From Sporomusa termitida (GTDB lineage: Bacteria > Bacillota > Negativicutes > Sporomusales > Sporomusaceae), in NCBI RefSeq assembly GCF_007641255.1, contig NZ_CP036259.1:1426001-1490000 (forward strand): a DNA stretch of 64,000 nucleotides, written 5' to 3'. Every line of letters starts with the position of its first letter. The first letter of the stretch is position 1. Of this stretch, positions 1-64,000 are shown piece by piece. The notes beneath the pieces were generated by a model, which was not told the DNA's origin, made no database searches, and was given only the letters and a program-made list of their open reading frames with translations. The translations under genes were made by a program, and so were the position numbers.

Positions 1-24
1 CCGAACTTACTATGGCCGCAGTAA

Positions 25-50
25 AGCCTGCCGGCAGGAGGCTTTTTTTA
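25..50 (+). terminator. Intrinsic terminator of a gene left of the window
   Basis: A short GC-rich hairpin (AGCCT pairing with AGGCT around a GCCGGC core) is followed by seven T. It probably ends a transcript entering from the left. A similar hairpin plus T-run stands in front of the repeat copy at 13557, so it may belong to a larger repeated unit. Confidence 0.6.
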
Positions 51-54
51 CCCC

Positions 55-155
55 GGCAGAATTTATAAAAATTTGCTGCTATTATCTAAGGGATAAGAAA
101 AATCTTTACCCTAAAGGTCACAGGCGGCTTCTACCGGCAGCCAGGTTTTTCTAAA
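55..155. repeat. Dispersed structured repeat, copy 1
   Basis: This copy contains an AATTTATAAAAATT segment inside a small hairpin. Next comes the hairpin AGGGATAAGA-AAAA-TCTTTACCCT, then CACAGGCGGCTTCTACCGGC, and it closes with TTTTTCTAA, which can pair with the AAGAAAAA near the middle. Diverged copies lie at 5596-5715, 13557-13641 and 19760-19823, and a reduced form at 53398-53444. It is intergenic, downstream of the minus-strand small gene at 241-375. It may be a REP/MITE-like element or a structured RNA; no known riboswitch class was matched. Confidence 0.6.
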
Positions 156-199
156 GTGATTATTTATCAGGTCCTGCCGACAACCGGATAATACAGGCA

Positions 200-233
200 A
201 ATCAACCCCCGGGCAATGCGCCCGGGGTTGATT
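200..233 (-). terminator. Hairpin after the small gene at 241-375
   Basis: AATCAACCCC-GGGC pairs with GCCCGGGGTTGATT with a single bulged C. It lies directly downstream of the minus-strand stop at 241. The following U-run is short (GATTT), so termination is likely but not certain. Confidence 0.55.
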
Positions 234-240
234 AAAGAGG

Positions 241-375
241 TTAGTCGCGGTCATGGTGCCAGCGATGCATGGTTCTGAAGCCGACATACATCAGGGCGCC
301 CACAGCCATGACTTTTAATAATGAGGAGCCTCCCATGTCGCAGCGATGACGGCGCGAATGCTTGTGACAGGACAT
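241..375 (-). CDS. Small His/Arg-rich putative membrane protein (44 aa)
   Basis: This short ORF was read directly from the minus strand. The ATG at 375-373 follows a strong AGGAGGTGG ribosome site (381-390 on the plus strand) at good spacing. The product begins MSCHKHSRRHRCDMGG, then has a short hydrophobic stretch (about residues 17-33, SSLLKVMAVGALMYVGF) and ends with a basic, His-containing tail. It is probably a single-span inner-membrane peptide. No family is recognised. The ribosome site and downstream hairpin support a real gene. It is the first of several tiny membrane-protein genes in the first 4 kb. Confidence 0.6.
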   Translation of the reverse strand: MSCHKHSRRHRCDMGGSSLLKVMAVGALMYVGFRTMHRWHHDRD

Positions 376-564
376 TATTAACCACCTCCTAAGCTAGTTT
401 GCCAATTATCGTGATAATTTATTGCTGGCGATGATAACGATTGCAGTTACAAGCGGGCAGCGGCAACCGCGGCGCAGAATTACCGGCCGCAAAATTTCAC
501 TAACCGTCACAGCCGGTGGTGCATACATTGCAATAAAAGCAATCGGAACCGGGAGTGTGACGTG

Positions 565-663
565 ATGGATATGGTTATTGAGAAACTATACATGACAGTG
601 GTTATTGGCGTAATATCCTATTGTGCCTACAGTTTTGCGCAGGTGATAGGAGCTTGCGGGTAA
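565..663 (+). CDS. Possible 32-aa hydrophobic peptide
   Basis: ATG at 565 opens a 32-codon ORF (MDMVIEKLYMTVVIGVIS, ending GACG) with one plausible membrane span. The upstream GGGAG at 551-555 is only a fair ribosome site. It is listed because it fits the local pattern of tiny membrane peptides, but it could be a chance ORF. No homologue is recognised. Confidence 0.3.
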   Translation: MDMVIEKLYMTVVIGVISYCAYSFAQVIGACG

Positions 664-754
664 AGGCGGGAATTTTATTTGGCCGGCAGCAGCGCCGGGA
701 AGAAAAAAGTCTTCCCCGAGCAATAGAAAGCTGTTTTTTATCCTCAAAGTATAG

Positions 755-760
755 TATAAT
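755..760 (+). promoter_or_regulatory. -10 element of the orphan RNA at 767
   Basis: A consensus TATAAT sits seven bases before the predicted RNA start. The -35 position, about 732-737, is only a T-rich stretch, so the promoter is judged mainly on the -10 box and on the terminated, structured sequence that follows. Confidence 0.5.
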
Positions 761-766
761 AATATT

Positions 767-876
767 GTTGCAACGGAGTGTGGGGGGCCGATAAGGTTGT
801 GGAAGGCTTTAAAGGCTGGGTGGAGCTCCGTTGCTCGGTCGCTAGTCAGAGTCCTCGCTGTGGCGGGGGCTTTTTT
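767..876 (+). ncRNA. Orphan structured small RNA, about 110 nt
   Basis: A TATAAT box at 755-760 precedes a sequence without a convincing ORF. GCAACGGAG (770-778) pairs perfectly with CTCCGTTGC (826-834), enclosing a G-rich 47-nt loop region. A second hairpin, CCTCGC-TGTG-GCGGGG (853-868), is followed by six T, forming an intrinsic terminator. Promoter, closed helix and terminator together suggest a stand-alone RNA of about 110 nt. It lacks the features of SRP RNA, 6S RNA or tmRNA. A GGGTGG stretch recalls T-box leaders, but the RNA is too short and no synthetase or amino-acid gene follows. Function unknown. Confidence 0.5.
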
Positions 877-912
877 GTCTTGCTAAAAAGGTTGATTTTC
901 TCCCCGGGGCAG

Positions 913-921
913 CATAGTATA
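913..921 (+). promoter_or_regulatory. CATAGTATA promoter-like box
   Basis: CATAGTATA stands 43 bases before the start of the small membrane protein gene at 956. The paralogues at 3648 and 3996 carry CATACTATA 48 bases before their starts. This resembles the -10 consensus of late sporulation sigma factors (CATnnTA, sigma-G/K type). The -35 region here is not convincing. Confidence 0.4.
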
Positions 922-955
922 TATATAACTCAGCAATAAGTAAGGGGATGGTTAT

Positions 956-1114
956 ATGGCGTTCCTCTTTAACAACTGTAAGGGGGCCTTTCCAGGCAAT
1001 TGCTGCAATTGTGGCGGCAAGTGCCGGCACGGTAACGGCTGGGGGATTATTATCATCATTGTTGTTATCCTGATCTTTCGCTGGTTTGAGGATACCTGCA
1101 CTTCCGTATTTTAA
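956..1114 (+). CDS. Small Cys-rich single-span membrane protein (52 aa)
   Basis: ATG at 956 follows AAGGGGAT at 942-949. The N-terminal 30 residues hold five Cys and several Gly (NCCNCGGKC). They are followed by a GWG turn, a membrane span made mostly of Ile and Val (about residues 31-41), then FRWFEDTC and a short tail. The plan of Gly/Cys head, G-W-G or S-W, poly-Ile span and aromatic-acidic-acidic-Cys tail matches the two paralogues at 3648 and 3996. The shape recalls YjcZ-type sporulation peptides, but that is inference. The CATAGTATA box upstream suggests shared regulation with the paralogues. Confidence 0.7.
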   Translation: MAFLFNNCKGAFPGNCCNCGGKCRHGNGWGIIIIIVVILIFRWFEDTCTSVF

Positions 1115-1238
1115 TTAAAATAGTTTAGGTGATGACAAAACAATCCATAATTTCTAAATTTATTCTAAAAATACTGGGTTATTATTAAGTCAGCTGATAT
1201 CATTGATACCAGATAAAGGCAAAGGAAGTGGAGATATA

Positions 1239-1556
1239 ATGAAGAGTACCGCCAAAAAACTAGTTATTTATTCAATGGTAGGGCTTCTGCAATTAGGGTT
1301 ATTTGCTTCGGCGGCCGAAGCGAAAACCAGACACCCTGAACCGCCGCGTTATGAGCAGCGCAACGATCATCACCGGCAAGACCGGGAAAGGGAAAAAGAA
1401 AAAGAGCGCCGGCTGCACGAAGAAAATAAGCGGCACGAAAAAGAGATGAAGCGGCGTCCTTTTGAATCGCAGCGGAAATGGCATGACCGGCAAAAAAAAG
1501 AGATTGAACGTCATAAGAGAGCGATACACGACATAATGAGGATGGGCCGCAGGTAG
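1239..1556 (+). CDS. Secreted, highly charged helical protein (105 aa)
   Basis: The chosen ATG at 1239 follows GGAAGTGGAG; an upstream in-frame start at 1203 lacks such a site. The protein opens with a clear Sec signal peptide (MKSTAKKLVIYSMVGLLQLG...ASAAEA, cleavage near residue 28). The mature part is dominated by Arg, Lys, Glu and His in i/i+4-spaced patterns, expected to form one long solvent-exposed or coiled helix. There are no Cys and no catalytic motifs. It would act outside the inner membrane, in the periplasm if the cell is diderm. No family is recognised; periplasmic chaperone-like or metal- or nucleic-acid-binding roles cannot be told apart from sequence. A terminator follows at 1572. 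Confidence 0.7.
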   Translation: MKSTAKKLVIYSMVGLLQLGLFASAAEAKTRHPEPPRYEQRNDHHRQDREREKEKERRLHEENKRHEKEMKRRPFESQRKWHDRQKKEIERHKRAIHDIMRMGRR

Positions 1557-1571
1557 CTTAATTTTGTACAT

Positions 1572-1605
1572 AAATCAGCCTCTGGCCAACGCCAGGGGCT
1601 GATTT
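1572..1605 (+). terminator. Terminator after the charged secreted protein
   Basis: AAATCAGCC-CTGGC pairs with GCCAG-GGCTGATTT around a CAAC loop, followed by CGTTTTTG. Confidence 0.8.
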
Positions 1606-1765
1606 CGTTTTTGAATTTTTGGGGGTGAAGCTGGTATTGGCAGTAAAAATGGATAATAATAGAAAATTTTTAATGCAATGGTAAGAAAATAATGGTATAA
1701 TAATATTAGTTATTTAATAATTAATGGCAATTACTATAAAAAATATATTTTAGGAGGGAATGAAA

Positions 1766-1867
1766 ATGCCAGTTGATGGTAAAAGACCGGAGAAAAATTC
1801 CTGGCCGGTAAAAGGAAGTATCGCTGTGTTTGCCAGTATCATGTACTTGGTCCTAATGCTGGTATAG
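1766..1867 (+). CDS. Small single-span membrane protein (33 aa)
   Basis: An excellent ribosome site (TAGGAGGGA, 1751-1759) precedes two in-frame ATGs, 1760 and 1766; spacing favours 1766. The peptide has a basic and polar N-terminal half (MPVDGKRPEKNSWPVKG) and a hydrophobic C-terminal span (about residues 18-33) running to the stop, like a tail-anchored micro-protein. A TATAAT-like box lies near 1697 and a strong terminator follows at 1921. No homologue is recognised, but the translation signals are better than for most annotated genes nearby. Confidence 0.65.
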   Translation: MPVDGKRPEKNSWPVKGSIAVFASIMYLVLMLV

Positions 1868-1920
1868 TGAGCCGGCGTTAGGGACAGGCTCCTGTTGACA
1901 ATTTGAGAATACTTGATGCA

Positions 1921-1949
1921 GCCGCTCTTGTTGACCAAGAGCGGCTTTT
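1921..1949 (+). terminator. Terminator between 1867 and the glycerate kinase
   Basis: A perfect 10-bp stem, GCCGCTCTTG with CAAGAGCGGC, has a 5-nt loop and then TTTT. It separates the small gene from the convergent glycerate kinase gene. Confidence 0.8.
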
Positions 1950-1995
1950 GGCCTGCCGGCGGGGCTGCTGCAGGCGTTATCCCGGTGCCAAACGT

Positions 1996-3162
1996 TTATT
2001 TACTGCCCGCTTTGGCGCTGCTGCCAAGCTTAATGCCAAGGTCGACCAGCCGGCATACTCTGGCCGTTGCCGCCCGGATCAGCTCCTCGGCTGAAGCCAT
2101 GCATTCACTAAGGGGCATGGGGCGGGGAACGATGCTCATCAGTCCGGTAATCCCCTGTTCGAGTACTTGCTCGGCCCCCTGGCCCAGGCTTCCGGAAAGA
2201 CATATTGAAGGAATGTTATACTGGCGGGCAACTTTAGCCACACCTACCGGCGCCTTGCCGCAGGCTGTCTGGAAATCGGTAGAACCCTCGCCGGTAATTA
2301 CAAAATCGGCCTGTTGCACAATATCAGCAAACCTGGTAGCGTTGAGGACAATCTCGACCCCTGGTTTTAGTTCCGCATTCGTAAAGAAGAGCAGGCCGGC
2401 CCCTAACCCGCCGGCGGCGCCGGCACCAGGCAGCCGGGCCACATCTTTGCCGGTTGCCGTTTGGGCAACAGCAGCAAATTGTTGAAGCGCCTGGTCCAAT
2501 TCAAGGACCATTTCCGGTGTGGCGCCTTTCTGGGGACCATAGACCGCCGCTGCTCCCTGCGGCCCGCAGAGCGGGTTGTCGACATCGCAGGCCACCAGGA
2601 TGGCCGCTTCTGTTAAGCGCGGGTCGATACCGGCCAGGTCAATACTCGCCAGTCCGGCCAGGGCGGCGCCGCCGGGCAGCAGCAGGTTGCCGCCGCTGTC
2701 AAGGAATTTGACGCCCAAGGCCTGGGCCATGCCGGCCCCGCCATCATTGGTAGCACTGCCGCCAATGCCGATAATAAGCTTGCGGATACCCCGGTCAAGG
2801 GCAGCTTTGACAAGCTGGCCGGTGCCATAGGTAGTTGCGGTCCGGGGATCGCGTTTATCTTTGGTTAGCAGAGTCAGGCCTGAAGCGGCCGCCATTTCGA
2901 TCACGGCCGTTGTGCCATCACCCAATATTCCCCAGCAGGCTTCGGTACTGTCGCCCAATGGACCTGTTACATATTGCCTGATGATTTGTCCGGCCGTGGC
3001 TGTGACTAAGGCCGCCACTGTTCCTTCGCCGCCGTCGGCAATCGGTACTTTAGTTACTTTGGCCCGGGGGTAAACAGTGAGAATTCCCTGCTCCATGGCT
3101 GCAGCCACGGCAACCGCCGTCAGGCTGCCTTTATACGAGTCCGGCGCTACAACGATATGCAC
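1996..3162 (-). CDS. Glycerate 2-kinase
   Basis: This enzyme phosphorylates glycerate with ATP in glyoxylate/glycerate use. Family signatures of the GlxK/GarK type are present. APDSYKGS lies at residues 6-13, IADGGEGT at 41-48, the glycine-rich GIGGSATNDGG near residue 130 and GEGSTDF near 290. Reading can open 23 codons further upstream (3231). The GTG at 3162 is preferred because GAAGGA sits about eight bases before it and the product then starts exactly at the family N-terminus (V-H-I-V-V-A-P-D). That gives 388 residues, normal for the family. The gene stands alone, convergent with the small gene ending at 1867. Confidence 0.9.
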   Translation of the reverse strand: MHIVVAPDSYKGSLTAVAVAAAMEQGILTVYPRAKVTKVPIADGGEGTVAALVTATAGQIIRQYVTGPLGDSTEACWGILGDGTTAVIEMAAASGLTLLTKDKRDPRTATTYGTGQLVKAALDRGIRKLIIGIGGSATNDGGAGMAQALGVKFLDSGGNLLLPGGAALAGLASIDLAGIDPRLTEAAILVACDVDNPLCGPQGAAAVYGPQKGATPEMVLELDQALQQFAAVAQTATGKDVARLPGAGAAGGLGAGLLFFTNAELKPGVEIVLNATRFADIVQQADFVITGEGSTDFQTACGKAPVGVAKVARQYNIPSICLSGSLGQGAEQVLEQGITGLMSIVPRPMPLSECMASAEELIRAATARVCRLVDLGIKLGSSAKAGSK

Positions 3163-3294
3163 TTTACCACGTCCTTCTTTGGCTTCTGGATAACCTACAC
3201 TAATTGTACTCATTACGGCCGTTTTTTTCAATTGTCTACAGGTAAAAGGGTGATTTAGGTCGGCTGATCCGTCACAACAGGCTGGAAAAGAAAT

Positions 3295-3322
3295 ATCCCC
3301 GGGCTAGATACTCGCCGGGGAT
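3295..3322 (-). promoter_or_regulatory. Hairpin in the leader region of glycerate kinase
   Basis: ATCCCCGG pairs with CCGGGGAT. Read on the minus strand it is followed by ATATTTCTTTT, so it looks like an intrinsic terminator placed about 130 nt before the glycerate kinase start. It could be an attenuator or could end a short upstream minus-strand transcript. No competing helix was identified. Confidence 0.4.
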
Positions 3323-3384
3323 TGCAAAGGAGAGAGTAATGTTACTTTACAAGTATTTCCGGAAGCAGGTAAAAATAACCGTTA

Positions 3385-3441
3385 AATATTAATTATTTAT
3401 AAATAATTAATATTGACAAACTCTAGTAATTAAGGTAGTAT
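3385..3441 (+). promoter_or_regulatory. Sigma-A promoter overlapped by a perfect 30-bp palindrome
   Basis: TTGACA (3413-3418), a 17-bp spacer and TAGTAT (3436-3441) form a near-consensus promoter. Its -35 box overlaps the end of a perfect AT-only palindrome of 30 bp at 3385-3414, centred between 3399 and 3400. Such a long exact dyad strongly suggests a dimeric repressor site, Fur/PerR-like in its AT content, though no known consensus fits exactly. The RNA at 3448 begins just downstream. Confidence 0.65.
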
Positions 3442-3447
3442 TTAGTC

Positions 3448-3529
3448 AAGAAAGCAAATGCCGCTTTCTCCTCTCCTTTTGAAGCATGCATTTTCATGTA
3501 AGCCCTTTGCTGTTGCAGAGGGTTTTTTT
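3448..3529 (+). ncRNA. Candidate regulatory sRNA with CU-rich stretch
   Basis: This is a predicted transcript of about 82 nt from the promoter at 3413-3441 to an intrinsic terminator. The terminator stem is CCCTTTGC-TGTT-GCAGAGGG (3503-3522) followed by seven T. The body contains a GAAAGC/GCTTTC hairpin and the unpaired CU-rich run TCTCCTCTCCTTTT (about 3467-3480). That run is complementary to AGGAG-type ribosome sites, as in sRNAs that block translation starts. No ORF with a ribosome site is present. Size, C/U-rich seed and repressor-like dyad recall the iron-sparing FsrA RNA of Bacillus, but that parallel is inference. Confidence 0.55.
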
Positions 3530-3580
3530 GTCCGGGACGGTGCCAATAAGATCGCGCTAATTAATAAAAAGGCCCAGGTA

Positions 3581-3608
3581 GCAAAATCTCTTACTACATC
3601 ATACTATA
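3581..3608 (+). promoter_or_regulatory. Possible sporulation-type promoter, copy A
   Basis: GCAAAAT (3581-3587) and CATACTATA (3600-3608) have the same spacing and nearly the same sequence in the second copy at 3929-3956. CATACTA fits the sigma-G -10 consensus and GCAAA is one base from the GCATA-type -35. Assignment to a forespore sigma factor is inference. Confidence 0.45.
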
Positions 3609-3647
3609 CAATATCTCCCCCTACTATACAGTAAAGGAGGTCTACCT

Positions 3648-3767
3648 ATGGGATTTGGATTTGGTGGCGGTTGTGGTGGCCGCGGTGGTGGCAGCTGGAT
3701 TATTATTATCATTATCATTATCCTGCTGTTCTGCTGCTTTGAGGACGATTGCAGTCCAACCTGCTGA
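3648..3767 (+). CDS. Gly-rich poly-Ile single-span membrane peptide, copy A (39 aa)
   Basis: ATG at 3648 follows AAAGGAGG at ideal spacing. The product has a Gly/Phe head (MGFGFGGGCGGRGGGSW), eight consecutive Ile followed by LLFCCF as the membrane span, and an acidic Cys tail (EDDCSPTC). It lacks a cleavable signal and should sit in the inner membrane or a spore membrane. Copy B (3996) is nearly identical in sequence and upstream region, so this is a recent tandem duplication of a complete transcription unit with its own terminator (3845). The composition resembles YjcZ-type sporulation peptides; function unknown. Confidence 0.8.
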   Translation: MGFGFGGGCGGRGGGSWIIIIIIIILLFCCFEDDCSPTC

Positions 3768-3844
3768 TAAGTTAAGTGTTTTATCTGCGTTAAACACAAC
3801 TAATCTGTAAGTACCGCCCGCATAGTTAGTTAGTTAGTTGTGTC

Positions 3845-3878
3845 AAAAGCCGTCTGCCTGAAGGCAGACGGCTTTTTT
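3845..3878 (+). terminator. Terminator after membrane peptide copy A
   Basis: AAAAGCCGTCTGCCT and AGGCAGACGGCTTTT form a perfect 15-bp stem with a GA loop, ending in six T. A short AGTT tandem repeat (about 3824-3838) lies just before it. Confidence 0.9.
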
Positions 3879-3928
3879 CGGCGGCAGCCGGTTTTTCCGA
3901 TTTGCGGTGATAAGAAATATGACCAGTG

Positions 3929-3956
3929 GCAAAATACCGCAATGATTCATACTATA
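3929..3956 (+). promoter_or_regulatory. Possible sporulation-type promoter, copy B
   Basis: GCAAAAT at 3929-3935 and CATACTATA at 3948-3956 repeat copy A with the same 19-bp offset, 48 bases before the ATG. The bases between the boxes have diverged while the boxes are unchanged, which supports function. Confidence 0.45.
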
Positions 3957-3995
3957 CAATATCTCATCCTACTACATAATAAAGGAGGTATATCT

Positions 3996-4118
3996 ATGGG
4001 ATTCGGATTTGGTGGCGGTGGCGGCGGCGGCCGTGGCGGCAGCAGTTGGATCATCATAATAATTATTATTATCCTGTTATTTTGTTCATTTGACAATGAT
4101 TGCAGCCCAACCTGTTAA
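3996..4118 (+). CDS. Gly-rich poly-Ile single-span membrane peptide, copy B (40 aa)
   Basis: ATG at 3996 follows AAAGGAGG. The sequence is MGFGFGGGGGGGRGGSSW, then eight Ile, LLFCSF and DNDCSPTC. Compared with copy A, one head Cys is replaced by Gly and one span Cys by Ser, while the C-terminal DCSPTC is unchanged. The final two Cys are therefore the conserved ones. It has its own promoter-like boxes and terminator. A longer reading frame opens upstream at 3840, but only this part has a ribosome site and a paralogue. Confidence 0.8.
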   Translation: MGFGFGGGGGGGRGGSSWIIIIIIIILLFCSFDNDCSPTC

Positions 4119-4150
4119 TAAGTAATAAGCGCTTAGTGGGTAACACCATG

Positions 4151-4174
4151 GCCGTCTACCTTTGGGTAGGCGGC
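4151..4174 (+). terminator. Terminator after membrane peptide copy B
   Basis: GCCG-CTACC pairs with GGTAG-CGGC around a short T/G loop, followed by TTGTAGTTTTT. Confidence 0.7.
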
Positions 4175-4303
4175 TTGTAGTTTTTCCGGTGGCCTGGATA
4201 TTGTTCAGCGTGATGAATTCACTAAAAATGAAATAATTGGCAGGATAATGGGGGTAGATAGCCAATATGTATATTGAATATTCAAATAAATAGGAGGCCG
4301 ATG

Positions 4304-5047
4304 ATGGAAAGTGAAATTGCGAACCGTTTAAAACTAAGGTACTCACCGATTGCGGTTTTATTTGCCAATGCGAAGCCAGCGGCGGCGCTCGAGTTTGCGG
4401 CCGGGCGCTGGGGTTGTGTCGCTGCTCTGTTAACAGCAGCCGCTAAGGGCCGCCAGGCCGTCTTTAGCCGCAGCAGCTTCGGCTGTTTGGGCGGCGGGGT
4501 AGGCTTGGGCTTTGGCAATATGTATCCGCAATTTCCCGGCGGCTTTGAGCACTTTCTTTCCACCGGAAAAGAGGGCTACCGCGAGGGGGAGGCGTACAAA
4601 AAAACACCTGAACTGGCCAAGAGTTTTGTTGAATCCCTGCCAATTACTGATATCCCTGAACAATTCGTTGTTTTTAAACCACTGTCTGCTGTCGAGCCAC
4701 AGCGGGAGGAACCGCGGGTTATTGTGTTTTATGCGAATCCGGACCAGCTTTCGGCGCTGGTTGTTCTGGCTAATTACGGGCGCCCCGGCCATACCAATGT
4801 TGTTATCCCTTTTGGTGCCGGCTGCCAGAGTACCTGTTTGCTCCCCTGGCATGAAGCAGGTCAGGAATATCCTAAGGCCGTTGTCGGGATGACGGACATA
4901 TCGGCGCGCCCGGTAATCGACGCCGATTTATTAGCTTTTAGTGTACCCTGGGTAATGTATCAGGAAATGGAAAACAATGTACCAGGCAGCTTTCTGGATA
5001 AGCCGGCCTGGCACAAAGTCGCTGAACGTATCCCTGAAGCTAAATAG
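4304..5047 (+). CDS. DUF169 family protein
   Basis: A 247-residue cytoplasmic protein of the DUF169 family, widespread in anaerobes and of unknown biochemical role. It starts MESEIANRLKLRYSPIAV. Conserved features are the Gly/Cys region RWGCVAALL (about residues 34-42), SSFGCLGGGVGLGFG (about 54-68), and a later GAGCQS with a nearby CLLPW segment. The three separated Cys could bind a metal or cluster. The ATG at 4304 is chosen over 4301 because it lies at better spacing from TAGGAGG. It is followed 56 bases later by the Nudix gene, perhaps co-transcribed. Confidence 0.8.
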   Translation: MESEIANRLKLRYSPIAVLFANAKPAAALEFAAGRWGCVAALLTAAAKGRQAVFSRSSFGCLGGGVGLGFGNMYPQFPGGFEHFLSTGKEGYREGEAYKKTPELAKSFVESLPITDIPEQFVVFKPLSAVEPQREEPRVIVFYANPDQLSALVVLANYGRPGHTNVVIPFGAGCQSTCLLPWHEAGQEYPKAVVGMTDISARPVIDADLLAFSVPWVMYQEMENNVPGSFLDKPAWHKVAERIPEAK

Positions 5048-5103
5048 TTATAACGGCAGGATGCCGTAGCTGCAGGAGACTTGAGAATTGCAGGTGTAGT
5101 TAG

Positions 5104-5541
5104 ATGGAGTTTGTTGTGCATGTCAGTACGCTCATTGAACGTAACGGTAAGATTCTGTTTGTGCAGGAAAAAAAGCCCCAGGCCTACGGGCAATATAATT
5201 TGCCTGGCGGGCATCTGGAGCTGGGGGAGGATATCATTGCCGGCGCTAAACGGGAGGTGCAGGAAGAGGTTGGCTTTGCTGTCGAGCCCGCCGGCTTTCT
5301 GGGGGTCTTTGAGGGGGCCAGTGATAATCATTATATTAATTTTGTTTTTTATGCCCAGGCCAAAGCCGGTGATACTCCCCGGCCACAGGCTGATGAAATC
5401 CTGGATTGTCACTGGTTAGCGGTTGCCGATATTGAAGCCATGGCTGATGCGGAATTTAGAAATGCCAGGCGAATAAGGCTGATTGTCCGTGAGTTTCAGC
5501 AAGGCAGAGTATATCCCCTGCCGGTACTTCACCGGATTTAA
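5104..5541 (+). CDS. Nudix hydrolase
   Basis: A 145-residue single-domain protein that hydrolyses a nucleoside diphosphate linked to another group; the substrate cannot be told from sequence. The Nudix box is complete: Gly36, Glu42 and the REVQEEVGF segment at residues 50-58 carry the metal-binding glutamates. The N-terminal beta strand (VVHVSTLIERNGKILFVQE) and the LPGGHLELGED stretch are typical. The ribosome site is weak (GCAGGTGTAG), suggesting coupling to the DUF169 gene upstream. A GC-rich hairpin without a T-run follows near 5553-5587. Confidence 0.88.
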   Translation: MEFVVHVSTLIERNGKILFVQEKKPQAYGQYNLPGGHLELGEDIIAGAKREVQEEVGFAVEPAGFLGVFEGASDNHYINFVFYAQAKAGDTPRPQADEILDCHWLAVADIEAMADAEFRNARRIRLIVREFQQGRVYPLPVLHRI

Positions 5542-5595
5542 AGCGGCGTTAGCAGCCGCCACCGCTAAGTGTTAGCGTAGGTGGTGGGAGTGTAT

Positions 5596-5715
5596 GCCGG
5601 AATTTATAAAAATTCGGGGCCATGTCTAAGGGATAAGAAAAATCTTTACCCTAAAGGGCACAGGCGGCTTCTGCCGGCGGCCTAAAGGGACTTGGCATAA
5701 GCCGAGTTTTTCTAA
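5596..5715. repeat. Dispersed structured repeat, copy 2 (longest)
   Basis: This is the most complete copy. A CCGGAATTT-ATA-AAAATTCGG hairpin comes first, then AGGGATAAGA-AAAA-TCTTTACCCT. After that come AAGGGCACAGGCGGCTTCTG and CCGGC, then a CTTGGC-ATAA-GCCGAG hairpin, and the closing TTTTTCT pairs with the internal AAGAAAAA. Compared with copy 1, the ends of the first hairpin change from CAG/CTG to CCG/CGG, keeping pairing. It lies between the Nudix gene and the biotin operon. Confidence 0.65.
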
Positions 5716-5736
5716 CAGATAACAGGCGGGGAGATT

Positions 5737-5916
5737 ATGAGGCTGGAGCAGATCTGAGGACAGGCCTGCCCATATGCGCGGGAATACTGGGGGCTGGATT
5801 TTGCTGCCGTCATTGGCGTGAAGCCGGTCTTGGCAGCTGAACTGGAAAGAATTGGGGCCGGCAGCTGGACCGACCCCCTTAGGGCAAACTGTATACGGAA
5901 TTTTATTTACGCCTGA
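5737..5916 (+). pseudogene. Decayed small gene with in-frame TGA
   Basis: ATG at 5737 follows GGCGGGGAG at good spacing. The frame is stopped after six codons by TGA (5755-5757). It then continues in the same frame with protein-like sequence (GQACPYAREYWGLDFAAVIG, then KPVLAAELERIG) to 5916. From about 5860 the +1 frame looks better (GQTVYGILFTPDDWPKLLLF), suggesting an additional frameshift. No family is assigned. One nonsense codon plus one frameshift points to a relic rather than a selenoprotein. The stretch may also be non-coding. Confidence 0.35.
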
Positions 5917-5972
5917 CGATTGGCCCAAATTGCTGCTGTTTTATAGGGGAATTTATCAAAAAAAAGTTAATA

Positions 5973-6002
5973 TTTACAGAATGGTTACAGTCATTGTATA
6001 AT
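5973..6002 (+). promoter_or_regulatory. Promoter of the biotin operon
   Basis: TTTACA (5973-5978), an 18-bp spacer and TATAAT (5997-6002). The first BirA half-site begins at 6009, where transcription should start, so bound BirA would block initiation. Confidence 0.75.
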
Positions 6003-6008
6003 TTCAAT

Positions 6009-6036
6009 GTTAACCAATTTTATTTTCATGGTTGAC
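6009..6036 (+). promoter_or_regulatory. BirA operator 1
   Basis: GTTAACC, 14 bp, GGTTGAC: the inverted half-sites and spacing of the biotin repressor operator in Firmicutes. It covers the predicted transcription start. Confidence 0.85.
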
Positions 6037-6049
6037 AAATAGTAAATTG

Positions 6050-6077
6050 GTTAACCGAATTTTATATTTTGGTTAAC
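6050..6077 (+). promoter_or_regulatory. BirA operator 2
   Basis: GTTAACC (6050-6056), 14 bp, GGTTAAC (6071-6077), a perfect dyad and the stronger of the two sites. The half-sites GTTAACC of operators 1 and 2 start 41 bp apart, about four helical turns, so two BirA dimers could bind on the same DNA face. Confidence 0.85.
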
Positions 6078-6143
6078 GATGGCGGCTGATAAGCGGTATG
6101 GAGCAGGCCGGTAGGGAATAGTGGGACAAAGAGGGGGGCTAAG

Positions 6144-6641
6144 ATGCAGAAAAAGGTTGTCTGGATAACTGAAGTCAGCCTGCTGGCTGCTTTTATCACA
6201 ATCACCGGGATGTTTAAGTTGCCGGGGCTGATGCCGGGAACCGAATTTCAGTTGTCAGCCCCGCTGGCGGTGGGGATTTGTGCGGTGTTTGGGTTTAGCA
6301 AATACATGGCGGCCGGGATGGTGTCAAGCACAGCCGGCCTGATTCTTGGCACTCAGTCTTTATTCAATGTGTTTGTCGCGATGGTATTCCGGGTTACTGT
6401 TGGCTTAATTGTAGCACTAGGGGGACGGTCATGGCCGATACTGGTGCTGGCCGGTCCGGCCGCTTCCGCGGTTGCCAGGCTGGCGCTGAGTGGAATGATT
6501 GGCAAAGCGGCGATTCCGCTCATGCTGGCAGCTGTGCCGGGAATGCTGTACACAGCCCTGCTGGCATGGCCTCTGACAGCCCTGCTTAGCCGGGTGAGAG
6601 ACCAGAAAGGAAAGGTTAGACGTTATGCTGTACAGCGTTAG
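6144..6641 (+). CDS. bioY: Biotin transporter BioY
   Basis: Substrate-binding (S) component of an energy-coupling-factor biotin transporter, an integral membrane protein with about six spans. It opens with MQKKVVWITEVSLLAAFITI and has the BioY-type GxEFQLSAPLAVGICAVFG region near residues 32-51. The 165 residues are slightly short for the family. No ECF ATPase genes are nearby, so it probably uses shared ECF modules. It is first in the operon, about 65 bp after the second BirA operator, and overlaps bioW by 17 bp. Uptake and synthesis are therefore co-repressed by biotin. BioY is clear from context, although S components of other vitamins look similar. Confidence 0.85.
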   Translation: MQKKVVWITEVSLLAAFITITGMFKLPGLMPGTEFQLSAPLAVGICAVFGFSKYMAAGMVSSTAGLILGTQSLFNVFVAMVFRVTVGLIVALGGRSWPILVLAGPAASAVARLALSGMIGKAAIPLMLAAVPGMLYTALLAWPLTALLSRVRDQKGKVRRYAVQR

Positions 6642-7404
6642 GATGCGGGCCGCGCAAGGGGGGCCGCATGAACGGGGCGGAAAACATATTGCGGGAGCTG
6701 AACGGCTGGTAGAGCGAGAATTACTGACGGCGACAGCAGCGGCCATGCTGGAGCGGGCCTTGTCCCATAGCCGGGGAACGGCCGACTTTACAAACCTTAT
6801 TGTGGAAGCGGTTCCTGCCGGCGATATCCGGACAGTAAGCTGCCTGCCTGTTATTTCAGTGGCGGCCGCCGATGTGAAGGCTGGCCGGGCGTTGGCCCTA
6901 GCTGCATTAATTAAGGCCGGGGTTACGCCGGCAGCAGCGGCGGCGGGCCTCCAGGTATTGCAGGATACGAATAATAGGCGGGGGGCCATCATTGCCGCTG
7001 CCTGTACCGGTGTCAGGCTGGATACAAGCGGCGAACGCGGTATTCGCGTATCACGGATGGATAGTGCGGATCAACCGGCGTATTGGCGGTGGCTGGAGAG
7101 ACAGGGGTATACCAATGTCCATATCAGGGAAGCTCTTATTCTGGCCACCAAGGTTATGGCGGCACCGGGGATAGTAGCTGAACTGTGCTGGTCAGATGAC
7201 CCCGAATATATGGCGGGCTATGTCGCTACACCAGCCGGGTATACCCGGTTTACCCGGCTAAAGCCCTATGGCAGTGACAGCGGGGGCCGGATTCTTTTTG
7301 TTAAGAAGAATACCGATATGGCTGAGCTTATCAACTACCTGAGGTTTCAGCCTGTATTTATCAGGGTGCCGGAGGAGGAGGGAGCCAATGCAATTCCTGG
7401 CTGA
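6625..7404 (+). CDS. bioW: 6-carboxyhexanoate-CoA ligase (pimeloyl-CoA synthetase)
   Basis: Activates pimelate to pimeloyl-CoA with ATP, the first committed step of the Bacillus-type biotin route. The 259-residue length and the N-terminal MLYSVRMRAA followed by GGKHIAGAERLV are characteristic of BioW. It starts inside bioY (17-bp overlap) and ends 17 bp inside bioF, indicating translational coupling. Having BioW rather than BioC/BioH means free pimelate is the precursor. Confidence 0.92.
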   Translation: MLYSVRMRAAQGGPHERGGKHIAGAERLVERELLTATAAAMLERALSHSRGTADFTNLIVEAVPAGDIRTVSCLPVISVAAADVKAGRALALAALIKAGVTPAAAAAGLQVLQDTNNRRGAIIAAACTGVRLDTSGERGIRVSRMDSADQPAYWRWLERQGYTNVHIREALILATKVMAAPGIVAELCWSDDPEYMAGYVATPAGYTRFTRLKPYGSDSGGRILFVKKNTDMAELINYLRFQPVFIRVPEEEGANAIPG

Positions 7405-8560
7405 TTATTTAGAGCAGGTAAAAGCAGCGCGTTTATATCGTCAGACGGTAGTCTACAAACCGGTTAGTGCTGCCCATGTACAGCTTAACGGCCAGACCTG
7501 CCTGCTGCTGGCCTCTAACAACTACCTGGGATTAACGCATGATCCGGCAGTGCGGCAGGCCGCTGTTGATGCGATCAGGCTGTATGGTACAGGGGCAGGC
7601 GGTGCCAGGCTGACCACCGGGACGTTCCCGCTGTATGAACAGTTAGAACAGGAGCTGGCGGCATTTAAGGGGGCGGAGGCGGCCTTGGTGTTTAACTCCG
7701 GTTATATGGCCAATACCGGCATTATCAGTGCGCTGGCCGGTCCGGCTGATGTTATTTTCAGTGACGCGCTTAATCATGCCAGTTTGATTGACGGGTGCCG
7801 GTTAGCCAGGGCCCGGGTCGTTATATACCGGCATGCAGATATGGAACATTTGGCGTATCTGCTGCAAATGACAGCCTGCGCCGGTAAGCGGCTGATCATT
7901 ACCGATGGCGTTTTCAGTATGGATGGCGATATAGCACCACTGGGGTCAATCGTTCAAATCGCGGCCAGGTACAAGGCCCTTATTGTTGTTGATGATGCCC
8001 ATGCAACCGGCGTGCTTGGCCCGGGCGGCCGGGGGACGGCGGCTTATTGCGGCGTGGCTGATAAAGTCCATGTCCAGATCGGCACTCTGAGCAAGGCCCT
8101 GGGGGCGGAAGGCGGTTTTGTCACAGGCAGCGGGGACTTGATTGATTACCTGAAAAATAAAGCCCGCAGCTTTATTTTTTCAACAGCATTAGCGCCCGCG
8201 ACGATAGCGGCGGCCCTGGCAGCGCTGCGGGAGCTGTCAGCCAGACCGGAACTGGTGGCGAAGTTAACCGATAATGTGCTGCATGCCCGCACCCTGCTGC
8301 AGGCGGCAAAGATACCGGTGCCTGCGGGCATAACACCGATAATCCCGGTTATCGTGGGCGATAGCGGCATTGCTGTCCGGATAACCTCTGAACTACAGCA
8401 ACAAGGCCTAATAATTACTGCTATCAGGCCGCCGACAGTACCGGCCGGCACCAGCCGCCTGCGGCTGACGGTAACCGCGGCTCACACGCGGGAGGAGCTG
8501 ACGGCTGCCGTACACGCTATCAGGCGGACGCTTACCCTGTGCGGGAAGCGGCGGGAATAA
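7388..8560 (+). CDS. bioF: 8-amino-7-oxononanoate synthase
   Basis: A PLP enzyme joining pimeloyl-CoA and alanine with release of CO2. It is 390 residues, standard for the fold-type I alpha-oxoamine synthase family. Visible motifs are LLASNNYLGL near residue 41, the VDDAHATGVLG segment near 205, and TLSKALGAEGG with the PLP-binding Lys236. The ATG at 7388 follows GGAGGAGGGA. bioD starts one base after the stop. Confidence 0.95.
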   Translation: MQFLADYLEQVKAARLYRQTVVYKPVSAAHVQLNGQTCLLLASNNYLGLTHDPAVRQAAVDAIRLYGTGAGGARLTTGTFPLYEQLEQELAAFKGAEAALVFNSGYMANTGIISALAGPADVIFSDALNHASLIDGCRLARARVVIYRHADMEHLAYLLQMTACAGKRLIITDGVFSMDGDIAPLGSIVQIAARYKALIVVDDAHATGVLGPGGRGTAAYCGVADKVHVQIGTLSKALGAEGGFVTGSGDLIDYLKNKARSFIFSTALAPATIAAALAALRELSARPELVAKLTDNVLHARTLLQAAKIPVPAGITPIIPVIVGDSGIAVRITSELQQQGLIITAIRPPTVPAGTSRLRLTVTAAHTREELTAAVHAIRRTLTLCGKRRE

Positions 8561-8561
8561 A

Positions 8562-9326
8562 ATGCAAACAGGTTTATTTATTACGGCAACAGATACGGAT
8601 ACGGGGAAAACATTTATCACCGGTGCTATTGCCGCGGCGATAAAAGCACGCGGCATTACTGTCGGCGTTGTCAAACCGGTGGCATCAGGCGGTACCGCCG
8701 ACAGTAGCGGCCGGCTGGTGTCGGCAGATGCCACTTTTTTGATGCTGGCGGCCGGTATGGGGGAAGCACGGCGCCAGCAAGTCAATCCTGTTTGTCTGGC
8801 CCCGGCGCTGACCCCGGCGGTAGCGGCAGTTGAGAGTGGGGTGACGATTGATGTTGCTCAGCTTATCGGCATTTCCCGGGCAATGCTTGCCTGCTCGGCA
8901 GTAACCCTGATTGAAGGGGTGGGTGGGATTACCGCGCCGCTCTGGCAGGACTATCTGGTTGCCGATATGATGCTGGCCCTCGGGCTGCCGGGGCTCCTTG
9001 TTACCAGACCCGGCCTGGGAACAATTAACCATACCGTGCTGACTGCCAAATACGCCAGCCAGCGGGGCATACAGCTGGCCGGCATTATTATCAACCGCTG
9101 GCCGGAAGAAAGGGTTACGGTGCGGGAACGCAGCAATCTGGAGTATATTGAACGCCTGACCGGCTTGCCGGTATTGGGCAAATTTCCTGCGGTGCCGGGG
9201 GTTATTTCCGATCAGACGGCAATGGCCCGGCTTGCAGTACTGGCAGAAAAGCATCTGCCGATTGATCATTTCATAAAATTGATGACAGGAGGGGGTTGCT
9301 CTGCAGACGGCAACACGGCAAGATAA
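8562..9326 (+). CDS. bioD: Dethiobiotin synthetase
   Basis: ATP-dependent carboxylation and ring closure of 7,8-diaminononanoate to dethiobiotin. The 254-residue protein carries the P-loop TATDTDTGKTF (residues 7-17), the VKPVASGG segment with the catalytic lysine, and EGVGGITAPL. It is slightly longer than the E. coli enzyme because of an extended C-terminus that overlaps the start of bioA by 26 bp. No bioB (biotin synthase) follows; the last step must be encoded elsewhere. Confidence 0.95.
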   Translation: MQTGLFITATDTDTGKTFITGAIAAAIKARGITVGVVKPVASGGTADSSGRLVSADATFLMLAAGMGEARRQQVNPVCLAPALTPAVAAVESGVTIDVAQLIGISRAMLACSAVTLIEGVGGITAPLWQDYLVADMMLALGLPGLLVTRPGLGTINHTVLTAKYASQRGIQLAGIIINRWPEERVTVRERSNLEYIERLTGLPVLGKFPAVPGVISDQTAMARLAVLAEKHLPIDHFIKLMTGGGCSADGNTAR

Positions 9327-10680
9327 ACAATATGTCTGGCATCCCTTTACGCAGATGCAGGATTGGATATCAGGGCCGCAAACCATGATTGCCGCTGCCA
9401 ACGGCATCAAGCTTATTGATACTGAAGGCAATGAGTTTTTTGATGGTGTATCGTCACTCTGGGTCAACATTCACGGCCATCGCAAGGCCGCGATTGATGA
9501 GGCCATAGTCAGGCAGCTTGGTCAGGTGGCGCATACGACAATGCTGGGGTTAGCCAATCTGCCGGCTTACGAATTGGCCGGACAGCTGGTCGGTATTACG
9601 CCGGCCGGTTTGAATAGGGTATTTTACTCGGATGATGGTTCAACCGCGGTGGAAGTGGCCCTGAAAATGGCATTTCAGTACTGGCGGCACCAGGGGAAGC
9701 CGGACAAGCAAAAGTTTATTTCGCTGGAACAGGCTTATCATGGCGACACTGTGGGTACAGTCAGCGTTGGCGGCATTGATTTGTTTCACCGGGTATTCAA
9801 GCCGCTATTGTTTACGCCGGTCCATATACCGGCTCCGTCCTGTTATCACTGCCGGCTGGCTGCCGACCCGGCTGAGTGCGGGCTAAAGTGCGCAGCCGTA
9901 TTAGAGCAGGTCCTGGCAGAACAGCATGAGGAGGTGGCCGGCCTGATTATTGAACCCCTGGTCCAGGCGGCCGCCGGCATGCTGATGTCGCCGCCGGGCT
10001 ATCTGGCTAAAGTGCGTGAAATTACCCGGAAATATGATGTTTTGCTTATTGCTGATGAAGTGGCGACAGGCTTTGGCCGCACAGGCACAATGTTTGCCTG
10101 TGAGCAGGAAGCCGTAGCGCCGGACCTGATGGCATTGTCCAAAGGCATCACCGGTGGCTATATGCCCCTGGCAGCAACGCTGACTACCGACGAAGTCTAT
10201 AATGCTTTTTTAGGTGATTATGCTGCTAAGAAGACCTTTTATCATGGCCACTCCTATACCGGCAATCCTCTGGCCTGTGCCGCGGCGCTGGCTAATCTGA
10301 GGATATTCCGGGAAGAAAAGGTGATTGAAGGGCTTGGTCCTAAGATCGCTGCTATTGCAGACCGGCTGGCCGAAATGGCAGTCCTGGCCCATGTGGGACA
10401 AGTACGCCAGTGCGGCCTGATCGTCGGCATTGAGCTCATGCTGGATAAAAGCAAAAAGGTTCCTTACTCCTGGGAACAGGCCGCAGGCGCCAGTGTGTGC
10501 CGGCAGGCGCGCAAGTATGGGCTCATCATCCGGCCAATCGGCGATGTTGTTGTTTTTATGCCACCGCTGGCGAGCACGGTGGCTGAGATTAATACGATGC
10601 TGGCTATTATCAAACGCTCTGTCACTGAGGTTACTGCCGCCGACTGGGCTGATGATGGCCTTCAGCCAACTGATTTATAG
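9301..10680 (+). CDS. bioA: Adenosylmethionine-8-amino-7-oxononanoate aminotransferase
   Basis: Class III PLP aminotransferase making 7,8-diaminononanoate. The first in-frame ATG (9355) would remove the nearly invariant WHPFTQM motif, which is encoded just upstream. No ATG, GTG or TTG lies in frame between the preceding stop (9283) and 9355. The CTG at 9301, six bases after AGGAGGGGG (9287-9295), is therefore the probable start. This gives 459 residues with WHPFTQM at 13-19. Other signatures are DEVATGFGRTG and SKGITGG with the PLP Lys281. Last gene of the operon, overlapping bioD. Confidence 0.92.
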   Translation: MQTATRQDKQYVWHPFTQMQDWISGPQTMIAAANGIKLIDTEGNEFFDGVSSLWVNIHGHRKAAIDEAIVRQLGQVAHTTMLGLANLPAYELAGQLVGITPAGLNRVFYSDDGSTAVEVALKMAFQYWRHQGKPDKQKFISLEQAYHGDTVGTVSVGGIDLFHRVFKPLLFTPVHIPAPSCYHCRLAADPAECGLKCAAVLEQVLAEQHEEVAGLIIEPLVQAAAGMLMSPPGYLAKVREITRKYDVLLIADEVATGFGRTGTMFACEQEAVAPDLMALSKGITGGYMPLAATLTTDEVYNAFLGDYAAKKTFYHGHSYTGNPLACAAALANLRIFREEKVIEGLGPKIAAIADRLAEMAVLAHVGQVRQCGLIVGIELMLDKSKKVPYSWEQAAGASVCRQARKYGLIIRPIGDVVVFMPPLASTVAEINTMLAIIKRSVTEVTAADWADDGLQPTDL

Positions 10681-10714
10681 GGAACCGGCTAAGCAGGGAA
10701 TTTTGGATAAACAA

Positions 10715-10743
10715 TTGACAAAGTTGGCAGCGTTTACTATACT
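10715..10743 (+). promoter_or_regulatory. Promoter of the uracil permease gene
   Basis: TTGACA (10715-10720), a 17-bp spacer and TATACT (10738-10743), close to the sigma-A consensus, 35 bp after the bioA stop. Transcription should begin near 10750, giving an attenuator leader of about 130 nt. Confidence 0.8.
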
Positions 10744-10763
10744 GGAATAAATGAACCTTTAAG

Positions 10764-10852
10764 ACGGTCCAGAGAGGCCGGCAAGGTACGCAATGACAGT
10801 CTCTTTATGCGGACTTTACAGCCTCTCGCCTATGCGAGAGGCTTTTGTATTG
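10764..10852 (+). promoter_or_regulatory. PyrR-binding attenuator
   Basis: The leader holds GGTCCAGAGAGGCC (about 10766-10779), matching the PyrR-binding loop consensus UCCAGAGAGGCU. It is followed by an intrinsic terminator with a 9-bp stem, GCCTCTCGC-CTAT-GCGAGAGGC (10821-10842), and TTTTGT. The GAGAGGC of the PyrR site is also complementary to GCCTCTC, the 5' side of the terminator, so an antiterminator can form when PyrR is absent. When UMP is high, PyrR binds and transcription stops before the permease. pyrR itself is not in the window. Confidence 0.88.
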
Positions 10853-10882
10853 TGTACCGGGGTATAAAAAGGAGGAATTTCA

Positions 10883-12193
10883 ATGTCCAGACGCATTATT
10901 CAGGTTGAAGACAAGCTTCCCCTGCTCCAGTCTATTCCCCTGAGCTTACAGCACTTATTTGCCATGTTTGGCGCCACTGTCCTGGTTCCGTTTTTATTCA
11001 AGGTTAACCCTGCTACCTCGCTGCTTATGAATGGTATCGGCACCCTGATTTATCTGTTTGTGTGCAAGGGGCGGATTCCTGCTTATCTTGGTTCCAGCTT
11101 TGCTTTCATTTCACCGGTGTTTCTGATTATGTCCCAGTATAGCTATGCGGCGGCCCAAAGCGGCTTTATTATGTTTGGTATCTTTTTTATGCTGATGGCT
11201 TTGCTTGTGAAAAAAGTAGGCGTCAAATGGATAGACGTCGTCTTCCCGCCTGCCGCCATGGGGGCCATTGTGGCCACGATTGGTCTGGAACTGGCGCCAA
11301 CTGCGGCCGGGATGGCCGGGCTGACCGGCGATTTAATGCAGCAATTGAATATCCCTGCCGATAAGGCTGTTATTGTCTCCGTCTTCACTCTAGCCGTTAC
11401 GATTCTGGGGTCGGTGCTGTTTCGCGGCTTTTTTGCGGTAATCCCGGTGTTGATCGGGGTACTGGCAGGCTATGGTTTGTCACTTATTCTGGGTATTGTT
11501 GACCTTAACAGCATTGTGAACGCGCCCTGGTTTGAGGTTCCCACCCTCTACACGCCTGAATTCAATCTCCAGGCGATCATTATTATCCTGCCGGCGATGC
11601 TGGTGGTACTGGCCGAACATATCAGCCACCTTGTTGTTACCGGGAATATTGTTGAGCGGGATCTGATCAAACAGCCCGGTCTTCACCGGTCCTTGTTTGC
11701 CGACGGGGTGTCCAATGTTCTGTCAGGGTTTGTCGGGGCGACACCCAATACTACCTATGGTGAAAACATTGGGGTCATGGCAATTACGCGAGTCTATAGT
11801 GTGTGGGTTATCGGCGGCGCTGCTGTCTTTGCGATTGGCCTGTCTTTTGTCGGCAAGCTGGCTGCCCTGATTCGCAGCATCCCGGTGCCGGTTATGGGAG
11901 GGGTATGCCTGTTGTTGTTCGGTGTAATCGCGGCGGCCGGTATCCGGATGCTGGTTGAGAAAAAAGTTGATTATACCCAGGCGAAAAACCTGATTCTGAC
12001 CTCGGTAGTGCTTGTTCTGGGGCTAAGCGGCGCCGCCGTTACGCTGGGCGCTGTTGAACTGAAAGGTATGGCGCTGGGGACCGTGGTTGCAGTGCTGGTT
12101 AGCCTGGCCTTTGAACTGTTTGACAAGCTGGGGCTCCTGAACGACAAAAATGAGGCTGTTGCTGAGACCGCGGCGCAGAAAGCCAAACCCTGA
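10883..12193 (+). CDS. uraA: Uracil permease (UraA/PyrP)
   Basis: Proton-driven uracil uptake by the nucleobase:cation symporter-2 family. The 436 residues give about 14 membrane segments. The start PLLQSIPLSLQHLFAMFGAT is typical of UraA. VVLAEHISHLVVTG and the GATPNTTYGENIGVMA stretch are the family signatures that line the substrate site. The ATG follows AAAAAGGAGG. The PyrR attenuator directly upstream independently supports uracil as the substrate rather than xanthine. Confidence 0.93.
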   Translation: MSRRIIQVEDKLPLLQSIPLSLQHLFAMFGATVLVPFLFKVNPATSLLMNGIGTLIYLFVCKGRIPAYLGSSFAFISPVFLIMSQYSYAAAQSGFIMFGIFFMLMALLVKKVGVKWIDVVFPPAAMGAIVATIGLELAPTAAGMAGLTGDLMQQLNIPADKAVIVSVFTLAVTILGSVLFRGFFAVIPVLIGVLAGYGLSLILGIVDLNSIVNAPWFEVPTLYTPEFNLQAIIIILPAMLVVLAEHISHLVVTGNIVERDLIKQPGLHRSLFADGVSNVLSGFVGATPNTTYGENIGVMAITRVYSVWVIGGAAVFAIGLSFVGKLAALIRSIPVPVMGGVCLLLFGVIAAAGIRMLVEKKVDYTQAKNLILTSVVLVLGLSGAAVTLGAVELKGMALGTVVAVLVSLAFELFDKLGLLNDKNEAVAETAAQKAKP

Positions 12194-12217
12194 TAAAAGA
12201 TATAATTTTATAAATTA

Positions 12218-12248
12218 AAACAGTGCCGCTGGGCAAGCGGCACTGTTT
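12218..12248 (+). terminator. Terminator after uraA
   Basis: AAACAGTGCCGCT pairs with AGCGGCACTGTTT around a short loop. It is symmetrical, so it can also serve the convergent pseudouridine synthase gene. Confidence 0.85.
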
Positions 12249-12297
12249 GCATTAGCAGAATATGTATCTACAGACACCTCTGCGCGGTTTTTTAGAC

Positions 12298-13197
12298 TTA
12301 GTTGCTGTTGGCAAAAGCTTGAAGGGCGTGGGTAAAATCGGCAGGCAGCGGGGCATTAACGGTAATTTGCTGATTATCTCCCAGCCGCTCGAAGGTGACC
12401 GAAGCGGCATGCAGGGCTTGCCTGGGCATAACCGGCGAGCGGGCCCCGTACATGCGGTCGCCAATAACGGGGTGCCCGAGGTGGGCCATATGGACCCGGA
12501 TTTGATGGGTTCGTCCGGTATCCAGCATTAATGCCAGTAAAGCGGTGCCGGTAAAACAACGGATTGTCCGGTAATGAGTCACGGCCGGTTCCCCGGTTTG
12601 GCTGACGGCCCGGCGATTGGCTAAACTTGGGTGGGGGCCGAGAGGCGCGTTGATTATGCCGGCCGGAGGCTCAACGCGGCCTGTAATTAAGGCCCAATAG
12701 CTGCGTTTTAATACCCGGGCCTGTAGCTGTTGTTCAAGCAGGAACTGGCTGCGGGCGTCCTTGGCGCAGATGACGCAGCCTGATGTGTCCCGGTCCAGGC
12801 GGTGGACAGGGCGAATTGTGCTGACTATGCCGCGGCCGGCTAGATGATACGCTAAATAGTTGGCCAAGGTACCGCTGGTCGTCCGGCCGGCCGGATGTAC
12901 AAGCTGATGAGGGGGTTTGTTCAAGACCAGCATGTAGTCGTCCTCATACAGGATTTCAATATTTCCCGGTTCAGGCTGAACGCCATAAGCTAAGTCTTCG
13001 ATAACCAGAACCCGCAAGGTGTCCTGCGGTTTCAGCGGCTTTTGCAGGAAAGCCGCTTTGCCGTTTAGGTAAATGCCTTTTTGCCGGGTTAATTTTTGAA
13101 GCTTTCGCCCCGAATAATGCAAGACTTGTTTCAGGTAGTTTTCGATAGTGATGCCGTTATGGTCTGGCGTGATTTTATGGGTCTGAAATGATTTCAT
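12298..13197 (-). CDS. RluA-family pseudouridine synthase
   Basis: Converts specific uridines in rRNA or tRNA to pseudouridine. The 299-residue protein has an S4-like RNA-binding start (about residues 15-70) and the catalytic domain with HRLDRDTSG (132-140), Asp135 being the catalytic residue. GRTHQIRVHMAHLGHPVIGD follows near the C-terminus. ATG at 13197 follows AAAGGAAGG. RluA, RluC and RluD subfamilies and the RNA target cannot be separated by eye. It is convergent with uraA. Confidence 0.92.
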   Translation of the reverse strand: MKSFQTHKITPDHNGITIENYLKQVLHYSGRKLQKLTRQKGIYLNGKAAFLQKPLKPQDTLRVLVIEDLAYGVQPEPGNIEILYEDDYMLVLNKPPHQLVHPAGRTTSGTLANYLAYHLAGRGIVSTIRPVHRLDRDTSGCVICAKDARSQFLLEQQLQARVLKRSYWALITGRVEPPAGIINAPLGPHPSLANRRAVSQTGEPAVTHYRTIRCFTGTALLALMLDTGRTHQIRVHMAHLGHPVIGDRMYGARSPVMPRQALHAASVTFERLGDNQQITVNAPLPADFTHALQAFANSN

Positions 13198-13426
13198 GGA
13201 GCTGCCTTCTTTCCTGATGTGAGTGTAAACTGAAGTCTTGAACGGCGTGGCTGAATTGCCTGCTATAGCAGCTAAATTCCGGGGAGTGCTTTCAAAAGGT
13301 GGATTTTCTTGCTAAACTTAATATAAAGGAAAAAAGTAAAATTGGCAAATTCATTTGTTATATAGTCTGTACAAGTTAATTTAAAGTTAAATTTTGAAAA
13401 GATCAGTAATTTGACGATGCTGATTA

Positions 13427-13455
13427 TTGACTTTTAAAAATTTAAATGGTAAAAT
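13427..13455 (+). promoter_or_regulatory. Promoter upstream of the chemoreceptor
   Basis: TTGACT (13427-13432), a 17-bp spacer and TAAAAT (13450-13455). It implies a leader of about 210 nt holding a short terminator-like GCCT/AGGC hairpin with seven T (13534-13553) and repeat copy 3. Between 13198 and 13426 no further features were seen. Confidence 0.5.
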
Positions 13456-13556
13456 TTTCACAAATGCATAGTGCGCTTCTGGGCTGCTGATCAGGAGCAA
13501 AGGCCAACTCAATCAAATATATATTCAGAGCTTGCCTGCATAAGGCTTTTTTTAGT

Positions 13557-13641
13557 CTGCAGAATTTATAAATGGATTCAGTGGACATAAGAACGACTAT
13601 ACCCTAAAGGGCTTTGGCACAAGCCAGGTCTTTTCTTATTT
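13557..13641. repeat. Dispersed structured repeat, copy 3
   Basis: GCAGAATTTATAA is shared with copy 1. Then come ACCCTAAAGGG and CTTTGGC-ACAA-GCCAGGTC. The closing helix ATAAGAA...TTCTTAT differs in sequence from copies 1, 2 and 4 but still pairs. The central CACAGGCGGC hairpin is absent. It lies in the presumed leader of the chemoreceptor gene, about 35 bp before the ATG. Confidence 0.55.
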
Positions 13642-13674
13642 TGACAGGGTTAGCAGGGAAACGGAGGGATTTTT

Positions 13675-15657
13675 ATGTCATGTAAGACACTGTTTAACAG
13701 TTTGCAGAGTAAGATGACGGCGGTATGCGTGCTGATGGCCCTGGTGCCGGCGATCATTATCGGGCTTGTTGCCAGTCAGAAGGCTAATGCGTTATTGGAT
13801 ACTTCCGGCAGAATGACCCAGGCGAGTAAGGCAACACGGGTTGCAGACCGCTTAGATCAGTATTTGCTGGATGGCCAGGCTAATATCAGTGCCCTGGCTA
13901 AAACCCCGTTTATAGCGGCCATGGGTTCGCGGGAACAAGCACAGACATTGCGGGCTTTTTACGAGGGAAACGGCATGTTTGAACTGCTTTTCTGTGTAAA
14001 TCCCCAGGGTATTATCCAGGGTACCTGGCCGCACTCCGATTTTGGCGGCAAGAGGGATTTTACTGACAGGCAATGGTTTAAGGATGTTATCAATGCTAAG
14101 AAAACTGTCATTTCGGACACCTACGTGTCGGCTTTTACCCAGCAGGCAACGGCGCCGATTGTCGCCCCGATTTTTGATGAACAGGGACAGCTGCTTGGTT
14201 ATGTTGGCGGCAATATCAAGCTGGACAATGTAACAACACTAGCCAAAGAGTTAAACGAGGGCGCTACCGGCAAAGCCATTATTCTCGATAAAAAGTTCTT
14301 TTATCTTACTGACAGCCGCGATGAGGGCAAAGCGAAAGCCCACGAATTATATAAAGATGAGCAGATTTTACCGATCCTGTCGAGTGGTACCGGCCAGGTC
14401 ACTGTTATCGGGTCTGATCTGGTCAGTTATGCCCCGATCGGGCAGACCGGCTGGTCGGTGTTAAAACTGCAAAGCACGGACGAGGCAATGGCCAGTGCCG
14501 GCGATTTGCAAAAGTTTATTATGGTGATACTGCTGATTTCCGGCTTAGGTATTGGTGTGGCCGGTTTTTACCTGGTAAAACGAATTAGTAAGCCGATCAC
14601 TGCGATTGCGGCCGCTGCCGAACAGATTGCCGCCGGCCAGATTGTTAAGGCCGATATTGACTATCAGGGCGAGGATGAGTTAAAGCGCCTGATCAATTCT
14701 TTTGGGACTATGACGGAAAACCTCCAATCCTTATTACAGCAAACAAGCCGTTCGACCGTACTGGTGGCTAATGCTACCGGGTTTTTGGCAGCCAATGCCG
14801 AGCAGTCGGCCCAGGCCTCGAATCAGATTGCGATAGCCATTGGTGAAGTGGCCGCCGGTTCGGAAAAACAGATTTATGCCGTGCAGAGCACGGTGGCTGT
14901 TGTGGATGAAATGGCTAAGGGCCTGAACGGGGTTGTTGCCAGCATGAATGAAGTGGCGTCAGCTTCGCAGCAAACGGCACTGGCGGCTAATGCCGGCAAT
15001 AAAGAAATTGTTTCGGCAGTTACCCAGATGAATCATATTGAAACTACGGTAACCAATCTCGCCCAGGTTATTACCAAACTTGGCGAGCAGTCCCAGAAAA
15101 TCGGCCAGATCATCAACACAATTTCCGGTATTGCCAGCCAGACTAATCTGCTGGCCCTTAACGCCGCCATTGAGGCCGCCCGGGCCGGGGAGCAGGGACG
15201 AGGTTTTGCTGTTGTTGCCGAGGAGGTGCGCAAACTGGCTGAACAATCGGAAGACGCTGCCAAACAGATTGCCACTCTGATCAGGGAGGTTCAGCTTGAT
15301 ACGGCAAGCGCCGTTGCGGCCATGAGCGACGGCAGTAAACAGGTGCAGGTTGGCTCAGCGGTGGTTAACTCGGCCGGGAAAGTCTTTAGTGAGATTGAGA
15401 CGCTAATTGCAGCTGCAACCGATAAGATTCATACTGTTTCTGACGATGCGCGGCAAATGGCCGCACGGGGCGGCCAGATTGTGGCGTCGGTAAGGGAGAT
15501 TGAGGAGATAAGCAAGGAGAATGCCATGCATACCCAGTCTGTTTCGGCTGCCACTGAAGAACAAACGGCTGCTATGCAGGAAGTTGCCTCATCAAGCCAG
15601 GGGTTGGAAAACATGGTGCAGGAACTTAATGCAGTAGTAAAGCGATTTAAAATTTAG
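13675..15657 (+). CDS. Methyl-accepting chemotaxis protein
   Basis: Transmembrane chemoreceptor that passes ligand binding to CheA/CheW. The 660 residues have TM1 at about 14-36, a dCache-type extracellular sensing domain (about 40-280), TM2 about 281-300, HAMP to about 350 and a signalling domain. The hairpin tip contains the near-invariant [20 protein letters not shown] and [10 protein letters not shown]. The sensing part has a DRQWFKDV motif typical of dCache; the ligand is unknown. ATG follows CGGAGGGA. No che genes are adjacent. A strong terminator follows at 15704. Confidence 0.95.
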
Positions 15658-15703
15658 GCGTCCGGCTATAGGGGGGCGGCTAGAAACCTCAAGGGTACTG
15701 CCA

Positions 15704-15744
15704 AAAACAAGTATAGCCCGGTTAGCGGGTTATACTTGTTTTTT
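15704..15744 (+). terminator. Terminator after the chemoreceptor
   Basis: AACAAGTATA-CCCG pairs with CGGG-TATACTTGTT around GTTA with one mismatch, followed by TTTTTT. Confidence 0.9.
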
Positions 15745-15849
15745 GTACAGCAGCACTTTTTAGGCGGCTGTAGTTATGGTATGATACATAAAAATAGACT
15801 TTGATTGTAATAGATAATTGTTTTCTAAAACATGGAAGGACCGAAGAAA

Positions 15850-16908
15850 ATGACATTGGCGACCCAATTGTTGGCCTGGTATTATAAAAATGGCCGCGAC
15901 CTGCCCTGGCGCCGGGATAAGGATGCCTATAAGATCTGGGTTTCCGAGATTATGCTGCAGCAAACGCGGGTAGAGGCTGTAAGAGACTATTATACACGGT
16001 GGCTGGACAGGTTTCCGACACCGGCGGCGCTGGCGCAGGCCTCTGAGCAGGAGGTTCTTACCTATTGGCAGGGGTTGGGTTACTACAGCCGGGCCCGGCA
16101 TTTACTGGCCGGAGTCAGGGAGGTCTGCGCGGAATACGGCGGCAGGGTACCTGATAATCCTGCTCTGATTCAACGGTTGCCAGGGGTTGGTGAGTATACT
16201 GCCGGGGCTATTGCCAGCATTGCCTATAATCAGGTGGCACCGGCCGTTGACGGTAATGTGCTGCGGATCTTTAGCCGGCTGTTTTGCCTGGAGGAGGATA
16301 TTGCGAAGACGGCCACTAAGCGGGCGGTTGAGCGCCTGGTTATGCAGCATATCTCCCGGCAATGCCCGGGTGATTTTAATCAGGCCCTGATGGATTTAGG
16401 CGCTATGATCTGCATTCCCCGGCGGCCACGCTGCCCTTTATGTCCGTTAGCTGATCTATGTGAGGCTTACCGGCGGGAGGTTCAGGATATGCTGCCGGTA
16501 CGGGCGCCGAAGAAGGCGCCCCAACTGGTTACCCTGGCGGCCGGGGTTGTGCAGCGGGCTGGGAAATTCCTGGTGCAGCAGCGGCCGGCAACCGGTTTGT
16601 TAGCCGGGATGTGGGAGTTTCCGGCGACCGAAATGGGGGCAGGGGACGTGGCGGCTGCGCAGTTAAGAGAAAAATTCCGCTGTGAACTGCAGCAGACTGT
16701 GGAAATCGAAGAAAAAATATTGCAGTGCCGGCATACGTTCAGCCATCGCCAATGGGATATTGCTTTTTACCGGTGTCAATGGCTGGCCGGTGATAAACTC
16801 CGGGAGCAAGCCTGCTGGCTGGGCAAGACCGAATTGGGGACAGTACCCTGGGCCGGTCCTCATCATAAAATGGCGTTGGCGTTAGCTGAAAGACTGCCCA
16901 ATAAATAA
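15850..16908 (+). CDS. mutY: A/G-specific adenine DNA glycosylase MutY
   Basis: Removes adenine mispaired with 8-oxoguanine. The ATG at 15850 is preferred over 15832 because GGAAGGA precedes it at nine bases; this gives 352 residues. SEIMLQQT carries the catalytic Glu33, and the helix-hairpin-helix LPGVGEYTAGAIASIA is followed by VDGNVLR with the catalytic Asp. A [4Fe-4S] site is complete (C-x6-C-x2-C-x5-C, from MICIPRRPRC to LC). The C-terminal Nudix-like domain, which recognises 8-oxoG, contains the FSHRQWDI segment. The gene stands alone with its own terminator. Confidence 0.95.
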   Translation: MTLATQLLAWYYKNGRDLPWRRDKDAYKIWVSEIMLQQTRVEAVRDYYTRWLDRFPTPAALAQASEQEVLTYWQGLGYYSRARHLLAGVREVCAEYGGRVPDNPALIQRLPGVGEYTAGAIASIAYNQVAPAVDGNVLRIFSRLFCLEEDIAKTATKRAVERLVMQHISRQCPGDFNQALMDLGAMICIPRRPRCPLCPLADLCEAYRREVQDMLPVRAPKKAPQLVTLAAGVVQRAGKFLVQQRPATGLLAGMWEFPATEMGAGDVAAAQLREKFRCELQQTVEIEEKILQCRHTFSHRQWDIAFYRCQWLAGDKLREQACWLGKTELGTVPWAGPHHKMALALAERLPNK

Positions 16909-16917
16909 ACAAACATC

Positions 16918-16952
16918 AAGCGACTCCCCGGTCAGTGATCAGGGAGTCGCTT
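16918..16952 (+). terminator. Terminator after mutY
   Basis: AAGCGACTCCC pairs with GGGAGTCGCTT around a 13-nt loop. The following 150 bp to 17100 are GC-rich and hold short dyads but no recognised gene or riboswitch. Confidence 0.8.
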
Positions 16953-17106
16953 GTAATCTGGAGGCGTTTAATCTCCGGGGGAACCGCAGGCCCAGGGCGG
17001 TGAAGCTGCCGGCTATGGAAAAAAGATGCGGCCGCTTGCAAAAATCATAGCTGGTGTGTAACCGATAAAGCAACCCGGTCATAGCATATAGCAGATGGCC
17101 TGATTG

Positions 17107-17185
17107 TTAGCTGCGGCTAAAAGATATAGATACCTGTTAGCTGGAGCTAACTTATATTTTTGGGCAATCTGTTAGCTAAGGTTAA
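17107..17185 (+). promoter_or_regulatory. Three operator-like repeats before feoA
   Basis: Three 14-bp sites fit TTAGCTnnnGYTAA: 17107-17120, 17137-17150 and 17172-17185. The middle one extends to a perfect 16-bp palindrome, GTTAGCTGGAGCTAAC. They start 30 and 35 bp apart and end 17 bp before the feoA start. The pattern resembles DtxR/IdeR-type iron boxes (TTAGG...CCTAA). The DtxR/MntR-type gene at 19815-20249 is the obvious candidate binder. They probably repress feoAB when metal is plentiful. Confidence 0.65.
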
Positions 17186-17202
17186 GTTAGGGAGGGTTGT
17201 AT

Positions 17203-17487
17203 ATGGATACGTATCCTATGTCACCGATGTCAACAATTGCGCTTTCGGAATTAGCGGTAGGGGCATCCTGTTATGTGGCCAGCGTGGAACTGGAAGGGTT
17301 ATTGCGACGGCGGATACTGGATTTAGGCATGGTGCCGGGGACATCTGTCCGCTGCGTGCGGAAAAGCCCGGCCGGTGATCCGATTGCGTATGCGGTCCGG
17401 GGCAGCACAATTGCCCTGCGGAATGACGATGCCCGTCTTATCCGGGCGTATGTAACCGATAACACCGACCTGGACGGGAGGCGGTAG
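17203..17487 (+). CDS. feoA: Ferrous iron transport protein A
   Basis: A small SH3-like cytoplasmic partner of FeoB in ferrous iron uptake. The ATG at 17203 lies six bases after GGGAGGG; an in-frame TTG at 17197 overlaps that site. The 94 residues include the family segment RRRILDLGMVPGTSVRCVRKSPAGDPIAYAV, mostly beta strand. Only three bases separate its stop from feoB1. Confidence 0.9.
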   Translation: MDTYPMSPMSTIALSELAVGASCYVASVELEGLLRRRILDLGMVPGTSVRCVRKSPAGDPIAYAVRGSTIALRNDDARLIRAYVTDNTDLDGRR

Positions 17488-17490
17488 GCT

Positions 17491-18267
17491 GTGGCCCAGG
17501 CAGTAGATTCACCTAAACGGGTATTGCGAGAACAGTTCGGGGTTTATTCCAACCCTGGTCAATTCGTTATCGCCCTGGCCGGGAACCCCAATGTTGGTAA
17601 AAGTACTGTTTTTAATGCCCTTACCGGCCTGCGCCAGCATACCGGCAACTGGCCGGGAAAAACGGTCGACAATGCGCAGGGAACCTTTACGTATCATAAT
17701 AAATCCTTTTTGCTGGTTGATTTACCAGGTACTTATTCGATTTTAGCTCATACTGTGGAAGAGCAAATCGCCCGGGATTTTATTTGCTTTGGCTGTCCTG
17801 ATGTAGCCCTGGTGGTAGTAGATGCAACCTCGCTGGAACGAAACCTGAATCTTGCGCTGCAGGTAATGGAAATGACGCCGCAGGTTGTTGTGTGTGTCAA
17901 TCTGATTGATGAGGCCCGCAAGAAAGGCATTGAAGTCGATATCGACGCTTTGGAAAAAGAACTTGGCGTGCCGGTGGTAGCAACAGCAGCACGCCAAAAT
18001 GAAGGCCTTGATCACCTTTTATACACGTTGCATCGTGTAGCCACAGGTGAATGCAAGACAAAACCAAACCAATTAATATATTCACCGGCAGTGGAGCAGG
18101 CCGTGCAATTGCTGCTGCCAGGGGTGGAGCGTCTGATTGGTGCCAGGCTTAATTCCCGGTGGGTGGCACTCCGGCTGCTGGATGGCGACAGGGCGTTTAT
18201 CGAACGCATCGGCATGCACCTCAATCTTACTGAGGTAAGCATTGTCAAGGAGGCCGCCAACCGGTGA
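17491..18267 (+). CDS. feoB: FeoB N-terminal part: GTPase domain
   Basis: G-protein half of the ferrous iron transporter FeoB. GTG start at 17491. P-loop GNPNVGKST is at residues 31-39, followed by switch I RQHTGNWPGKTVD, DLPGTYS (G3) and the NLIDEA-type G4. The protein ends at residue 258 inside the helical GDP-dissociation-inhibitor-like region, before any membrane span. The membrane half is the next ORF, overlapping by GTGA. In most species both halves form one chain of about 700 residues. Since both ORFs look intact, this is likely a true two-subunit FeoB rather than a sequencing error. Confidence 0.9.
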   Translation: MAQAVDSPKRVLREQFGVYSNPGQFVIALAGNPNVGKSTVFNALTGLRQHTGNWPGKTVDNAQGTFTYHNKSFLLVDLPGTYSILAHTVEEQIARDFICFGCPDVALVVVDATSLERNLNLALQVMEMTPQVVVCVNLIDEARKKGIEVDIDALEKELGVPVVATAARQNEGLDHLLYTLHRVATGECKTKPNQLIYSPAVEQAVQLLLPGVERLIGARLNSRWVALRLLDGDRAFIERIGMHLNLTEVSIVKEAANR

Positions 18268-19670
18268 AAGACAATGTAAAACCGATGAGCACGCTGGCCC
18301 AGTTATGTGCGGAGGCTGATTCCATCCGTCTCCGCCACGATAACACATTAGGCGATAAAATAGTGGAAGATATTTATGCTAATGCCGAAAGAATTGCCCG
18401 GAAAACAGTGATAGCACCGGCTGCAGATAAGTCCCAGTGGGATAACAAACTGGACGATATTCTGACATCCCGTATTTTCGGCTATCCGATTATGCTTATG
18501 CTGCTGGGGCTGGTTTTCTGGATTACCATTAAAGGGGCCAACGTCCCTTCAGGCCTGCTGGCCGGCATGTTTTTCAGTTTTCAGGAGCAGTTAACTATAT
18601 GGTTTCAGGCGGCCGGGGCCCCGGACTGGCTGCATGGGGTTCTGGTCCTTGGCCTCTATCGGGCCATGACCTGGGTTATCTCGGTCATGCTGCCGCCAAT
18701 GGCTATATTCTTTCCTTTATTTACCCTGCTGGAGGATTTGGGGTATTTGCCCCGGGTGGCCTTTAATCTTGATAATATGTTTAAAAAATGCAAGGCTTGC
18801 GGCAAACAGATTCTGACGATGTGTATGGGGTTCGGCTGCAATGCGGCCGGGGTAGTGTCCTGCCGGATTATTGATTCACCCCGTGAACGGCTGATTGCGA
18901 TCTTAACCAATAATTTTGTTCCCTGCAACGGGCGGTTTCCGACCCTGATAGCGATTGCAACCATCTTTGTGGGCGGGGCTTTGGCACCGCAATATGAAAC
19001 TGCGATTGTCACGGTTTTCATGACCGGCCTGGTGATGCTGGGGGTTGCTTTTACTTTTGCCATGTCCTGGCTGCTGTCACATACTGTCCTGAAAGGCGAG
19101 GCCTCTTCCATGGTACTGGAATTGCCTCCCTACCGCAAGCCGCAGATCGGTTCTGTAATTTACCGGTCAATGATTGACCGGACGTTGTTTGTTCTCAAGC
19201 GCGCGGTGATCATGGCAGCTCCGGCCGGTGTTATTACCTGGATTTTTGCCAATGTGTACATAGGTGATACCAGTATTCTGCTCCATCTGGTGGGATGGCT
19301 TCAGCCGCTTGCTTACGCCATCGGTCTGGACGGATACATCCTGCTGGCCTTTATCTTAGGGCTGCCGGCTAATGAAATTGTTGTGCCGATTCTGCTGATG
19401 AGCTATTTGTCTACCGGCTATATGATTGAACTTGATGAGCTGTCACAGCTGCATCAAATATTTATCAGCCATGGCTGGACCTGGTTAACGGCCTTGAATA
19501 CGATGTTGTTTTGTCTGCTGCATTGGCCGTGCACCACGGCCTTGCTGTCAACCTATAAGGAATCCGGCAGTGCCAAGTGGACGTTGCTGGCTTTCTTACT
19601 GCCGACGGCAGCCGGTTTTGCGGTGTGTTTTGTGGTTGCTCAGACGGCCCGCTTTTTCGGATTGGTATAG
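18264..19670 (+). CDS. feoB: FeoB C-terminal part: membrane permease domain
   Basis: The membrane half of FeoB, 468 residues, with about eight or more spans containing two Gate-type repeats. The first 55 residues (ADSIRLRHDNTLGDKIVEDI, ANAERIA) continue the helical domain cut off in the preceding ORF. Family motifs include GYLPRVAFNLDNMFKK, MGFGCNAAGV with the conserved Cys in the iron path, and NNFVPCNGRFPTL. The GTG at 18264 overlaps the preceding TGA by four bases, so translation is likely coupled. Frame relation is +2 relative to the first half. Confidence 0.9.
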   Translation: MKDNVKPMSTLAQLCAEADSIRLRHDNTLGDKIVEDIYANAERIARKTVIAPAADKSQWDNKLDDILTSRIFGYPIMLMLLGLVFWITIKGANVPSGLLAGMFFSFQEQLTIWFQAAGAPDWLHGVLVLGLYRAMTWVISVMLPPMAIFFPLFTLLEDLGYLPRVAFNLDNMFKKCKACGKQILTMCMGFGCNAAGVVSCRIIDSPRERLIAILTNNFVPCNGRFPTLIAIATIFVGGALAPQYETAIVTVFMTGLVMLGVAFTFAMSWLLSHTVLKGEASSMVLELPPYRKPQIGSVIYRSMIDRTLFVLKRAVIMAAPAGVITWIFANVYIGDTSILLHLVGWLQPLAYAIGLDGYILLAFILGLPANEIVVPILLMSYLSTGYMIELDELSQLHQIFISHGWTWLTALNTMLFCLLHWPCTTALLSTYKESGSAKWTLLAFLLPTAAGFAVCFVVAQTARFFGLV

Positions 19671-19680
19671 TAGCTGCCGC

Positions 19681-19704
19681 CCGGGGGCCGGCAAAAGCCC
19701 CCGG
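19681..19704 (+). terminator. Terminator after feoB
   Basis: CCGGGGGC pairs with GCCCCCGG, loop CGGCAAAA, followed by CTTTATTTA. Confidence 0.75.
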
Positions 19705-19759
19705 CTTTATTTATCTTGCAGAAAGCAGAGCCCCTTGCTGCTAATGTCAAGCACGGCTA

Positions 19760-19823
19760 GATCCTAAGGGCACAGGCGGCTTTTGCCGGCGTCTGGCCCA
19801 AGCCAGGTCTTGTCTTAGGAATC
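19760..19823. repeat. Dispersed structured repeat, copy 4
   Basis: It is bounded by GATCCTAAG and CTTAGGAATC, a different but perfectly pairing closing helix. Inside are GGGCACAGGCGGCTTTTGCC and TGGCCCAAGCCAGG. Its right end overlaps the last codons and stop of the regulator gene at 19815. It sits between the convergent feoB and regulator genes. Confidence 0.6.
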
Positions 19824-20249
19824 CAGCATCTGACAGCTCTCAAGAAATGCATAGAATTGCTGATAAACATCGGGATTTTTCCGCATAAACACCACCAGGG
19901 CCTGAAATGAGCCGATAGTCGATTTTGACAAATAGTGCTCGATTGCTTCGGCTTCGGCGGCAATATTGCAGTTTGCCTGCAGCATTAACAAAAATTCCTG
20001 TATGATCTGGTTGCGGCGGACAAGAAATTTACCGGTTTCGTTCCCTGTTGCCGTCAGGGCGATATGGCCATATTTCTGGTAGGTGATGTAGTTGAGGGCT
20101 TTGAGTTTGCGCATGGCTTTGGTAACAGACGGCAAAGAAACATTGAGCTTATGGCTGATATCTGTCACCCTGACCACACCGAGGCTGGTGTGGAACCGGT
20201 ATATTTCCTCAAGATAGTCTTCCAGACTTGGTGAAAGCAGTATCCACAC
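19815..20249 (-). CDS. DtxR/MntR-family metal-dependent regulator
   Basis: A 144-residue transcription regulator with an N-terminal winged helix (SPSLEDYLEEIYRF, then VRVTDISHKLNVSLPSVTKA) and a C-terminal metal-binding dimerisation domain (EAEAIEHYLSK). There is no SH3-like third domain, so it resembles MntR more than DtxR. The start is uncertain. The GTG at 20249 abuts the ribosome-site-like AGAGGGG, while an in-frame CTG nine bases further on would place the start right before the family N-terminus. Its position facing feoAB and the feo operators suggests it controls iron uptake. Confidence 0.82.
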   Translation of the reverse strand: MWILLSPSLEDYLEEIYRFHTSLGVVRVTDISHKLNVSLPSVTKAMRKLKALNYITYQKYGHIALTATGNETGKFLVRRNQIIQEFLLMLQANCNIAAEAEAIEHYLSKSTIGSFQALVVFMRKNPDVYQQFYAFLESCQMLDS

Positions 20250-20363
20250 CCCCTCTGCATGATCACTGAAGACCGGATAAGCGTAAGAGACAGTATTCGC
20301 AGCAGGACTATTTTGACAACTACTATATACTATGATGGACTGGGCAATTATAAACCGTCTGTT

Positions 20364-20447
20364 TTATATCATTTTTTTCGTAATACCGCCGTCAATGACC
20401 AAGTCCTGACCAATGATAAAGGTTGCTAATGCCAACGGCGATAATCC
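20364..20447 (-). pseudogene. Remnant of a short-chain dehydrogenase/reductase (C-terminus)
   Basis: The minus strand encodes LALATFIIGQDLVIDGGITK and a few more residues to a TAA at 20364-20366. This is the characteristic C-terminal end of classical SDR enzymes (S-F-I-T-G-Q-x-L-V-x-D-G-G). Nothing upstream (above about 20450) continues the protein, so only the last 25 or so codons survive. Confidence 0.6.
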
Positions 20448-20448
20448 G

Positions 20449-20592
20449 TTGGTTGTTCATTATTCATGCCGGTGTACAGGCATTTCGGCTGTAACTGTAT
20501 TGCACTACCTTTGGGCGTCGGTTAAACTATCGCCGGAAAACCTGGCAAAGCGGCTCAGTGCCGAAAAAAATAAATTTGTAGATTTAATATAA
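20449..20592 (+). other. Unidentified ORF fragment next to the SDR remnant
   Basis: An open frame ends at TAA 20590-20592 and reads LVVHYSCRCTGISAVTVLHY, then LWASVKLSPENLAKRLSAEK. It looks protein-like but has no ribosome site or convincing start. It directly abuts the SDR remnant on the other strand. It may be the tail of another lost gene at a deletion junction. Confidence 0.3.
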
Positions 20593-24384
<3,792 letters not shown>

Positions 24385-24413
24385 ATGGTTCATAACTAAG
24401 CCCTATAATGCCG

Positions 24414-24446
24414 AAAGCACTATTTGCCAAGAGCAAATAGTGCTTT
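24414..24446 (+). terminator. Terminator after nifJ
   Basis: AAAGCACTATTTGC pairs with GCAAATAGTGCTTT around CAAGA, followed by TTTTT. It is symmetrical and also suits the convergent hutD. Confidence 0.9.
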
Positions 24447-24450
24447 TTGC

Positions 24451-25068
24451 TTAATAGGTAATCCTGGTTTTGATGATCTGGGCCTGGCCGTTGCCGGTAT
24501 TGAATATAGTGACAGGGAGAGGCCGGACATCGCCGGGGGTGCTGAGCAGCAGCAGGTCACCTTGCTGCAATTGGTAAAGGGCCTGGTTGTCGATGGTAAT
24601 ACGTACCCTGCCGGTGACACAATAAAAGGCCGAAGTCAGGTGGGCGGAACCGGCGGCGGGCTGATGTGCGGCCTGTTCGCTGCCGGTTTCTTTTAGGCTG
24701 ATTGCCATTAATTGGCCCGCGCAACCGGCAGCCAGCATCAGATTGAAATCACGTACTTTACCATGACTTGTAGTTGTCCAGGCACCGCTGAAACTATCCT
24801 GTTCAAATGGCCGCAAATGGACAGTGTGGTGGCCGGCATGGGTAAGCTCCAGCTCGCCTGCAATGACCATGAGCAGCCGCCAGATGCCAGGCAGGGGGGT
24901 AAAGGTCGATGCCTCCACTTCAACGCTGGCTGAGCTAAGACGCCAGCTAAAGTTCTTTTCACTGTAGCTGGCGTCCGGCGGGTAGATGGCAATTTGTGTT
25001 GTTGTGCCACCGGACCAACTGCTGGTAGTTTGCTCAATTTGTTTGATTAACTTGACTGTATAAGCCAT
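24451..25068 (-). CDS. hutD: HutD/Ves family protein
   Basis: A 205-residue cupin-fold protein of the HutD (DUF886) family, often found with histidine-utilisation genes. It is thought to bind formiminoglutamate or a related intermediate and act as a regulator or governor, not as an essential enzyme. Recognisable are SSWSGGTTTQIAIYPPDASY near the N-terminus, FSWRLSSASVEVEASTFTPL, and the ELTHAGHHTVHL barrel part. ATG follows GAGGAACAACC on the minus strand. It is divergent from the regulator gene at 25226. Confidence 0.88.
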   Translation of the reverse strand: MAYTVKLIKQIEQTTSSWSGGTTTQIAIYPPDASYSEKNFSWRLSSASVEVEASTFTPLPGIWRLLMVIAGELELTHAGHHTVHLRPFEQDSFSGAWTTTSHGKVRDFNLMLAAGCAGQLMAISLKETGSEQAAHQPAAGSAHLTSAFYCVTGRVRITIDNQALYQLQQGDLLLLSTPGDVRPLPVTIFNTGNGQAQIIKTRITY

Positions 25069-25225
25069 GGTTGTTCCTCCTGATTAACAAATACACAGCT
25101 TGATTGTACCAATATTTCAATAAATTGGCTATCGGTAAATAAGTGAATAACAAGGAGTTGTTCCTGTTTTTGTCGAAAGTTTGTACAAGTGCAGTAAGAA
25201 AGTGGATGGGTACGAGGTTGATATA

Positions 25226-28200
25226 ATGCATGAGTTATCTGCGGTTTTATTGGGAAGCCCTGAGGTTTACTGGAATGGAAAACGGGTGTTTTTTCCTTTT
25301 GCCAAGATGGAAGCATTACTGTATTATTTATTGGTTAAAAGAAAGGCAACCCGCGAAGAATTAGCGGCCTTGCTATGGCAGGAAATGGAAGATGGGGCAG
25401 CCAGAAAAAATCTGCGCAATACACTCTATCTCCTGAAAAAGCTGACGTCAGAAACCTTGCTCCTGACCCCGTCGCGGGCTAATGTTTTGCTAAATACCGA
25501 AACCGTCAGCATTACTACCGATTTCCAGGAATTTAACGAGGTCTCCCCGGCCGAATCGCTGGTATTATACCGGGGGGAGTTTCTGGCGGGATTTGCCTGT
25601 AAAGATGCGGAAGCTTTTGAAACCTGGGTCAACCGCCGGCGGGAGAGCTGTAAAGAGGACCTGCTTGCCCGGCTGACCAAGGTTATTGTTGCCCGGCTTA
25701 ATAATAAAGATTATAGTGCGGCCGAACGTTATCTTAAGCAGCTTATTACGCTGGACGAATATAATGAGAGTGCGTACCGAACGCTGATGAAGGTGTATGA
25801 GCGGGCCGGGGCTGTAAATAAGTCGCTTGCTGTCTATGATGGTTTACAGGCCAAGCTTAGCAGCGAACTGGGCATCGGCCCGCAAGACAAAACCCGGGAG
25901 GCTTATGAACGTATCAGGGCCAAAATGGTTAATCAGCTGGTTGTGCCGGCCGAGCAGGCGGCCGAGAATTTTTTCGGTCGCAAGCGCGAGCTGCTATGGC
26001 TGCAGCGGCTTGTGGCTGACTTTTGCGCAGGCTGCTCACCGTGCGTATGGGCGATTGTAAGCGGTGAGCAGGGAGTGGGGAAAACAGAAATTGTCCAGCG
26101 GCTGCAGGAAACGCTGGCTGCCGACTGTGTAACGGTTTTGCGAACCCAGTGTTATCAGGCTGAACAGGATTATCCCTATAAAGCCTGGAATCAAATCTTT
26201 TGCCAGGCAATGGAGCTGCTATCGCAGCGCGGTGTGGTACTGCCTGCCATCTGGTATCAGATTATTGCCTCTGTGTTTCCGGCAGTTCTCGGTAATCAGA
26301 CCGTAGCCTGCCAGAGCCAGGCCGTCAACGGCTATAATATTCATTCCGGTATGATTGAAGAGGTTATGGGCGGTATTTTAGAGAAGGTTGCCGCCCCCAG
26401 AAAGGTACTTTTGCTTATTGATGATGTTCAATGGCTGGATATTCAGGGCTGGTCTGTATTGCGCCAGTTGCTGCGGTCCGGGCGGCAGCAACTGTTATGT
26501 ATAACAACCTGCCGCACCGATTATCAGGAACAAATTGAGTTGTTCAGCGGCAACGCCAGGCAGGAGGGCCTGGTCGAAACCCTTATACTCGAAAATTTTA
26601 GCCGGGAAGAGGTTGTCAGATTTTCGGAGTTGATGCTCCCGGCTGATAAGCTTACGGCCGGGCTGCAGCAAAAGCTGTATGAGTATACGGACGGCAACGC
26701 CCTGTTTTTAGTGGAAAGCTTTAAGTTAATTAAGATGGGACAAAATGTGAACCGCCTGTCGCCACGCCTGCGGAGTGTGTTGCATGAGCAGGTTAATACG
26801 CTGGCGGACAATGCCAGAAAAGTGCTGGATGTCATGTCGGCATTTTTTAATGACGTGGGCTTCAACGAGTTGCTGGCTGTTTGCGGGATGAACGAGTTTG
26901 AAATTGTGGAAGCCATTGAGGAATTGCAGCACAGGCGGCTCATTCAGGAAATGCCCGGATCAGTTCCGGGGGGAAGAGGGCCTGTGTACAAATATAACCA
27001 TATCCGGATCAGAAGCTATATTTATGCAGAATTGTCTTCCTCCAGAAAACAGATGATCCACAGGCGGGCCGGCCGCTATCTGGAAGAACTGATGGATAAA
27101 GAGGCCTGGGGCCGGGACTTATATTCAGAGATTCTGTACCACTATGCGCAGATTGACGAAAAAATAAAAATCCTGGAATATACGATTAAGCTGGCCGAAA
27201 GATTTTGCTGTCCCCAATATGAATTGTTTCCTGAATTTAGTGATTGGCCGAGAGGGAATGGCTTTATTCTGGATAATAAATTGCAAATCATGCATTATTT
27301 GGATAAGATCAAAGCGTTGTTGGCCGCGCTGGAGCAGGAATATGTGCCGCAGGCGAGTTTAAGCCGGTTCCGGGCAGCCTACCTGGAAATGCTGGGCCGT
27401 TATTATATCTGGCGCGGGGAGCATCTGGCCGGCCTGCGGGCCATCCATCAGCTGCTGCGCCTGGCCGCCAAAAAAAGTTTTATTGATTATACAGTAAAAG
27501 GGTATCAACAAATTATCTATTGCGGCATCCAGATCCGTAATCCCAAGCTTATCGAACTCTTTGCCAATAAGCTGTTACAGACAGCCCAGGCCGCCAGTCT
27601 GGCAGAAAAACAGGCCGTGATCCAGCGGTTCCTGGGGATTGCTTATGCTTTGCGCCGGCAAACAGGCCGGGCAGAGCAATATTATCGCCAGTCGATTGCT
27701 TATTATAAGCGTTTGGGAGAAAGACCGGGGGAGTTTAATCTGCATATTGCCGCCGGCTATAACTACATCGGCGATGTAAGGCGCATGGAGGGCAAGCTGG
27801 CAGAGGCTCTTTATTATTATGATCAGGCCATCAGGGTTGCCGGCCGCAACCAGAGCAGCGCCGGTGTTGTTATTTTTCTGGTTAATGCCGGCCATGCCGC
27901 CTATGACCTGGCGGAATATGGCAAGGCTTTCGCCTATTTGTCGGAGGCTTTGGCCCTGGAGGCGCAGTATGGCGAATATCAGGGCTATTGGTGCCTGCGC
28001 AGCTACTGTACGTTGCATTGCCTGCTGGCTTTATTGGCTGTTAAGGATAACTCCCTGCAGCAAGGGCGCAGTTATCTGGAGAAAGCCGATGAATTTCTGC
28101 AGCGGTATCATGATCTTTATCAGGCCGGGCTTATTGCCCGGGCCAAGCTGGAGATTGGCGTCAGGATGCAGCAGGATGCCCGGCTGCAAGCCGTTTTTGC

Positions 28201-28363
28201 CGATTATCTGCCGTTGCCGGTTGAGGAATACTATCGCCATGGGCAAGGGTTCTTTAGTAAAACCGGGAATACATTTGAGCAAATAACACTGGACAAATTA
28301 TATTTAGCTGCAGGTGGCGGGGGGAAAATCATTTTGCATAATAAAAAACCGGCCCAGGGTTAA
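25226..28363 (+). CDS. BTAD/AAA/TPR transcriptional activator
   Basis: A 1045-residue regulator with an N-terminal OmpR-like winged helix (about residues 1-90, AKMEALLYYLLVKRKATREE). A bacterial transcriptional activator domain follows (about 100-235, containing ELGIGPQDKTREAYER). Then comes a STAND-type ATPase with Walker A GEQGVGKT from residue 280 and Walker B LLLIDDVQWLD near 395. TPR-like helical repeats fill about 620-1000. An in-frame TTG at 25181 is possible, but ATG 25226 starts right at the domain. Sitting between hutD and hutU, it probably controls the hut genes; the effector is unknown. Confidence 0.85.
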   Translation: MHELSAVLLGSPEVYWNGKRVFFPFAKMEALLYYLLVKRKATREELAALLWQEMEDGAARKNLRNTLYLLKKLTSETLLLTPSRANVLLNTETVSITTDFQEFNEVSPAESLVLYRGEFLAGFACKDAEAFETWVNRRRESCKEDLLARLTKVIVARLNNKDYSAAERYLKQLITLDEYNESAYRTLMKVYERAGAVNKSLAVYDGLQAKLSSELGIGPQDKTREAYERIRAKMVNQLVVPAEQAAENFFGRKRELLWLQRLVADFCAGCSPCVWAIVSGEQGVGKTEIVQRLQETLAADCVTVLRTQCYQAEQDYPYKAWNQIFCQAMELLSQRGVVLPAIWYQIIASVFPAVLGNQTVACQSQAVNGYNIHSGMIEEVMGGILEKVAAPRKVLLLIDDVQWLDIQGWSVLRQLLRSGRQQLLCITTCRTDYQEQIELFSGNARQEGLVETLILENFSREEVVRFSELMLPADKLTAGLQQKLYEYTDGNALFLVESFKLIKMGQNVNRLSPRLRSVLHEQVNTLADNARKVLDVMSAFFNDVGFNELLAVCGMNEFEIVEAIEELQHRRLIQEMPGSVPGGRGPVYKYNHIRIRSYIYAELSSSRKQMIHRRAGRYLEELMDKEAWGRDLYSEILYHYAQIDEKIKILEYTIKLAERFCCPQYELFPEFSDWPRGNGFILDNKLQIMHYLDKIKALLAALEQEYVPQASLSRFRAAYLEMLGRYYIWRGEHLAGLRAIHQLLRLAAKKSFIDYTVKGYQQIIYCGIQIRNPKLIELFANKLLQTAQAASLAEKQAVIQRFLGIAYALRRQTGRAEQYYRQSIAYYKRLGERPGEFNLHIAAGYNYIGDVRRMEGKLAEALYYYDQAIRVAGRNQSSAGVVIFLVNAGHAAYDLAEYGKAFAYLSEALALEAQYGEYQGYWCLRSYCTLHCLLALLAVKDNSLQQGRSYLEKADEFLQRYHDLYQAGLIARAKLEIGVRMQQDARLQAVFADYLPLPVEEYYRHGQGFFSKTGNTFEQITLDKLYLAAGGGGKIILHNKKPAQG

Positions 28364-28412
28364 TAATGGTTGATATTTTTGCCCGAGTTTAGGAAACAGT
28401 TTCTAACAGGGG

Positions 28413-28456
28413 GACTGCCAGCTGATTTTGCCGGAACAATCAGTTGGCAGTCTTTT
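28413..28456 (+). terminator. Terminator after the BTAD regulator
   Basis: GACTGCCA-CTGATT pairs with AATCAG-TGGCAGTC around a 10-nt loop, followed by TTTT. Confidence 0.85.
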
Positions 28457-28548
28457 GGTTGAGCGGGCAATAATAATGTTGAAAAAACGGCTGCCGGTAT
28501 TTTGACGTTTCGTTGACGCAGCTGTGATACAGTAATGGTAAAGTAAGG

Positions 28549-28554
28549 TATAAT
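28549..28554 (+). promoter_or_regulatory. -10 element of the hut operon
   Basis: TATAAT lies 26 bases before the hutU ATG. The expected -35 position (28526-28531, GATACA) is poor, as in activator-dependent promoters, which fits control by the adjacent BTAD regulator. TTGACG copies at 28502 and 28513 are too far upstream. Confidence 0.5.
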
Positions 28555-28579
28555 AGAGGATATAGATGGAGGGATAATT

Positions 28580-30607
28580 ATGGTTCGCAATTGTGAGATT
28601 GGCAGTGCCATGACCGTCAAATTGGATAATGTGCTGCCCGCATTACCGGTTTTTGAACCTGGCATTCGCCGTGCACCCAACCGGGGGTTTCGTCTGACCC
28701 GGGAACAGACCAAAGTAGCTTTGAAAAATGCGCTGCGCTATGTGCCGGAGGAGCTGCATGCCGTGCTGGCGCCGGAATTTATGGAGGAACTGCGGACACT
28801 CGGCCGGATTTACGCTTACCGTTATATGCCGCAAGAAAAAATTGCCGGCAAGCCGATTGATGCCTATACAGGCAACTGTGTGGAAGGCAAGGCCTTTCAG
28901 GTAATGATTGACAATAACCTGGACCCGGCGGTTGCGCTTTACCCGTATGAGCTTGTCACTTACGGGGAAACCGGCAGTGTGTGCCAAAACTGGCTGCAGT
29001 ACCAGCTCATCAAAAAGTATCTGGCAGTCATGACCGACCGGCAGACTATGGTAGTGGAATCAGGTCATCCGCTGGGGTTATTCCCGTCCAAGCCGGAGGC
29101 GCCCCGCGTAATTATTACGAATGCGCTCATGATTGGCATGTTTGATAACCAGGAGGACTGGGAGATTGCCGAACAGATGGGGGTGGCCAACTACGGCCAG
29201 ATGACGGCAGGGGGCTGGATGTATATCGGGCCGCAGGGAATTGTGCACGGCACGTTTAACACTCTGCTTACGGCCGGCCGTAAACGTTTGGGCGTGGCGG
29301 CAGATGGCGACCTGCGCGGGCATTTGTTCGTTTCTTCCGGTCTGGGCGGCATGAGCGGTGCCCAGCCGAAAGCGATTGAGATTGCCGGCGGGGTGGGGAT
29401 TATTGCCGAGGTGGATTATTCCCGGATTAAAACCCGTTATGATCAAGGCTGGGTCACCAGGATTTCGGCCGATTTGGACGAGGTATTCAAGCTGGCCGAA
29501 GAGTATCAACGGAAGAAAGCGCCGATTTCTATTGCCTATCATGGCAATGTTGTGGATTTACTGGAGTATGCAGTTCAAAACAACAAGCATATTCCGCTGC
29601 TTTCCGACCAGACTTCCTGCCATGTTGCCTATGATGGCGGCTACTGCCCGCAGGGGCTGAGCTTTGCCGAGCGGACAAACCTGCTGGCTGCCGACCGGCA
29701 GCAGTTCCGTAAATTGGTTGATAAGAGCCTGCAGCGCCATTTTGAGCTGATTAAGATACTGGCCGAACGGGGAACCTATTTCTTTGATTATGGCAATGCC
29801 TTCCTGAAAGCGGTGTATGATGCCGGGGTTAAAGAGGTGGCCCAAAATGGCTATGACGAGCGGGACGGCTTTATTTTCCCTTCTTATGTTGAAGATATCA
29901 TGGGGCCGGAATTGTTTGATTACGGCTATGGACCATTCCGCTGGGTTTGCCTGAGCGGCGACCCGGCCGATCTGCGCAAGACCGACCAGGCGGCCATGGC
30001 CTGTATTGACCCCAACCGGCGCGGCCAGGACCGGGATAATTACATATGGATCCGGGATGCCGAACAAAACAAACTGGTCGTAGGGACGCAGGCCCGGATT
30101 TTGTATCAGGATGCGGAAGGACGCCTCCGGATTGCCCTGAAGTTTAACGAGATGGTGCGCCAGCAGGAAATCGGGCCGGTGATGCTGGGCCGGGACCATC
30201 ATGACGTCAGCGGCACCGACTCACCCTTCCGGGAGACTGCCAATATTAAGGACGGCAGCAATATTATGGCCGATATGGCCGTGCAGTGCTTTGCCGGCAA
30301 TGCGGCCAGAGGTATGAGCCTGGTTGCTTTGCATAACGGCGGCGGGGTCGGTATCGGTAAATCGATCAATGGCGGTTTTGGCATGGTGCTGGACGGCAGC
30401 GAACGGGTTGATGAAATTTTGCGCCAGGCGATGTTATGGGACGTTATGGGCGGGGTAGCCCGCCGGGCCTGGGCCAGAAACGAACATTCGATGGAAACGA
30501 TTGTCGAATTCAACCAGCAATACGCCGGCAAGGGCCATGCGACACTGCCTTATATCCCGGAGGAAAGCCTGATTGACTGCATTGTCGCCAAAGTGTTTGC
30601 CAAGTAG
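28580..30607 (+). CDS. hutU: Urocanate hydratase
   Basis: Converts urocanate to 4-imidazolone-5-propanoate using tightly bound NAD+ as an electrophile. At 675 residues it is the long form, not the approximately 555-residue Bacillus/Pseudomonas type. Motifs include TYGETGSVCQNW, TAGGWMYIGPQGIVHGT, the Rossmann-like SGLGGMSGAQPKA, the catalytic-Cys region QTSCHVAYDGGYCPQG and HNGGGVGIGKSINGG. ATG follows ATGGAGGGA. First gene of the hut operon; no histidine ammonia-lyase gene precedes it. Confidence 0.96.
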   Translation: MVRNCEIGSAMTVKLDNVLPALPVFEPGIRRAPNRGFRLTREQTKVALKNALRYVPEELHAVLAPEFMEELRTLGRIYAYRYMPQEKIAGKPIDAYTGNCVEGKAFQVMIDNNLDPAVALYPYELVTYGETGSVCQNWLQYQLIKKYLAVMTDRQTMVVESGHPLGLFPSKPEAPRVIITNALMIGMFDNQEDWEIAEQMGVANYGQMTAGGWMYIGPQGIVHGTFNTLLTAGRKRLGVAADGDLRGHLFVSSGLGGMSGAQPKAIEIAGGVGIIAEVDYSRIKTRYDQGWVTRISADLDEVFKLAEEYQRKKAPISIAYHGNVVDLLEYAVQNNKHIPLLSDQTSCHVAYDGGYCPQGLSFAERTNLLAADRQQFRKLVDKSLQRHFELIKILAERGTYFFDYGNAFLKAVYDAGVKEVAQNGYDERDGFIFPSYVEDIMGPELFDYGYGPFRWVCLSGDPADLRKTDQAAMACIDPNRRGQDRDNYIWIRDAEQNKLVVGTQARILYQDAEGRLRIALKFNEMVRQQEIGPVMLGRDHHDVSGTDSPFRETANIKDGSNIMADMAVQCFAGNAARGMSLVALHNGGGVGIGKSINGGFGMVLDGSERVDEILRQAMLWDVMGGVARRAWARNEHSMETIVEFNQQYAGKGHATLPYIPEESLIDCIVAKVFAK

Positions 30608-30627
30608 CATACAGGAAGGAGAAAAAA

Positions 30628-31917
30628 ATGGCAGGAAAAAAATTGCTGATTAAACATGCGGCAGAATTGATTACTTGTGCCGGACCGGCCCCCAAGCAGG
30701 GGCCGGCGATGGGGGATATCGGGATGATTCCGGACGGGGCGCTGCTGGCCGAGGATGGCCGGATCAGCTGGGTGGGACCGACGGCCGCACTGCCGGCCCT
30801 TGATGAAAGTCAATGGGAGGTTATTGATGCCGCCGGGCAATGCGTGCTGCCGGGGTTTGTTGATTCGCACACCCATATGGTATTTGGCGGCTACCGGGCG
30901 GAGGAGTTTTTCTGGCGGTTGAGCGGCACCCCCTACCTGGAAATCCTGGAACGGGGCGGCGGCATCCTGAACACAGTTGAGGCGACCCGGGCGGCCAGTC
31001 TGGCGGAGCTGAAAGAGCTGGCCGGGCGGCGTTTGCGCAGCATGCTGGCAATGGGAGTAACTACGGTGGAAGGCAAAAGCGGTTATGGGCTGGATAAGGA
31101 GACCGAATTGCGGCAGCTGGCCGTGATGGCCGAACTTAACCGGGAACAGCCGGTGGAGATCGTACCGACCTTTATGGGCGCCCATGCCGTCCCGCCTGAA
31201 TATAAGGGACGTACCGACGCCTATGTGGACTATCTGATTGCCGAGGTATTGCCGGCCGTGTCCGCGCAAGGGATCGCCGAGTTTTGCGATGTGTTCTGCG
31301 AACAGGGGGTTTTCTCGCTGGCCCAGTCGCGGCGGCTGCTGACCGCGGCCAAAGGCCTGGGGCTGAAAGCCAAGCTGCATGCCGATGAGATTGTTGCCCT
31401 GGGCGGGGCCGAGCTGGCGGCGGAGCTGGAGGCCTGTTCGGCTGACCATCTGCTGCAGGCCTCTGCTGCCGGCATTGCGGCCTTGGGCAAAAAACGCACC
31501 GTGGCTACGCTGCTGCCGATGACTGCTTTTTGCCTGCGTGAGCCGTATGCCCGGGCCCGGGCGATGATTGACAGCGGGGTGGCGGTAGCCCTGGCCACAG
31601 ATTACAACCCCGGCAGCTGCTTTAGTCATTCCATCCCGCTGGTAGCCGCTTTGGCGGCGATTCAATTAGGTATGACCCCGGCCGAGGTGGTTACGGCGCT
31701 GACCATTAACGGTGCCGCCGCAGTCAACCGGGCCGACCGGGTCGGCAGTCTGGAAGTGGGCAAACAGGCCGATGCAGTCATATTGGAATATCCGTCCCAT
31801 CTGTTCCTGGTTTACCATGCCGGCATGAACCTTGTCGACAAGGTGATTAAGCAGGGACAGCTTAGCTGGAGTAAAGCCGACAATATAGACAATATACATA
31901 GAGAAGGGAAGTTATAG
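30628..31917 (+). CDS. hutI: Imidazolonepropionase
   Basis: Opens the imidazolone ring to give N-formimino-L-glutamate. A metal-dependent amidohydrolase of 429 residues with the N-terminal beta-sandwich (LLIKHAAELITC). The metal-binding DSHTHMVFGGYR lies near residue 80. Later signatures are FMGAHAVPPEY, KLHADEI and ALATDYNPGS with the conserved Asp. ATG 30628 follows GGAAGGAG, 20 bp after hutU. FtcD starts two bases after its stop. Confidence 0.96.
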   Translation: MAGKKLLIKHAAELITCAGPAPKQGPAMGDIGMIPDGALLAEDGRISWVGPTAALPALDESQWEVIDAAGQCVLPGFVDSHTHMVFGGYRAEEFFWRLSGTPYLEILERGGGILNTVEATRAASLAELKELAGRRLRSMLAMGVTTVEGKSGYGLDKETELRQLAVMAELNREQPVEIVPTFMGAHAVPPEYKGRTDAYVDYLIAEVLPAVSAQGIAEFCDVFCEQGVFSLAQSRRLLTAAKGLGLKAKLHADEIVALGGAELAAELEACSADHLLQASAAGIAALGKKRTVATLLPMTAFCLREPYARARAMIDSGVAVALATDYNPGSCFSHSIPLVAALAAIQLGMTPAEVVTALTINGAAAVNRADRVGSLEVGKQADAVILEYPSHLFLVYHAGMNLVDKVIKQGQLSWSKADNIDNIHREGKL

Positions 31918-31919
31918 CT

Positions 31920-32810
31920 GTGGCAAAACTTGTAGAATGCGTACCGAATTTCAGTGAGGGCCGGCGGCCGGAGGTCATTGCGGCGATTGTCAATGAAGTG
32001 AAGAGTGTAACCGGCGTCAGCCTGTTTAATGTCAATTCAGACGGCAGTCATAACCGGACGGTGGTAACTTTTGTCGGTGAGCCGCAGGCGGCTAAACTGG
32101 CTGCTTTTAAAGCCTGCGCCAAGGCGGCCGAGCTGATTGACATGGAACAGCATCAGGGGGAACATCCGCGGGTTGGGGCCACTGATGTGATTCCGTTTAT
32201 TCCGGTGAGTGAGGTTACTATGGAAGAATGCGTGCAGCTGGCCAACGAATTGGGGCGGGAAATCGGGGAAAAGCTTAATATCCCGGTATACCTGTATGAA
32301 GCGGCTGCCAAACAGGCGGCGCGGGTCAAACTGCCTGATGTCCGCAAAGGCGAGTACGAAGGGCTGAAGACCGCAATTGCCACCCCGGAGCGCCGGCCGG
32401 ATTACGGCCCGGCCCGGATGCATCCGGCGGCGGGGGCAACCGTTGTCGGTGCCAGGCAGTTTTTAATCGCCTATAACATCAATCTGAGCACAAGTGACGT
32501 CAATATTGCCAAAAAGATTGCGGCGGCCATCCGGGAGGCGAAGGGCGGCTATAAATTCTGCCGGGCGATGGGGGTTATGATTGAAGAGCGGAATATGGCG
32601 CAGGTAACGATCAATATGGTTGACTATACGGGCACTCCGCTGCACCGGGTATTTGAAACGGTTAAGTCGGAAGCGGCAAGGTACGGCGTAAATGTCATCG
32701 GCAGTGAGATTGTGGGCATGGTGCCGCTGCAGGCACTGATCGACACGGCTGATTTCTATCTGCGCCTGGAGGGATTTGAACGTAAGCAGGTATTGGAAGA
32801 AAACCTTTAG
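31920..32810 (+). CDS. ftcD: Glutamate formimidoyltransferase
   Basis: Transfers the formimino group from formiminoglutamate to tetrahydrofolate, giving glutamate and 5-formimino-THF. The 296-residue protein corresponds to the N-terminal domain of mammalian FTCD. Signatures are LVECVPNFSEGR at the start, VNSDGSHNRTVVTFVG, and QHQGEHPRVGATDVIPF with the likely catalytic His. GTG start at 31920 after GAAGGGAAG. The next gene encodes the matching cyclodeaminase as a separate protein. Confidence 0.95.
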   Translation: MAKLVECVPNFSEGRRPEVIAAIVNEVKSVTGVSLFNVNSDGSHNRTVVTFVGEPQAAKLAAFKACAKAAELIDMEQHQGEHPRVGATDVIPFIPVSEVTMEECVQLANELGREIGEKLNIPVYLYEAAAKQAARVKLPDVRKGEYEGLKTAIATPERRPDYGPARMHPAAGATVVGARQFLIAYNINLSTSDVNIAKKIAAAIREAKGGYKFCRAMGVMIEERNMAQVTINMVDYTGTPLHRVFETVKSEAARYGVNVIGSEIVGMVPLQALIDTADFYLRLEGFERKQVLEENL

Positions 32811-32826
32811 TAAGGGGCTTGATGAT

Positions 32827-33453
32827 ATGTTAATTGCAATGAAAATTACCGAGTTTCTGGAGGAACTCGGGTCAAACTCACCGGCTCCGGGCGGCGGCAG
32901 TATCTCGGCTCTGGCCGGGGCCCTGGGCGGCGCGTTGACGGCTATGGTCTGCCGTCTGACCGTCGGCAGCGGCAAATATGCCGAGGTGGAAACAGAGGTA
33001 ACAGCCCTGCTGGCGGAAGCTGATGCGCTGTCAGGGGTGCTGACCCGCTATGTTGATGCCGATACCGAGGCCTTTAACAAGGTAATGGCGGCCTATAAAC
33101 TCCCCAAAGCAACGGAGGCTGAGAAGCTGGACCGCAGCGCGGCCATTCAGCAGGCGATGATGTATGCCACCAACCTGCCGCTGGAGGTTGCCGCCTGCTG
33201 CCTGAAGGTGTTAACAATGGCAGTGCGGATACTGGCCATTGGCAACAGCAACGCGGCCAGCGATGCCGCTGTGGCCGGCCTTATGGCCCATGCCGGCCTG
33301 CATGGCGCCCTGTATAATGTAAAGATTAATTTAGGCAGTATAAAAGCGCCAGGCTTCCAACAGGAGATTCAAACGAAAATGGACCTTATCATCAAAGAGG
33401 ACGAGCGCCTGCACAGCGAGCTTATCGCCGTGGCCGGCAAGGTGATCGGCTAA
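32827..33453 (+). CDS. fchA: Formimidoyltetrahydrofolate cyclodeaminase
   Basis: Converts 5-formimino-THF to 5,10-methenyl-THF and ammonia, so the one-carbon unit from histidine enters the folate pool. A 208-residue all-helical protein with SNSPAPGGGSISALAGALGG near the start (folate-binding region) and NSNAASDAAVAG toward the end. The ATG at 32827 is chosen because AAGGGG precedes it by nine bases; upstream in-frame starts lie inside ftcD. Last hut gene before a terminator. Confidence 0.92.
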   Translation: MLIAMKITEFLEELGSNSPAPGGGSISALAGALGGALTAMVCRLTVGSGKYAEVETEVTALLAEADALSGVLTRYVDADTEAFNKVMAAYKLPKATEAEKLDRSAAIQQAMMYATNLPLEVAACCLKVLTMAVRILAIGNSNAASDAAVAGLMAHAGLHGALYNVKINLGSIKAPGFQQEIQTKMDLIIKEDERLHSELIAVAGKVIG

Positions 33454-33465
33454 TACTTTTACAGC

Positions 33466-33504
33466 AACAGGACTGATCCCGGTGACGAGACTCAGTCCTG
33501 TTTT
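33466..33504 (+). terminator. Terminator ending the hut operon
   Basis: AACAGGACTGA pairs with TCAGTCCTGTT, loop 15 nt, then TTTTG. Confidence 0.85.
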
Positions 33505-33765
33505 GTCGTGCGGCGGGAGACTAACCGGAGCCTGATTTATGATTGCCGTTTTGCCTGTTACCCCGGATAAAATTATGGCGATGCTTACGGCAAGGCAAGC
33601 TAAGTAAAAAAGGAAACAACAGGCCCTGCAGGCCGGCAGGATAATATTCCCTGGCGGCGAATGTACTATTAAGGCAATAAGTGCGATGATTTATAGGCGT
33701 TCTGTAACATATGCAGAACGTATGATTTTTTGCGGAGAACAACAAGGGTGCGGGGGGTGAATGAA
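33505..33765 (+). other. Intergenic region before the oxidoreductase operon
   Basis: It holds the dyad CGTTCTG-N9-CAGAACG (33698-33720), about 45 bp before the next start and five bases before a run of T. It could be an operator or a weak terminator. A 22-codon ORF at 33539-33607 is not convincing. No clear promoter was seen. Confidence 0.4.
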
Positions 33766-33975
33766 TTGGCTGAAGTCCGGGTATTTGGTGAAAAATGTAA
33801 AAGCTGTGGTCTCTGTGTGGCCGTGTGTCCGCGTCAGGTACTGGCGATAGGCGATAAAGCAAATTCCAGGGGCTATTATACTGTCGTTGCTGCCGACCAA
33901 GAAAACTGTGCGGGCTGCGCCCTGTGCGGCCTGATGTGTCCTGATATTGCCTTAGAGGTGTACAAAGAGTCCTAA
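33766..33975 (+). CDS. 2-oxoacid:ferredoxin oxidoreductase, ferredoxin (delta) subunit
   Basis: Electron-transfer subunit of about 69 residues with two complete [4Fe-4S] motifs, CKSCGLCVAVCP (from residue 11) and CAGCALCGLMCP. TTG at 33766 is the likely start because GGGGGGTGA lies just before it; a GTG at 33757 overlaps that site. It is the first gene of a four-gene operon in the usual delta-alpha-beta-gamma order and 16 bp from the alpha subunit. Confidence 0.85.
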   Translation: MAEVRVFGEKCKSCGLCVAVCPRQVLAIGDKANSRGYYTVVAADQENCAGCALCGLMCPDIALEVYKES

Positions 33976-33991
33976 GGAAGGAGCAAGTTGT

Positions 33992-35062
33992 ATGAAGAAA
34001 AAGTTGATCAAAGGCAATGAGGCCATTGCCGAGGCCGCCATAAAGGCAGGCTGTAAGCTGTTTTTTGGTTATCCGATTACCCCTTCTACCGAGATCGTGG
34101 AATATTTGTCAAAACATTTGCCTAAAGCCGGCGGCACCCTGCTGCAGGGCGAAGATGAGATTGCCTCAATTAATATGTGCTACGGCGCGGCCTGTACAGG
34201 GGCCAGGGTTATGACCGCCTCCTCCAGCCCCGGCTACAGTCTGAAGCAGGAAGGGTTGTCTTATCTGGCCGCGGCTGAACTGCCTGTCGTTGTCGTCAAT
34301 ATTAACAGGACGGGCCCCGGTCTGGGCGGACTTGGTCCCTGCCAGTCCGATTATTTCCAATGTACCAAGGGCGGTGGTCATGGCGACTATCGTCTGCTGG
34401 TGCTGGCCCCGTCCAAAGGCCAGGAAATGTATGATTATACGCTGGCGGCTTTTGACCTGGCCGATAAGTACCGGAATCCGGTATTGATCCTGGCCGACGG
34501 CTTTTTAGGGCAGATGATGGAGCCGATTGTGCTTAAAGACCGGCCTGATGCTGAGCTGCCGGTCAAGGACTGGGTGACGGACGGCTGCCTGGGCCGGGCT
34601 AAGCGCAAGATTGCCAGCTATTCATTGACCAATGAAATCGGGGAACAAAATAATCTCTATTGGGAAGGAAAATATCAGGCGATCAGGGAACAGGAGCAGC
34701 GCTGGGAAGAATTCCGCACTGACGACGCCGATTATCTGATCGCTGCCTACGGCACCTGCGCCAGAATTGCCAAAACGGTCGTGTTGCAGGCCCGGGCCAG
34801 GGGGATTAAATTAGGTCTTGTCCGCCCCATTACGCTGTGGCCGTTTCCGGAGAAAGCGTTTGCACCGTACCGGGGGAAAGTTAAAGGCGTGCTTACGGTC
34901 GAGCTGAATACGGGCCAAATGATTGAGGATGTGAGACTGGCACTGGAATGCAGTGTCCCTGTCAGTCTGCACCGGCGCTTGGGCGGTATGCTGCCCCATG
35001 AGGATGAGGTCCTGGCGGCGCTTATTCAGCAATTCAATATTCCCCTGGACCGGGAGGTGTAG
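33992..35062 (+). CDS. vorB: 2-oxoacid:ferredoxin oxidoreductase, alpha subunit (VorB type)
   Basis: Alpha subunit of 356 residues. It starts MKKKLIKGNEAIAEAAIKAG, and FFGYPITPSTEIVEYL forms part of the thiamine diphosphate-binding interface. QGEDEIASINMCYGAACTGA and SSSPGYSLKQEG are typical of VorB/KorA proteins. Whether the complex prefers branched-chain 2-oxoacids or 2-oxoglutarate is not certain. VorB-like proteins often precede beta and gamma subunits as here, and the adjacent hut operon makes glutamate-derived 2-oxoglutarate a reasonable alternative. Confidence 0.88.
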   Translation: MKKKLIKGNEAIAEAAIKAGCKLFFGYPITPSTEIVEYLSKHLPKAGGTLLQGEDEIASINMCYGAACTGARVMTASSSPGYSLKQEGLSYLAAAELPVVVVNINRTGPGLGGLGPCQSDYFQCTKGGGHGDYRLLVLAPSKGQEMYDYTLAAFDLADKYRNPVLILADGFLGQMMEPIVLKDRPDAELPVKDWVTDGCLGRAKRKIASYSLTNEIGEQNNLYWEGKYQAIREQEQRWEEFRTDDADYLIAAYGTCARIAKTVVLQARARGIKLGLVRPITLWPFPEKAFAPYRGKVKGVLTVELNTGQMIEDVRLALECSVPVSLHRRLGGMLPHEDEVLAALIQQFNIPLDREV

Positions 35063-35064
35063 TT

Positions 35065-35817
35065 ATGGAGAAGATATTTGGCAAAACCAAAGGCCTGACT
35101 GATGTACCCTTTCACTATTGCCCTGGCTGTACCCATGGCATCATCCACCGTCTGATCGGTGAAGTTATGGAAGAGCTTGATATTATTGGCAAAACTATCG
35201 GTGTGGCCCCGGTGGGCTGTGCCGGTTTTTCCCTTGATTTTTTCAGCTGCGACTTTGTCGGTGCGGCCCACGGCCGGGCCCAGGCCGTAGGCACCGGCAT
35301 CAAACGGGCGCAGCCTGACAAGCTTGTGTTCACCTATCAGGGCGATGGCGATATTGCTGCCATTGGGACTGCCCATGCCATTCATGTGGCGGCCAGGGGT
35401 GAAAAGATTACCTCGATTATGGTTAATAATGCGGTTTTTGGCATGACCGGCGGCCAGATGGCGCCTACCACCCTGGCCGGACAGATAACGACAACAAGCC
35501 CTTATGGCCGAGACCCGGGCCTGGTCGGAGCACCCGTAGACCTGCCTAAAACCATTGCCACTTTAAATGGTGCCGTGTATGTGGCGGCCGTGGCGGTAGA
35601 CTCTCCCAAAAACATTATGCAGGCCAAGAAAGCGCTTAAGCGCGCCTTCCAGGTACAGCAGCTGGGGCTGGGGTTTGCTTTTGTCAGCATATTATCCACC
35701 TGCCCGACTAACTGGGGCCTGTCACCGGTTGACAGCCTGGCCTGGCTCCGGGAAAACATGCTGCCTGTTTATCAAATGGGAGAGCTCAAAGTACCGGAGG
35801 AGGTTAAAAGGCTATGA
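35065..35817 (+). CDS. 2-oxoacid:ferredoxin oxidoreductase, beta subunit (TPP-binding)
   Basis: A 250-residue subunit holding thiamine diphosphate. FHYCPGCTHGIIHRL has the Cys residues of the proximal cluster region, and TYQGDGDIAAIGTAHAIH is the metal- and TPP-binding motif. NNAVFGMTGGQMAPTT is strongly conserved. ATG 35065 follows GGGAGGTG two bases after vorB. The gamma subunit start overlaps its stop. Confidence 0.92.
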   Translation: MEKIFGKTKGLTDVPFHYCPGCTHGIIHRLIGEVMEELDIIGKTIGVAPVGCAGFSLDFFSCDFVGAAHGRAQAVGTGIKRAQPDKLVFTYQGDGDIAAIGTAHAIHVAARGEKITSIMVNNAVFGMTGGQMAPTTLAGQITTTSPYGRDPGLVGAPVDLPKTIATLNGAVYVAAVAVDSPKNIMQAKKALKRAFQVQQLGLGFAFVSILSTCPTNWGLSPVDSLAWLRENMLPVYQMGELKVPEEVKRL

Positions 35818-36344
35818 TGGACAAAATACTCTTAGCTGGTTTTGGTGGTCAGGGAGTCATGTTTATCGGCAAAGTTCTGGCCTATTCAGGCATGGCAGCC
35901 GGCCATGAGGTCTGCTGGATTCCCTCCTATGGACCGGAGATGCGGGGCGGAACAGCCAATTGCTCGGTGCTTGTTGCTGACGAAGAGATTCATTCACCGG
36001 TCATAAGTCAGGCTGATGCCGGGATTGTTTTAAATCAACCCTCCTATGACCGGTTTTTGGCGCGCATCAAACCGGGGGGCACCCTGGTAGCCAACAGTTC
36101 GATTGTGGCCTTAACCCCTAAACGGGAGGATATTACTGTTATTGCTGTGGAGGCCACGGAACTGGCGAATGAAATTGGCAACTCCAGCCTGGCCAACATG
36201 GTATGTCTGGGGGCTTTGCTGCCGGCGCTTTCGCTCATTAACCTGGATAGTGTGCAAAAAGCTATGGCTGAGGTAATTGGTAAGAAAAAGCCGGAGTTAT
36301 ATGATTTGAACGTCGCCGCCATCAGCAAAGGCATGAACCGGTAA
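35814..36344 (+). CDS. 2-oxoacid:ferredoxin oxidoreductase, gamma subunit
   Basis: A 176-residue subunit with GFGGQGVMFIGKVLAYSG, GPEMRGGTANCSV and the terminal KKPELYDLN region typical of the gamma domain, which binds the CoA side. The ATG at 35814 overlaps the beta-subunit TGA (ATGATG); the second ATG at 35817 is equally possible. It completes the four-subunit enzyme; a terminator follows. Confidence 0.92.
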   Translation: MMDKILLAGFGGQGVMFIGKVLAYSGMAAGHEVCWIPSYGPEMRGGTANCSVLVADEEIHSPVISQADAGIVLNQPSYDRFLARIKPGGTLVANSSIVALTPKREDITVIAVEATELANEIGNSSLANMVCLGALLPALSLINLDSVQKAMAEVIGKKKPELYDLNVAAISKGMNR

Positions 36345-36387
36345 CAGGGGCGGCCGCAGGAACGGGTTTTACCGCAGCTGCAATGGT

Positions 36388-36425
36388 AAAAAGGGGCTGA
36401 GCTCTAAGCCGGAGCGCGGCCCTTT
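36388..36425 (+). terminator. Terminator of the oxidoreductase operon
   Basis: AAAAGGG-C-GAGCTC region pairs with GAGC-G-GCCCTTTT, loop TAAGCCG, ending in TTTTCTGC. Confidence 0.75.
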
Positions 36426-36596
36426 TCTGCATGAGCGGAAGGGTTAGGGGCTTTCTTATAAAAGCGCCAGGCCAGGCTGTTATTTTCATAGATTTTTTAA
36501 CGACAGGGGCAGCCAGGATAATAATACTTGTGGAGACTTTTGTAGCTGTGATAAGATTAAAAGATATAGATATTTGTCGATCAGGGAGCTGGTGAG

Positions 36597-37313
36597 ATGA
36601 TAAAAAGAATCATCTTTTTATTATGGGGCCTGTTTTTATTTGCCCTGGGAATTGTCTTGACTGTGCAAAGTAATCTGGGAGCCTCACCCTGGGATGTTCT
36701 GCACCTGGGGCTGATTAATTATTTCCCGGTAACCCTGGGTGAAGTGTCCCAGCTAACCGGGATTATTGTAATCCTGTTGAGCTGGCTGCTGGGAGTCAAG
36801 CCAGGCTGGGGCAGTATTGCCAACATGTATTTTATCGGGCTGTATATTGATATTATCGTCGGCAGCGGCTGGATTCCCGGTCAGCAGCAATGGCCCGCCC
36901 AGCTGGCAATGCTGCTGGCCGGCGTGGGGCTGATTGGCTGGGCCAGCTATTTTTATCTGACGGCGGCTTTTGGCGCCGGCCCCCGCGACAGCTTTATGGT
37001 TGGCGCAGTGCAAAAAACAGGCTGGCCCGTATGGAAGGTGAGGACAATACTGGAATCCGGGGTGGCCGCAACCGGCTATTGTCTGGGCGGTCCTGTAGGC
37101 CCCGGCACGATTATTATTGCCGTTACGCTCGGTCCTGCTATTCAATGGGCCTTTGCCGTTATGGGCCAACGGCCGCAGGATATCGAACATACGCCGTTTG
37201 TATTTTGGCTGCCCAGGCCTGTTGGCAATCAGGAACAGGATAAGGCGGCGGTTATGGATTTCACGGAAAAAGGCGGAGAAACAAGTGGCAGAGAATGCAA
37301 AATATCACAGTGA
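36597..37313 (+). CDS. YczE/YitT-like membrane protein
   Basis: A 238-residue integral membrane protein with about six spans. It begins MIKRIIFLLWGLFLFALGIV and contains LGASPWDVLHLGL near residue 31 and AFGAGPRDSFMVG, both characteristic of the YczE/YyaS family. Role unknown. The hydrophilic C-terminal 35 residues overlap the rarD start by 29 bp, so the two are likely co-translated. Confidence 0.85.
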   Translation: MIKRIIFLLWGLFLFALGIVLTVQSNLGASPWDVLHLGLINYFPVTLGEVSQLTGIIVILLSWLLGVKPGWGSIANMYFIGLYIDIIVGSGWIPGQQQWPAQLAMLLAGVGLIGWASYFYLTAAFGAGPRDSFMVGAVQKTGWPVWKVRTILESGVAATGYCLGGPVGPGTIIIAVTLGPAIQWAFAVMGQRPQDIEHTPFVFWLPRPVGNQEQDKAAVMDFTEKGGETSGRECKISQ

Positions 37314-38223
37314 ACACTTTACCGGCGTAGTGTCTGCAGCCGGAGCTTATTTATTATGGGGAATACTGCCGGTGTACTGGAAGCAGCTGGCTTATGTGCC
37401 GGCTTATGAGATCCTGGCCCATCGTGTGATTTGGTCGTGTGTTTTTATGTTTGCGGTTTTGCTGGCAACACGGGGTATCCGGCAGTTTGCCCAGGAAACA
37501 CTGGCAATTGTGCACAATCCGAAAAAACGTTTAGGCTTACTTGTGGCTTCGCTGCTGATAAGTGTCAACTGGCTTATTTATATCTGGGCAGTTAATGCGA
37601 ACCGCGTTGTGGAAACAAGCCTTGGTTATTATATTAACCCTCTGGTCAGTGTCCTTTTAGGAATCATGGTTCTTAAAGAGCGCTTGTCTTTGTGGCAAAG
37701 CATCTCGGTTGTGCTTGCCGCCGCCGGGGTTGCCGCCCTGGCGATAAGCTACGGGACAATTCCCTGGGTGTCGGTGTCGCTGGCCTTGTCGTTTGCTTTT
37801 TACGGCATGTGCAAAAAGATGCTGGGAATTGGCGCTGTAACATCCACAACCCTGGAGACGCTGATTGTAGCCCCGGCGGCCCTGGTTTATTTGCTGTACA
37901 TAGCCGGCCAGGGCGGCGGTGCTTTTCACCTTGACTCCTTGCTTACGGCCGCTCTGTTAATGGGGGCCGGGGCTGTGACGGCTGTCCCCCTGCTGTTGTT
38001 TGCCAGCGGTGCGAACCGTCTTTCGCTCAGCCTGCTGGGGTTTATTCAGTATATGTCGCCCACCATCGCCCTGGCCTTAGGCGTCCTTTTATATCATGAG
38101 CCGTTTACCAGTGCCCACCTGATGGCCTTCAGCCTGATCTGGCTGGCGTTGGCGGTGTTTTCACTGGCCAGAACCAGGTTTTTTGTCACGGCGGAAGGCT
38201 GGCTGAAAAAAGCAGCCTCTTGA
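37285..38223 (+). CDS. rarD: RarD-type EamA-family permease
   Basis: A ten-span drug/metabolite-type transporter of 312 residues. The frame is open upstream to 37117, but that part is a shadow of the preceding gene. GTG at 37285, eight bases after GGCGGAG, gives a start matching RarD (GVVSAAGAYLLWGILPVYWK). Other signatures are AHRVIWS, SVNWLIYIWAVN and ETSLGYYINPLVSVLLG. The substrate is unknown; the chloramphenicol association of the name is not informative here. Confidence 0.9.
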   Translation: MAENAKYHSEHFTGVVSAAGAYLLWGILPVYWKQLAYVPAYEILAHRVIWSCVFMFAVLLATRGIRQFAQETLAIVHNPKKRLGLLVASLLISVNWLIYIWAVNANRVVETSLGYYINPLVSVLLGIMVLKERLSLWQSISVVLAAAGVAALAISYGTIPWVSVSLALSFAFYGMCKKMLGIGAVTSTTLETLIVAPAALVYLLYIAGQGGGAFHLDSLLTAALLMGAGAVTAVPLLLFASGANRLSLSLLGFIQYMSPTIALALGVLLYHEPFTSAHLMAFSLIWLALAVFSLARTRFFVTAEGWLKKAAS

Positions 38224-38279
38224 CACTGATAATAACTTTAATTATAATGGAAAACAATCAGATTTATGTTGTGACGCAG

Positions 38280-38313
38280 AAGTCGCTTGCCATGATATCA
38301 TGGCAGGCGACTT
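38280..38313 (+). terminator. Terminator after rarD
   Basis: AAGTCGC-TGCCATGA pairs with CATGGCA-GCGACTT, followed by ATTTTATTTTTA. Confidence 0.85.
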
Positions 38314-38343
38314 ATTTTATTTTTATTAAAAAGGGGGATTATT

Positions 38344-38652
38344 ATGAACAAGCCTAAGAGTCATATTTTTGTCTGTACCAGCTCCCGGCCTAACGGTCAG
38401 CAAAAAGGTCATTGCCACACGAAAAACGGGGTCGAGATTGTCATGGAATTTATGGAGGAGATTGAGGAAAGGGAGCTGGGCGGTGAAGTATTTGTGACCA
38501 ATACCGGCTGTTTCGGTATTTGCGACAAGGGCCCGGTTGTGGTTGTTTATCCTGATAATGTCTGGTATGGCTCTGTAACACCGGCTGATGTCGCGGAGAT
38601 TATGGAAAACCATATCGAAGGCGGCATGCCGGTGAAAAGGTTAGAGATTTAA
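38344..38652 (+). CDS. Thioredoxin-like [2Fe-2S] ferredoxin
   Basis: A 102-residue protein of the thioredoxin-fold [2Fe-2S] ferredoxin family, as in NuoE and Shethna-type proteins. Four Cys fit the cluster pattern: Cys11 in HIFVCTSS, Cys24 in KGHCHTK, and Cys56/Cys60 in NTGCFGIC. It ends in a typical DVAEIMENHI helix. Electron partners are not encoded beside it. ATG follows AAAAAGGGGG. Confidence 0.9.
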   Translation: MNKPKSHIFVCTSSRPNGQQKGHCHTKNGVEIVMEFMEEIEERELGGEVFVTNTGCFGICDKGPVVVVYPDNVWYGSVTPADVAEIMENHIEGGMPVKRLEI

Positions 38653-38687
38653 ACAAACAGCGAGATTTGTAAAAAATCTGTTAATAG

Positions 38688-38716
38688 TTGACAATAGTTA
38701 AAAACTTATGTTAAAT
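38688..38716 (+). promoter_or_regulatory. Possible promoter of a short leader RNA
   Basis: TTGACA (38688-38693), 17 bp, TTAAAT (38711-38716). Only a hairpin at 38760-38786 lies between it and the liv promoter at 38808. It may drive a short untranslated RNA or an attenuated liv transcript. Confidence 0.4.
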
Positions 38717-38759
38717 TTAAGAAATGCAGGTGTAATAGTGTAAGCTTTCAAAAAAATGG

Positions 38760-38786
38760 GCCTATTTAGATTATGTCTAAATAGGC
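38760..38786 (+). terminator. Hairpin between the ferredoxin and livJ
   Basis: A perfect 11-bp stem, GCCTATTTAGA-TTATG-TCTAAATAGGC, followed by TCTATTTAAGG. The T-run is weak. It probably ends the ferredoxin transcript or attenuates one starting at 38720. Confidence 0.65.
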
Positions 38787-38807
38787 TCTATTTAAGGCGT
38801 AATTTGA

Positions 38808-38836
38808 TTGAAAGGAGGCAAAAATCAGACTATAAT
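38808..38836 (+). promoter_or_regulatory. Promoter of the liv operon
   Basis: TTGAAA (38808-38813), exactly 17 bp, TATAAT (38831-38836), about 40 bases before the livJ ATG. Confidence 0.7.
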
Positions 38837-38876
38837 GGTGAGTATTGAAAGTGGCTACTAAAGGAGGACTTTTTTT

Positions 38877-40034
38877 ATGAAAATGAGATGGTTAGTCCTG
38901 GTTATGCTGGCGATTTTGGCAACAGTGGCTGCTGGCTGTGGCACGGCCGGCGATGACAATGTTATCAAGATCGGCAATGCCGTCGCTTTAACCGGTGACA
39001 ATTCAACCTGGGGCCAGGCTGAAAAAAATGCCCTGGAAATGGAAATTGAAAAGATTAATGCCAAAGGCGGGGTATTAGGCAAAAAACTGCAATTGGTGGC
39101 TTATGACACCCGGGCCGATGCAACGGAAGGGGTCAATGTAACTAAAAGATTGGTCAGTGATAAAGTGGCAGGTATTATCGGACCGGGACAAAGCGGTGTG
39201 GCTATTGCCATGAGTTCGGTGGCCGAACCGGCCAAAGTGCCTTTTATTGCCACTTCGGCCACCAACCCCAAAGTGACTGTTGACGATAAGACCAATAAAG
39301 TCCGTAAGTATGCGTTTCGTACCTGTTTCATTGATCCCTTCCAGGGAACGGTGGCAGCCCAGTTTGCAGCCAAGGAACTGAAGGCTACCACGGCCGCTAT
39401 TGTTTATGATGTAGGCTCCGACTATTCAGCCTGGCTCGGCAAATATTTTACTGCCGAGTTTGAAAAGCAAGGGGGGAAAATTGTCGCCAATGAGGCTTTC
39501 CGCTCCGGCGAACTTGATTACCGCGCTATATTAGGCAAAATCAAAGGCACAAACCCTGAGGTCATTTTTATACCCACGATGCAGAAAGAAGCAGCCCTGG
39601 TGATGAAGCAGGCTGCCGACCTTGGCATTAAAACCAAGTTTGTAGGTGGTGACGGCTGGGGCAGCCCTGATTTGCTCACCCTTGGCGGCTCGGCAGTAGA
39701 AGGCTCTTATTTTGTAAACCTGGCCAGTATGGATGATCCGGATATTCAAAACTTTATTAAAGAGTATCAGGAAAAATATAAAGCCGACCCGATCATGCCC
39801 AACCCGGTTATGGCGATTGATGCCCTCTACGCGTTGGTTGATGCCATGAATAAAACCAATAGTGCCGATCCGGTGAAAATAGCCGAACAACTGGAGAAAA
39901 CCAAAGATCTCCCGGTACTAAGCGGCAAGCTGACTATTGATCCGAATACCCATGATCCGCTGAATAAGCCGGCCATCATCCAGGAAGTTAAAGATGGCAA
40001 GTTCATCTTTAAATCCAAATTTGTTACCCAGTAA
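38877..40034 (+). CDS. livJ: Branched-chain amino-acid ABC transporter, binding lipoprotein
   Basis: Periplasmic-binding component of 385 residues. The N-terminus is a lipoprotein signal with lipobox AAGC and Cys21 as the modified residue, so it is membrane-anchored. The mature part is a type I periplasmic-binding fold with IKIGNAVALTGDNSTWGQ, GPGQSGVAIAMSSVAEPAKV and FRTCFIDPFQGTVAAQFA. The ligand is probably Leu/Ile/Val, but this family also binds other amino acids and amides. ATG follows AAAGGAGGA. Confidence 0.92.
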   Translation: MKMRWLVLVMLAILATVAAGCGTAGDDNVIKIGNAVALTGDNSTWGQAEKNALEMEIEKINAKGGVLGKKLQLVAYDTRADATEGVNVTKRLVSDKVAGIIGPGQSGVAIAMSSVAEPAKVPFIATSATNPKVTVDDKTNKVRKYAFRTCFIDPFQGTVAAQFAAKELKATTAAIVYDVGSDYSAWLGKYFTAEFEKQGGKIVANEAFRSGELDYRAILGKIKGTNPEVIFIPTMQKEAALVMKQAADLGIKTKFVGGDGWGSPDLLTLGGSAVEGSYFVNLASMDDPDIQNFIKEYQEKYKADPIMPNPVMAIDALYALVDAMNKTNSADPVKIAEQLEKTKDLPVLSGKLTIDPNTHDPLNKPAIIQEVKDGKFIFKSKFVTQ

Positions 40035-40102
40035 CTTGGCGTGCAGGACGGCGCGGGAATTATTCCCACGCCGTCTTTCAATACTTAAGGAGATGGCGCA
40101 TA

Positions 40103-40975
40103 ATGTTCATTCAAACACTGGTTACAGGCCTCGCTATCGGCGGTATATACGCACTCATGGCAGTTGGCTACTCCCTGGTATTCAGCATCCTGAATTTCAG
40201 TAACTTCGCCTATGGCTCAATTATTATGCTGGGGGCGTATATTGGTTACTACCTGCTAATGGAAATGGGCGTGCCGGTATATCTGGCCATTGGCGGCTCC
40301 ATTGCCGGGGCGGCCCTGTTATGTTTGCTAAATGAGCGGTTAGCCTATAGTACGCTGCGCAAACGCAATGCACCTTCGCTGTATTTCATGATTAGTGCTA
40401 TGGGGACCTCAATTTTTTTGGAAAATTTTGTTTATGCCACGATTGGTTCAAGATTCTATGCTTTTCCGGAGGTTCTTACCCAGCAGAATTTTAGTTTTGG
40501 CGGGGTTTCGATCGGCATGCTGGATGTTTTTGCCATTGTTTTTTCTTTTATAGCCATCTATGGGCTGCATTACTTTTTACAGAACAGCAGAACAGGTATC
40601 GCTATCAGGGCTGCTTCGTATGACATGCAGGTCAGCCAGCTAAACGGTGTTAATATTGCACGCACGATTGGCTGGGTGTTTCTGCTGGCCGGAGCCCTGG
40701 CCGGGATTTCCGGCATGTTTTTGGGGATGAAATATATGGTCTATCCCACCATGGGCTGGATTACCAATAAAGCCTATATTGCCGCCGTCATTGGCGGATT
40801 GGGCAGCTTGCCGGGGGCCGTGGTCGGCGGACTGCTGCTGGGTGTCCTGGAAACCTTTGTATCGGCCTATGTATCGTCGGTTGTGCGCGATGTATTCAGC
40901 TTTTCGCTGCTGGTCGTGCTGTTATTGGTGCTGCCAACCGGTCTGTTCGGCAAATTTCTTGAGGAAAAGGTATAG
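40103..40975 (+). CDS. livH: Branched-chain amino-acid ABC transporter, permease LivH
   Basis: A 290-residue inner-membrane permease with about eight spans. It opens with FIQTLVTGLAIGGIYALMAV, and VFSILNFSNFAYGSIIMLGA is the classic LivH motif. The AAVIGGLGSLPGAVVGGLLLG loop contacts the ATPase. It starts 68 bp after livJ behind AAGGAGATG. livM follows five bases after its stop. Confidence 0.93.
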   Translation: MFIQTLVTGLAIGGIYALMAVGYSLVFSILNFSNFAYGSIIMLGAYIGYYLLMEMGVPVYLAIGGSIAGAALLCLLNERLAYSTLRKRNAPSLYFMISAMGTSIFLENFVYATIGSRFYAFPEVLTQQNFSFGGVSIGMLDVFAIVFSFIAIYGLHYFLQNSRTGIAIRAASYDMQVSQLNGVNIARTIGWVFLLAGALAGISGMFLGMKYMVYPTMGWITNKAYIAAVIGGLGSLPGAVVGGLLLGVLETFVSAYVSSVVRDVFSFSLLVVLLLVLPTGLFGKFLEEKV

Positions 40976-40980
40976 CAGAC

Positions 40981-41841
40981 ATGGCAGAATATATTAGCGG
41001 GGTTATAACTTTCAGCCTGATTTACGTCATTGCTACCGTTGGTCTGGCTGTCTTTACCGGCTTTACCGGTCTTTTTTCCTTAGGGCATGCCGCTTTTTTT
41101 GCTGTTGGCGCCTATACGGCCAGTATTCTTACTTATTTCTATGATGTTAACTACTATCTGGCCCTGGTGGCCGGTATGGCTATGGCCGCAGTGGTGGGCA
41201 CCATCATTGGCTATCCCACGCTGCGGGCCAAGCTGCGCAGTGATTACTTTGCCATTGCCACGCTGGGGTTTGGTGAAGCTGTCCGGGTGCTGCTGGAAAA
41301 CCTTGAAATTACCCAGGGCGCGCGCGGGCTTCCCGGCATTGCCAATGAAACAACGCTGACAGTTGTCGTGATAGCCACGATTCTGGTCATCTGGGTTGCC
41401 CGGAACTTCGTTTATTCCCGGTATGGCCGGGCCGCCATTGCGGTGCGGGAGGACTTTGTTGCCGCTGAGATGATGGGAATTAATCTGTTTCAGGTACGGA
41501 TGCGTTCCCTGCTGTTTAGCGCGATGACCGCCGGTTTGGCCGGCGGGTTGTTTGCTCACTATGTTTCTTTTATTCAGCCAGGCATGTTTACCGCCTATTT
41601 GTCGACCCAATTGACAGCAAGCGTTGTCGCCGGCGGTATGGGCAGCATCACCGGGCCGGTTGTTGCCGCCGTACTGTTTGTGGCTATCCCGGAAGCTCTC
41701 CGGGTGGCCAGTATGTGGCGGCTGGTGGCCTATGGCTTCCTGCTGGTGGCAATTATGGTATTCAGGCCACAGGGCTTATTTGGCTATAAAGAGATCTCTC
41801 TGCACAGTTTTCGCCGCTTGTTTAGAAAAGAGGTGTCCTGA
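40981..41841 (+). CDS. livM: Branched-chain amino-acid ABC transporter, permease LivM
   Basis: Second permease, 286 residues. FTGLFSLGHAAFFAVGAYTA near residue 28 and SDYFAIATLGFGEAVR near 82 are family motifs. VAGGMGSITGPVVAAVLF is the EAA-like loop. Its stop shares a base with the livG start (TGATG), giving tight coupling. Confidence 0.93.
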   Translation: MAEYISGVITFSLIYVIATVGLAVFTGFTGLFSLGHAAFFAVGAYTASILTYFYDVNYYLALVAGMAMAAVVGTIIGYPTLRAKLRSDYFAIATLGFGEAVRVLLENLEITQGARGLPGIANETTLTVVVIATILVIWVARNFVYSRYGRAAIAVREDFVAAEMMGINLFQVRMRSLLFSAMTAGLAGGLFAHYVSFIQPGMFTAYLSTQLTASVVAGGMGSITGPVVAAVLFVAIPEALRVASMWRLVAYGFLLVAIMVFRPQGLFGYKEISLHSFRRLFRKEVS

Positions 41842-42620
41842 TGAAGCTGCTTGAATTAAAGGGAGTAAGCAAGGCGTTTGGCGGGATCATGGCTTGCCGG
41901 GATGTCAGTTTTGTCACTAAGCAGGGACAAATCATGGGTTTGATCGGGCCTAACGGTGCCGGTAAAACCACAATGTTCAACCTGATTACCGGTGTGTACG
42001 CACCTACCAGCGGCAGTATCCTGTTTCAGGGGCAGGAGCTTGCCGGTATGGGGCCGGCTGGCATTGTAAGCCGGGGTATTGCCCGGACTTTTCAGAATAT
42101 CCGCTTATTCCGTAACCTGTCCGTGCTGGACAATGTCTGTATTGCCGTCGATAAACATGTCAAGTATTCGTTTGTGACTTCCCTGCTCAGACTGCCGTAT
42201 ATACTGAAACAGGAACAGGAAATACGGGAGCAGGCTATGGCGTATTTAGCTGAAGTGGGACTTGCGGACAAAGCCGGGGTACAGGCGGACAGCCTGCCTT
42301 ACGGCCTGCAGCGCAAGCTGGAGATTGCCCGGGCCCTGGCCCTGCGGCCCAAGCTCTTGCTGTTAGACGAACCGGCAGCCGGTATGAATCCGGAGGAATC
42401 GCTGGATTTGGCCAAACTCATCCGCCGGCTTCATCAGCGGCATAACCTGACAATATTATTGATCGAACATCATATGGATGTTGTGATGGAGCTTTGTGAT
42501 TCTATTTTTGTGCTTAATTTCGGCCTGAAACTGGCCGAAGGGACCGCACAGGCCATTCAAACCAATCCTGATGTACTCAAGGCTTATCTCGGGGAGGGGT
42601 ATAAACGTGTTAGAAGTTAG
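41841..42620 (+). CDS. livG: Branched-chain amino-acid ABC transporter, ATPase LivG
   Basis: A 259-residue ATPase. Walker A GPNGAGKTT is near residue 36. The family insert IARTFQNIRLFRNLSVLDNV follows, then a signature-like SLPYGLQRKLEIARAL, Walker B LLLLDEPAAGMNP, and IEHHMDVVM with the H-loop. The C-terminus overlaps livF by 14 bp. Confidence 0.94.
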   Translation: MKLLELKGVSKAFGGIMACRDVSFVTKQGQIMGLIGPNGAGKTTMFNLITGVYAPTSGSILFQGQELAGMGPAGIVSRGIARTFQNIRLFRNLSVLDNVCIAVDKHVKYSFVTSLLRLPYILKQEQEIREQAMAYLAEVGLADKAGVQADSLPYGLQRKLEIARALALRPKLLLLDEPAAGMNPEESLDLAKLIRRLHQRHNLTILLIEHHMDVVMELCDSIFVLNFGLKLAEGTAQAIQTNPDVLKAYLGEGYKRVRS

Positions 42621-43314
42621 CGGCCTAAATGTGAAATATGGGCAAATCCATGCTCTCCGTGATGTAACCCTGACCGTACCGGCCGGCCGGATTGTGGCCG
42701 TGATCGGCGCCAACGGGGCCGGCAAATCCACGCTGATGATGACCCTGGCCGGCCTTTTGCAGCCGGCCAGCGGCACTATTGTTTATGAAGGCCGCCCTTT
42801 ATCCCGTAAAGCGTATGAGGTTGTCGGCCAGGGGGTGTGCCTGGTGCCGGAGCGCCGGCGCCTCTATGCCAACCTTACTGTTAAAGAGAATCTGCTGATG
42901 GGGGCTTTTCTGCGCCAGGACAAAGCCGGTATCCAGGCTGATCTGGAAAAGATGTACCAACTCTTCCCGATCATGCAGGAACGGCTCAAACAATATGCCG
43001 GGACTTTAAGCGGCGGTGAACAGCAAATGGTGGCAATCGCCAGAGGCCTGATGTCCCGCCCGCGGCTACTGCTCCTGGATGAGCCGTCCCTGGGCCTGGC
43101 GCCGCTGATGGTTGCCAATATGTTTGCGGTTATCCGCGGCATCCGCGCTCAGGGCACGACGATACTGCTGGCAGAGCAGAATGCCTTTGAGGCGCTGGAA
43201 ATGGCGGATGAGGCTTTTGTCCTGGAAACAGGCCGGGTGATTCTGTCCGGGTCCGGTAAGACTTTGATTGATGACCCGCTGGTGCAAAAAGCATATTTGG
43301 GAATAACGCACTAA
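42607..43314 (+). CDS. livF: Branched-chain amino-acid ABC transporter, ATPase LivF
   Basis: A 235-residue ATPase. The GTG at 42607, seven bases after GGGGAGGGG, gives the family start MLEVSGLNVKYGQIHAL; the frame is open further upstream only within livG. Walker A is GANGAGKST. Then come VPERRRLYANLTVKENL, signature LSGGEQQMVAIARGL, Walker B LLLLDEPSLGL and LLAEQNA. It completes the transporter. Confidence 0.94.
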   Translation: MLEVSGLNVKYGQIHALRDVTLTVPAGRIVAVIGANGAGKSTLMMTLAGLLQPASGTIVYEGRPLSRKAYEVVGQGVCLVPERRRLYANLTVKENLLMGAFLRQDKAGIQADLEKMYQLFPIMQERLKQYAGTLSGGEQQMVAIARGLMSRPRLLLLDEPSLGLAPLMVANMFAVIRGIRAQGTTILLAEQNAFEALEMADEAFVLETGRVILSGSGKTLIDDPLVQKAYLGITH

Positions 43315-43332
43315 ATTTTGGAGGAAACAGCA

Positions 43333-44466
43333 ATGCATATCGATACCTTACTTATTCACGGTGACGAGGGCGACCGGACTACCGGCGCCGCCAGCACACC
43401 GATCTACCAGGCTTCAAGTTTCAGGCACCATACTGTCGGTCAGGAAGGCGGCTATCAATATTCGCGGGGCAATAATCCGACCAGGCATGCGTTGGAAAAG
43501 CAGATGGCCCTGCTGGAAGGCGGTTGCCGGGGTTTTGCTTTTGGATCAGGAATGGCAGCGATAACGGCAGTCTTTAATTTATTCAAGACCGGTGATCATA
43601 TTATTGCCAGCCGTAATCTGTACGGCGGCACCTCACGGGTGCTTGACAAGATCTTCAGCCGCTTTGGGCTTACGGTTGCTTATGTGGATTTTGGCAGCCT
43701 GGCCGGGCTGGCAGCCGCAATTACGCCGGCGACGAAAGCCCTGGTTATCGAGACCCCGTCCAATCCTACTTTGATGGTGACAGATATTAGCGGTGTTGCC
43801 GCTCTGGCCCGGGAGCGCGGCTTGTTAACCATTGCCGACAATACCTTTATGTCACCCTATCTGCAGCAGCCGCTGCGCCTGGGGGTTGATATTGTTATCC
43901 ATAGCGCCACCAAGTTTATTGGCGGCCATAGCGACGTGCTGGCCGGTGTGGTGGTGGTGAAAGAAGACCAACTGGCGGAAGACCTGCATTTTGTGCAAAA
44001 CTCTACCGGTGGTGTCTTAGGCCCGTTTGATTCCTGGCTGCTGCTGCGGGGGTTAAAAACCCTGGGCTTACGGCTGGACAGACAGTCCCGCAATGCCGGG
44101 ATACTGGCGGCCTGGCTCCGGCAGCGGCGGGAGGTCCAAAAAGTATATTATCTGGGTTTTGCCGACCATCCCGGCTATGAATTGCACCAAAGTCAGGCCC
44201 GGGGCCCGGGGAACGTTGTTGCTTTTGATGTCGGGGACGGTGAGCTGGCCCGCCATATTCTGGGCAGGCTTAGATTCTGCATGTTAGCCGACAGCCTCGG
44301 CGGGGTCGAGACCATGGTAAACCTGTCTGACGTCATGTCCCACGGCTCGGTTCCCGCTACGCGGAAATTGCAGATGGGCATTACCCCCAGTCTGATCCGT
44401 CTGTCGGCCGGCATTGAAGATCCGGCCGATATTATCGCTGATTTTGAACAGGCTATGAGCCGGTAA
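43333..44466 (+). CDS. Cys/Met-metabolism PLP enzyme (methionine gamma-lyase or homologue)
   Basis: A 377-residue member of the trans-sulfuration PLP family. ATG 43333 follows GGAGGAAAC. It shows SSFRHHTVGQEGGYQYSRGN, NPTRHALE, ETPSNPTLMVTDI, and SATKFIGGHSDVLAGVVV with the PLP-binding Lys. It could be methionine gamma-lyase, cystathionine gamma-lyase/synthase or homocysteine desulfhydrase. The position 18 bp after livF hints that its substrate is brought in by the Liv transporter; methionine gamma-lyase would yield 2-oxobutyrate, an isoleucine precursor. Confidence 0.85.
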   Translation: MHIDTLLIHGDEGDRTTGAASTPIYQASSFRHHTVGQEGGYQYSRGNNPTRHALEKQMALLEGGCRGFAFGSGMAAITAVFNLFKTGDHIIASRNLYGGTSRVLDKIFSRFGLTVAYVDFGSLAGLAAAITPATKALVIETPSNPTLMVTDISGVAALARERGLLTIADNTFMSPYLQQPLRLGVDIVIHSATKFIGGHSDVLAGVVVVKEDQLAEDLHFVQNSTGGVLGPFDSWLLLRGLKTLGLRLDRQSRNAGILAAWLRQRREVQKVYYLGFADHPGYELHQSQARGPGNVVAFDVGDGELARHILGRLRFCMLADSLGGVETMVNLSDVMSHGSVPATRKLQMGITPSLIRLSAGIEDPADIIADFEQAMSR

Positions 44467-44476
44467 CCAGTATAGG

Positions 44477-44510
44477 CTGCCAGTGGGAAACCCTGCCTGG
44501 CAGTTTTTTT
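44477..44510 (+). terminator. Terminator after the PLP lyase
   Basis: CTGCCAG...GGG-AAA-CCC...CTGGCAG, followed by seven T. Confidence 0.85.
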
Positions 44511-44577
44511 ATTTGCTTTAAAAACTGCCAGTTTACGGGTATAATAATAGCTATATTATGTTTAGTGAGGTTCGCAA

Positions 44578-46764
44578 ATGAGTAAAATTGTGGTATTAGC
44601 GGAAAAGCCGTCAGTCGGGCGGGATTTAGCCCGGGTTCTCCAGTGCGGCAGCAAAGGCAATGGTTACCTGGAAGGACCCAAATACATCGTAACCTGGGCC
44701 TTGGGGCATCTGGTAACCCTGGCCGATCCCGAAGCCTATGACGAAAGATATAAAGCCTGGCGGCTGGAGGACCTGCCCATGCTGCCCCCGGAACTGAAGC
44801 TGGTTGTTATCAAACAAACAGGCAAGCAGTTTAGTGCGGTAAAAGAACAACTAGGCCGCAAGGATGTCAGCGAGGTTGTCATTGCCACTGATGCCGGGCG
44901 CGAAGGGGAGCTTGTGGCCAGATGGATACTGGAGAAAGCCCATATTAATAAACCGGTTAAGCGTCTCTGGATTTCCTCTGTGACCGACAAAGCCATCAGG
45001 GACGGCTTTAACAATCTAAAGCCAGGCCGGGAATATGAAAACCTGTATGCCTCGGCTGTGGCCCGGTCGGAGTCGGACTGGCTTGTCGGCATTAATGCCA
45101 CCAGGGCCCTGACTACTAAGTATAATGCCCAACTATCCTGCGGGCGTGTCCAAACCCCGACGCTGGCTATTATTGCCGCCAGAGAGGCCGAGATAAAAAA
45201 CTTTCAGCCCCGTACCTATTATGGGATTACAGCAACTGCCGAGCGTCTGAAGCTGACCTGGCAGGAGGCTAAATCCAAAGAAAGCAGAACGTTTGAAAAA
45301 GCGGTCTGTGACAAAATCATTACAGCGATAACCGGGAAAAAGGCTGAGGTGATTGATGTGCACAAGGTGAGCAAGAAAGCGTTTTCCCCAGCCTTGTATG
45401 ATCTCACCGAGCTGCAGCGTGATGCTAATAAAATGTTTGGCTTTTCGGCCAAAGAAACATTGTCAATTATGCAGAAACTATATGAAACCCATAAGGCTTT
45501 GACCTATCCGCGGACCGACTCGCGTTATCTATCGGCAGATATTGTTGAGACCCTGAAAGACCGGGTGAAAGCCTGTGATACAGGCCTGTACCCCAGACAA
45601 ATTCTTAAAGTCTTAAAAGCTCCCATCAAGTCCGGCAGCCATTTTGTTGACAATAGCCGAGTGTCTGATCACCATGCGATCATCCCTACTGAACAAGCGG
45701 TAGTACTTAATTCGTTAACAGACAAAGAAAAGAAGATTTATGAGCTCGTCGTCAGGCGCTTCCTGGCCGTGCTCTGCCCGCCTTTCGAATATGAAGAGAC
45801 GACAGTCAAAGCCCAAATTGGCAATGAAATCTTTAGCGCGAAAGGCAAAACCGTAAGTGCGCTTGGCTGGCGAGAGCTATATAACAATAATCTGGATGAG
45901 GAGGAAGCGGCTGATGACCAGGCTGTGGCGCAAACGCTTCCCCACTTAAATAAAGGTGATATTTTACCCATAAACGCAATTGCGTTGACTAAAGGTGAGA
46001 CTAAGCCGCCGGCACTTTTTACCGAAGCCAGCCTATTATCAGCAATGGAAAATCCGGCAAAATATATGTCAGGCGAAAGTCAGGCGCTTAAGCAGATCAT
46101 CGGGCAAACAGGCGGGCTGGGTACGGTAGCTACCAGGGCTGATATTATTGAAAAGCTCTTTAGCAGTTTTGTCATTGAGAAAAAGGGCAAAGATATCTTT
46201 ATCACCTCTAAAGGCCGGCAATTGCTGGAACTGGCGCCTGCCGACCTGAAATCACCGGCCTTAACGGCGCAGTGGGAACAAAAACTCAGCGCTATCGCCA
46301 AAGGGCAGTTAAAGAAGCAGGCCTTTATTGCCGAAATAAAAGAATATACCAAGGCAATTATCCGCGAGATAAAAAACAGCCGGGAACAGTTCAAGCACGA
46401 CAATGTAACACGTACGCGCTGCCCGGAATGCGGCAAGTATCTGCTGGAGGTAAACGGCAAGAAAGGCAAGTCGCTGGTTTGTCAGGACCGGGAATGCGGC
46501 TACCGGAAAAACGTTGCCCAGGTAACCAATGCCAGATGTCCCAACTGCCACAAGAAACTGGAATTACGGGGTGAGGGTGAAGCCCGCATTTTTGTTTGCG
46601 CCTGCGGGTACCGGGAAAAGCTGGCCGCTTTTACTGAGCGGAAAAAGCAGGAGGGGGATACCCGGGTTTCTAAAAAGGATGTTTCCCGTTATTTAAAAGA
46701 GCAGGCGGATAAACCAATTAATAACGCATTGGCGGAAGCGCTGGCTAAGCTGAAGCTGCACTAG
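44578..46764 (+). CDS. topB: DNA topoisomerase III
   Basis: Type IA topoisomerase of 728 residues that decatenates DNA and resolves recombination intermediates. A TOPRIM domain starts at VVLAEKPSVGRDLARVL, with IATDAGREGELVARWI holding the acidic metal residues. SCGRVQTPTLAIIA follows, and YPRTDSRYL carries the catalytic Tyr310. The C-terminus holds zinc-ribbon Cys sets (CPECGKYLLEV, CQDRECGY, CPNCHKKLEL, CACGYREK). ATG follows GTGAGG. The GT9 gene follows 11 bp later. Confidence 0.95.
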   Translation: MSKIVVLAEKPSVGRDLARVLQCGSKGNGYLEGPKYIVTWALGHLVTLADPEAYDERYKAWRLEDLPMLPPELKLVVIKQTGKQFSAVKEQLGRKDVSEVVIATDAGREGELVARWILEKAHINKPVKRLWISSVTDKAIRDGFNNLKPGREYENLYASAVARSESDWLVGINATRALTTKYNAQLSCGRVQTPTLAIIAAREAEIKNFQPRTYYGITATAERLKLTWQEAKSKESRTFEKAVCDKIITAITGKKAEVIDVHKVSKKAFSPALYDLTELQRDANKMFGFSAKETLSIMQKLYETHKALTYPRTDSRYLSADIVETLKDRVKACDTGLYPRQILKVLKAPIKSGSHFVDNSRVSDHHAIIPTEQAVVLNSLTDKEKKIYELVVRRFLAVLCPPFEYEETTVKAQIGNEIFSAKGKTVSALGWRELYNNNLDEEEAADDQAVAQTLPHLNKGDILPINAIALTKGETKPPALFTEASLLSAMENPAKYMSGESQALKQIIGQTGGLGTVATRADIIEKLFSSFVIEKKGKDIFITSKGRQLLELAPADLKSPALTAQWEQKLSAIAKGQLKKQAFIAEIKEYTKAIIREIKNSREQFKHDNVTRTRCPECGKYLLEVNGKKGKSLVCQDRECGYRKNVAQVTNARCPNCHKKLELRGEGEARIFVCACGYREKLAAFTERKKQEGDTRVSKKDVSRYLKEQADKPINNALAEALAKLKLH

Positions 46765-46775
46765 GCGGTGGTACT

Positions 46776-47846
46776 TTGAAAAAGGAAATACTGATCATAC
46801 GACTTAGCTCTATCGGCGATGTGATTCATTGCTCCCCGGTAGCCGGGGCACTCAAGGCTGCCTGGCCTGATTGCAGACTTACCTGGCTGGTGGGGGAAGT
46901 TTGTGCTGATTTAATTAAATATAATCCCTTAGTTGATGAGATGATTGTCTGGTCCCGTGAGCGCTTCGAAAAATACCTGCGGGCCTGTGAATTCAAAAAG
47001 GCTTTGTCCCTTTGGCAGAGCTTGCAGGCTTGTTTAAGGGCAAGAGTGTTTTATGCGGTGCTGGATATTCACGGGCTGTTCCTTACAGGGCTGATCGCCA
47101 GGCAGGTAAATACCGGCCGGCGCATCGGCCTGAGCGGGGCCAGAGAGTTTAACCCGCTGTTTATGACGGAAACAGCCGAACCACTGGGGCCGCATATTAC
47201 GGAAAAATATCTTGGGGTGTTGACGGCACTGGGGATCACTCCCGGCAGCCGGCAGATGACCCTGGCAATACCGCCGGCGGCGGTGAGCTTTGCCGAGCAT
47301 TTTATAACCGGGGCCGGCATTACCCGGCAGGACCGGATTGCGGTTCTGGTCCCGGGAACCACGTGGCCGGCAAAGAATTGGCCGCCAGCGCTTTTTGCCC
47401 GTACGGCGGCACTCTTGTCCCGGGATTTTAAAATTATCCTGTGCGGCGGCAAAAATGAATTGGCTATGGGGCAGGAAATCGGGGCACAGGCCGGTATTCC
47501 TGTAACCAATGCCATTGGCAAAACGTCATTGCTGGAGATGGCCGGCATTCTGGCCAGGGCTGCCGTCGTGGTGGCGGGCGACACCGGACCGCTGTATATG
47601 GCAGCTGCTTTGGCAACGCCGACCGTGGCCCTGTTTGGCCCCACGAATCCAGAGACCTACGCCCCGCCAGGCAGGCATCACCGGATTGCGGTTAATAAGC
47701 TGGCCTGCTCTTTTTGTCATAAAATGCAGTGTCAGCATGGGCGAAACGACTGCATGAATAGTATTACACCGGCGGCGGTGGTGCAGCAGGTATATCAGGT
47801 ACTGGGCCTAGACAGCGCCGCCCCAACTGATAGGCTGTCAAACTAA
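46776..47846 (+). CDS. Glycosyltransferase family 9 (heptosyltransferase-like)
   Basis: A 356-residue GT9 enzyme that likely adds heptose or another sugar to the lipopolysaccharide core at the cytoplasmic face. TTG start at 46776. The N-terminal ILIIRLSSIGDVIHCSPVAG is the family hallmark. The C-terminal half has VVVAGDTGPLYMAAAL and ALFGPTNPETYAP, which form the nucleotide-sugar site. Its presence argues for an outer membrane with LPS, as in Negativicutes. It is probably transcribed with topB. Confidence 0.9.
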   Translation: MKKEILIIRLSSIGDVIHCSPVAGALKAAWPDCRLTWLVGEVCADLIKYNPLVDEMIVWSRERFEKYLRACEFKKALSLWQSLQACLRARVFYAVLDIHGLFLTGLIARQVNTGRRIGLSGAREFNPLFMTETAEPLGPHITEKYLGVLTALGITPGSRQMTLAIPPAAVSFAEHFITGAGITRQDRIAVLVPGTTWPAKNWPPALFARTAALLSRDFKIILCGGKNELAMGQEIGAQAGIPVTNAIGKTSLLEMAGILARAAVVVAGDTGPLYMAAALATPTVALFGPTNPETYAPPGRHHRIAVNKLACSFCHKMQCQHGRNDCMNSITPAAVVQQVYQVLGLDSAAPTDRLSN

Positions 47847-47848
47847 AT

Positions 47849-47894
47849 AAACAACAGTGGTACCGGCAGGTTGGCCGGTCCGCTGTTGTTTTTT
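47849..47894. terminator. Bidirectional terminator between GT9 and the histidine kinase
   Basis: AAACAACAG pairs with CTGTTGTTT, with an inner CCGG/CCGG helix; T-rich on the plus side and A-rich on the other. It serves two convergent transcripts. Confidence 0.8.
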
Positions 47895-47923
47895 ACTCCC
47901 TGGGCCTAAGCAGATTTTTCCAA

Positions 47924-49225
47924 TTATGATAGTGGCAGCGTAACTGTAAACGTAGCGCCCGCTCCCGGGGAACTGATAACTTTAATCGTACCATTATGGC
48001 TTTCGACGATTAGTTTGGCAATTGACAAACCCAGGCCGGACCCGCCGTTGGTGCGGGCCGGGTTGGCTTGGTAAAAACGGTGGAAAATTTTCGGCAAATG
48101 CTCGGCCGCGATGCCTTCTCCGGTATCCCGGACAATGAGGACAATCGAATCGATTGTATGCTTAAGGCTTATTGTTATCATACCGCCGGCGGGTGTATTG
48201 CGGATGGCATTGTCGGTTAGAATGGCGACTACCTGGCACAACTTGCCTTCATCACCAAAATAGGTGATCGTTTCGGTGTGAATGCCCAACTTAATCTCTT
48301 TACGTTCGGCGGCAGGGATAAAAGGGGCTCCGGCCAGGCAGACTGCTTTGCCCAAATCGAAGTTGCTTTTATTGAGAATTTGTTGATGTGAGTCGGCACG
48401 GGCCAGAAACAACAGTGAATCAACCAGTTTTGTCATGCAGGAAACCTCTGTCTGAATATTTTCCAGCCAGTGTTCCTGTTCTTTAACCGCATCGTCCGGG
48501 GCAGAGCGCACGACCTCCAGATTGGTCTGAATGACTGCCAACGGGGTTCTGAGCTCATGGGAAGCATCGGCCAGAAAATCCCGCTGCTGCTGCCAGGCCT
48601 GCTGAATGGGAATCATGGCTTTGTTGGCCAGATAGCGGCTGCCAAAAAAGGAGAGAAAAATACAAACCAGCCCGATGAGAATAAGAGCAGTGATGACAAT
48701 CCGCAAAGCATTTTTTTCCCGGGAGAAATCCTGAAACAGGAAATAATAGTCGGTTTGTCCGGGAATATTTGTTTTTAAATAATTGTAGTCTACCTGGGCC
48801 AAGGTGAGCGTGCCTTGCTCGGATTTTAAACTGCGTGCTTCTGCCAGCAGGAGGACTAAGTCTTCGGCAGATAAGGAGAGATTGGAGGAATTGGCCATTA
48901 TTTCGCCCTGCGCATTTACCCGGACAAAAAAAACAGACGGACCGGGGCCGAACCCGGGGCCGAGAATAGGGGCGGGCCCGGGCCTTGGTCCTGGAGCGGG
49001 CTCCGGACTCATACCTTCGCCGCGATTAGGACGGGGTGGCAGGTCATCGAGTTTGCCGCTGATTAAATCTGTAGCGACTCTTTTTAATAAGAAAGCAGCG
49101 CCTGTGGTTAACCGGTCCTGAGCAAATAAGTAGCTGCCGGCCGTCAGAATCAGGAAGAGGAGCGCCATTATGCCCATGTTTACCAGGGTTAACTGGCGGC
49201 GTAGTTTACGAAACATGACTTTCAC
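47924..49225 (-). CDS. Sensor histidine kinase with Pro/Gly-rich extracytoplasmic region
   Basis: A 433-residue two-component kinase. TM1 is about residues 14-35, the extracytoplasmic domain about 36-172, and TM2 about 173-195. HisKA follows with ASHELRTPLA and phospho-acceptor His223, then HATPase with DNAIRNTPAGG, DTGEGI and GGSGLGLSIAK. The sensor part contains an unusual low-complexity run of Pro and Gly at residues 62-97, made of degenerate P-x-P-G/G-P units. It overlaps the response-regulator gene by 20 bp. The signal is unknown; no target gene is obvious beyond the divergent OMP gene. Confidence 0.92.
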   Translation of the reverse strand: MKVMFRKLRRQLTLVNMGIMALLFLILTAGSYLFAQDRLTTGAAFLLKRVATDLISGKLDDLPPRPNRGEGMSPEPAPGPRPGPAPILGPGFGPGPSVFFVRVNAQGEIMANSSNLSLSAEDLVLLLAEARSLKSEQGTLTLAQVDYNYLKTNIPGQTDYYFLFQDFSREKNALRIVITALILIGLVCIFLSFFGSRYLANKAMIPIQQAWQQQRDFLADASHELRTPLAVIQTNLEVVRSAPDDAVKEQEHWLENIQTEVSCMTKLVDSLLFLARADSHQQILNKSNFDLGKAVCLAGAPFIPAAERKEIKLGIHTETITYFGDEGKLCQVVAILTDNAIRNTPAGGMITISLKHTIDSIVLIVRDTGEGIAAEHLPKIFHRFYQANPARTNGGSGLGLSIAKLIVESHNGTIKVISSPGAGATFTVTLPLS

Positions 49226-49880
49226 TCCTTAGATAATAGCCAATGCCTCTAACTGTTCTGATAAAGGTCGTATTAAGCTTCCGGCGCAGATAATGAATAT
49301 AAAGGTCAACGTTCGCAATGTCAATGTTAGCCTGAAAGCCCCAGACTTTTTCCCAGATGCGCTCTTTGCTGACGACAAGGCCGTAATTGCGCATTAATAG
49401 CTCCAGCAGCAATGTTTCTTTGGTTGTTAGTTTGATAATCTCGTTATCTTTGGTTACTTCACAGCGGAGCGGGTCTAAGATCCACCCGGCAGCTGCCAGC
49501 GTATCGCTGGTTAAAAGTTTGGTCTGCCTGCGGGCCAGGGCACGCAGGCGGGCCATCAGCTCTTCTGATGAAAAAGGTTTTACCAGATAATCGTCGGCAC
49601 CGGCATCCAGACCTTCTACCCGGTCTTTGGTCGAGTCTTTCGCCGTTAAAAAAATCACGGGCGTCTCAAAACCCAGGCCGCGAAACTCTTTTAAGACCGA
49701 AACACCGTCCCGGACCGGGAGCATCCGGTCTAAAATGAGGATATCATAGACACCGGTGGCCGCCATATCTAAGCCGGCTTCGCCGTCTAAGGCAGTATCG
49801 ACAGCGTAGCCATGTTTTTTAAGGATATGAGATAACGCTTCGGCCAGCCGGCGTTCGTCTTCAATTAAGAGTAGTTTCAC
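49206..49880 (-). CDS. OmpR-family response regulator
   Basis: A 224-residue regulator with a receiver domain (IEDERRLAEAL acidic pair, phospho-acceptor Asp51 in LILDRMLPVRDG, conserved Lys in FLTAKD). A winged-helix domain follows, ending RTVRGIGYYLR. It is first in the operon with the kinase and is divergent from the outer-membrane protein gene at 50199, which is a plausible target. Confidence 0.93.
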   Translation of the reverse strand: MKLLLIEDERRLAEALSHILKKHGYAVDTALDGEAGLDMAATGVYDILILDRMLPVRDGVSVLKEFRGLGFETPVIFLTAKDSTKDRVEGLDAGADDYLVKPFSSEELMARLRALARRQTKLLTSDTLAAAGWILDPLRCEVTKDNEIIKLTTKETLLLELLMRNYGLVVSKERIWEKVWGFQANIDIANVDLYIHYLRRKLNTTFIRTVRGIGYYLRSESHVS

Positions 49881-50198
49881 AATAAGACTCCTTTAAGACA
49901 ATGTAGATATAGCACACCGTAGTATCGTAGGATTGCTACTTATGATTGTAAAGGAACAACCTTGGAAAATCATTTGTTTTTAAAGAAAAATCAAAGGAAA
50001 TTCAAAGAAAATTTCTGGCAGGCCTGAGCTTGCGGGGGTGTGGGCCTGGCCAGAAAATAACCGGCTATTAGCCGGTTGTTTAGTGTGTTGATTTTGGTCT
50101 GGGTTTTTATAGAATAATTATCTTTATAGTAGAATTTTAAAGGAATTGAGAAAAATTTGTCTAATTTTAATGCTTATAAATAAGTCCGGAGGATATCA
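49881..50198. other. Divergent intergenic region between regulator and OMP genes
   Basis: A 318-bp region. It holds the dyad AACCGGC-TATTA-GCCGGTT (50059-50077) and AT-rich sequence before the OMP gene with AATTATC and TAGAATTTT elements. It also contains repeated AAATCA/AAAGGAAA-type stretches (49960-50000) that could be response-regulator sites. No unambiguous promoter was identified. Confidence 0.4.
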
Positions 50199-50849
50199 AT
50201 GAAAAAAATTTCAGCAATTTTAGCGGCAGCGATGACCATAACATCGGTGTCATTTGCTTCACCGCTGACAGACTATACCCAAGGGAAGGCCGCCATCGAC
50301 TTAAATCCCAACATCAACAGTGACAGCACTAAAGATAATGTCAGCGGTGGCATCACTTATGGCGTTGGCAACAAATTTGCACTGCAGTATAAATATGCTG
50401 ATAATAAAAACAAAAACTATTTAAGAATGACTCCGCCAAGTAATGCGCATGCTCAGCTTAGTGCATATGAAATGAATGTTTTATATCAAATAAACCCGAA
50501 TGTATCTGCATATGCCGGTTGGGCAGGGGAAACTGCAAAGATTAATTTATTGTACTATGCAGGTCCAGACTTAGGCAATATAATTTATCGTGAAAGAGGA
50601 TCTCAAAGCAGTTTTCATTTAGGGCTAATCGGACAAACTAAATTTACTGAAAATTTGACTGGCTGGGCCTCTGCCGGCGCCGGCAGCCACATAATTGGCT
50701 ATGAAGTTGGTTTAGGCTATAGTATCGCTAAAAATGCAGAATGCAATGTAATCTACCGCTATAATAAATATCAGGGGTTTAATTTAAGCGACGGCAAGAT
50801 TGACGTCAAAATCGAGGGTGTTGGTGCCGGTATTACTCTTACATTCTAA
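50199..50849 (+). CDS. Outer-membrane beta-barrel protein
   Basis: A 216-residue protein with a Sec signal peptide (MKKISAILAAAMTITSVSFA, cleavage after about residue 20). The mature part shows alternating hydrophobic/polar beta strands (GGITYGVGNKFALQYKYADN and NVSAYAGWAGE). It ends in GAGITLTF, with the terminal Phe used by the BAM machinery. It is predicted to form a small 8-strand barrel of OmpA/OmpW-like shape. ATG follows CCGGAGGAT. No specific family can be named. It supports a diderm envelope. Confidence 0.82.
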   Translation: MKKISAILAAAMTITSVSFASPLTDYTQGKAAIDLNPNINSDSTKDNVSGGITYGVGNKFALQYKYADNKNKNYLRMTPPSNAHAQLSAYEMNVLYQINPNVSAYAGWAGETAKINLLYYAGPDLGNIIYRERGSQSSFHLGLIGQTKFTENLTGWASAGAGSHIIGYEVGLGYSIAKNAECNVIYRYNKYQGFNLSDGKIDVKIEGVGAGITLTF

Positions 50850-50883
50850 TAAGCGCTTGCCACGGAGAGGGGGAATTTTTTTC

Positions 50884-50913
50884 TTGGTTTTCCGGACAAG
50901 AAGTGGTACAATG
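50884..50913 (+). promoter_or_regulatory. Promoter of the 60-aa gene
   Basis: TTGGTT, a 17-bp spacer and TACAAT, about 40 bases before the ATG at 50954. Confidence 0.5.
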
Positions 50914-50953
50914 ATTTACATATAATGGAAAAGAAGAGGCGGGATAGAACTAT

Positions 50954-51136
50954 ATGCTGTTGGAAGAGTTGGTGCTGCACATAAAAAAGCAGCTAATTGC
51001 CAGTGGAGTTAGTAATTTTACCATTGCTGACGGCAAGATCCACTTTATGAATGCCGGTGATAAAGCCAGAGGCGAAGAAATTATGTTTGAATATCTTTAC
51101 CAGCTGCTTGCCGAAAGGGCGACAATCTATAACTAG
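50954..51136 (+). CDS. Hypothetical protein (60 aa)
   Basis: A small cytoplasmic protein, MLLEELVLHIKKQLIASGVS followed by a short strand pair and a C-terminal helix (EIMFEYLYQLLAE). No membrane span, Cys or known motif. The upstream promoter, AGAGGCGGGA ribosome site and downstream terminator support expression. Not recognised. Confidence 0.65.
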   Translation: MLLEELVLHIKKQLIASGVSNFTIADGKIHFMNAGDKARGEEIMFEYLYQLLAERATIYN

Positions 51137-51144
51137 GGCGAATT

Positions 51145-51175
51145 CCGCTTGTCATAACCGGCAAGCGGCTTTTTA
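51145..51175 (+). terminator. Terminator after the 60-aa gene
   Basis: CCGCTTG pairs with CAAGCGG, followed by CTTTTTATC. Confidence 0.8.
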
Positions 51176-51206
51176 TCGGGGGCAGAAAAACACCGCTACT
51201 GCTGGT

Positions 51207-51245
51207 AGTTAAGTAAACCCCGGGGTAGCCGGGGTTTACTTAACT
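51207..51245 (-). terminator. Long perfect hairpin before the minus-strand ORF
   Basis: AGTTAAGTAAACCCCGG and CCGGGGTTTACTTAACT form a 17-bp perfect stem. It lies just past the stop of the minus-strand gene at 51261. Confidence 0.7.
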
Positions 51246-51260
51246 GATCAGAATACAAGG

Positions 51261-51464
51261 TTAAACTTTAAAATCGACATGATCCCCCACCCCCGCCACC
51301 GGGGCAGAGGGTTGCTTGGTTGCTTCATTCGGACTCTTTTTTTTGGCGCGGAACCTCTTCTTGGGCTTAGACTGGTCTTCGGTCTGGAAATCAAAGTAAT
51401 TCGATACTACTCTGCGAACAGGCAACGTTCTTTTTATAGGCTGTACTGATTCAACACGATCCAC
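51261..51464 (-). CDS. Hypothetical basic protein (67 aa)
   Basis: The frame opens at 51506, but GTG 51464 follows GGCGGGGGTGG, whereas the upstream ATG has no ribosome site and its codons would translate that site as a Gly run. The product has VESVQPIKRTLPVRRV, a Lys/Arg-rich middle (KPKKRFRAKKK) and the tail GVGDHVDFKV. It is probably disordered and may bind nucleic acid or membrane. Not recognised. Confidence 0.5.
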   Translation of the reverse strand: MDRVESVQPIKRTLPVRRVVSNYFDFQTEDQSKPKKRFRAKKKSPNEATKQPSAPVAGVGDHVDFKV

Positions 51465-51521
51465 AATACCACCCCCGCCTATATATTTATTTAGCCGCTG
51501 CATCAATTTAGGCCGTTTCTA

Positions 51522-51659
51522 TTGCTTTACCGCTTTTAAAGATATTATAACATTCAGAGGCGTATACCCCAAGCCTCTGTTATCAGCAATCTTGAGTATT
51601 TTTTCAAACAGGGCGGCTTCTGTTATTTCGCCGATACGGTTCAGCTGACCGTGATCTCA
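51522..51659 (-). other. Possible small ORF lacking a normal start
   Basis: On the minus strand a frame opens after a TGA near 51659 and reads LNRIGEITEAALFEKILKIA, then DNRGLGYTPLNVIISLKAVK to a TAG at about 51522. It looks like a compact amphipathic protein domain, but the only start candidate is CTG and no ribosome site is seen. It may be a decayed gene or use a rare start. Confidence 0.3.
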
Positions 51660-51745
51660 CTAAATGCAATTAGATTACATATAATGAGATTATAGGGTAA
51701 AGCAGGCCCGGTTGGTGAATGCTGAACAGTAGAGGAGCGACGTAA

Positions 51746-52120
51746 ATGCTGGCATATGAAAATTTTTCGAAGATTAAGCAGGCGATAGCCGCCGAAACAG
51801 TAGAGAAAACGATTACCTTGGGGAATGTATTAAAAGTGGCAAAAAGCCTGGAACTATTCAAAATCCATGTAATTTTGGCCGATAGTATCGACAGCGATAA
51901 CGCAGGCGGGGTACAAAACGATGTAATTGCAGATAAGTTTCTTGGTTCTGAGCAGCGCCTGCAGCTGGTGTTTATTGAGAGACTGTGTATCGGTACCTAT
52001 AAAAAACAGAGAACAATTGCAATCCTCAATTTGGCCATAGATCGAATAGGTACTGATGAAATATACCTTGTGCCGGAATTGGCGATTGATATCAGTGAAT
52101 GGCGATATAAGGCAGTCTGA
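51746..52120 (+). CDS. Hypothetical protein (124 aa)
   Basis: ATG at 51746 follows GAGGAGCGACG. A soluble alpha/beta protein: N-terminal helices (YENFSKIKQAIAAETVEKTI), strands in the middle (KIHVILADSID, RLQLVFIERLCIGTY) and ELAIDISEWRYKAV at the end. No Cys pair, nucleotide-binding motif or membrane span. Not recognised; the good ribosome site and terminator suggest a real gene. Confidence 0.65.
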   Translation: MLAYENFSKIKQAIAAETVEKTITLGNVLKVAKSLELFKIHVILADSIDSDNAGGVQNDVIADKFLGSEQRLQLVFIERLCIGTYKKQRTIAILNLAIDRIGTDEIYLVPELAIDISEWRYKAV

Positions 52121-52130
52121 ATGACTATGG

Positions 52131-52152
52131 AACCGCCGTTCCGGCGGTTTTC
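52131..52152 (+). terminator. Terminator after the 124-aa gene
   Basis: AACCGCCG-TTC-CGGCGGTT, followed by TTCCTGTTATT. Confidence 0.75.
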
Positions 52153-52224
52153 CTGTTATTACCACTTTACGGCCCGGAACATTTGTTCTACGATAAAACA
52201 AACAAATGTTTGGAGGCAGTGTAA

Positions 52225-52461
52225 ATGAGCAAGCTATTTGTCAGTATAACAGCTGAACATGATGTAAACGGGATTGTCAGGCCCTTAACCTTAAACTGGG
52301 CTGATGGCCGTAAGTTTACCGTCGATAAAGTTTATGATGTCCGTCAGGCCGCATCTCTCAAAGCCGGCGGGGTAGGGCTAAGGTATAGTTGTTTAATTTC
52401 CGGCAAGCAGGTGTATTTGTTCTGTGTTGAGGGGAAATGGTTTATTGAGCGGCCTGTGTGA
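52225..52461 (+). CDS. Hypothetical protein (78 aa)
   Basis: ATG 52225 follows TTTGGAGGCAG. A small all-beta protein, SKLFVSITAEHDVNGIVRPL, then LNWADGRKFTVDKVYDVRQA, ending in GKWFIERPV. The pattern of strands and the repeated bulky aromatic residues suggest a barrel such as an SH3- or OB-like fold, but no family is recognised. Confidence 0.7.
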   Translation: MSKLFVSITAEHDVNGIVRPLTLNWADGRKFTVDKVYDVRQAASLKAGGVGLRYSCLISGKQVYLFCVEGKWFIERPV

Positions 52462-52514
52462 CAATTTATTTGCGTTGAATAGTATATAATAAAGCTGCTA
52501 AAGGGGGGATTGCT

Positions 52515-52751
52515 ATGGCTCGGTGTCCCAATTGCGGGACTAGGCTGTCACGCCAACTGATTATCAGCGTAGGAAAAGCTGGCTGGAGTGGCAATAAATG
52601 GGGGAGCTGGCATAAGCCTGGCTGGGGCGGCAACTGGGGCTGGCCCGGCTGGAATTGGAACAAATTCGGCTGGGGATATCCCGGCGGGGGAAAACCCTGG
52701 CACTGGCTTCATGGCTGGCGATCTAACGAGTATTCCGATTATGATAATTAG
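52515..52751 (+). CDS. Zinc-ribbon-headed Trp/Gly-rich protein (78 aa)
   Basis: ATG 52515 follows AAAGGGGGGA. The first 11 residues (MARCPNCGTRL) form half a zinc ribbon (Cys4, Cys7). The rest is built of irregular G-W, N-W and P-G-W units (GWGGNWGWPGWNWNKFGWG), with 12 Trp in 78 residues. There is no signal peptide or hydrophobic span. Tail composition resembles structural or adhesive low-complexity proteins such as spore-coat components; that is inference. No homologue is recognised. Confidence 0.65.
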   Translation: MARCPNCGTRLSRQLIISVGKAGWSGNKWGSWHKPGWGGNWGWPGWNWNKFGWGYPGGGKPWHWLHGWRSNEYSDYDN

Positions 52752-52994
52752 TAATTTTTTTCGCAGGCTGCTGGTCTCTGAGGATTGGCAGCTTTATCTT
52801 TTGGCTGTTAGCGTCCCGGTGCTCTTTGGCGCTGCTGACATTTGCCATACAATTGGTGGGGAGCTTGGACTTTGCGCTATAGGAAATCTAACAATATGGC
52901 GGTCAATTGAATTTTTTCAAAGAGAATTCCAAGGCTGCCTATCGATAAGGAAGTCAAGAGTATTTAATTTAGTGGGAAAAAGGAGCAGTATAAT

Positions 52995-53312
52995 ATGGCA
53001 ATAACATCGATTGGTCAGAGTGGCAGTGCGCAGGTAAGTCAAATTAGCAGCCAGGATGAGACGAAAAGCCTGGAACAAAAAAAACAAGCCCTGCAAAAAG
53101 AAATTAATGAAATAAATCAGGACAAAAAAACTACTGAAACAGATAAGCAACAGAAGATCCAGGTAATTCAGGCCCAAATTCAAACAATTGAGACGCAAAT
53201 ACAGCAGCTGCAGCGGAAAAAGACAGAGGCTCAGGCCTCCGGTTCCGAACAGAGCAGTGCTGGTAGCAGCAAACAGGCGCTTGTTCGTCAACGAGTAGAT
53301 ATAGAGATATAA
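52995..53312 (+). CDS. FlxA-like coiled-coil protein
   Basis: A 105-residue cytoplasmic protein. A Ser/Gln-rich start (MAITSIGQSGSAQVSQISSQ) is followed by one long coiled coil (about residues 28-80, rich in Gln, Lys and Glu with Ile/Leu heptads) and a Ser/Gly tail. This is the plan of FlxA-like proteins. The role is not established; in E. coli flxA is flagellar-regulated. ATG follows GGAAAAAGGAG. A strong terminator follows. Confidence 0.8.
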   Translation: MAITSIGQSGSAQVSQISSQDETKSLEQKKQALQKEINEINQDKKTTETDKQQKIQVIQAQIQTIETQIQQLQRKKTEAQASGSEQSSAGSSKQALVRQRVDIEI

Positions 53313-53323
53313 AGGCTATTAAT

Positions 53324-53364
53324 AAAAACATTCGGATTGCACTGCATACAATCCGAATGTTTTT
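53324..53364 (+). terminator. Terminator after the FlxA-like gene
   Basis: A 16-bp perfect stem, AAAAACATTCGGATTG with CAATCCGAATGTTTTT, loop 9 nt. Confidence 0.9.
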
Positions 53365-53397
53365 ATTGTTACCGTAGCGGCATTTATCAAGTTCAAT

Positions 53398-53444
53398 GCG
53401 GTGCCCTTTCGGGTTAAGAAAATCTTTACCCGAAAGGGCACCGC
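53398..53444. repeat. Dispersed structured repeat, reduced copy 5
   Basis: A 17-bp perfect stem (GCGGTGCCCTTTCGGGT with ACCCGAAAGGGCACCGC) encloses TAAGAAAATCTTT. The loop and the GGG/CCC closing pairs match the AGGGATAAGA-AAAA-TCTTTACCCT hairpin of copies 1 and 2, but A-T closing pairs are replaced by C-G. Only this arm of the element is present. It is intergenic. Confidence 0.55.
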
Positions 53445-53580
53445 AAATTTTCCTGATAATGAAGGCAGCGGCGAACGGCTGTGCATTAAAAATCTGTGAC
53501 TGGCAACACAGATTTTGCTAAAATGAGGATAGCGGGTAAATGGGGAAAGGACGGGAGCAATGAACAGGGAGGTCGTCGGT

Positions 53581-55080
53581 ATGCTGGAAAAGGTGGATTT
53601 GCAGAAGAAGATTGCCAAAGCCGAATATAAGGAAATGATTGGCGGCTTACGTGAGCGGCTGGGAGCATTGCAGCGCCAGGCCCGGGATTTAGGAATTCCG
53701 GTCTTAATTCTTTTTGAAGGCTGGGATGCAGCCGGCAAAGGAACCCTGATTAATGAGCTGATTTTATCGCTTGATCCCCGGGGCTTTAATGTCTATTCGA
53801 TTGGCGAGCCCAATGAAGATGCTGTAAAGAGACCTTATTTCTGGCGATTCTGGAATAAAACCCCTCAGCGGGGACGGATCGTCGTACTGGACAGAAGCTG
53901 GTATACAAAAACTTTGGCTGACAGAGTGGCTAAGGGTGGGACCGATTATAGTGGGCAAGACGCATATCATGACAGCCGTGCTTTTGAGCGGCAGTTAGCT
54001 GATGACGGGACATTAATTATTAAGCTGTTTTTACATATTAGCGAGCGGGAACAGCGTAAGCGGCTGGAGAGACTGGAACAAGACCCGGCTACTGCCTGGC
54101 GGGTAACCGCGACTGACTGGGAGCATCACCGGCAGTATAATGATTTTTTGCTGGCGACCGAAGAAATGATGCAGCAGACTGATACTGCATGTGCCGCCTG
54201 GACTATTATTGAAGCTCATGACCGGCGGTATGCAACTTTAAAAATCATTGCCACGGTCAGCGGGGCTTTGGAAAAGCAGCTGGCGATGCTTGCCGCTGCA
54301 GAGCAGGAAAAGAATGACAGGCCATCTGACCTGCTGCTATCTGCTTGGACATTGCCCAAAATATTTACCTCATCGATTCTTGACGGGGTTGACCTGACTA
54401 AAACCCTTAAGGCGGCAGAATACGAAAACTTTATGAAACTTTACCAAACCCGGGTGAGGGAACTGGAACATCTTATTTACAGCAACCGCATCCCGGTGAT
54501 GATCGTATTGGAAGGCTGGGATGCTGCCGGCAAAGGCGGTACTATCCGCCGTCTTACCCAAAACATGGATCCCCGCGGCTATACGGTTATTCCCACCGGT
54601 GCGCCAACGGCTGAAGAACAGGCGCATCATTATTTGTGGCGCTTCTGGCGTAATGTTCCTAAAGCAGGACATATTGCGATTTTTGACCGCAGTTGGTATG
54701 GGCGGGTTCTGGTTGAACGGGTAGAAGGCTACTGCCGGGATAAAGACTGGCGGCGGGCTTACCGGGAGATTAATGAGATGGAGGCGCAGTGGGGCAGTTT
54801 TGGTGCCGTGATGATAAAATTCTGGCTGCATATTGATAAAGACGAACAGCAGCGCCGCTTTGAGGAACGCTTGGCCAATCCGGGAAAACAGTGGAAAATT
54901 ACCGGTGAAGACTGGCGCAACCGGGAAAAGTGGGAGCTATACGAGCAGGCTGTTGACGAAATGTTTTTCCGTACCAGCACAACATATGCCCCCTGGACGC
55001 TGGTAGAAGCCAACTCCAAGGAATATGCCAGGAAAAAGGTTATGCAAACAGTAATCGAGGCTATTGAGAGTAAGCTCTAA
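53581..55080 (+). CDS. pap: Polyphosphate:AMP phosphotransferase (tandem PPK2)
   Basis: Uses polyphosphate to phosphorylate AMP to ADP. It has the two-domain (class II) PPK2 plan. Each half has a Walker A motif, GWDAAGKGT from residue 47 and GWDAAGKGG from 312. Each also has a D-R-S-W-Y lid motif (VVLDRSWYTK, AIFDRSWYGRV). The ATG at 53581, eight bases after GGGAGG, is preferred over 53560, giving 499 residues and the usual N-terminus. It stands alone, ending at a terminator shared with the convergent gene. Confidence 0.92.
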   Translation: MLEKVDLQKKIAKAEYKEMIGGLRERLGALQRQARDLGIPVLILFEGWDAAGKGTLINELILSLDPRGFNVYSIGEPNEDAVKRPYFWRFWNKTPQRGRIVVLDRSWYTKTLADRVAKGGTDYSGQDAYHDSRAFERQLADDGTLIIKLFLHISEREQRKRLERLEQDPATAWRVTATDWEHHRQYNDFLLATEEMMQQTDTACAAWTIIEAHDRRYATLKIIATVSGALEKQLAMLAAAEQEKNDRPSDLLLSAWTLPKIFTSSILDGVDLTKTLKAAEYENFMKLYQTRVRELEHLIYSNRIPVMIVLEGWDAAGKGGTIRRLTQNMDPRGYTVIPTGAPTAEEQAHHYLWRFWRNVPKAGHIAIFDRSWYGRVLVERVEGYCRDKDWRRAYREINEMEAQWGSFGAVMIKFWLHIDKDEQQRRFEERLANPGKQWKITGEDWRNREKWELYEQAVDEMFFRTSTTYAPWTLVEANSKEYARKKVMQTVIEAIESKL

Positions 55081-55090
55081 GCAAAAGAAG

Positions 55091-55115
55091 ACCGGGATGC
55101 AGGTTGCATCCCGGT
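55091..55115. terminator. Bidirectional terminator after pap
   Basis: ACCGGGATGCA-GGT-TGCATCCCGGT, followed by TATTG. It lies between convergent genes. Confidence 0.85.
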
Positions 55116-55120
55116 TATTG

Positions 55121-55579
55121 TCAGCGCCGCTGTTTATTATCGCGGTTTTTGAATTTTTCCCATAAAAAGCGTCCGGCCATAAATACTGCGGCTAACAGTA
55201 TAATGTTGAACAACATGCCCATAAGGGAAGCAAACATGCCTGATTCACCGAACCCAAACATGCCGCCAAGCATGCTGCCTAAGAGCATACCGCCGCCCAA
55301 GAGCCCGGCGCTGCGGAGGAAGCCGCCGCCGGTTTGTTGCTGGGCAGGCTGGGCATTGGGTTTGGCTGCCGCCGCCGGTGCTTTATCGCCATAACTCTGA
55401 GCCGGAGCTGAGGGTTTGTAGTCGCTGGTAGTGTTTTTGGCCGGTGCCGTCTGGTTTGTTGCCGGCCGGGGGGCCGGCGATGCGGGCCTTGATTTAAAGC
55501 CGCCTTTGGCAGCAAAACTTACAGTAGTGAAAGCGAACATAAACAGAACGGTTAAGACTAATAATTTTTTTATCGTCAT
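55121..55579 (-). CDS. Secreted/membrane protein with Pro/Ala-rich linker and Gly-rich span
   Basis: ATG 55579 follows AGAGGAATA on the minus strand (frame open to 55615). The 152-residue product has a signal peptide (MTIKKLLVLTVLFMFAFTTV, cleavage near residue 23) and a disordered Pro/Ala/Gln linker (about 25-90). A Gly-rich hydrophobic stretch (LLGGGMLLGSMLGGMFGFGE) and a final membrane span with a basic tail follow. The layout matches the N-terminal part of bacterial Tim44-like import-inner-membrane-type proteins, but the Tim44 domain itself is lacking. Role unknown. Confidence 0.7.
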   Translation of the reverse strand: MTIKKLLVLTVLFMFAFTTVSFAAKGGFKSRPASPAPRPATNQTAPAKNTTSDYKPSAPAQSYGDKAPAAAAKPNAQPAQQQTGGGFLRSAGLLGGGMLLGSMLGGMFGFGESGMFASLMGMLFNIILLAAVFMAGRFLWEKFKNRDNKQRR

Positions 55580-55589
55580 ATTATTCCTC

Positions 55590-55868
55590 TTATTCCTCCC
55601 TATGGGTTTTAACATCTTCCGGAAAAGTGAAGATTTCAGCTAAATTAGGCAGTTCACCCGCTAAATACCGGTCAATGTCATGGACATCAATATAAAACGT
55701 ACAGGCTACTTCCAGATAGCCTTGTTCTCTCGCTTGGCTGAGGTCTCTGATGGCAATCAGACGTTCACGGAGAGCTGTGCAGTCCTGGGGCGATGCTGTT
55801 ACATTCAGGGTTGCAAGTGGGATGCCATATTCCCGGAGAACATCTTGCAAGCTCATTCTTTCGGACAT
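55590..55868 (-). CDS. Hypothetical protein (92 aa)
   Basis: A small soluble protein, 10 bp upstream of the secreted protein gene on the same strand and probably co-transcribed with it. It has LQDVLREYGIPLATLNVTAS, a helix rich in Arg (CTALRERLIAIRDLSQAREQ), then YLEVACTFYIDVHDIDRYLA. No motif recognised. ATG 55868 is preceded by AAGGTGCG. Confidence 0.6.
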   Translation of the reverse strand: MSERMSLQDVLREYGIPLATLNVTASPQDCTALRERLIAIRDLSQAREQGYLEVACTFYIDVHDIDRYLAGELPNLAEIFTFPEDVKTHREE

Positions 55869-56057
55869 TAATTATCACGCACCTTGTTGTATTTTGTCTT
55901 TTGAAGGAGGGCTCGACACAACCAATGTAATATGAAATTTAAAAAAAGTCAAGAAAAATCAAAGTTTTTTCGGACCTATATTGTAAGGTGACGGTCAGCG
56001 ATATTCCTTGTATAATAAAGAAAAAGGTCAATTTTACAGTTAGTGAGGTAAAGGAAT

Positions 56058-56276
56058 TTGCGTAAATTTGTTAAGGTTAACGAAACTGTCATTACCCCGC
56101 TTGAGCCGCGGCGGGTCGATATACTGGGCAGCGAATGCCTGATTGATGTTCGTTTTGTCGAGAATCATAGCGGTACAGGCCGCTGGCTTTATGAATATGA
56201 GGCCAGCGGTGAAGTCGGTAAAGTCGAGCGGTTTCTTAACCGGTTGAGGGAGCTGGAAAGAAAACAGGATGAATAA
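56058..56276 (+). CDS. Hypothetical protein (72 aa)
   Basis: TTG start at 56058 after GAGGTAAAGGAA, with a TATAAT box at about 56010. An alpha+beta protein: two strands (KFVKVNETVITPLEPRRVDI, then CLIDVRFVEN), a turn with GTGRWLYEYEA, and a C-terminal charged helix (GKVERFLNRLRELERKQDE). Not recognised. It ends six bases from the convergent AbrB-family gene without a clear terminator. Confidence 0.6.
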   Translation: MRKFVKVNETVITPLEPRRVDILGSECLIDVRFVENHSGTGRWLYEYEASGEVGKVERFLNRLRELERKQDE

Positions 56277-56281
56277 GGGAA

Positions 56282-57334
56282 TCAGGTACACCTGTGACTA
56301 TGCTTGTGTAACCACCATCTGGCCACCGGTACGCAGACAATAAGGATAAACAGCAGGCGGAACAGCTGAAAGGCGACAACCGTGGGGAGATCTGCATTGG
56401 CCGCCAGGGCTATCAGCCCCATTTCCGACATGCCGCCCGGGGCCATACTGATAAAGGCAGTAACCAACGGTATTGAGTAAAAAGAAGAAATGATAAAAGC
56501 AAAGCCGAGCAGGAGCAGAATTACTGCCAGCACGCTTACTAAGCTTGAGGCCGCAATCTTTTGCCAATTGGGCAGGCTGCTGAAGTCAATATCTATGCCC
56601 ATTCGGATGCCAATCACAACCTGCGCCAGGGCAATGACTGTAACAGGCAGCGCCGGCGCCGGCACTCCGGCTAACACCAGGCAGGCTGTGCCGAGGATTG
56701 GCGCAATTACATATGTATTTGGCAGATGTATTCGCTGACAGAGTTTTATAAGCAGCAGGATGGTCACGGCGAAAACCGCCAGTGCGGGAATTTCACCGGG
56801 ACTGATGCTCGTTGCCAACCGGCTGGCGGCAGTAACTTTGTCACTAAGCCCATGCAGTGCCAGCAGCGGTACCGTAAATACAACAGTAATGACACGGACT
56901 GTTTGCATCAGGGTTACTACTGACACATCAGTGCCGCCGGTTTCTTCACAGATGATTGACATCTGCGACAGGCCGCCAGGTATGCTGCCAATGACGCTGT
57001 TAGCTGTGCCAATGCCTACAAAACGGTTGGCAATATAGCCTGTGCCCAGGCAAAGCGTAATCAGGACCAGCGTGATCGCCAGCATTAACGGTAACTGGTA
57101 AAGTACCTGCTGGGCAACCGCCGGGGTGAAAGGGCTGCCCAGCAGATAGCCCAGAAATACCATCCCTGTATTGCGCAGTTTTTTGGGCCAATAAACTTCT
57201 TTTTTGGTAATGACTTTCCAGACAACGGCCGTCACCAGCGGCCCTAGTGTCCAGGGTAAGGGGATATGACTTATACTGAATAAGTAGCCGCCAAGAACGG
57301 CAAGGAAGAATAGCGGCAGCGATTGTTTATACAT
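56282..57334 (-). CDS. AbrB-family (PF05145) membrane transporter
   Basis: A 350-residue integral membrane protein of the AbrB/ammonia-monooxygenase-like family (unrelated to the DNA-binding AbrB). It has about ten spans in two repeats, each with a G-x-x-P-G-G-x-S/M-x-M motif: SVIGSIPGGLSQM in the first half and SMAPGGMSEMGLIA in the second. Also present are HIPLPWTLGPLVTAV and the IGIRMGIDIDF link. Probably a secondary transporter; the substrate is unknown. ATG follows AAAGGTG. Confidence 0.85.
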   Translation of the reverse strand: MYKQSLPLFFLAVLGGYLFSISHIPLPWTLGPLVTAVVWKVITKKEVYWPKKLRNTGMVFLGYLLGSPFTPAVAQQVLYQLPLMLAITLVLITLCLGTGYIANRFVGIGTANSVIGSIPGGLSQMSIICEETGGTDVSVVTLMQTVRVITVVFTVPLLALHGLSDKVTAASRLATSISPGEIPALAVFAVTILLLIKLCQRIHLPNTYVIAPILGTACLVLAGVPAPALPVTVIALAQVVIGIRMGIDIDFSSLPNWQKIAASSLVSVLAVILLLLGFAFIISSFYSIPLVTAFISMAPGGMSEMGLIALAANADLPTVVAFQLFRLLFILIVCVPVARWWLHKHSHRCT

Positions 57335-57389
57335 AATTCACCTTTTTGCACATAATGAATATATTTTATCACTTTTAAACTGAAAGTAG

Positions 57390-57429
57390 AAATACGACAG
57401 CACCTGAAGAAGCAGGTTCTGTCGTATTT
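57390..57429 (-). terminator. Terminator after the citrate transporter
   Basis: AAATACGACAG-ACCTG pairs with CAGGT-CTGTCGTATTT around AAGAAG. It is downstream of the minus-strand CitMHS gene. Confidence 0.8.
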
Positions 57430-57457
57430 AACAGCGTATTACCTGGCGAAGCGGCAG

Positions 57458-58756
57458 TTAGAAAGGAATTATTCCGATAGCCAGTGAGAACGCCAGCATA
57501 ACTAAAGAGGTGCCGATTGCCCACAGCAGGGTATATTTCTGGAAATCACCAAACTCGACCCCGTTCAGACCTACCAGGAGGTAGGTTGATGCAACCAGCG
57601 GGCTTAGCAGGTGTGCGCCTTGCCCAATTAAGGAAGCGCGGGCGATCTCAGCCGGGGTGATGCCGTAGGTTGCCGCGGTCTTGACCAGGACAGGTACTAC
57701 ACCAAAGTAGAAGGCATCATTTGTCAGGAAGAAGGTAAAGGGCAGGCTGGCCAAAGCTGTAATCAGGGCCAAATGCGGTCCCATAGAAGACGGAATGACT
57801 GATACCAGTGAACCGGCCATAGCATCAACCATCTTGGTGCCTGACATGATGCCCATGAAAATACCGGCTGCGAAAACCATGGCTATAACCGGCAGTGCAT
57901 TAGCAGCATGGGTGGCAATACGAGCCTGCTGGTCTTTGATTTTGGGATAGTTAATAATCAAAACAAGGGAAGTGCCGATCATGAACAGAACATTGAGAGG
58001 CAACACCTCTCTAACTAAAGCGGCCATCAGGATAACGGTTATGCTCAAATTAACCCAGAACAAGTGTGGGCGTTTGAGCTTTTGGGCTTCGATGTCAACA
58101 ACGGCAGTTGCTGTTTCGGCAATTACATCCTGCATCTGCAGGGTGCCCAGCCGGGCGCGTTCTTTCAATCCAATACGGTAAGCCACAAACAGTACCCAGA
58201 TGGTGCCGGCAATCATCGCCGGGATTAAAGGCACAAATACATCGGCAGCCTCCAGATTTAAAGCACTCATGACCCTGCCGGTAGGGCCGCCCCAGGGCAG
58301 GATATTCATAACCCCATTCTGCATGATTGCCATGGCTGGCAAAACCATGGGGTGAATGCCCAGGCGGCGGTGAATAGCCAGCATCGCGGAACAGGTAATC
58401 ATATAGGTGGTTGAGCCATCGCCATCAAGGGAAACGATACCTGCTAAAACGGCTGTACCAACAATAACTTTCAGGGGGTCACCTTTTGCAGCTTTTAAAA
58501 TCTTGTTGATCAATGGATCAAATAAGCCGGCATCAATCATAACACCGAAATAAAGTATGGCAAAACAAATCATGATTCCTGTAGGCGCAACTTTTTTGAT
58601 TCCATCAAGCGACATTGCACCAAGGTCAGGTCCAAAGCCAAGGATGATGCCAAAGGCCAGCGGCACTAGCATTAGAGCGGTCATGGCCGAAAGACGTTTG
58701 GACATAATGAGGTACATAAAGACGATAACCATTAAGAATCCCATTAATGCGAGCAT
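57458..58756 (-). CDS. CitMHS-family citrate/metal-citrate transporter
   Basis: A 432-residue secondary transporter with about 11-12 spans. In this family citrate is moved as a complex with Mg2+ or Ca2+ together with protons. LDGDGSTTYMITCSAMLAIH near residue 113 and NILPWGGPTGRVMSAL near 153 are the family motifs. The C-terminal half repeats the fold (FFLTNDAFYFGVVPVL). ATG follows AAGGGGAGAG. It lies beside citDEF, so it very likely supplies the citrate lyase pathway. Confidence 0.9.
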   Translation of the reverse strand: MLALMGFLMVIVFMYLIMSKRLSAMTALMLVPLAFGIILGFGPDLGAMSLDGIKKVAPTGIMICFAILYFGVMIDAGLFDPLINKILKAAKGDPLKVIVGTAVLAGIVSLDGDGSTTYMITCSAMLAIHRRLGIHPMVLPAMAIMQNGVMNILPWGGPTGRVMSALNLEAADVFVPLIPAMIAGTIWVLFVAYRIGLKERARLGTLQMQDVIAETATAVVDIEAQKLKRPHLFWVNLSITVILMAALVREVLPLNVLFMIGTSLVLIINYPKIKDQQARIATHAANALPVIAMVFAAGIFMGIMSGTKMVDAMAGSLVSVIPSSMGPHLALITALASLPFTFFLTNDAFYFGVVPVLVKTAATYGITPAEIARASLIGQGAHLLSPLVASTYLLVGLNGVEFGDFQKYTLLWAIGTSLVMLAFSLAIGIIPF

Positions 58757-58958
58757 GGATTGCTCTCCCCTTCCTGACTAAAAATTACGACAATTTCAAT
58801 GTGTACGAATCTGAGTATAGATTACTGCAGTCTATAAGTAAAATTCAAACTCGTGATGGCTGGTTATCAAAATTATTGATATATTTCATATATTATAACA
58901 ACACTCACCGCGGACAGCGGAATAATACTTTAGTCATTGGCTATTATTTTGCTCAGAG

Positions 58959-59009
58959 AAAAGGCAATATGCATATGCGAAGAAAGCTCACATAAGCATA
59001 TTGCCTTTT
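58959..59009 (-). terminator. Terminator after the LysR regulator
   Basis: AAAAGGCAATATGC and GCATATTGCCTTTT form a perfect 14-bp stem around a 23-nt loop. Read on the minus strand it ends in TTTTCTC, overlapping the LysR stop. Confidence 0.75.
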
Positions 59010-59892
59010 ATTTACAGGGGAGAATGAGGTTAAGAAAGTCGATGTTTTTAACAAAGTGAACAAATGCGCTGACGATGTTCATTTCCAGCAGTTCTTCGTG
59101 GTAGAGCATCCAGGTTCGGCGTAGTATCGGCTTACCCTCCTTATCGGTGAGGATGATCTTATGCAGGTGCTCAATGTTGCTAACAATAAGTGAGGGCATA
59201 ATGGCATAGCCGAGGCCGCTTGCCACCATCTCTTTGCAAGTAGAGAGCTTGTCTACCTCCATGCTGATGGAGGGAGACTCAGCGAAGTTTTCCCGCCACC
59301 ATTTGTCAATCATTGCTTTAATTAATGAATCAGTCTGGTAGTTAATTCGTGGCAGTTTGGGTAAATTCCTTATATCTAACGGGCTGGCTGAGGCAATACA
59401 AACCGGTTCTTCAAATAATAGATGCCGCTGGCTTTGCCAGCCATAATCTGAACTGACAAAACCGACATGAATATCCTGGTTATGCACCAGATTAAAGACC
59501 TCGCGGCTCCAGCTTGTCGTTACTTTAAACTCAACATGCGGGTGTTCCTGTTTAAAGCACTGTAAGAGGCGCGGCAGCATGTACATGGTAAAATAGCTGG
59601 AGGCTCCCAGGCGCAGTGTGCCGGCAACACTGCTATTCATATCGGTGACATGTTCTTTGATTCTACGCAGATTAAAAAGTATGTCAGTAGATGATTTGGC
59701 TAAATATTCGCCCTGAGGAGTAAAATGCACTCCTTTGCTGGTACGGTAAACAATCTTAATACCAAACTCTTCTTCGATATTTCTGAGTCTTGCTGTCAGC
59801 GCCGGCTGCGATATAAATAATGCCTGGGCAGTTTTAGTAATATTCTTTTGCTCATAAAGAGCCTGTAAAATAAGCCAGTCCCGGTCTTCCAT
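59008..59892 (-). CDS. LysR-family regulator of citrate use
   Basis: A 294-residue LysR-type regulator. The winged helix at residues 1-60 has ALYEQKNITKTAQALFISQP and ALTARLRNIEEEFG. A linker helix and two Rossmann-like effector lobes follow (LRLGASSYFTMYMLPRLLQ, CKEMVASGLGYAIMPSLIV). It is divergent from citD and directly upstream of the CitMHS gene, as usual for LysR control of neighbours. The effector is presumably citrate or an intermediate. Confidence 0.9.
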   Translation of the reverse strand: MEDRDWLILQALYEQKNITKTAQALFISQPALTARLRNIEEEFGIKIVYRTSKGVHFTPQGEYLAKSSTDILFNLRRIKEHVTDMNSSVAGTLRLGASSYFTMYMLPRLLQCFKQEHPHVEFKVTTSWSREVFNLVHNQDIHVGFVSSDYGWQSQRHLLFEEPVCIASASPLDIRNLPKLPRINYQTDSLIKAMIDKWWRENFAESPSISMEVDKLSTCKEMVASGLGYAIMPSLIVSNIEHLHKIILTDKEGKPILRRTWMLYHEELLEMNIVSAFVHFVKNIDFLNLILPCK

Positions 59893-60016
59893 GAGTCATC
59901 CTCCTCAATGTGCTGTATTTGCTATGTACGCCGTCGGTATGCCAGTCTCCTGTTTAACGGGGAAACTTGTTGGGCTGATATCCAAATATGTTATGGCTTT
60001 CAATCGTGTATATGTA

Positions 60017-60046
60017 TTGTTGTTATTTCAGAATATTAGTTATAAT
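60017..60046 (+). promoter_or_regulatory. Promoter of the cit operon
   Basis: TTGTTG (60017-60022), 18 bp, TATAAT (60041-60046). A region of short AT dyads (ATATCCAAATATGTTAT, 59979-59995) lies upstream, where the LysR protein could bind. Confidence 0.55.
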
Positions 60047-60087
60047 ATGCCGTAGTTAGATTGTCATTCAGGGGAGGAGGATTTAGT

Positions 60088-60360
60088 ATGCCTAAACTGC
60101 TGAAAGCGGCGCAAGCCGGCAGCGTAGAATCGACAGATATCCTGATCATGGTGGCTCCTGCTGAGACGGGGGCTGGAATAAAGATTGAACTGGTCAGTCC
60201 TACTGTCCAGCAATACGGCGAACAGATTAAAAACGTAATTATCAGCACACTTATCGCCCACGGCATTGAAGACGCTACTGTGCATGCCAACGACAAAGGC
60301 GCCTTGAATTTTACAATTGAAGCACGGGTAACAACAGCAATCAGCCGGGCGCTCAGCTAA
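60088..60360 (+). CDS. citD: Citrate lyase acyl carrier protein (gamma subunit)
   Basis: A 90-residue acyl carrier protein of citrate lyase. ATG 60088 follows GGGGAGGAGG; the frame is open from 60061 but without a ribosome site. AGSVESTDILIM contains Ser15, the expected attachment point of the 2'-(5''-phosphoribosyl)-3'-dephospho-CoA prosthetic group. The acetyl thioester on this group is exchanged for citrate. First gene of the cit operon, 13 bp before citE. Confidence 0.92.
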   Translation: MPKLLKAAQAGSVESTDILIMVAPAETGAGIKIELVSPTVQQYGEQIKNVIISTLIAHGIEDATVHANDKGALNFTIEARVTTAISRALS

Positions 60361-60373
60361 GGAGGAGAAAGTT

Positions 60374-61246
60374 ATGGAGAAAAAATTACGCCGGGCGATG
60401 ATGTTTATGCCGGGGAATAATCCATCCATGCTGCAGAATGCAGGTATTTACGGGGCTGATACTGTAATCTTTGACCTGGAAGATGCGGTAGCGATCAGCG
60501 AAAAGGATGCAGCCCGGCATCTTGTGCATAACGCGATTAAGTATTTTAACTATCCCTGTGAGGTGGCAATACGCATTAATCATATTCAAACACCTTATGG
60601 CGTCGATGACTTAAAGGTTGTACTTGCGGCTAAACCGGATCTAATCCGGTTGCCCAAAGCAGAGTCACCCCGTGATATTGAAGAGGTTGACGCAATCATC
60701 AGTGAAGCAGAAAGCCGTTATAGCTTTGCACCTGGTTCAATTAATATGATGGCTGCTGTTGAAACCGCCAAGGGGCTGCGCAATGCCTATGAGATTGCTA
60801 CTGCCAGTCCGCGGATGGTGGCATTGGCCATCGGCGGCGAAGACTTCATCGCTGATCTTAAAACTACCCGCAGCAAAGATGGCAAAGAGCTGTTTGTGCC
60901 CAGATCGCAGCTCTTGCTGGCGGCCCGTGCAGCCGGCATTGATGCCATTGACACTGTGTTTGCGGATATTAACGATGAAGAGACTTTTATTGCTGAAGTC
61001 AATCTGATCAAGCAGCTTGGGTTTGATGGCAAATCGGTGATAAATCCGCGGCAGGTCCGGATTGTCCATCAGATCTTCACCCCGACGGAAAAAGAAATTG
61101 CTCAGGCCGGGCGGGTCATTGCTGCCTACAATGCGGCCATTGAACGCAATTCCGGGGTTATCAACCTGGACGGGAAGATGATCGACACCCCGATGGTGCT
61201 GCGGGCGGAGCGGGTGCTGGCCTACGCCAAGTCGGTTAAAAAGTAA
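60374..61246 (+). CDS. citE: Citrate lyase beta subunit
   Basis: Citryl-ACP lyase, 290 residues, cleaving citryl-ACP to acetyl-ACP and oxaloacetate. HpcH/HpaI aldolase-fold signatures are RRAMMFMPGNNPSMLQNAG, DLEDAVAISEKDAAR, IRLPKAESPRDIEEVD, and GGEDFIADL with the metal-binding acid. ATG follows AAGGAGGAG; citF starts 16 bp later. Confidence 0.95.
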   Translation: MEKKLRRAMMFMPGNNPSMLQNAGIYGADTVIFDLEDAVAISEKDAARHLVHNAIKYFNYPCEVAIRINHIQTPYGVDDLKVVLAAKPDLIRLPKAESPRDIEEVDAIISEAESRYSFAPGSINMMAAVETAKGLRNAYEIATASPRMVALAIGGEDFIADLKTTRSKDGKELFVPRSQLLLAARAAGIDAIDTVFADINDEETFIAEVNLIKQLGFDGKSVINPRQVRIVHQIFTPTEKEIAQAGRVIAAYNAAIERNSGVINLDGKMIDTPMVLRAERVLAYAKSVKK

Positions 61247-61262
61247 CAGGGAGGCTTAAGTC

Positions 61263-62801
61263 ATGATTAATGCAGCTGGAAGAATTATTCCGGATCAAAT
61301 AACCGGGGTGGCTCAAGTCCGCCCTTATGCCGGACCATTTGCTACGATTCCCACCGGGCGGATGGTGGGGCCTAAAATTCGGGTTAACAAACCTAGATCA
61401 GAAAAGATCGTAAAATCAATTGAACAAGCCATCGAAGCGGCCGGGTTAAAGGATGGCATGACAATTTCCTTTCATCACCATTTTCGCAATGGTGATTATG
61501 TGCTTAATCTGGTGGTTGCAGCTATTGCCAAAAAAGGTATTAAAGGCCTGACGCTTGCCCCGAGCTCACTTAATGATATTAACGAAGCCATAATTCCCTT
61601 TATTGAGCAGGGCGTTATTACCGCGATTGAGACAAGTGGCGGGCGCGGTAAACTCGGTAGGCTTATGACTTCCGGCAAGCTGGCCAAACCGGCTGTAATC
61701 CGGTCTCATGGCGGCCGGGCCCGCGCCATCGAAGCCGGCGATCTTAAGCTTGATGTGGCTTTTATCGGTGCTCCCTGTTGCGACAGCTATGGCAATATGA
61801 ATGGGATTAATGGCCGCTCGGCCTGCGGTTCGATGGGGTATGCCATGGTGGATGCCGCCTATGCTGAAAAAGTTGTGGCTATTACCGATAACCTTGTGCC
61901 GTATCCGGCATACCCCATCAGTATTCCGCAAACGCAGGTCGATTTTATTGTTGTGCTTGACAGCATCGGTGATTCGCAGGGCATTGCTTCCGGCGCCCTG
62001 CGAATCAGCCGTGATCCGCGTGAACTGCTGATCGCCGAATATGCTGCCGGTGTTATTGAGCATTCGGGGTACTTTAAAGAGGGCTGGTCGCTGCAACTCG
62101 GCAGCGGCGGGGCCTCATTGGCGGCGGCTAAGTTTATTAAGGAGAAAATGCTGGCTCAGGGGATTGCTGCCAGCTTTGGTGTGGGCGGCATTACGGCACC
62201 ATTTGTTGATATGCTGGAGCAGGGACTTATTAAAACAATATTTGATGTTCAGGATTTCGATCTCCCTTCGATCGAATCATTGAAGAATAATCCCAACCAT
62301 CTCGAAATGTCAGCCTCATATTACGCTAATCCGCATAGCGGCGGGCCTATTGTCAATAACCTGGATGTGGTTATTCTGAGCGCGACAGAGGTGGATGTTG
62401 ATTTTAATGTTAATGTTATTACTGATTCCAATGGTGTGATCATGGGGGCCTCGGGTGGTCACTCTGATACGGCCGCAGGCGCTAATCTGGCCATTGTTGT
62501 TGCGCCGCTGCTGCGGGGCCGGCTGCCGATGGTGCTGGACAAGGTTAATACAATTGTTACTCCAGGGGAAACGGTTGACGTTATCGTCACTGAACGCGGG
62601 ATTGCCGTTAACCCGCGCCGTACAGACCTGACGGAGAATTTTAAGGGTATCGGCTTACCGGTTATGAGTATTCATGACCTGCAGAGGTTAGCCTATGATA
62701 TGGCGGGTAAGCCGGAACCAATTGCCGTGAGCGATGAGGTTGTGGCTGTTATTGAGTATCGTGATGGTACGATTATTGATGTTGTGCGGAAACCGTTATA
62801 G
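61263..62801 (+). CDS. citF: Citrate lyase alpha subunit
   Basis: Citrate:acetyl-ACP transferase, 512 residues, exchanging acetyl for citryl on CitD. It is a CoA-transferase-fold protein with TISFHHHFRNGDYVLN near the start. AFIGAPCCDSYGNMNG and SGGHSDTAAGANLAIV follow later, and the N-terminal GRIIPDQITGVAQVRPYAGP region is typical. ATG follows AGGGAGG. With citD and citE it completes the enzyme. Confidence 0.95.
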   Translation: MINAAGRIIPDQITGVAQVRPYAGPFATIPTGRMVGPKIRVNKPRSEKIVKSIEQAIEAAGLKDGMTISFHHHFRNGDYVLNLVVAAIAKKGIKGLTLAPSSLNDINEAIIPFIEQGVITAIETSGGRGKLGRLMTSGKLAKPAVIRSHGGRARAIEAGDLKLDVAFIGAPCCDSYGNMNGINGRSACGSMGYAMVDAAYAEKVVAITDNLVPYPAYPISIPQTQVDFIVVLDSIGDSQGIASGALRISRDPRELLIAEYAAGVIEHSGYFKEGWSLQLGSGGASLAAAKFIKEKMLAQGIAASFGVGGITAPFVDMLEQGLIKTIFDVQDFDLPSIESLKNNPNHLEMSASYYANPHSGGPIVNNLDVVILSATEVDVDFNVNVITDSNGVIMGASGGHSDTAAGANLAIVVAPLLRGRLPMVLDKVNTIVTPGETVDVIVTERGIAVNPRRTDLTENFKGIGLPVMSIHDLQRLAYDMAGKPEPIAVSDEVVAVIEYRDGTIIDVVRKPL

Positions 62802-62881
62802 AAATGGCATAGGTAATTTCTATTTTGGGAAAAGTATGGTAAAATTGAAGAGAAAATGACAGAGGGAGATGGAACAGAGCC

Positions 62882-64000
62882 TTGGATCAAGTAACCTTAG
62901 CGGCGATTCTGGCTGCTAAAGAACGGCTGGCTTTCCTCCAGGCTGAAATTAGAAGCGGGTATAAATTGCCTGTGGTCAGCTTTACCACCAACATCCCCGG
63001 CCCTGTCAAAAACAGCACCAATATCCAAAAGCTGCTGCAAGCCGCGGTTGACCGTTTCCGGATTGCTGCCCGGGACTGTGGTTTTACCATTGTGGAAGAG
63101 CGCTTTATTTATCCGCTGACCGGGCCTGCGGCTATTCTGGCTGTTAACGGTGCTGCAGATAAGCTTAAACTGGCTTGTATGGCTATTGAGGAGTCCGGCT
63201 TTTCTACAAGGCTGTTTGATATTGATGTATTTGATGCTGCCGGCCGGCAGATCGCCCGCAGCAGTCTGGGATACCCGGAACGTTCCTGCTTTTTGTGCAA
63301 TCAGCCGGCCGTATTGTGCCGGCGGCTGGGCCGGCACAGCAGTACGGAGCTCGGTGACAATGTTGCCTGGCGGTTAAGTGCTTTTGCCGCTGCTGCTACG
63401 AATCCCTGGCCGGCAATTGTCTGGAATATAGGGTCATGGGCGATTGAAGCCATGCTGCTGGAAGCCGCGTGTACACCGGCCCCGGGGCTGGTAGACCGCG
63501 ATAATGCCGGTGCCCATCAGGACATGGATTTTTTTAGTTTTCTGATGAGCAGCAGCGCGCTGGCAGGCAGTATGTTCCGCTGCGCAGCTGCCGGGTGGGG
63601 GCACCAGGGAACGCCGGCGGAGTTACTGCCTGTTTTGCGCTGTATCGGCCAGGAGGGTGAGCAGCAAATGCTGCAGGCCACCGGCGGGGTTAATACGCAA
63701 AAAGGACTGCTGTTTTTGCTTGGTATTCTTACCGCGGCAGCCACTTACACCTTACAGCAGACGAATATTGCCACTGCCGATCAAATACTGGCCACCGCAG
63801 CTGCCATGGCCAGTGGTCTTGTAGCGCGTGAACTGGCCGTGCTTAAGGCAGGACAAGCAACCGGCAGGCTGACAGCCGGTGAAAAATTATATGTTAAATA
63901 TGGTGTTACCGGTATACGGGGTGAAATAGAAGCAGGTCTACCCAGCATAAAAGCACAGGGTCTGCCGGTATTGAAGGCTGCGTTAGGACAGGGGCTGTCA
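62882..64000 (+). CDS. citXG: CitX-CitG fusion: citrate lyase prosthetic-group synthase/transferase (partial)
   Basis: Open to the window end, at least 373 residues. TTG start at 62882, nine bases after GGAGATGG; no ATG or GTG is in frame. The N-terminal part (to about residue 165) is CitX: FTTNIPGPVKNS, LFDIDVFDAAGRQIARSSLG and LCRRLGRHS. It attaches the phosphoribosyl-dephospho-CoA group to CitD. The rest is CitG, which makes the triphosphoribosyl precursor from ATP and dephospho-CoA: APGLVDRDNAGAHQDMDFFS and ATGGVNTQKGLLFLLGIL. The fused form is known in some bacteria. citC, the acetate:ACP ligase, is not in the window. Confidence 0.9.
   Translation, partial: MDQVTLAAILAAKERLAFLQAEIRSGYKLPVVSFTTNIPGPVKNSTNIQKLLQAAVDRFRIAARDCGFTIVEERFIYPLTGPAAILAVNGAADKLKLACMAIEESGFSTRLFDIDVFDAAGRQIARSSLGYPERSCFLCNQPAVLCRRLGRHSSTELGDNVAWRLSAFAAAATNPWPAIVWNIGSWAIEAMLLEAACTPAPGLVDRDNAGAHQDMDFFSFLMSSSALAGSMFRCAAAGWGHQGTPAELLPVLRCIGQEGEQQMLQATGGVNTQKGLLFLLGILTAAATYTLQQTNIATADQILATAAAMASGLVARELAVLKAGQATGRLTAGEKLYVKYGVTGIRGEIEAGLPSIKAQGLPVLKAALGQGLS

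Follow-up and report, generated by a model that had tools for sequence, protein, structure and literature searches.

Does the short unit that starts at position 3385 of the analysed window (64,000 nt of the Sporomusa termitida genome, here G000) encode a regulatory RNA of its own, and if so, what would control it and which messages would it act on? The reading we favour, at a probability of roughly 0.68, is a stand-alone trans-acting Sporomusa sRNA, most likely repressed by Fur, whose linker would block ribosome sites and which plausibly serves to spare iron. The unit comprises the following features (window positions):

3385..3414, no strand assigned: perfect 30-bp AT palindrome, ending within the -35 box.
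3398..3418, no strand assigned: Fur-box-like site TATAAATAATTAATATTGACA (7.6 bits), formed by the right half of the palindrome and the -35 box; same offset in four of the five other sRNA promoters.
3413..3418, plus strand: -35 box TTGACA, with ATTGACAA invariant in six homologues.
3436..3441, plus strand: -10 box TAGTAT, separated from TTGACA by a 17-bp spacer.
3448..3529, plus strand: predicted sRNA of about 82 nt, its start placed by the spacing from the -10 box; fold z -3.8, with covariance-model homologues in five other Sporomusa genomes.
3449..3469, plus strand: 5' stem-loop AGAAAGC...GCUUUCU with AAUGCC in the loop; the homologues have GGCA-N4-UGCC instead.
3467..3480, plus strand: CU-rich stretch UCUCCUCUCCUUUU, unpaired from 3470, with conserved CUCU-YCU, complementary to AGGAG ribosome sites.
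3500..3529, plus strand: intrinsic terminator with an 11-pair stem (3500-3525) and a T run to 3529.

A sequence-only reading of this DNA had proposed an exact AT palindrome over the -35 box of a TTGACA-17-TAGTAT promoter, followed by roughly 82 nt that lack an ORF and end in a canonical terminator. All of this was borne out: both boxes are present, the palindrome shares its final two bases with the first two of TTGACA, the terminator has its 11-pair stem and T run, and the ATG frames inside the 82-nt RNA are either one codon long or still open past the terminator. Transcription would start near 3448, as judged from promoter spacing. A fold of -27.5 kcal/mol (z = -3.8) is predicted for the 82-nt RNA; it beats 200 of 200 shuffles and leaves the CU-rich stretch unpaired.

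Homologues had to be sought with covariance models, since BLAST with the RNA body alone as query found none, the relatives being too diverged. A plain DNA search yielded promoter-level matches only, and glycerate kinase and DUF169, used as synteny anchors, did not lead to the RNA in relatives. A first, structure-based model from the single sequence gave two same-genus places with matching layout, its other matches (coding DNA, tRNA, unrelated terminators) being discarded on inspection. A second covariance model, spanning promoter and RNA and trained on G000, G004 and G003, identified six clear copies (G000, G001, G003, G004, G006 and G008; E 2e-9 to 7e-22), of which G006 (7.5e-13), G008 (1.5e-10) and G001 (2e-9) lie outside the model, while the other three are included by construction. 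Being near-identical throughout, G001 and G008 were counted as one lineage. Weak matches of this second model (L127-L133) were discarded on inspection, and neither the incomplete G002 nor the same-order genomes outside Sporomusa gave a convincing match; S. ovata, G005 and S. acidovorans had no copy at the sensitivity searched. A match in G016 (L003) was rejected as a copy, as it shares the Fur-boxed promoter and not the RNA. There, within L003 1500-1680, a strong Fur-box promoter, GATAATCATTATTGACAAACTCT, nearly identical to the sRNA promoter, precedes what may be an ORF of 32 aa, with a good ribosome site.

The six-copy alignment has its invariant columns mainly at three places: ATTGACAA, the AAUGCC element and its surroundings (G006 reads AAUGCU), and the linker CUCU-YCU. 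Each of the six RNAs keeps this linker, and every fold leaves most of it unpaired. Five copies form their 5' stem from GGCA-N4-UGCC, allowing for G-U variants, whereas G000 uses another stem; for 7 of the 15 pairs predicted, at least one copy has both partners changed. Since the terminators cannot be aligned column by column, the consensus fold receives a slightly unfavourable covariation term; the terminators are divergent in sequence, yet each of the six folds when its RNA is folded alone. Over the copies the predicted RNA measures about 82-92 nt, with one hairpin plus terminator in most. These comparisons give good support to the earlier proposal of an sRNA candidate that carries a CU-rich seed, the unit being conserved in the genus and stand-alone at two loci, with its seed conserved and unpaired.

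Which regulator would act on this promoter was addressed with a Fur-box matrix built from feoA upstream regions of the same family, which carry classical Fur boxes (TGATAATGATTATCA). Its top sites in 1.66 Mb of S. termitida include positions upstream of TonB-dependent receptors, an ExbB and a PepSY protein, and therefore the matrix describes Fur. In five of the six sRNA copies the best promoter match falls at one shared offset covering the -35 box (10.9, 7.6, 7.3, 6.4 and 6.4 bits); the G003 promoter reaches only -4.6 bits at that offset. Control TTGACA promoters in the fetched DNA score at or below -1.2 bits, save a copy of the S. termitida sRNA promoter and G016, which was pulled in by similarity; the -35 box itself overlaps the matrix and contributes part of every score. 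Sites reaching 7.6 bits number 142 in the 1.66 Mb of S. termitida, so that the G000 match alone is unremarkable and takes its weight from the position shared among copies. Fur control of the sRNA promoter is, on these matrix scores, likely. Of the Fur-type control suggested earlier, the feoA-matrix site at its fixed offset in five of six copies upholds the idea, whereas the match is weak in S. termitida and the palindrome is no textbook Fur box.

The palindrome, with its halves AATATTAATTATTTA and TAAATAATTAATATT, ranks third in length among the perfect palindromes in the 1.66 Mb of S. termitida scanned and is the only AT-only one with arms longer than 12; the other long ones, two of which exceed it, have G+C-rich cores and the look of terminator hairpins. 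An identical 28-bp core also lies over the -35 box of a doxX gene in G009, from a related genus, within a perfect 36-bp palindrome (L002 1493-1530), and a nitroreductase and an HxlR regulator are encoded nearby. This suggests a redox operator and, together with the weak S. termitida Fur box, lends some credit to an explanation in which a real trans-acting sRNA answers to another regulator (PerR, Zur or an unrelated repressor that reads the palindrome) and serves a purpose other than iron sparing. We regard this as rather unlikely. Among 380 genomes of the class and genome contigs, the exact palindrome was found in G000 and G009 only, and therefore it is not the conserved feature; all five other sRNA promoters lack it, and four of them keep the Fur-like site. 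Moreover, doxX orthologues in G008 and G001 (L045/L046) carry promoter Fur-matrix matches of 11.1 and 13.2 bits in place of the palindrome, so doxX may belong to the same regulon as the sRNA. The pattern fits a palindrome that is an added or altered operator in a Fur-family regulon; the extended perfect form in S. termitida probably strengthens the operator or supplies a second one, which is the least certain part of the explanation.

Could the unit instead be an attenuated 5' leader of the tiny Gly-rich gene at 3648, which lies on the same strand 120 nt away? A separate CATACTATA-type promoter stands before the Gly-rich gene and recurs at its tandem copy, and the sRNA homologues occur at another locus without this gene. 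Only in G000 does the unit sit between glycerate kinase and tiny Gly-rich genes; in G001, G003, G004, G006 and G008 it lies near a 4HBT thioesterase gene (a search with the thioesterase retrieved S. malonica, S. silvacetica, Sporomusa sp. KB1, S. acidovorans and S. ovata). No gene downstream accompanies the sRNA throughout the six copies, the ORFs immediately downstream in S. malonica are on the opposite strand, and all six copies have a strong terminator, which makes a leader very improbable. Between lineages the unit is 58-71% identical, and the adjacent 100 bp on each side 35-53%, mostly about 40%. The unit has persisted at two loci between diverging flanks, and it is therefore a gene of its own. 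With its own promoter and terminator, no ORF and conservation independent of neighbours, kept in at least six Sporomusa species, the predicted sRNA is by these comparisons stand-alone and not a leader.

Equally slim are the prospects of a small-protein gene, in which the AUG of the AAUGCC element would open a frame through the seed, encoding an MPxPLLL-like peptide in all copies. The AUG is at an equivalent position in all six, and AAAGG stands a few bases upstream in G004 and G006. Against this, the frame is still open on reaching the terminator in five of the six (G006 alone closes it, after 15 aa), and coding is therefore unlikely; G000 has no convincing ribosome site for this AUG, and no complete peptide frame is common to the six. 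A functionless chance arrangement is barely credible, for although AT-rich intergenic DNA yields many promoter- and terminator-like matches, the whole unit is conserved in six genomes and at two loci amid diverged flanks.

In the favoured reading, a strong vegetative promoter would drive a stand-alone transcript of some 82-92 nt in which a 5' stem-loop is followed by the unpaired CU-rich linker and then by the intrinsic terminator. Iron-loaded Fur, bound across the -35 box, would most likely repress this promoter, so that the RNA would appear under iron scarcity. The linker, complementary to AG-rich ribosome sites, would then pair with those of chosen mRNAs and block their translation, plausibly to save iron. 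Iron sparing is, by analogy with FsrA and IsrR (PMC9410917), the most economical reading of Fur control combined with a seed directed at ribosome sites.

The target screen covered 1,515 genes predicted with a simple gene caller in 1.66 Mb of the S. termitida genome. Ferredoxin-type genes showed lower duplex energy with the seed (p = 3e-5), but the reversed seed performed nearly as well (p = 5e-4; difference p = 0.16), and the bias therefore reflects strong ribosome sites in ferredoxin-type genes rather than proven targeting. Owing to this control, Fe-S target enrichment was dropped as evidence; target prediction, proposed earlier as a check, thus returned a ferredoxin-type bias and nothing Fe-S-specific. 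The complement of the 14-mer seed occurs 25+26 times in the genome versus 22+20 for the control, which is no clear enrichment. An etfB-like gene and a ferredoxin-containing etfA-like gene at G000:C1:281950-282750 (L218) are both among the top predicted pairings. These etf-ferredoxin genes are the best target candidates of the pairing model.

Iron-sparing sRNAs recur across unrelated bacteria without a common sequence, and FsrA is similar in size to the Sporomusa sRNA. In Bacillus subtilis, Fur-repressed FsrA binds Shine-Dalgarno sequences through a C-rich motif and uses FbpABC (PMC9410917). The Sporomusa sRNA resembles it in its unpaired CU-rich stretch directed toward ribosome sites, its intrinsic terminator and the likely Fur box at its promoter, but differs in genomic place and bacterial class, and Rfam matches up to E 10 for three sRNA copies include no FsrA. 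The likeness to FsrA drawn in the sequence-only reading hence holds as an analogy and not as family membership: the RNA is probably a Fur-controlled trans sRNA that is functionally FsrA-like without belonging to the FsrA family. Staphylococcus IsrR has a Fur-boxed promoter, single-stranded C-rich regions, conservation within one genus and a poorly conserved terminator; it is 174 nt long and comprises three stem-loops and three C-rich regions (PMC9410917). The Sporomusa sRNA is comparable in its Fur-like promoter site (in five of six copies), its single-stranded CU-rich region, the one-genus conservation and the divergent terminator, but with 82-92 nt, one main stem-loop and one CU-rich linker it falls outside IsrR. 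With RyhB, PrrF and MrsI, the likeness lies in the proposed role, an iron-regulated sRNA that lowers iron-protein synthesis, and the difference in the lack of a family match.

The literature searched gave no description of such an RNA in Sporomusa and cmscan against Rfam 15 nothing at the gathering threshold at the sRNA locus, in agreement with the earlier view that it is undescribed. For S. sphaeroides KIAC, dRNA-seq and Term-seq are published (PRJNA1214563, CP181154; PMC12456013), and the main text of that paper mentions no sRNA of this kind. If the favoured reading is true, this would be a further, apparently independent iron-sparing sRNA and a concrete regulator, in the diderm Negativicutes and in acetogens, whose CO2 fixation relies on iron-sulfur enzymes. 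More tentatively, and with somewhat less than even odds, the RNA may represent an undescribed Fur-controlled Negativicutes family that tunes the iron-rich energy metabolism of acetogens (e.g., ferredoxin-type proteins, Etf) at the ribosome site, the palindrome being an extra operator shared with doxX of the related genus.

Elsewhere in the window, the tiny proteins encoded at 956-1114, 3648-3767 and 3996-4118 have a Gly-rich start, a poly-Ile/Val stretch and an acidic end and match no Pfam family; two of the three genes are a tandem pair preceded by CATACTATA, which resembles sporulation promoters. The sole Rfam match within the 64,000 nt is a PyrR binding site at 10752-10850.
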